The notes beneath the pieces were generated by a model that was not told where the DNA came from, searched no databases, and worked only from the letters and a program-made list of their open reading frames with translations. 20,086 nt of DNA from a virus. Positions 1 to 20,086 of this stretch are shown one piece after another. Made by a program: the position numbers and the translations under genes. How positions within the stretch are numbered: the stretch's first letter is position 1; every line of letters starts with the position of its first letter. The DNA is taken from IMG/VR virus record IMGVR_UViG_3300027747_001088, positions 1-20,086 of that record; one strand, given 5' to 3'.

Positions 1-1
1 T

Positions 2-628
2 CCAACTGTGCGGTCTGGACAACTCGGCGATATGATTGTTTCCGAACTTCATGGTCGTTTTTATGAACAAGTTTATCGTAACAACGTATATTCAGCTGGT
101 TCTTCTACAACTGCACTATCCGCTAACACGATTACTTTAACTGCAACTACAACCCCAATTGTAGGTGTTTACAACCCATCCACATCTACAGTTAACTGTG
201 TGATTTTACAGGCTTCATTACAAGCTTTTATCAACACATTATCAACTCCTGTTGGTGCTGGTGGTTTCGTATGGGCATCTTCAATTGGTAACGCTGCCGT
301 GTCTACTGGTGCTAACCCATTCAACCGTAAAACTTTGGCTTCTGCTGGTTCACAAGCTAAGGCATTCAACGGTGGTGTGGCATTAACTGGTTTAACTAAC
401 TCATTAGTAATCTTTGAAGGTGCAGACTTTACTAACCCAACTGGTCAGACATACGGTACTATTGTTGCTCCAACGGCAGGTACATCACTTACTTCTTTTG
501 GTGGTGTAGAAAACTTTGACGGTAGCTTAATTGTTCCTCCCGGCGGTGTATTGGCATTGTTGAATACAACTTCAACTACTACTATGTCAGTTACTTCACG
601 CTTAATGTGGGAAGAAGTTCCAGTCTAA
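2..628 (+). CDS. Virion-like beta-rich protein, 5' end missing
   Basis: The reading frame is open to the left edge, so the true start is probably outside the window. A GTG at position 8 is the first possible start inside it, giving 206 residues, but no Shine-Dalgarno can be seen. The opening QLGDMIVSELHGRFYEQVYR, the long Ser/Thr/Val/Gly-rich beta-type middle and the ending PPGGVLALL...RLMWEEVPV resemble an uncharacterised structural protein that I remember from phage genomes; that is recall, not a search result. No membrane segment or enzyme motif is visible. A GC-rich hairpin follows the stop codon, as is common after highly expressed capsid or decoration genes. I infer a capsid-surface or minor structural role. 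The exact function is unknown. Confidence 0.72.
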   Translation, partial: PTVRSGQLGDMIVSELHGRFYEQVYRNNVYSAGSSTTALSANTITLTATTTPIVGVYNPSTSTVNCVILQASLQAFINTLSTPVGAGGFVWASSIGNAAVSTGANPFNRKTLASAGSQAKAFNGGVALTGLTNSLVIFEGADFTNPTGQTYGTIVAPTAGTSLTSFGGVENFDGSLIVPPGGVLALLNTTSTTTMSVTSRLMWEEVPV

Positions 629-636
629 TGTGGTAT

Positions 637-652
637 GGGGGCAGTAGCCCCC
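637..652 (+). terminator. GC-rich hairpin between two genes, possible weak terminator
   Basis: GGGGGC, then the loop AGTA, then GCCCCC form a perfect 6-bp GC stem nine bases after the preceding stop codon. Only TTT follows before AAGGAG, which is the ribosome binding site of the next gene, and then TTTTT. The U-tract is therefore interrupted. The hairpin could be a leaky terminator, a 3' mRNA-stabilising stem, or a structure that limits access to the downstream ribosome binding site. Confidence 0.4.
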
Positions 653-666
653 TTTAAGGAGTTTTT

Positions 667-828
667 ATGACGATTGACGAATTAATTACAGTCTTACAAA
701 ATAAATTAAATTTATTACAGAATTCAAGAACAGCGTATTTTAACGCTGGTCAAATAGAACCACTAGCTCAAATAGATTTAGACATTATAGAAGTTACTGC
801 AACGCTTGAAAAACTTAAAAGTTTATAA
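667..828 (+). CDS. Small hypothetical protein, 53 aa
   Basis: This short gene begins MTIDELITVLQNKLNLLQNS and ends LEKLKSL. Its start is strongly supported by AAGGAG at 656-661, five bases before the ATG. The product is acidic to neutral and rich in Leu, Ile and Gln, with heptad-like spacing, so it is probably two amphipathic helices (about residues 3-22 and 31-52), possibly a small coiled coil. There is no membrane segment or Cys. It ends three bases before the fibre gene, suggesting translational coupling. It could be a small chaperone or accessory factor for the fibre, but nothing in the sequence shows this. Confidence 0.68.
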   Translation: MTIDELITVLQNKLNLLQNSRTAYFNAGQIEPLAQIDLDIIEVTATLEKLKSL

Positions 829-831
829 TTA

Positions 832-2580
832 ATGACAATTCCACGTAACCTATCGTTTCTTGCTGAAGGTGCATCTTCTACGGGTGTGCTAGGTCCGGCT
901 AACGGCGGTACTGGGCTAAGTGCTGTCGGCACCAATGGAAACGTGTTAACGTCTAACGGCTCAGTTTGGGTATCACAGGCACCATCAGGTGGTGGGGGCT
1001 CTCCGGGCGGTTCAACAACACAGGTGCAGTACAACAACGCAGGCGCATTCGCTGGCTCTGCCAACATGACGTTTAACGGCACAAGCTTAACCCTAGCAAA
1101 CGATGCGACTATAAGCACATTAACAGTCGGTAGGGGTGGTGGTTCGGTTGCTACTAACACAGCGGTTGGTTATCAGGCTATGAACGCTACTGCAACAGGT
1201 GGACTAAATACGGCGGTTGGCTACCAAGCTGGGTTTGGTATATCATCAGGGCTTGGTAATACTCTTATTGGACAGGCGGCAGGACAATCAATAACTTCAG
1301 GTAGCAATATTACTGCGGTTGGTAGAAATGCACTGCCCAATATAAGCACAACAAATTACACTACAGCAATAGGTTATTTTGCAGGTAATAGTTATACTGG
1401 CACAGATGTATATGGCAGTTTCTTTGGTGGATTTTCCGCAGGCTCAAACGTATCAACAGGCGTAGACAACGTATTTATAGGTGGTCAAGCAGGCAAGGGC
1501 GTAAGTGGTTCAACTACTGGTGGTAAAAACGTAGCTATTGGAGGCGGTGCTTTAACTAGTTATACCGTAGGAACAAATAATACTGCTATTGGTTATGAAG
1601 CAGGTAAAGCAATTACATCGGGGCAATATAATACAGCAATTGGTGGACAAGCTTTATTTTCTCGAACAACAGGTAATTTTTCAACAGCATTAGGCTACGA
1701 AGCAGGTTACAGTTTTACTGGTGGTGATGGTTATGGGAGCGTTTTTATAGGATGTTATACTGCTTTTAGTGGAGTTACAGGGGTAGACAATACTTTTATA
1801 GGTGGTAACGCTGCATATGGTGGTGCAACACCTTCTGGTGGTAAAAACGTAGCTATTGGAGCAGCCGCACTGTATTCTTATACTTCTGCACAATATTGTG
1901 TTGCTGTTGGTTATGAAGCAGGTAAAGCAATTACATCAGGTTATCCAAATACTTTAATTGGTTATACAGCTGGAACTGCTATTACAACAGGCAGTAATAA
2001 TACTGCTATAGGTTACGGAGCACTTTCTAGTTTAACAAATAGAAACGGTGTGGTAGCAGTCGGACATTTGGCTGGGTTAAGTCATAATGCCGCTGATACT
2101 TATGGAAGCGTTTTTATAGGAAATAGCGCTGGTAGTGCGAACACTACAGGCGTAGATAATACTTTTGTTGGTGGTAACGCTGGTACTGGTGGTGCAACAC
2201 CCTCTGGTGGCTCAAACGTAGCCGTTGGTGCAAGTGCTTTGGCTGCGTATACCTCTGGAGCGCAAAATACAGTATTAGGCTATCAAGCTGGCAGTACGAT
2301 TACAACAGGCTCTAATAATATTTTATTAGGCTACCAATCAGCACCATCAGCAATTACAGTATCTAATGAAATAACTATTGGTAACTCATCTAATACAGTT
2401 ATTCGTTACCCACATAACTACTCAACAGTAGCAAGTTTGCCAAGTGCATCAACAGTAGGCAGGGGGTCAAGAACATTTGTTACAGATGCTTTAACGCCTA
2501 CATTTCAATCTACAGTTACAGGTGGCGGCGCAGTATTTACCCCAGTTTATTCAGATGGTACAAACTGGAAAGTTGGTTAA
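832..2580 (+). CDS. Tail fibre with NTAIGY-type repeats
   Basis: This 582-residue protein has fibre architecture. Residues 1-50 are a Gly/Ser-rich head with a GPANGGTGLS motif. Residues 60-90 form a QVQYNNAGAF...NMTFNGTSLTL module common in phage fibres. Residues 108-525 are about 18-20 short repeats of the type NTAIGYxAG, resembling the YadA/Hep_Hag head repeats that fold as a trimeric beta-roll. A C-terminal cap (about 530-582) carries RGSRTFVTDAL and VYSDGTNWKVG, typical of the ends of such fibres. The start lies three bases after the previous stop and has only a weak ribosome binding site, so coupling is likely. The role is probably host recognition. The module at 1063-1085 is shared with the second fibre, and base composition changes just after it. 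Confidence 0.82.
   Translation: MTIPRNLSFLAEGASSTGVLGPANGGTGLSAVGTNGNVLTSNGSVWVSQAPSGGGGSPGGSTTQVQYNNAGAFAGSANMTFNGTSLTLANDATISTLTVGRGGGSVATNTAVGYQAMNATATGGLNTAVGYQAGFGISSGLGNTLIGQAAGQSITSGSNITAVGRNALPNISTTNYTTAIGYFAGNSYTGTDVYGSFFGGFSAGSNVSTGVDNVFIGGQAGKGVSGSTTGGKNVAIGGGALTSYTVGTNNTAIGYEAGKAITSGQYNTAIGGQALFSRTTGNFSTALGYEAGYSFTGGDGYGSVFIGCYTAFSGVTGVDNTFIGGNAAYGGATPSGGKNVAIGAAALYSYTSAQYCVAVGYEAGKAITSGYPNTLIGYTAGTAITTGSNNTAIGYGALSSLTNRNGVVAVGHLAGLSHNAADTYGSVFIGNSAGSANTTGVDNTFVGGNAGTGGATPSGGSNVAVGASALAAYTSGAQNTVLGYQAGSTITTGSNNILLGYQSAPSAITVSNEITIGNSSNTVIRYPHNYSTVASLPSASTVGRGSRTFVTDALTPTFQSTVTGGGAVFTPVYSDGTNWKVG
1063..1085 (+). repeat. Inter-fibre shared module, copy in the first fibre
   Basis: The 23 bases coding NMTFNGTS are identical to those at 7278-7300 in the second fibre, and similarity continues into SLTLA. 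Copy one lies just before the NTAIG repeat region begins. Confidence 0.7.
1153..2406 (+). repeat. Coding repeat array of NTAIGY type with a higher-order unit
   Basis: The array encodes degenerate repeats of roughly 13-25 residues with the core [NT]-TA[IV]GY-xAG. On top of this is a longer unit, starting at residues 194, 301 and 424 of the fibre, that reads YGSxFxG...TGVDNxFxGGxA...GGxNVAxG. Its three copies are 107 and 123 residues apart. Some stretches are identical at DNA level, for example the segments coding GGKNVAIG near 1522 and 1839. This points to growth by duplication of a multi-repeat block. Confidence 0.75.
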
Positions 2581-2590
2581 TTTTTTTTTT
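2561..2590 (+). other. Weak stem and T10 run at the end of the fibre gene
   Basis: The last codons of the fibre contain AACT-GGAA-AGTT, a 4-bp stem with a GNRA-type loop, followed by GGTTAA and ten consecutive T. AAGGAG, the ribosome binding site of the next gene, follows directly. It could be a weak terminator or just a spacer. The stem is short and AT-rich, so confidence is low. Confidence 0.22.
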
Positions 2591-2602
2591 AAGGAGTAGT
2601 AA

Positions 2603-2920
2603 ATGGCAATAACATACAAAGTAACAATTGATTCAATGAGAACCCTACCAAATCCTCAAGGGTTTGTAACAGACGTAAACTTCACTGTTTCTGGCACAGA
2701 CGGCAAATACAAGGCATCAATCCAAGACAGCCTACGCTACACACCAAAAGAAGACGAGTTAGAAATACCCTATGAGAGTTTAACTCAAGACATAGTGTTG
2801 GGATGGATTAACGCTGACACACAGAACCTTATTAACCACTACGCAAACGTTGAAGGTCAGATTAACAGCATGGTCAACCCACCCGTAACCCCTAAAGTAA
2901 CCCCACTACCTTGGTATTAA
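2603..2920 (+). CDS. DUF7936-like phage protein
   Basis: This 105-residue protein begins MAITYKVTIDSMRTLPN and ends NPPVTPKVTPLPWY. From memory it matches a small family found next to fibre or tail genes, now called DUF7936. That family has an N-terminal beta-type half (here TDVNFTVSGTDGKYKASI), then a WI...LINHY helix, and a C-terminal Pro-rich tail ending in PLPW. AAGGAG at 2591-2596 lies six bases before the ATG. There is no signal peptide, membrane segment or catalytic motif. The function is unknown; its position between a fibre and the glycosylation genes suggests a virion or assembly role. Confidence 0.75.
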   Translation: MAITYKVTIDSMRTLPNPQGFVTDVNFTVSGTDGKYKASIQDSLRYTPKEDELEIPYESLTQDIVLGWINADTQNLINHYANVEGQINSMVNPPVTPKVTPLPWY

Positions 2921-2922
2921 AA

Positions 2923-3078
2923 ATGGATATTAAATTAACACTAACCCTAGAAGAAGTACAATCTTTAATGAACCTCATGGGCGACACCCCTGCTAAGATG
3001 GGCTACTTCCCACTCATGTTAAAAGTTAAAGAGCAAGCAGATCCACAGGTGCCAGCATCAGAACAAGTTGCCGCCTAA
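2923..3078 (+). CDS. Small hypothetical protein, 51 aa
   Basis: The gene starts two bases after the DUF7936-like gene. It encodes a protein beginning MDIKLTLTLEEVQSLMNLMG and ending PQVPASEQVAA. The pattern of a beta strand (IKLTLTLEE), a helix (VQSLMNLM) and a second helix (YFPLMLKVKEQA) resembles small phage proteins that often accompany DUF7936-type genes. No strong Shine-Dalgarno is present, so coupling to the upstream gene is likely. Function is unknown. Confidence 0.66.
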   Translation: MDIKLTLTLEEVQSLMNLMGDTPAKMGYFPLMLKVKEQADPQVPASEQVAA

Positions 3079-3084
3079 TTTTTG

Positions 3085-3093
3085 TGGTACAAT
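3085..3093 (+). promoter_or_regulatory. Possible extended -10 promoter before the glycosylation genes
   Basis: TGG followed by TACAAT fits an extended -10 element (TGn-TAnnnT). It lies in the 44-base gap between the 51-residue gene and the first glycosyltransferase. No good -35 hexamer stands 16-18 bases upstream, as expected of an extended -10 type. AGGGA at 3114-3118 then serves as the ribosome binding site for the ATG at 3123. This is one of only two gaps in the window large enough to hold a promoter. Confidence 0.38.
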
Positions 3094-3122
3094 AAAGGTT
3101 TGCAAAAACTTTTAGGGAAAAT

Positions 3123-4400
3123 ATGAAATACAGCGTCGTAATACCAACGTATAACAACTGTGATAAGTATTTAAAGCCGTGTGTTGATTCAATCATTCAA
3201 AACACCGACATGAACGACGTGGAGTTAATTGTATCGGCTAATGGCTGTACAGATAACACAAAGGCGTACTTAGATTATTTAGTGACCGCCGTACCGAACA
3301 TCAAGGTAATTTGGAACGACAAGGCGTTAGGTTACTCTGGCGCCAACAACGTGGCAATTAAAGAGGCAACGTGCGATAAGATTGTATTGTTGAATAATGA
3401 TACGGTGCTGCTACCCCAGCCAAAGAACCAATGGCTAGACATTTTAGACAAGCCATTTGTGGATCCTAACTGTGGCATATCGTGCATCATTAAGGGTCAC
3501 TCAGAGCCAGCCAATCACTTCTTTGCGGTGTTTTTCTGTGTGATGATACACCGCAAGGTATTCGACAAAATAGGCCTTCTAAACGAGGAATACGGCGTTG
3601 GAGGGGGTGAGGACACCGAGTTCTGTATCGAGGCTGAGAGGGCTGGATTTAAGGTCTTAGAGGTGTTTGAGAAGCTTTGGAACGGCGAGCAGTACACCGG
3701 TGGATTTCCAATCTACCACAAAGGTGAAGGAACCATGCACGACCCTAGTTTAGTGCAAGGTTGGGATAATATCTTTTTGCTTAATTCATTAAAGTTAGCA
3801 AAAAAATATAACATGGAGTGGTACCGCTGGAGGCTGTCAAATTACTGGGAGCGTGCGGTATTTCTCAAGGGCGACTTAGTCTTCCCGCGCGAGGTGACAA
3901 GGTACACCTGGGCGGCAAGAAACATGGTAGGCACGTCAGTATTTGAACTTGGTTGTTCTTCCGGTTACGGCAGACAGTTTTTTTCAGAACGTATCAACTA
4001 TATTGGTTTAGATTATGATCCAATTATTGTTGAGGTGGCTAAAGAGCAGAATTGGATTGGCTTCAATAACCTATTTGTTAGTGGTGACATCAACCAGTTC
4101 ATATTAGGTGACTACGACACCATCGTGGCATTTGAGGTGATAGAACACCTCGACAACGGCTTAGAGGTAGTTGAGAAGTTAAAGAAGCACTGCAAGCGTC
4201 TTTTGATTACCGTGCCAATGAACGAGCCGCCAGGATTTTGGGGACCGCATCATAAGATACATGGATTAAATGAAAGACACTTTCCTGGCTTTGAGTTTAA
4301 CTACATCAACGAGCAAGGAATCATTACAGAAGTGCCCGAGCCGATTACAGAGGCTAATCCTTGCAACCTAATGATCTGTAAGTGGAGTGCAAATGGATAG
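3123..4400 (+). CDS. GT2 glycosyltransferase-methyltransferase fusion
   Basis: This 425-residue protein has two enzyme domains. Residues 1 to about 230 are a GT-A family 2 glycosyltransferase, with the opening YSVVIPTYNN, the metal and nucleotide-sugar site LLNNDTVLL (D93), and GGEDTEFCIEAERAG near 161-175, which holds the usual acidic base. Residues about 255-405 form a class I SAM-dependent methyltransferase: glycine motif VFELGCSSGYG (273-283), acidic ribose-binding GLDYD (295-299) and FEVIEHLDNG (337-346). It should transfer a sugar from a nucleotide donor and methylate a sugar or a nearby acceptor; both substrates are unknown. AGGGA lies four bases before the ATG. The 3' end overlaps the next gene by eight bases. 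Confidence 0.85.
   Translation: MKYSVVIPTYNNCDKYLKPCVDSIIQNTDMNDVELIVSANGCTDNTKAYLDYLVTAVPNIKVIWNDKALGYSGANNVAIKEATCDKIVLLNNDTVLLPQPKNQWLDILDKPFVDPNCGISCIIKGHSEPANHFFAVFFCVMIHRKVFDKIGLLNEEYGVGGGEDTEFCIEAERAGFKVLEVFEKLWNGEQYTGGFPIYHKGEGTMHDPSLVQGWDNIFLLNSLKLAKKYNMEWYRWRLSNYWERAVFLKGDLVFPREVTRYTWAARNMVGTSVFELGCSSGYGRQFFSERINYIGLDYDPIIVEVAKEQNWIGFNNLFVSGDINQFILGDYDTIVAFEVIEHLDNGLEVVEKLKKHCKRLLITVPMNEPPGFWGPHHKIHGLNERHFPGFEFNYINEQGIITEVPEPITEANPCNLMICKWSANG
4384..4387 (+). promoter_or_regulatory. Ribosome binding site that fixes the start at 4393
   Basis: GGAG ends five bases before ATG 4393. The alternative in-frame GTG at 4387 overlaps this site and has nothing suitable upstream, so the ATG is the better start and the protein is two residues shorter than the longest frame. 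Confidence 0.6.
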
Positions 4401-5382
4401 AGTACTTTGTTCCGTGGCAACACGGGGCAGGTACCACACAACACTGCCCTTAGTATTAAACGCTATCATCAACCAGACAAGACAACCAGACAAGTTGATT
4501 GTGTTTGATGATAACGACGAGCCCCAAGACATGCGTAACGAGATGATGTACCAGTACTTTTTTCAGATACTAGACATTAAGGGCATACCGTGGGAGTGGC
4601 AGTTTGCCGAGAAGAAGGGCCAGCACCACATACACCAACGTGCTAATGAGATGGGTTATGATTGGGTGTGGCGCGTTGACGATGACGCCATATCCGAGCC
4701 CGACGTGTTGGAGACATTATTTTACTACGCTAAAAACGTAGACGAAACAGAAAGCCTTAAAATTGGCGCGGTGGGTGGATCAATACTAACACCACCGTAC
4801 ATGCCAGACACCAGTAAGGTTACTGGCAAGATAGATAACATTAACAACGAGCCAAACATCCAATGGGGTAAGGTTCAGAGGGTAACTAAGGTTGAGCATT
4901 TACATTGTAGTTTTTTATATCGTGCTGGTATCAGCGACTATAATTTGGGCTTGTCCCGAGTAGCACACCGAGAAGAGACACTGTTTACGTATGACTTGTT
5001 TCGTAAGGGTTACAAAATACTAGCGGTTCCTGGTGCCATAACGTGGCACATGAAGGAACAAAACGGCGGCATACGGATGGAAAAGAACCAGGAGCTGTAC
5101 GCGCATGATGAGCAAATATTTAACAACATCCTTGCGCACCGTGACAAAACTATTGTGGTTCTTAACTGTGGCCTTGGTGACCATATTGTATTTAGTCACG
5201 TTTTGCCTTCAATACCTAATGCTGAAGTGTTTACGTGCTATCCTGAGATTATACAAGGTAAATCTATAGCGCAAGCACAGCAGCTGTTTGGCGATATTGA
5301 GCCTTGGAACATTTATAAAAAAATGGATTTGTGGAAGTGGCAAGGTAGTTTAGAGGATGCGTTTAGGAAGATGTACCTATGA
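4393..5382 (+). CDS. GT2 glycosyltransferase with N-terminal half of a GT9-like fold
   Basis: This 329-residue protein is numbered from the ATG, chosen for its ribosome binding site. Residues 1 to about 250 form a family 2 glycosyltransferase: VLCSVATRGRY at the start, LIVFDDNDEP near 35-45, the DxD-type metal site VWRVDDD (aspartates 96-98), HREET at 192-196 as the likely acidic region, and a C-terminal ITWH. Residues about 251-329 no longer look like GT2. They read TIVVLNCGLGDHIVFSHVLP, like the first Rossmann strand and Gly loop of ADP-heptose:LPS-type family 9 enzymes, with GLGDHIVF at 260-267. The usual second half of that fold is in the next gene, which overlaps it by ATGA. It may act on host LPS or a virion glycan; the acceptor is unknown. 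Confidence 0.8.
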   Translation: MDRVLCSVATRGRYHTTLPLVLNAIINQTRQPDKLIVFDDNDEPQDMRNEMMYQYFFQILDIKGIPWEWQFAEKKGQHHIHQRANEMGYDWVWRVDDDAISEPDVLETLFYYAKNVDETESLKIGAVGGSILTPPYMPDTSKVTGKIDNINNEPNIQWGKVQRVTKVEHLHCSFLYRAGISDYNLGLSRVAHREETLFTYDLFRKGYKILAVPGAITWHMKEQNGGIRMEKNQELYAHDEQIFNNILAHRDKTIVVLNCGLGDHIVFSHVLPSIPNAEVFTCYPEIIQGKSIAQAQQLFGDIEPWNIYKKMDLWKWQGSLEDAFRKMYL

Positions 5383-5813
5383 TTATTATTGCACCATACG
5401 CACAGAAGTTAAGAACTGATAAACTAAACCCAAAAAACTACCCGTACTGGAAGCCCTTAATTGGTATGATTACCGAGCCAATTATCCAAGTTGGTGTTGA
5501 GGGTGAAGAACAACTGGTTGAAGATTTTAGAAAGAATTTACCAATTTCTGAGTTACGTAAGTTAATTCAGTCATGTCGCACATGGATTGGTGTTGATAGT
5601 TTTTTTCAGCACTTGTGCTGGGACGAAGGAAAAAAAGGTATTGTGTTGTGGGGGCCGTCTGATCCGTTGATATTTGGCCACCCAGAAAATATCAACCTAC
5701 TAAAAGATCGATCACAGTTAGTTAGCAATCAATTCATTTGGTGGGAAGCCACCGAACATAAAAAAGAACGATTTGTCCAACCACAAATGGTTTTAAAATA
5801 CTTAAAGGAATAA
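5379..5813 (+). CDS. C-terminal half of a GT9-like glycosyltransferase
   Basis: This 144-residue protein has only the nucleotide-sugar-binding half of a family 9 (heptosyltransferase-like) GT-B fold. It opens with a strand, MIIIAPYAQ, where the second Rossmann domain of such enzymes begins. It also carries RTWIGVDSFFQHL, equivalent to the GVDSGxxHL site of the family, and IVLWGPSDP, equivalent to LFGPTDP. Family 9 proteins usually have about 320-350 residues, so half is absent here; a short matching first half is fused to the end of the preceding GT2 gene. Start support is AGGAAG at 5365-5370 and the ATGA overlap, which favours coupled translation and paired assembly. Alone it may be a nucleotide-sugar-binding partner. 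Confidence 0.78.
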   Translation: MIIIAPYAQKLRTDKLNPKNYPYWKPLIGMITEPIIQVGVEGEEQLVEDFRKNLPISELRKLIQSCRTWIGVDSFFQHLCWDEGKKGIVLWGPSDPLIFGHPENINLLKDRSQLVSNQFIWWEATEHKKERFVQPQMVLKYLKE

Positions 5814-5816
5814 GAC

Positions 5817-8108
5817 ATGGCAGCTTCAGGCTACACACAAATACAACTATATAATACAGCAAGTTCTGGTGTTGTGCCATCCTCCTCCAACCTCACCACT
5901 GGTGAACTGGCGGTTAACACGTTTGACGGTAAGTTATACTTTAAATCAACGGCTACAGGAACCAGTGGTAACGTGGTGCTGTTAGCCTCTGCCGCGGGTG
6001 CCGTTGCTGCAACTAATATTTCTGGCGGTACGTCTGGACAAATACCATATCAAAGTGGACCGAGCACAACAACCTTTGTAACGGCACCAGGATCCTCTGG
6101 CACGTACTTGGGCTGGAATGGCTCTGGCTTTGTGTGGTCAGCCACAACAGGGCCGTCAGGCTACAGTGGTTTTAGTGGCATCTCTGGATACAGCGGACTT
6201 GGGTTTAGTGGTGGCTCTGGCTACTCTGGACTTAGTGGATATAGTGGCATATCTGGATTTAGTGGTGTGTCTGGCTACAGTGGCACTAGTGGGTTTAGTG
6301 GTATTAGTGGGTTTAGTGGCATTAGTGGATTTAGCGGGTTTAGTGGCATTAGCGGGTTCAGTGGTATTTCTGGTTACAGCGGTACTTCTGGCTACAGTGG
6401 ATATAGTGGATATTCTGGGCTAGGGCTATCTGGTTACAGTGGTATCTCAGGCTATTCTGGCGCAACCGCCGCCTCTGGTTACAGTGGTGTTTCAGGTTAC
6501 AGTGGAACGTCTGGTATTTCTGGCTACAGTGGTATTTCGGGATATTCTGGTGTCTCTGGCTACAGTGGATCTGGAATATCAGGGTTTAGTGGCTACTCTG
6601 GCGTGTCTGGTGCTAGCACATCTGGCTACAGTGGTGTTAGTGGATACTCTGGTGCAACTGCCGCCTCTGGTTACAGTGGTATCTCTGGTTACAGTGGGGT
6701 ATCTGGTATTTCTGGCTACAGTGGCTTTGGTATTTCTGGTTACAGTGGTACTAGTGGATACTCTGGCGTAACGCCTTCGTCGGTGGCAAACATCACGGGC
6801 GGTGCAACAGGCTCATTAGTGTATCAGTCTGCAGCCAGCACAACAGGATTTTTAAGTATTACTGGAAGCAGTGGCAAGGTTTTAGTCGGTGGTGCTACAA
6901 CGCCATCCTACGCCGCAACGTCTACACTTACTGGCGTTGGTAGTGCAACTAATATTGCTGGCGGTGCAGCCAATCAAATTCCTATTCAAACAGGTTCGGA
7001 CACAACAAGTTTTTCACCAACGGTCACTGTTGGATCATCAAGCAACCCTGGGTTTTTAGCATATAACGGAACTAGTTTTGTTTGGTATCAATGGAAAACT
7101 TTTTTAACAAACACTAACATTAACGCAGCATTGGGCTACACCGCGGCTGACGCGGCCGGTACAAACGCTTCTGGCACTTGGCCAATTAGCGTTACTGGTA
7201 GTGCGGTTAATATTGCTGGCGGTTCTACCAATCAAGTTCCGTACCAGTCTGCAGCTAGTACAACTGCATTTTCCTCTAACATGACGTTTAACGGCACAAG
7301 TTTAACGTTAGCAAAAGACGTTAAAATTAACTCAATAACGGCAGGTATTGGAGTAAATGGGGATTCATCTGATACTATTTTTGCTAATACTACATATTCT
7401 GGTTCGTCTACTGCAGGTCAAAATAGTATATTTGGTTCTGCAACATTTACAAACGCAACGTCCGCCAGTTACACCACCGCAATTGGCTATGGTGTATTAG
7501 CTAGTGTAACAAGTGGAAGTTATAATACTGCGGTTGGAAATACTGCATCACTTTTCACTACAGGAAACTATAATACTGCAGTTGGTCATCGGGCGTTGTG
7601 TAACAATTATACAGGAAACTATAATACTGCAGTTGGTGCTTCCGTAAACAGTCTTAGTATTTATGGAAGTAGTAATATATTGATTGGTTATGACCCACAA
7701 CTGCAAGGTCCATATGATAATAACTCAATCGTTATTGGATATAGCGTAACAGGTAAAGGTTCCAACACAACCGCAATTGGCAACAGTTCTACAACGGCGA
7801 CTTATTTATATGGTTCCACTGTTATGTACGCGCCAGTTGCCACCCCAGCGGCGGCGGGAACAATTGCTAGTGCTGCGACCATTGCACCCACAGCATTAAT
7901 TACATTTATTAGTGGCACGACTACAATTAACACCATAACAGCACCAGCGCCATTAACATCTGGTGGCGGTCAGTTAACATTAATCCCAACGGGGTTATGG
8001 TCAACAGGGACAAGTGGAAACATAGCACTAGCAACAACTGCGGTTGTAAGTAAAGCATTAATTATGACCTACGATTCTACTACAGCAAAATGGTACCCAT
8101 CTTACTAA
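5817..8108 (+). CDS. Tail fibre with Gly-X-Ser collagen-like stalk
   Basis: This 763-residue fibre begins after AAAGGAA, spaced six bases. Residues 1-50 hold a LTTGELAVNTFDGKLYFK motif typical of phage fibre anchoring domains. Residues 114-318 are a continuous Gly-X-Ser stalk (GYS, GIS, GFS, GVS, GTS). Four copies of an NI-x-GG...Q-x-PYQS...STTxF module lie near 66-87, 324-345, 378-399 and 464-485. Residues about 487-502 read NMTFNGTSLTLAKD, shared with the first fibre. Residues about 525-660 are NTAVG-type beta-roll repeats. The C-terminal domain (about 670-763) is Ala/Thr-rich and ends TTAKWYPSY. The role is probably receptor binding. It directly follows the glycosyltransferase genes, so it may be co-transcribed with, and a substrate of, those enzymes. 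Confidence 0.83.
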   Translation: MAASGYTQIQLYNTASSGVVPSSSNLTTGELAVNTFDGKLYFKSTATGTSGNVVLLASAAGAVAATNISGGTSGQIPYQSGPSTTTFVTAPGSSGTYLGWNGSGFVWSATTGPSGYSGFSGISGYSGLGFSGGSGYSGLSGYSGISGFSGVSGYSGTSGFSGISGFSGISGFSGFSGISGFSGISGYSGTSGYSGYSGYSGLGLSGYSGISGYSGATAASGYSGVSGYSGTSGISGYSGISGYSGVSGYSGSGISGFSGYSGVSGASTSGYSGVSGYSGATAASGYSGISGYSGVSGISGYSGFGISGYSGTSGYSGVTPSSVANITGGATGSLVYQSAASTTGFLSITGSSGKVLVGGATTPSYAATSTLTGVGSATNIAGGAANQIPIQTGSDTTSFSPTVTVGSSSNPGFLAYNGTSFVWYQWKTFLTNTNINAALGYTAADAAGTNASGTWPISVTGSAVNIAGGSTNQVPYQSAASTTAFSSNMTFNGTSLTLAKDVKINSITAGIGVNGDSSDTIFANTTYSGSSTAGQNSIFGSATFTNATSASYTTAIGYGVLASVTSGSYNTAVGNTASLFTTGNYNTAVGHRALCNNYTGNYNTAVGASVNSLSIYGSSNILIGYDPQLQGPYDNNSIVIGYSVTGKGSNTTAIGNSSTTATYLYGSTVMYAPVATPAAAGTIASAATIAPTALITFISGTTTINTITAPAPLTSGGGQLTLIPTGLWSTGTSGNIALATTAVVSKALIMTYDSTTAKWYPSY
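6156..6770 (+). repeat. DNA encoding the Gly-X-Ser stalk
   Basis: About 205 codons follow a strict three-residue period, G-[Y/F/I/V/T/L]-S, broken at intervals by short inserts such as ATAA, GLGL, GAST and GSGI. The DNA is an imperfect array of about 9-18 nt units (variants of tctggctacagtggt), with many synonymous changes, so it is old rather than freshly expanded. Because of the period, neighbouring frames also lack stop codons, giving spurious open frames there. Confidence 0.85.
7278..7300 (+). repeat. Inter-fibre shared module, copy in the second fibre
   Basis: These bases are identical to 1063-1085. As in the first fibre, this copy sits at the junction between a GC-richer fibre shaft and an AT-richer NTAVG repeat region, so it could have served as a recombination point. 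Confidence 0.7.
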
Positions 8109-8117
8109 AGTAAAATT

Positions 8118-8393
8118 ATGATATTTTTTTATTGTTTTGTTATTTTACAACTAGCTGATTTGTGGACAACCTACGTGGGGTTAAACAAAAACATTGCGCA
8201 CGAAGTTAACCCAATCATGCGGTTTTTGTTTTTTAAAATGCCCACATTGCCAATACTTATTTTAGTTAAAATAGTTTGTTTAATTGTGGCTTGGGAAATA
8301 AAAGACAATGTACTTGCATTAAAAGTAATAGATTTAATTTATTTTTTTATTGTTTGTCATAATTTTTTAATTATTAATAGGGTGTCAAAATAA
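8118..8393 (+). CDS. DUF5658-like membrane protein
   Basis: This 91-residue very hydrophobic protein has three probable membrane helices, at about residues 1-22, 42-58 and 68-86. The first helix carries LQLADLWTTYVGL and is followed by the loop HEVNPIMRF. An acidic residue in a helix followed by an E-x-NP loop is the pattern I associate with the DUF5658 family, whose biochemical role is not known. It starts nine bases after the fibre stop with a poor ribosome binding site. It is clearly AT-rich compared with the fibre. It opens the run of membrane proteins that leads to the lysis genes, so it might act as a holin or antiholin, but that is positional inference only. Confidence 0.68.
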   Translation: MIFFYCFVILQLADLWTTYVGLNKNIAHEVNPIMRFLFFKMPTLPILILVKIVCLIVAWEIKDNVLALKVIDLIYFFIVCHNFLIINRVSK

Positions 8394-8394
8394 C

Positions 8395-8625
8395 ATGGAC
8401 TTACAGACTTTAATAAACACAGTACTTCCATTAATCTGTGTTGCAATTGGCTGGTTTTGCAAAGAATTATGGACGGCAGTTCAGACACTTAAAATAGACC
8501 TTCACGACCTTCGCACCCATGTGGCTGAAAACTACGTGCACAAGGACGACTTTTCTGGTCGCTGGGAAGAAGTCCTTAAAGCGATTCATCGAATTGAAGA
8601 CAAACTAGACAACCTCAGAAAATGA
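8395..8625 (+). CDS. Small membrane-anchored coiled-coil protein
   Basis: This 76-residue protein has one N-terminal membrane helix (about 7-22, TVLPLICVAIGWFC). A charged, probably helical tail follows, with the segment VAENYVHKDDFSGRW and then an amphipathic helix to the end (VLKAIHRIEDKLDNLRK). Small phage proteins with this plan are frequent in lysis cassettes and are often left as hypothetical or holin-associated. The start is one base after the previous stop, and the end overlaps the next gene by ATGA, so translation is probably coupled. It could be a holin partner or a tail-associated scaffold. The sequence does not decide between these. Confidence 0.68.
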   Translation: MDLQTLINTVLPLICVAIGWFCKELWTAVQTLKIDLHDLRTHVAENYVHKDDFSGRWEEVLKAIHRIEDKLDNLRK

Positions 8626-8879
8626 GACACAAGATCCTAAACGATCTTCTTACTGGCGCGGACAATAAAACACACGACATTGCCCGCTGGTCTTGGATGC
8701 TGTCATTCTTTGCAGTGCTCTTGGGCGCGGGCTATGAACTAATTCAAGGACAGTTACCCACACTACGAGACTTTGCTGAGTCTATTGGCATTATTTCTGG
8801 GGCTCATGGAGCCGCGGTGATGATGAAAAAAGACACCGAACCAAAGGAACAAGTCAATGTTAAAGACACTACTCAGTAG
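8622..8879 (+). CDS. Holin candidate, small membrane protein
   Basis: This 85-residue protein begins MRHKILNDLLTGADNKTHDIARW. It has one clear membrane helix at about 22-42 (RWSWMLSFFAVLLGAGYELI), a second weakly hydrophobic stretch at 51-67 (FAESIGIISGAHGAAVM), and a hydrophilic charged tail (KKDTEPKEQVNVKD). The size, hydrophobic segments, charged tail and location immediately before spanin and endolysin genes fit a phage holin. I cannot assign it to a named holin family. It overlaps the upstream gene by four bases and the i-spanin gene by 23, and its tail contains AAAGGAA, which is the ribosome binding site of the i-spanin. Confidence 0.62.
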   Translation: MRHKILNDLLTGADNKTHDIARWSWMLSFFAVLLGAGYELIQGQLPTLRDFAESIGIISGAHGAAVMMKKDTEPKEQVNVKDTTQ

Positions 8880-9330
8880 CATTTATGTTTACCTCACCAT
8901 AGCAGTTATTTCCGCACTGTTGTCTGGCTACCTTGTCTTTAACTGGACATCAAGCTACTACTCCAGTAAAATAGAGCACGCTAACGTTCAAGCACTAAAG
9001 GAAAAAGATGAAATTCAACAAAAAGGCGACCAGCTGGTTGCTAACTACATTCAACAACTTGAAAAATTGGGTTCCACCAACGCTGTCTTGCAAAAGCAAA
9101 TTTACGGTGCGGTACGTTCTGATAGTAACGCTACTTGCACTATTACTAGTGGGTTTGTTAGGCTGTACAACGCCAGCGCCCTTGGTGAAGCCTCAAGCCC
9201 CAGCGGCACTGATGGTACCCCCTCCGAAGTTGACGTTGCTACCCTACTCAGCACCGCCATTGAAAACAACACCAAGTACAACAAAGTAGCGCAGCAACTC
9301 ATGGACCTACAAGAGTTTAACGCCAAGTAA
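8857..9330 (+). CDS. Rz: Rz-like inner-membrane spanin (i-spanin)
   Basis: This 157-residue protein has a membrane anchor near the N-terminus (about residues 10-30, YVYLTIAVISALLSGYLVF). A periplasmic helical, coiled-coil-prone region follows (about 37-83, rich in Glu, Lys and Gln). Next comes a CTITSGFVRLYNASALG segment that recurs in many Rz-like proteins, and a C-terminal helix. Size and topology match i-spanins, which with an outer-membrane lipoprotein fuse the inner and outer membranes in the last step of Gram-negative lysis. AAAGGAA at 8843-8849 is eight bases before the ATG. A second gene with all the marks of the partner lipoprotein lies wholly inside it in another frame. Confidence 0.82.
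   Translation: MLKTLLSSIYVYLTIAVISALLSGYLVFNWTSSYYSSKIEHANVQALKEKDEIQQKGDQLVANYIQQLEKLGSTNAVLQKQIYGAVRSDSNATCTITSGFVRLYNASALGEASSPSGTDGTPSEVDVATLLSTAIENNTKYNKVAQQLMDLQEFNAK
8997..9002 (+). promoter_or_regulatory. Ribosome binding site for the nested o-spanin
   Basis: AAAGGA, five bases before ATG 9008, lies inside the i-spanin coding sequence and is well placed for internal translation initiation in the alternative frame. Confidence 0.6.
9008..9289 (+). CDS. Rz1: Rz1-like outer-membrane spanin lipoprotein, nested in Rz
   Basis: This 93-residue protein is encoded entirely within the i-spanin gene in a different frame. A hydrophobic signal (about 36-52, YVLIVTLLALLLVGLLG) leads to Cys53, a lipoprotein-type cleavage and lipidation site; the -2 position is Leu rather than the more usual small residue. 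The mature part is Pro-rich (TTPAPLVKPQAPAALMVPPP...), the hallmark of o-spanins such as lambda Rz1. The ATG at 9008 has AAAGGA five bases upstream. An in-frame GTG at 9107 would give a 60-residue precursor with a shorter, classical signal peptide but lacks a clear ribosome binding site. It should sit in the outer membrane inner leaflet and pair with the i-spanin. Confidence 0.8.
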   Translation: MKFNKKATSWLLTTFNNLKNWVPPTLSCKSKFTVRYVLIVTLLALLLVGLLGCTTPAPLVKPQAPAALMVPPPKLTLLPYSAPPLKTTPSTTK

Positions 9331-9335
9331 CCGCT

Positions 9336-9857
9336 ATGCTAAAACGACTTTTTGTATACACGCTAGTGTGTATATGTATATTTTTTGCACAAAATTTATC
9401 ATTCGTACAAACATTTGAAAGAGATCTTATGGCACTGACCGAATCCACGTTTCGTGTGATTGTTGGCTTTGAGGGTAAACGCAACAAGGCCTACAAGGAC
9501 ACCAAGGGGCTGTGGACTACCGGCGTGGGTCACCTCATCAAGCCCAACGAGCAGCACCTCATCAACACAGTACTCACAGACCAGCAGGTGGAAGAGTTGT
9601 TTAAAAGCGACGCACAGTGGTGTGACGAGGCGATTAGGACTGCGGTGAAGGTACCCCTTAACCAGAACCAATACGACGCTCTGGCGAGCCTTTGCTACAA
9701 TATTGGAGCCAATGGCTTTAAGACATCAAGGTTAGTCAAGGCACTTAACACTGGCAACTACAAACTGGCTGGTGAATACTTTATGGACTGGGTACATCCT
9801 AGCGTCTTAGTCAACAGAAGAAAACAAGAAAAAGCCTTGTTTTTAAAGGATAGTTAG
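9336..9857 (+). CDS. Endolysin, GH24 lysozyme (T4/P22-type fold)
   Basis: This 173-residue protein is a peptidoglycan muramidase. The family triad with its exact spacing is present: Glu46 in GFEGKRNKAYKD, Asp55, and Thr61 in LWTTGVGH (E-8-D-5-T). Other family features are NQNQYDALASLCYNIG and a C-terminal RRKQEKALF. The first 31 residues include a hydrophobic segment (VYTLVCICIFFAQNL) that could be a signal-anchor-release helix or signal peptide. A second in-frame ATG at 9429 (Met32), with AAAGAGA upstream, would give a 142-residue cytoplasmic form needing a holin. The upstream ATG has a poor ribosome binding site, so both forms may exist. It starts six bases after the i-spanin stop. Confidence 0.88.
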   Translation: MLKRLFVYTLVCICIFFAQNLSFVQTFERDLMALTESTFRVIVGFEGKRNKAYKDTKGLWTTGVGHLIKPNEQHLINTVLTDQQVEELFKSDAQWCDEAIRTAVKVPLNQNQYDALASLCYNIGANGFKTSRLVKALNTGNYKLAGEYFMDWVHPSVLVNRRKQEKALFLKDS

Positions 9858-9937
9858 GGCGAAAAGTGCTCATTTTTTGCATTAGTAGATATATGGGCTG
9901 ATCACCCTTTTAAAAATAATAACCTCGAGGATATCAA
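9858..9937 (+). other. 80-base gap with leader of the next gene
   Basis: This is the longest gap without a gene in the window. It is AT-rich and includes a T6 run, a short inverted repeat around TGATCA (GGG-CTGATCA-CCC) followed by TTTT, and GAGGA at 9927-9931, a good ribosome binding site six bases before ATG 9938. I found no convincing -35/-10 pair. A promoter or terminator here is plausible after the lysis genes but is not shown. Confidence 0.3.
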
Positions 9938-11236
9938 ATGGACGGATTTAAGACATTACCTAAAATGCAATGCTTCAAAGTAGGTGGCAGTGTCAAAAAA
10001 GAAGCATACTGCGGCGGTGGACAGGCTATGAAAAAAGGTGGTGAAGTCATGGATGAAAAGCAAGATAAAGCCATGATCAAGAAAGCGTTCAAACAGCACG
10101 ACAGAGCCGAGCACGACAAAGAGCCTACAGAGATTAAGTTAAAACGTGGTGGCCGTTCTAAAAAATCAGTAGGAACTGTTCGTAAATTTAAAACGGGTGG
10201 ATCTGTTGTTAATACCTACGAAGCCAAAAAAAGTTCTGGCGATTTAGACAATATTAAAAAAACTAAAGATATTAAACCTGGTAAAGCTAGTGCCCCAACT
10301 GGCGCTAAAGGCGGTCCTAATAAGTACAAAGAAGGCGGTGAAATCATTGATATGCGCGACAACGCAAAAAATGATGTTGGCGATGATGCCCGCGCCCGTG
10401 CAAGGAAATTTTTAGAAACTGGTAAAAAAGACTCTGATGAAACGCCTAAGTCAATAACTAAATCGGCTCCTAAATCGGCTCCTAAATCGGCTCCTAAATC
10501 GGCTCCTAAATCTTCTTCCTCTAAGTCAAGTGATAAAGATTATTCAGATCAAAATGATAGACGCTCAAAACAAGTTGGGTACGAGGCTAGTGCTAATCAA
10601 AAAAGATTAAGAGAATATGATAAACCATTAGAAGAAGTTCATCCAGAAGATTATTTGATGCCAGGTGGTGTGTTAAAAGGTATGCTTAGAGGTGTAGTAC
10701 GTTCTAGTGAAAAAGCGGCTGCTAAAGCAGCGGAAAAGAAAGCAGCTGAACGTGCAGAAAAACAAGCAGCCAAAGAAGCCAAAGATTCTACTAGAAGAGA
10801 TGCTGAAGGATATAGTCCAGAAGAAGCAGTCAGAAAAATAGATGAGCCAGCACGTTCAGCGAGAACAGAATCAAGTGGCGCTATGAAAGACACATTTAAA
10901 CCAGAAGAAATTCGTGAAGGGTTTAAAAAAGGTCGTAGTGTAAAGAAAATGGCTGGTGGCCGTCTTACTGACAGATTAGTAGACAATGTGATGGGCTCTC
11001 AATCACAAAACGAAAAAGCTAAACAAGATATGGCGCGTTATTTAAGAGCAAAACAAATGCAAGAAGCCGCTGGTAAACAAATGGGCACTGGTGAAAAAAT
11101 GGCAATGGGTTTAGCAGGTATGGGACAAGGTGCTGCGGCTCCTTCCGTACCAACACAAATGCCCCCAACTGATCAAATGGGTGCACCAACTGGTATGCCA
11201 GCTCAAAAACGTGGTGGTCGTGCGGGTAAGAAGTAA
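9938..11236 (+). CDS. Basic KxGG-motif protein, likely virion-associated
   Basis: This 432-residue protein is very rich in Lys, Arg, Ala, Gly and Ser and looks largely disordered or helical. A short motif recurs: KVGGSVKK (14-21), KKGGEV (32-37), KRGGRSKK (69-76), KTGGSVV (85-91), KEGGEI (131-136), MAGGRL (338-343) and the C-terminal KRGGRAGKK. Other parts are a [20 protein letters not shown] segment near 41-60, four tandem KSAP repeats near 175-191, and an Ala/Lys/Glu helix at about 255-285. The C-terminal 60 residues are rich in Met, Gly and Pro. I do not recognise a function. Similar KxGG-rich proteins occur in other environmental phages in my memory. Strong basicity and the structural context suggest a DNA-binding internal virion or capsid-lining protein. 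GAGGA precedes the ATG. Confidence 0.72.
10463..10510 (+). repeat. Four perfect 12-base tandem repeats
   Basis: The unit tcggctcctaaa is repeated four times without mismatch, in frame, coding SAPK. The following serine-rich stretch may be a decayed continuation. Perfect copies suggest recent slippage expansion. Confidence 0.9.
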
Positions 11237-11403
11237 TGCCATACAAATCAGAAGCACAAAAAGGTGCAATGTATGCCGCAGCAACGGGTAAATCTACACT
11301 TGGCATACCTAAGAAAGTTGGTAAAGAGTTTGTTAAAGCTGGGCCAGCGACTAATAAACTACCACAAAAAGTAACTAAGCGAGCTTCTGGCCGCGGGAGA
11401 TAA
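11236..11403 (+). CDS. Small basic phage protein, 55 aa
   Basis: The start ATG shares one base with the preceding TAA (TAATG), so translation is probably by re-initiation. The protein begins [20 protein letters not shown] and continues [15 protein letters not shown], ending in Arg/Lys/Gly. The pattern of KSEAQ...AMYAAA-x-GKS, then [10 protein letters not shown], is one I remember from short phage proteins near capsid and tail genes; a link to the DUF3008 family is possible but unverified. It is strongly basic, with no Cys and no membrane segment. The role may be virion-associated and linked to the basic KxGG protein just upstream. Confidence 0.65.
11395..11400 (+). promoter_or_regulatory. Ribosome binding site supporting a TTG start
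   Basis: GGGAGA, whose GGAG core at 11396-11399 is six bases before TTG 11406, lies inside the end of the preceding gene. It makes the rare TTG the best start for the HNH gene, since no in-frame ATG follows until well into the protein. Confidence 0.55.
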
Positions 11404-11405
11404 TC

Positions 11406-11879
11406 TTGTTAAAACAAGGATTTATTAGAGAAGACGGGTATGTCTTTAAATCTTTGTATAAAGATAAAAATGGCAATGTAAAAGAACATTGGCTTTCTCC
11501 TAAATCTTGGGAAAATTGGAAACTAAAAAGAAATGAATGCAGTCGCACAAATTATTACAAAAATATTGAAAAAGAAAAGCAAAGATCTGCTCAATATAGA
11601 AAAAATAATTTTAGTAAAAACAACGCACGTCAAGCTAAACGAAGAGCAGTTAAAAAAAACGCTTCACCACCTTGGTTAACAAAAGAGCATAAACAACAAA
11701 TAGAGTCATTTTATTGGTTGGCTAAATTGCAAACCGAATTAGATGACGGCATTTATGAAGTAGATCACATAGAACCACTACAAGGAAAAGATATTTGTGG
11801 ACTTCATGTTCCATGGAATTTACAAATAATACCTATGCAAAAAAATCGTTCAAAAGGGGTAAAACGTGGCTTACAGTAA
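11406..11879 (+). CDS. Free-standing HNH endonuclease
   Basis: This 157-residue protein starts at TTG, supported by GGAG. Residues 1-85 are Lys/Arg/Asn-rich and probably DNA-binding. They carry a GYVFKSLYKDKNGNVKEHW hairpin, then a basic helix (about 53-85). The C-terminal part has the HNH metal-binding motif: YEVDHIEPL (Asp120, His121), CGLHVPWNLQIIP (His134, Asn138) and QKNRSKG (Asn147). This order, D-H, then a GLH-x-x-x-NLQ turn, then N-x-x-K, is typical of phage HNH nucleases. It is AT-richer than the tail genes around it and sits between structural genes, as homing-type or packaging-linked HNH genes often do. Its end overlaps the adaptor gene by 14 bases. No terminase is next to it, so a homing role is favoured. 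Confidence 0.85.
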   Translation: MLKQGFIREDGYVFKSLYKDKNGNVKEHWLSPKSWENWKLKRNECSRTNYYKNIEKEKQRSAQYRKNNFSKNNARQAKRRAVKKNASPPWLTKEHKQQIESFYWLAKLQTELDDGIYEVDHIEPLQGKDICGLHVPWNLQIIPMQKNRSKGVKRGLQ

Positions 11880-12939
11880 CACAACTGGCAACACTAAGGT
11901 TAACGTTGATAAGTTACTTTCTTACGCATTTCGTGATGCTGGTAAAACTGCTGAGGAAATTACTCCAGAACTTATTGATGCGGGTAAGCAGGCACTATTT
12001 TACAACCTACAAAACCTATCCAACCTTGGCGTAAATCTGTGGCTATTGGAAAATCAACTGTATGGTGCTTTGACACAGCAACAGCAGTTGGTACTCCCAA
12101 AGACAGTCATCGACGTGCGTGAGGCTAACTGGGTGTATGTTCAGAACATTCAAGCGTCTACTTACTTGCCAACAGACAACTCCACGTCCCCTAACGCATT
12201 CAACCAAAACTCTACATTAACATCTTTAGCAACGTCAACCATTTCAGAAAACTGGCTTGGACTTGGCTACCAACAAGCGCAGAGTGTTTATTACGTTGGT
12301 TGGAACTGCTACGTTAACGGTAGTGGCACGCAGACATTTAACCTAGTGTATGAGTACAGTGACGACGGCATTAACTGGATTACCAAACAAACGTTCCCAG
12401 AAATTACCATGGTGGACAAGCAGTGGCAGTACTACAACATCTCCATCACAGAGCCACACCTATTTTATCGCCTGCGTGAAACCGTAGCGACAACATTCTC
12501 AGTACGTCAAATTGTATTCTCAACCAGCCAGCAAGTTATTCCATTGGCACGACTGAATCGTGACGATTACTGGAACTTACCAAACAAACAGTTTCCGTCA
12601 GTACGCTCGTTGCAGTATTGGTTTGACAGAACCATTGAGCCGTCTATGTACTTATGGCCAGTGCCTAATAACCCATATCAAATGTTTCAATTGGTTGTTG
12701 AAAAACAAATGATGGACGTTGGTTCACTAACAAATCAAATCTACGTGCCAGATCGTTGGATTAACTGCGTACAAAAACAGTTGTCACACTCAATGTCTTT
12801 ACAGCTACCAGGTGTGGATATGGCTAGGGTTCAATATTTGGAAGGGCAAGCAGAAAAAGCGTTCCTACAAGCCAGCGAAGAGGATAGAGACAAATCACCT
12901 ATCTATTTCCAACCTAACGTGAGTTACTACACAAGATGA
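11866..12939 (+). CDS. P22 gp4-like head-to-tail adaptor
   Basis: This 357-residue protein begins at GTG with AAGGGG six bases upstream. Residues about 13-95 resemble the helical core of podovirus portal-attached adaptors of the P22 gp4 type: KLLSYAFRDAGKTAEEITPE, a helix pair with LQNLSNLGVNLWL, then LYGALTQQQQLVLP. Residues about 225-330 continue the pattern, with PLARLNRDDYWNLPNK, a strand EPSMYLWPVP, and a C-terminal helix. Between them, residues about 118-222 form a separate beta-rich domain with VGWNCYV...YEYSDDGINWITK and YRLRE, which reads like a carbohydrate-binding jelly-roll (F5/8 type C style). It should join the portal to the tail. The ATGA overlap couples it to the next adaptor gene. 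Confidence 0.72.
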   Translation: MAYSNTTGNTKVNVDKLLSYAFRDAGKTAEEITPELIDAGKQALFYNLQNLSNLGVNLWLLENQLYGALTQQQQLVLPKTVIDVREANWVYVQNIQASTYLPTDNSTSPNAFNQNSTLTSLATSTISENWLGLGYQQAQSVYYVGWNCYVNGSGTQTFNLVYEYSDDGINWITKQTFPEITMVDKQWQYYNISITEPHLFYRLRETVATTFSVRQIVFSTSQQVIPLARLNRDDYWNLPNKQFPSVRSLQYWFDRTIEPSMYLWPVPNNPYQMFQLVVEKQMMDVGSLTNQIYVPDRWINCVQKQLSHSMSLQLPGVDMARVQYLEGQAEKAFLQASEEDRDKSPIYFQPNVSYYTR

Positions 12940-13550
12940 GCGTAATAATGACCTACGACTCGCTGGTGTCAAACATCCAGCAATACATGGAGCGAGATGA
13001 CTCCGACTTTATTGCACAGATTCCAAATTTGATTGCATTGGCTGAGTCATCTATTGCGGCTGAGTTAAAGACTTACATGCAGTTGACAGTGGTGGAAACT
13101 AGCCTTGCTGTTAATCAAACAGTACTCAATAAGCCAGCACGTTGGCGCAAGACAGTGTCTATGAAGGTTAATGGTCAGCCTATTTTATTGCGTAGCCAAG
13201 ACTACGTGTCTATGTACTTGTCTGAGTCTTCTAGTGGACAGCCATTATACTACGCAGACTATGACTACAGCAACTGGAATTTTGCACCAAAACCAGACGT
13301 GGCTTACCCCGTAGAAATTATTTATTTCTCTGAAATTCAACCACTAGATTCTAATAATCAACAAAATTTATGGACTTCAGTAGCACCGCAGGCGATGCTA
13401 TATGGCGCACTGTTACAGGCGCAAGGGTATTTAAAAGCGCTTGATAAGTTGCCTGTCTGGAAACAATACTACACAGACGCAGTAACGGCACTTAAAAAAG
13501 AAGACGATATTCGTCGTGTGGATCGCAATACGAACGTACAAGAGCCCTAA
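12936..13550 (+). CDS. Tail adaptor protein, SU10-adaptor type
   Basis: This 204-residue protein starts YDSLVSNIQQYMERDDSDFIAQ and has a family-like order. An N-terminal helix pair (IPNLIALAESSIAAEL) is followed by a beta section: LNKPARWRKTV, then GQPLYYADYDYSNWNFAPKP and YPVEIIYFSEIQPL. A C-terminal helical block follows (PQAMLYGALLQAQGYL...WKQYYTDAVTALKKED). This sequence style marks the adaptor or tail-tube-like proteins of podoviruses, including the type named after phage SU10. It would form a ring below the gp4-like adaptor. The start ATG is inside the preceding TGA junction; a second ATG four codons on is also possible. Confidence 0.72.
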   Translation: MSVIMTYDSLVSNIQQYMERDDSDFIAQIPNLIALAESSIAAELKTYMQLTVVETSLAVNQTVLNKPARWRKTVSMKVNGQPILLRSQDYVSMYLSESSSGQPLYYADYDYSNWNFAPKPDVAYPVEIIYFSEIQPLDSNNQQNLWTSVAPQAMLYGALLQAQGYLKALDKLPVWKQYYTDAVTALKKEDDIRRVDRNTNVQEP

Positions 13551-13553
13551 TAT

Positions 13554-14828
13554 ATGACTACACCAATTTATACATCCCCGTTTACTGGCACTGTTGTTAC
13601 ACCAACGGACGTATCATACTCATCCCTTTCTTTTAGCACTAACACACAGTTATATTGGCCATCTATTGTTAATCAAGGAACTGGTCAAAACCCAGCAACA
13701 CGTATTATTGATTGCACTGCGACAACCGCTGGGCTATCTATTCAGTTACCTCAGGCAAACCAAGGAACTAATGGTGCCGATATTTTATTTCGCAACCTTG
13801 GCTCCAATTCATTTGTTGTTAAAGACTACACGGGTGCAAACTCTGTCACGATTGCTGCGGGCGTGTCAAAATATTTTTATTTACAAGACAACACAACGTC
13901 TGCTGGCACATGGGGTAATGTAACATTTGGCACGGGAACTTCAGCCGCCGACGCAGCAACATTAGCTGGCGCTGGCTTAACAACCGTTAATGGTCAGTTA
14001 GCAACCACACAAAATATTATTGACGTTTCTGTTGCACCAACAATCACTAATTTGAACCGTGCTGCGACATATAATTGGACTGGTGGCTTAGGTAATATTT
14101 CACTTCCGTCAATTACAACACTTTCAACAGGCTGGTTTATTGCTTTTAGAAACAGCGGAACTGGCACATTAGTTTTTAGACCTGTATCGCCACAGACAAT
14201 TAATGGCCAGACAACCATTACAACCAACCCAGGCGATTCTGGCTTTATATTTTATGATAACAGTTCTGGGCAATATATCACAGTTGGTTGGGTAACACCT
14301 AACAACGTGGTGTTTACTTCCGCTACGTATGACGTAGATGCAATTTCTGGTAGCACACTAAGTCTTGTATCAAACGCACCAATTATTCAAACGTATATTT
14401 CACAGTCTGCCACACGTAATGCTACATTAGCTGTTACTTTACCTGCCATTACTCAGCTGTATGTAATGGTAAATAACTGCACTAACATCAATGACGCCAT
14501 TACCTTTCAAAACCAAGGAAGTAGCCAAGCACCGTTGTCTTTGGGAATTGGTCAGACATACACATTATTAAGCGACGGTACATTTTTATATGTGTTAAAT
14601 TCGTCTTCGTCTTCTTATTTTAAAGCAATTAACGGCACAGCAACCTCACCGTCTTTTTCTTTTTTAAATGATACTAACACAGGTATGTATTTATTAGGTT
14701 CAAGCATTTTAGGGCTGGCGGCAAATGGTACGGAAATTGTTGACATAAACGCCACCAATTTATCTACACCACTTGTAACCGTTAAGGCACAACTCAATGC
14801 TACGTTGATTAGTGGTGGAACGTTCTAA
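13554..14828 (+). CDS. Beta-rich tail fibre-like protein
   Basis: This 424-residue protein is built of Thr/Ser/Asn-rich beta sheets. Three similar blocks, at about 50-125, 155-247 and 262-350, share the order of an xLPxxx strand, a hydrophobic xxFRNxG turn, an IxxG segment and an aromatic FYxDN element. The last ones contain ITTLSTGWFIAFRNSGTGTL and FIFYDNSSGQYITVGW. Residues about 360-398 carry SFSFLNDTNTGMYLLGSSIL, a small module that recurs near the ends of many phage fibres. There is no signal peptide or enzyme motif. It lies between the adaptors and the nozzle gene, so it may be a tail-attached fibre or a tail-associated attachment protein. It starts four bases after the previous stop and ends directly against the next ATG. 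Confidence 0.7.
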   Translation: MTTPIYTSPFTGTVVTPTDVSYSSLSFSTNTQLYWPSIVNQGTGQNPATRIIDCTATTAGLSIQLPQANQGTNGADILFRNLGSNSFVVKDYTGANSVTIAAGVSKYFYLQDNTTSAGTWGNVTFGTGTSAADAATLAGAGLTTVNGQLATTQNIIDVSVAPTITNLNRAATYNWTGGLGNISLPSITTLSTGWFIAFRNSGTGTLVFRPVSPQTINGQTTITTNPGDSGFIFYDNSSGQYITVGWVTPNNVVFTSATYDVDAISGSTLSLVSNAPIIQTYISQSATRNATLAVTLPAITQLYVMVNNCTNINDAITFQNQGSSQAPLSLGIGQTYTLLSDGTFLYVLNSSSSSYFKAINGTATSPSFSFLNDTNTGMYLLGSSILGLAANGTEIVDINATNLSTPLVTVKAQLNATLISGGTF

Positions 14829-16985
14829 ATGGCGGCTGATAATCGAAAACAAGATAACTCGCAATATACTTCAATTTACAGCCTAGCAATACCCGCTGGA
14901 ATTAAGCGCGACGGAACACAGTTTCAAAATGACCAATACACTGACGGTGTGTGGTGTCGTTTTCAGCGGGGCGATCCTAAAAAAATGGGCGGGTACCGCA
15001 CACTATTTACCAGCAACGTGGGTATATATCGTGGCATGATATCACAACCGTATAACGGTGTTAATTATATTTTTGCCGGTAATTATAAAGAACTTGATAT
15101 ATTTAATAGCGGCATTAATTACGGGGTTGGTAGTGGTCCATTTGCTGCCAATATATTACTTGGCACGGTTCAGTTTAAATTAGTTTCAAATACTAGCACC
15201 AGTTTTGTGATTGCTGGTAACGTAACTGCACAGTTTCCAACGGGCACAAATGTTATTTTTAATCAGTCATCACCTGTTAATTTTGTAACGACAACGGTAA
15301 CGTACTCATCACCTAACACGACAGTCAATGTTACCGGCACAATTACAGGTAGCCCAACATCTGTTTGGTTAAATAACTCAGCGGTGTTTACCCCTGATCC
15401 AGCGCTTGGGCCTTATCGTGTTACGTGGCAGTTTGACGCACAATTTAGCCCAGCGGGCGGGCAACTACAAATGTTTGCACACCCCGGCTATAACCTTATA
15501 GACATTGATAACGGTGTGGCTTCACAAGTAATGGTTGGTAATATAACGCCAACATCTGGAAATACGTGGACGTTTAGTGGCTTATCAGACAGTCAGGGTT
15601 TAAACCCAACCTATCAACCTATCAGTGTTGATGGTGGTGTTTGCATCTTGTATCCATTTATTTTTGTGTATGGTTCGCATGGCTATATTGCCAATAACAA
15701 CGTTAGCAGCACTTATGCACAACAGAATTTTTACGACTGGAATGGTCCGTTAGCCAACCAAGCTAACATATCAGCCTCTAAAATTGTTAAAGGCATGCCA
15801 ATGCGTGGTGGCACTAATTCACCAGCTGGGCTATTTTGGTCAACAGATAGTTTAATTCGTGTTTCATTTAACTCATCGGCGTCTAGCACGGCTACGGTGA
15901 GTCAATTTTGGAACTATGACATTGTTTCTAGCCAAATCTCCATCATATCATCAAACGCAGTGGTGGAGATGGACGGTGTGTTTTATTGGATGGGGGTTGA
16001 TCGCTTTTACCAATACAATGGTAGCGTGTCGGTAGTACCAAATGATAAGAACGTAAACTACTTATTCAACAACCTAAACTACACACAACGTCAAAAAGTC
16101 TGGGCAACTAAGGTGCCAAGATATAATGAGATTTGGTTTTTTTATCCTAGGGGCACGGCCACAGAATGTACCGATGCTATTATTTATAACGTTAAAGACA
16201 AGCTTTGGTACGACGCTGGACAAGCAGTAGGGGCACAACGTTCTTGTGGATACACAACAGAATTATTTCCAACGCCAATATGGGCAGACTGGAACTACAC
16301 GCCATCATTTAGTCAGCCATACGTTGTAATAGATCATCCAGCAAGTTTGCCTGCCGCGTCAAACAATCAGATGTACATATCTGGTAACGTTACATCTATA
16401 TTTTCTCCTGGCAGTATTTTAACGTTTTCAACATCGGCTTTATCTAGTCAAACTTTTCAGGTGTCCACTTCGGTGTTTACCATCAATTCAACAATTGGAT
16501 CACCTGGTGTTACGTTAGTGTCTTTTACTGGCGCCACTTCCAATTCCGTAGCTATTGGCACCTTGGTATATCAGCAAACAAGTGGCTATACTATTTGGCA
16601 GCATGAGTTTGGTCAAAATCAAGTTAACCTAAATACGGAAGAGGCGGTTTATTCCAGTATTACTACTAGTGATATTAGTTGGTTAACGGGTAGTCCTAGC
16701 GAAGAGGGGTTAATTGGTGTTAATCGTCGTATGCATTTGCGTCGTGTTGAGCCAAACTTCTTACAGACGGGCACTATGTCTATGACTATTTTGGGTCGTA
16801 AGTTTGCTAACAGCGCAACCGAAGAGGATTCTGGACCCTATTATTTTGAGCCCCATACTGATAAGATTGACTTGCGTGTAGAGCATCGTTTAATGCGTTT
16901 GAAGTTTGAATCAAATGAAATTGATGGAAACTTTGAAATGGGTAGGTTACTGATCACGGCAGAGTTTGGTGACGAAAGGCCGTAA
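14829..16985 (+). CDS. Nozzle / P22 gp10-like tail protein (phage stabilisation family)
   Basis: This 718-residue protein begins directly after the preceding stop. The N-terminus has QYTDGVWCRFQRGDPKKMGGYRTL, then GIYRGMISQP and YIFAGNYKELDIF, the style of the P22 gp10-like nozzle proteins that form a beta-propeller hub below the adaptor rings. Later propeller blades show NYDIVSSQISIISSNAVVEM, DGVFYWMGVDRFYQY and NEIWFFYPRG. The C-terminal domain (about 633-718) has MHLRRVEPN...MRLKFES and EMGRLLITAEFGDERP. Two inserted beta domains, at about 113-185 and 512-582, resemble each other (AGNVTAQFPTG and SGNVTSIFSPG). It is likely a hexameric channel and fibre-attachment hub that helps hold DNA in. 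No needle (gp26-like) gene is visible in the window. Confidence 0.75.
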   Translation: MAADNRKQDNSQYTSIYSLAIPAGIKRDGTQFQNDQYTDGVWCRFQRGDPKKMGGYRTLFTSNVGIYRGMISQPYNGVNYIFAGNYKELDIFNSGINYGVGSGPFAANILLGTVQFKLVSNTSTSFVIAGNVTAQFPTGTNVIFNQSSPVNFVTTTVTYSSPNTTVNVTGTITGSPTSVWLNNSAVFTPDPALGPYRVTWQFDAQFSPAGGQLQMFAHPGYNLIDIDNGVASQVMVGNITPTSGNTWTFSGLSDSQGLNPTYQPISVDGGVCILYPFIFVYGSHGYIANNNVSSTYAQQNFYDWNGPLANQANISASKIVKGMPMRGGTNSPAGLFWSTDSLIRVSFNSSASSTATVSQFWNYDIVSSQISIISSNAVVEMDGVFYWMGVDRFYQYNGSVSVVPNDKNVNYLFNNLNYTQRQKVWATKVPRYNEIWFFYPRGTATECTDAIIYNVKDKLWYDAGQAVGAQRSCGYTTELFPTPIWADWNYTPSFSQPYVVIDHPASLPAASNNQMYISGNVTSIFSPGSILTFSTSALSSQTFQVSTSVFTINSTIGSPGVTLVSFTGATSNSVAIGTLVYQQTSGYTIWQHEFGQNQVNLNTEEAVYSSITTSDISWLTGSPSEEGLIGVNRRMHLRRVEPNFLQTGTMSMTILGRKFANSATEEDSGPYYFEPHTDKIDLRVEHRLMRLKFESNEIDGNFEMGRLLITAEFGDERP

Positions 16986-16987
16986 AC

Positions 16988-17257
16988 ATGACAACCTACG
17001 TCAATAAAAATAACCAGCAGTTTTTTCCTTTCATACCAGAAAATTCTACTTGGGAAGACTGGAACGGTAACTTTATTATTTATTACGGGCAGTTAAATAT
17101 ACCGTATAATACAGAAGAGAACTGGAAGCACACAGCCGATACTATAGCCAGCACGTTTACGTTTTCGGCATTTCCGCTGCCAAGTTCTGAATTGTATGAA
17201 AATTGGCAAGACTGGGCAAAAGAAGTAACCCTAATGATTAACGGAAAAAGCCATTAA
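16988..17257 (+). CDS. Small Trp-rich hypothetical protein, 89 aa
   Basis: The product begins MTTYVNKNNQQFFPFIPENS and is unusually rich in aromatic residues, notably Trp in STWEDWNGN, EENWKHTAD and ENWQDWAKE. It ends LMINGKSH. The WEDW...NW...NWQDW spacing hints at a short internal repeat. It is probably a compact beta/alpha domain. No catalytic motif, signal peptide or membrane segment is seen. GAAAGG at 16974-16979 is eight bases before the ATG. Position directly after the nozzle gene suggests a tail-assembly or minor virion protein. I do not recognise its family. Confidence 0.7.
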   Translation: MTTYVNKNNQQFFPFIPENSTWEDWNGNFIIYYGQLNIPYNTEENWKHTADTIASTFTFSAFPLPSSELYENWQDWAKEVTLMINGKSH

Positions 17258-17258
17258 T

Positions 17259-17615
17259 ATGAAACAGCTAACAACTCAAGAAATTGTAAAGCATGACGCT
17301 GGTAAAGATTTTGAAAAAATCTATAAGGGATTACATCAACTTTTATCCACCGATAAATATCGTTTAATTCGTGAAAATAACACTTTGTTTTTGGTTAAAA
17401 TATTAAAAAAAGGTTCGGCTCATATTTATACAATTAGTGCAGATGCGCCTAAAACTATTTTGCGTAGTATGTTAGGTTGTCTAAATGCTATGAAAAAAGC
17501 CAATTATAAAGAAATTCACTTTGACACAAAAGAAAAAAGTTTGCCAGTTTTTTTAAAAAATAATGGGTATGCCATACATCCTTTAAAAAATAATGTATTT
17601 GTGGTGAAACTATGA
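17259..17615 (+). CDS. Small hypothetical protein, 118 aa, possible GNAT-like fold
   Basis: The gene starts one base after the preceding stop. The N-terminal half is helical and charged (MKQLTTQEIVKHDAGKDFEK). The middle has strands: KYRLIRENNTLFLVKIL and SAHIYTISAD. A helix RSMLGCLNAMKKANYKEIHF follows, then SLPVFLKNNGYAI and a last strand NNVFVVKL. The end resembles the helix-strand-helix-strand close of GNAT acetyltransferases (KKANYKEIHF...FLKNNGY), but the acetyl-CoA loop with RxxGxGxG/A is not visible, so activity is doubtful. It is AT-rich. It overlaps the large downstream gene by ATGA. It may be a tail or ejection-linked accessory protein. Function is unknown. Confidence 0.66.
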   Translation: MKQLTTQEIVKHDAGKDFEKIYKGLHQLLSTDKYRLIRENNTLFLVKILKKGSAHIYTISADAPKTILRSMLGCLNAMKKANYKEIHFDTKEKSLPVFLKNNGYAIHPLKNNVFVVKL

Positions 17616-20086
17616 GCAGCGTTATAGAAAAAGTTTCGGATTTACTTTCAGATATTGGTCGTCCTATTGAAAATGTAGTTCATTCGGTTGAAAAAATTGG
17701 TCAAAACATTATTGACAACCCATTGCCAGTTATTGAAACTATTGCATTAACAGCTGTTGGCGTTCCTTATCCTGTTGCGGCGGCGGCGGTTACAGCGGCA
17801 AATGGTGGTAGTATTCAAAACATTGCAATTAGTGCAGCGGCGGCTTATGCTGGTGGGCAAATAGGTACTGCGGCAGGAGAATTTGCTGGACAAACCATAA
17901 GTGGTTCCGTATCCCCTGCAATGCAAGCAACTATTCAGCAAATTGTTACTGGGGCTTCTGGTAGTGCGGCAGCAACAGCCATACGAGGTGGAAATTTTTC
18001 AGACATATTAACTTCTGGATTATCTGGTGGTGTATCAAGTTTAGTAGCGGATCAACTAAAAGGCTCAAACCTTGATTTTGGAAAACTTCCTAATAATTTA
18101 ATTACTAACGCTGTTAATAACGCAACTAAAGCTATTCTTAGTGGCAAAGACGTAACATCGGCTATTACCAATTCTACAGTTAGCACATTAATGAGTGCAG
18201 GATTGCGTGAGGCAGCTGGTCAGATACAAAGTGCGTATGGTGAATTATCAAAAAAGAACGAAACATTACAAGACATTAATAGCACATTTAATGATGTAAA
18301 ATCGCAAGCCAATGATTTTTATAACAATAACATTCAACCAATAGCAGACGAAGTTAACAGTTATGCCAAGCAATTAACCACGGGCTTATTGCCTATGCGT
18401 TTAACAAATAGTAGAAATACATATACGGATTTTAAAAATAAGTATGATGACGCAGTAAAAAATAATGATTTAAGTGCCATGAATTATTATGCTATAAATT
18501 TAAATAATTTAAACGATAGCATGGCTAAAGATTATTCTACGTATCAAGGCATATTAAGCAAATATACCGATGCAAATACGGCACTTGCAGCTAAAATTAA
18601 TGACGATACATACCAAGGTTACATTTCGCAATTAAATGACCTATCTTCACAAGCAAGTACTTTAACTGATTCAATTAATGAATCGGCTAAATCATTAGGT
18701 ACAAGCATAGCCGATTTTAGTGTTCACGAATCTAAAATAATTGCAGACCAGATTAAAGGTGATACAACATTACCAACAATTCCAACGGGTGTTCCAAATG
18801 GTTCAAAATTAACTTTTGATGGTAGTAAATATGGATTAGATTCAAATACATATACTGCACCCGATGGAACAAATTATGTAGTCAATAGTACTGGAATGGT
18901 TCAAAAGGTAGGCGCAAATGGTGCAGATGGGTTACCAACGCTTGAAACAGTTTATACCCCACCTAAACTGGCTACTGACCCGGCTTTTACTAAACCACTT
19001 ACTCCGGAAGATAAATATAATGCTTTTATTAAAGACGGGTTTTCGCCTAGTAGTGCAGCTGCGTTATCAAGGTATACTCCACCCGTAACAACTACTGACA
19101 ATACACAGACTGGTGCTTTGCCTGTAACAACTACTGACAATACACAGACTGGTGCTTTGCCTGTAGCAACTACTGACAATACACAGACTGGTGCTTTGCC
19201 TGTAACAACTACAGATACAGTTAATCCTTATGAAAATAAAGATTTAAATGATTCTTTAGCTAGATTACAACAACAAATTGAAGCACAAGCTAAATTAGTA
19301 TCGCAAAATCAAACTACAACACAGACTGGTGCTTTGCCTGTAACAACTACTGACAATACACAGACTGGTGCTTTGCCTGTAGCAACTACTGACAATACAC
19401 AGACTGGTGCTTTGCCTGTAGCAACTACAGATACGGCTAATCCTTATGAAAATAAAGATTTAAATGATTCTTTAGCTAGATTACAACAACAAATTGAAGC
19501 ACAAGCTAAATTAGTATCTCAAAATCAAACTACAACAGCGGTTGTTATTGGGGTTGATCCAGTAAATAACCAAGCATCTGTTATAGATAATAGTGGTAAT
19601 GTAACAACTATTGCAGCAGACAATATTAACAATGGTGATGTAGTAAATTTAGATTTAAACAATAATGTTATATCGTCTTCCTCTGGAGTAAATGGAATAG
19701 ATTTAGGTCAAGTAGCTAGTAACAATAACACAAATACAACTACAGACACCCAATTAACTAATACAGTACCTTTAGTTCCAACTAATATTATGAATGAAAA
19801 TATTGGCAATGGAATTACTCTTAACCCAATAGGTCAAGACACAAATGTAAATACAGATCAAACAGTTGCACCATTGAATCCTATTAAAACAAACGATGAT
19901 GGAACTACGTCTGTAACCTTGCCCGATGGGACAGTAAACACCTATGATGAAAATGACAACTTAGTTAGTTCTGAACCACCAGTTGAACAACCACCAGTTG
20001 AACAACCACCAGTTGAACAACCACCAGTTGAACAACCACCAGTTGAACAACCACCAGTTGAACAACCACCAGTTGAACAACCACCA
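17612..20086 (+). CDS. Large repeat-rich virion-like protein, 3' end missing
   Basis: The frame opens at an ATGA junction and stays open for 825 codons to the right edge. Residues about 36-150 are Ala/Gly/Ile-rich with glycine-zipper-like runs (ITALTAVGV-type, then AAAAYAGGQIGTAAGEFAG), suggesting a membrane-interacting segment. Residues about 195-370 look like long amphipathic helices (LQDINSTFNDVKSQANDF and later SQLNDLSSQASTLTDSINE). Residues about 395-490 hold small beta motifs such as KLTFDGSKYGLDSNTYTAPD. Residues 492-642 are repeats with TDNTQTGALP and NPYENKDLNDSLARLQQQ. Residues 643-788 are Asn/Thr-rich, and from 789 the sequence is tandem PPVEQ. A virion-internal or ejected protein is a reasonable inference from position, size and the hydrophobic N-terminus, but no family is recognised. 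Confidence 0.75.
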   Translation, partial: MSSVIEKVSDLLSDIGRPIENVVHSVEKIGQNIIDNPLPVIETIALTAVGVPYPVAAAAVTAANGGSIQNIAISAAAAYAGGQIGTAAGEFAGQTISGSVSPAMQATIQQIVTGASGSAAATAIRGGNFSDILTSGLSGGVSSLVADQLKGSNLDFGKLPNNLITNAVNNATKAILSGKDVTSAITNSTVSTLMSAGLREAAGQIQSAYGELSKKNETLQDINSTFNDVKSQANDFYNNNIQPIADEVNSYAKQLTTGLLPMRLTNSRNTYTDFKNKYDDAVKNNDLSAMNYYAINLNNLNDSMAKDYSTYQGILSKYTDANTALAAKINDDTYQGYISQLNDLSSQASTLTDSINESAKSLGTSIADFSVHESKIIADQIKGDTTLPTIPTGVPNGSKLTFDGSKYGLDSNTYTAPDGTNYVVNSTGMVQKVGANGADGLPTLETVYTPPKLATDPAFTKPLTPEDKYNAFIKDGFSPSSAAALSRYTPPVTTTDNTQTGALPVTTTDNTQTGALPVATTDNTQTGALPVTTTDTVNPYENKDLNDSLARLQQQIEAQAKLVSQNQTTTQTGALPVTTTDNTQTGALPVATTDNTQTGALPVATTDTANPYENKDLNDSLARLQQQIEAQAKLVSQNQTTTAVVIGVDPVNNQASVIDNSGNVTTIAADNINNGDVVNLDLNNNVISSSSGVNGIDLGQVASNNNTNTTTDTQLTNTVPLVPTNIMNENIGNGITLNPIGQDTNVNTDQTVAPLNPIKTNDDGTTSVTLPDGTVNTYDENDNLVSSEPPVEQPPVEQPPVEQPPVEQPPVEQPPVEQPPVEQPP
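19085..19201 (+). repeat. 39-base tandem repeats, first block
   Basis: Three near-identical copies, at 19085-19123, 19124-19162 and 19163-19201, encode V[TA]TTDNTQTGALP. A partial fourth copy follows from 19202. The array is in frame and the copies differ by about one base. Confidence 0.88.
19103..19537 (+). repeat. 216-base segmental duplication in the repeat-rich gene
   Basis: The segment 19103-19321 recurs at 19319-19537 with an offset of exactly 216 bases (72 codons). By hand I count about four mismatches. Each copy holds part of the TDNTQTGALP block plus the NPYENKDLNDSLARLQQQ segment. The frame is preserved. The near identity marks it as recent. Confidence 0.88.
19976..20086 (+). repeat. 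15-base tandem repeats running off the window
   Basis: Seven full perfect copies of ccaccagttgaacaa plus six bases of an eighth encode PPVEQ in frame, giving a rigid Pro-rich acidic linker. The window ends inside the array, so its true length is unknown. Confidence 0.92.

Follow-up and report, generated by a model that had tools for sequence, protein, structure and literature searches.

Two Conserved Reading Frames in an Rz-Like Phage Gene and a Very Probable Embedded Two-Component Spanin

Does the +1 frame that lies wholly inside an Rz-like gene of an uncultured phage encode a second protein, and at which codon would that protein begin? The locus belongs to a stretch of 20,086 nucleotides (the window) comprising positions 1 to 20,086 of IMG/VR virus record IMGVR_UViG_3300027747_001088, a phage contig with structural and tail-fibre-like genes followed by a lysis cassette at ~8.1–9.9 kb. 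Spanins are classed as embedded, overlapped, or separated, and nested o-spanin genes are mostly unannotated (PMC6139136). An earlier note, made from the letters alone, had described a lambda-type Rz/Rz1 nesting at this locus and had proposed GTG 9107 as a possible start of the inner gene. Its positions for both frames, for the AAAGGA element and its spacing, for the Cys codon with the 52 residues ahead of it, and for GTG 9107 were all correct (Table 1). As judged by sequence comparison, frames 0 and +1 of one DNA stretch each contain a conserved gene. On the model of the lambda paradigm, from which the function is drawn, the locus is very probably an embedded (lambda Rz/Rz1-type) two-component spanin.

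Table 1. Coordinates of the spanin locus and the adjoining endolysin gene in the window.
Feature	Position	Strand	Description and evidence
i-spanin (Rz-like) gene	8857..9330	+	157 codons, 157 aa; Rz-like PHROG matches, alignment of relatives, AlphaFold2 model
Putative o-spanin (Rz1-like) gene	9008..9289	+	+1 frame, wholly inside the i-spanin gene; 93 aa precursor
SD-like AAAGGA	8997..9002	+	5 bases upstream of ATG 9008; duplex energy -5.6 kcal/mol
Most likely o-spanin start, ATG	9008..9010	+	conserved T at i-frame wobble position
o-spanin leader, 52 codons	9008..9163	+	polar/basic stretch, then hydrophobic VLIVTLLALLLVGLLG segment
Lipobox Cys codon TGT (LLG^C; Thr at +2)	9164..9166	+	Cys invariant in all relatives
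Mature o-spanin, 41 residues, 11 prolines (CTTPAPLVKPQAPAALMVPPPKLTLLPYSAPPLKTTPSTTK)	9164..9286	+	Pro enrichment, synonymous constraint
Endolysin (phage lysozyme family)	9336..9857	+	Pfam PF00959, E 1.3e-31; phrog_7 endolysin, E 2.6e-42

The Outer Gene and Its Lysis Cassette

The outer protein is laid out as an N-terminal membrane segment, a long helix, a linker, and a C-terminal helix. PHROG profiles matched it with E-values of 2.6e-17 (phrog_4952), 2.8e-11 (phrog_1403, “Rz-like spanin”), and 9.4e-6 (phrog_1152, “Rz-like spanin”), the significant matches to phrog_4952 and phrog_1403 i-spanins falling in its periplasmic part. The label of phrog_4952 reads only “signal peptide motif,” and the PHROG match leaves the nested gene uncovered. 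A Pfam search with the i-spanin and o-spanin proteins returned nothing above cut-off for either. The single N-terminal membrane segment and helical periplasmic domain that define an i-spanin are present, with a borderline hydropathy peak (1.61, residues 1–19) and a low-confidence AlphaFold2 model (pLDDT 55) that places helices at residues 2–86 and 127–156 and leaves the region between them unstructured. This low-confidence arrangement agrees with lambda Rz, for which a CC1-linker-CC2 layout has been described (PMC6139136). In the model, the mature o-spanin codons coincide with i-spanin codons ~103–143, and so would begin in the linker and extend into the second helix. In an alignment, 15 relatives all keep Cys94 of the i-spanin.

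The endolysin gene lies directly downstream of the spanin locus, and gene order is alike in the relatives. An N-terminal hydrophobic segment (residues 1–19) and a second in-frame ATG at 9429 (MALTEST) behind GAAAGAGA make the lysozyme a candidate membrane-anchored (SAR-like) endolysin that may have two starts. Relatives L004–L007 have the short form only; the others retain the hydrophobic segment, often with a Met at the inner site. Adjoining the lysis cassette, ORF 8118–8393 encodes a small membrane protein with a DUF5658 match (E 1.2e-9), a possible holin candidate. Two small overlapping ORFs stand ahead of the i-spanin gene: 8395–8625, with one N-terminal membrane segment and a match to phrog_7885 (function unknown), and 8622–8879, which L001–L003 retain immediately ahead of the i-spanin. 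Positions 5817–8108 encode a tail-fibre-like protein with long GYSG/GFSG collagen-like repeats.

The Inner Frame and Known Spanins

The inner ORF ends 41 bases ahead of the i-spanin stop codon. Its predicted product carries a lipoprotein signal, with a hydropathy peak of 2.57 at residues 37–55 and an LLGC lipobox whose Cys (Cys53) is preceded by exactly 52 residues. The Leu at -2 falls outside the [ASTVI] consensus quoted by PMC6139136, in which o-spanin lipoboxes deviating from the consensus are also reported. Searched on its own, the protein reached Rz-like PHROG profiles weakly (E 0.017–0.38), and tblastn against annotated phages gave no match.

The arrangement itself is already known from phage lambda, and the main departure here is the unusually long leader of the second protein. 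In both phages the o-spanin gene lies wholly within the i-spanin gene in the +1 frame, encodes a short Pro-rich lipoprotein, and ends near 0.9 of the i-spanin length. Both also place the mature o-spanin over the linker between the i-spanin helices, which here is read from the low-confidence model (PMC6139136). The nested gene starts 0.32 of the way along the i-spanin, before the 0.4–0.5 reported for about 70% of embedded spanins (PMC6139136). The 52-residue leader sets this locus apart from Rz/Rz1, with which the likeness is one of plan. The order of genes differs as well: lambda has its endolysin gene upstream of the spanins, and here it stands downstream of them.

Among annotated phages, the closest case is Burkholderia phage Mana (P2-like, Aptresvirus), whose CPT_Mana_011 and CPT_Mana_012 are annotated as i-spanin and o-spanin and are likewise nested in the +1 frame. 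CPT_Mana_011 matches the i-spanin described here by tblastn (E 1e-4, 26% identity). CPT_Mana_012 resembles the o-spanin by eye (CTT..P..ALM.PP..L..LP..P...TT...TK), a likeness that tblastn with the o-spanin did not recover. The Mana o-spanin has a leader of 18 residues compared with 52 here, and phage type and gene order also differ.

Selection on Both Frames

A first-round scan with the i-spanin found 7 loci and a scan with the o-spanin 28; with an i-spanin profile, 63 viral loci came up, together with one contig of Polynucleobacter sp. MWH-Berg-3C6. The profile scans carry most weight because their loci were picked by the i-spanin protein alone. In all relatives that cover the region, down to ~31% i-spanin identity, the +1 frame is open with its Cys and Pro-rich tail (53 distinct versions with the Cys, counting the window, and also L081 after inspection by hand). 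The earlier note had held that relatives keeping the Rz frame with a second frame stopped, or stripped of its Cys and Pro-rich region, would speak against nesting; none was found among the profile-scan loci covering the region, and L081 is intact. None of 30 diverged loci keeps the third forward frame open; for the three antisense frames the counts of open copies are 0, 8, and 15. An antisense ORF at 9102–9326 was rejected as a conserved gene, since even the highest antisense count is 15 of 30. In L004–L007, a 24-codon insertion common to both frames lies just before the hydrophobic segment and lengthens the i-spanin and the o-spanin leader alike. The locus is best read as that of a tailed phage with a Gram-negative host, probably a freshwater betaproteobacterium; the sole grounds for placing the host among the betaproteobacteria are the Polynucleobacter contig and the match to phage Mana.

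For 21 diverged members of the window clade, synonymous change in the i frame was set against expectation at codons where the aligned i-spanin residues are identical. Across the mature o-spanin the observed/expected ratio is 0.26 (p 1.4e-11), and across the hydrophobic segment it is 0.64 (p 0.03). Outside the overlap, where synonymous sites are near saturation, it is 0.79 upstream of the nested gene and 0.86 past its stop. The mature part of the distant, Polynucleobacter-associated clade is likewise low, at 0.32 (p 4e-6). Most of the synonymous constraint falls inside the overlap, and with the i-protein also conserved, both frames are under selection.

Short open +1 frames inside genes are common, and an ORF of this kind could arise by chance from the codons of the i-spanin without being a gene. 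When synonymous codons of the i-spanin alone were resampled, single pieces of the inner gene were not rare, the mature frame being open by chance in 1–31% of recodings. The combination of an open mature frame, the last 20 codons of the leader, and the Cys arose in 1.4% of trials for the window and in 0.06–3.2% per relative, and all real loci have it. Hydrophobicity of the last 17 leader residues exceeds the null in 21/21 lineages (mean z +1.9), and so does the mature Pro count (mean z +4.5; 11 Pro in 41 residues in the window against a null mean of 2.1). The loci being related, none of these figures may be multiplied as though they were independent. With the +1 frame retained in every relative, an invariant Cys, nearly frozen synonymous sites in the mature chain, and a Pro count far above the null, we consider a chance ORF to have a vanishingly small probability. 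A true nested lipoprotein might do something else than disrupt the outer membrane, for example set the timing of lysis or act in superinfection exclusion, given that its sequence homology to known o-spanins is weak. Its nesting in an Rz-like gene beside an endolysin, its Pro-rich lipoprotein character, and a plan shared with Mana and lambda make such a role very improbable. An embedded spanin accords better with the features that can be tested in sequence (nesting, lipobox, Pro-rich chain, dual selection, and endolysin neighbor), all of which are present, and the lambda-type nesting of the earlier note is upheld by the conservation of both frames, the synonymous constraint, the lipobox, the Pro enrichment, and the position in the lysis cassette.

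Start Codon, Leader, and Proposed Function

A real o-spanin could still start downstream of 9008, at GTG 9107 or TTG 9038, and have a leader of ordinary length. Lipoprotein leaders are ordinarily shorter, GTG 9107 gives a tidy leader of 19 residues before the Cys, and many relatives share TTG 9038, which follows a weak SD (-4.2). In two relatives, L027 and L057, the ATG has been lost (L057, the one exception among the 21 lineages, has ACG in its place), and a strong AAAAGGAGA site precedes a TTG located 43 residues before the Cys. Ahead of the hydrophobic segment the constraint is only slight, with an i-frame synonymous ratio of 0.69 (p 0.02) in leader codons -52 to -21 against 0.79 ahead of the gene. 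GTG 9107, however, occurs at its position in only 7/21 lineages and has no SD, and on these grounds we reject it as the start, contrary to the suggestion of the earlier note. ATG 9008 requires a T at the wobble position of an i-spanin Asp/Asn codon, and that T is present in 20/21 diverged lineages compared with 34/114 (30%) of the Asp/Asn codons outside the overlap (binomial p ~5e-10, with lineages treated as independent). An SD-like site stands upstream of it in nearly all relatives (-4.8 to -9.1 kcal/mol), and the leader frame from -52 to -21 is open in all lineages, whereas recoding keeps it open in 2–21% per lineage. A downstream start is, in our judgment, improbable. Because the wobble T is kept, an SD-like site lies upstream, and the -52 to -21 frame is open, ATG 9008 is most likely the o-spanin start, and the leader of ~52 residues would therefore be real.

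The leader looks periodic by eye (F3-A7-W10-F15-L18-W21). A conserved amphipathic helix or charge was rejected, since hydrophobic moment (mean z +0.2) and charge (mean z -1.0) lie within the recoding null, and the periodicity is therefore inherited from the i-spanin frame. In the Polynucleobacter-associated clade (L082–L084, L092, L093, L095, L096, and L099), the open +1 frame reaches back 89 codons or more from the Cys, and a conserved TTG lies 85 codons before the Cys behind an AGGAGG-like site. The extended leader from this TTG is rich in Lys, Thr, Ser, and Pro. Most members could instead start from a GTG or ATG at -32, which L083 and L084 lack. The extended frame stays open in 3–33% of recodings, which is less surprising than in the window clade. 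This clade may use the longer, 85-residue leader, a suggestion and not more because its AGGAGG follows partly from conserved i-spanin Gly codons.

By analogy with lambda, the outer gene would yield an i-spanin with an inner-membrane anchor and a coiled-coil periplasmic domain, and the inner gene, read from ATG 9008, a precursor that would be exported, lipidated at Cys53, and cleaved by signal peptidase II. The processed 41-residue Pro-rich o-spanin would be sorted to the outer membrane and would meet the i-spanin across the periplasm. Once the endolysin of the adjoining gene had degraded the peptidoglycan, the spanins would complete lysis by fusing or disrupting the outer membrane. We found no literature on long o-spanin leaders. 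That the long leaders (52 residues, possibly 85 from the TTG) have a function of their own, such as slowed export or timed spanin assembly, seems rather unlikely to us compared with their being a passive result of start placement.

The locus provides statistically supported double coding in uncultured phages, with a corrected likely start codon at ATG 9008, and belongs to the kind of nested gene that routine gene calling drops (PMC6139136). In a family of more than 50 distinct loci, the constraint on two overlapping proteins becomes measurable.
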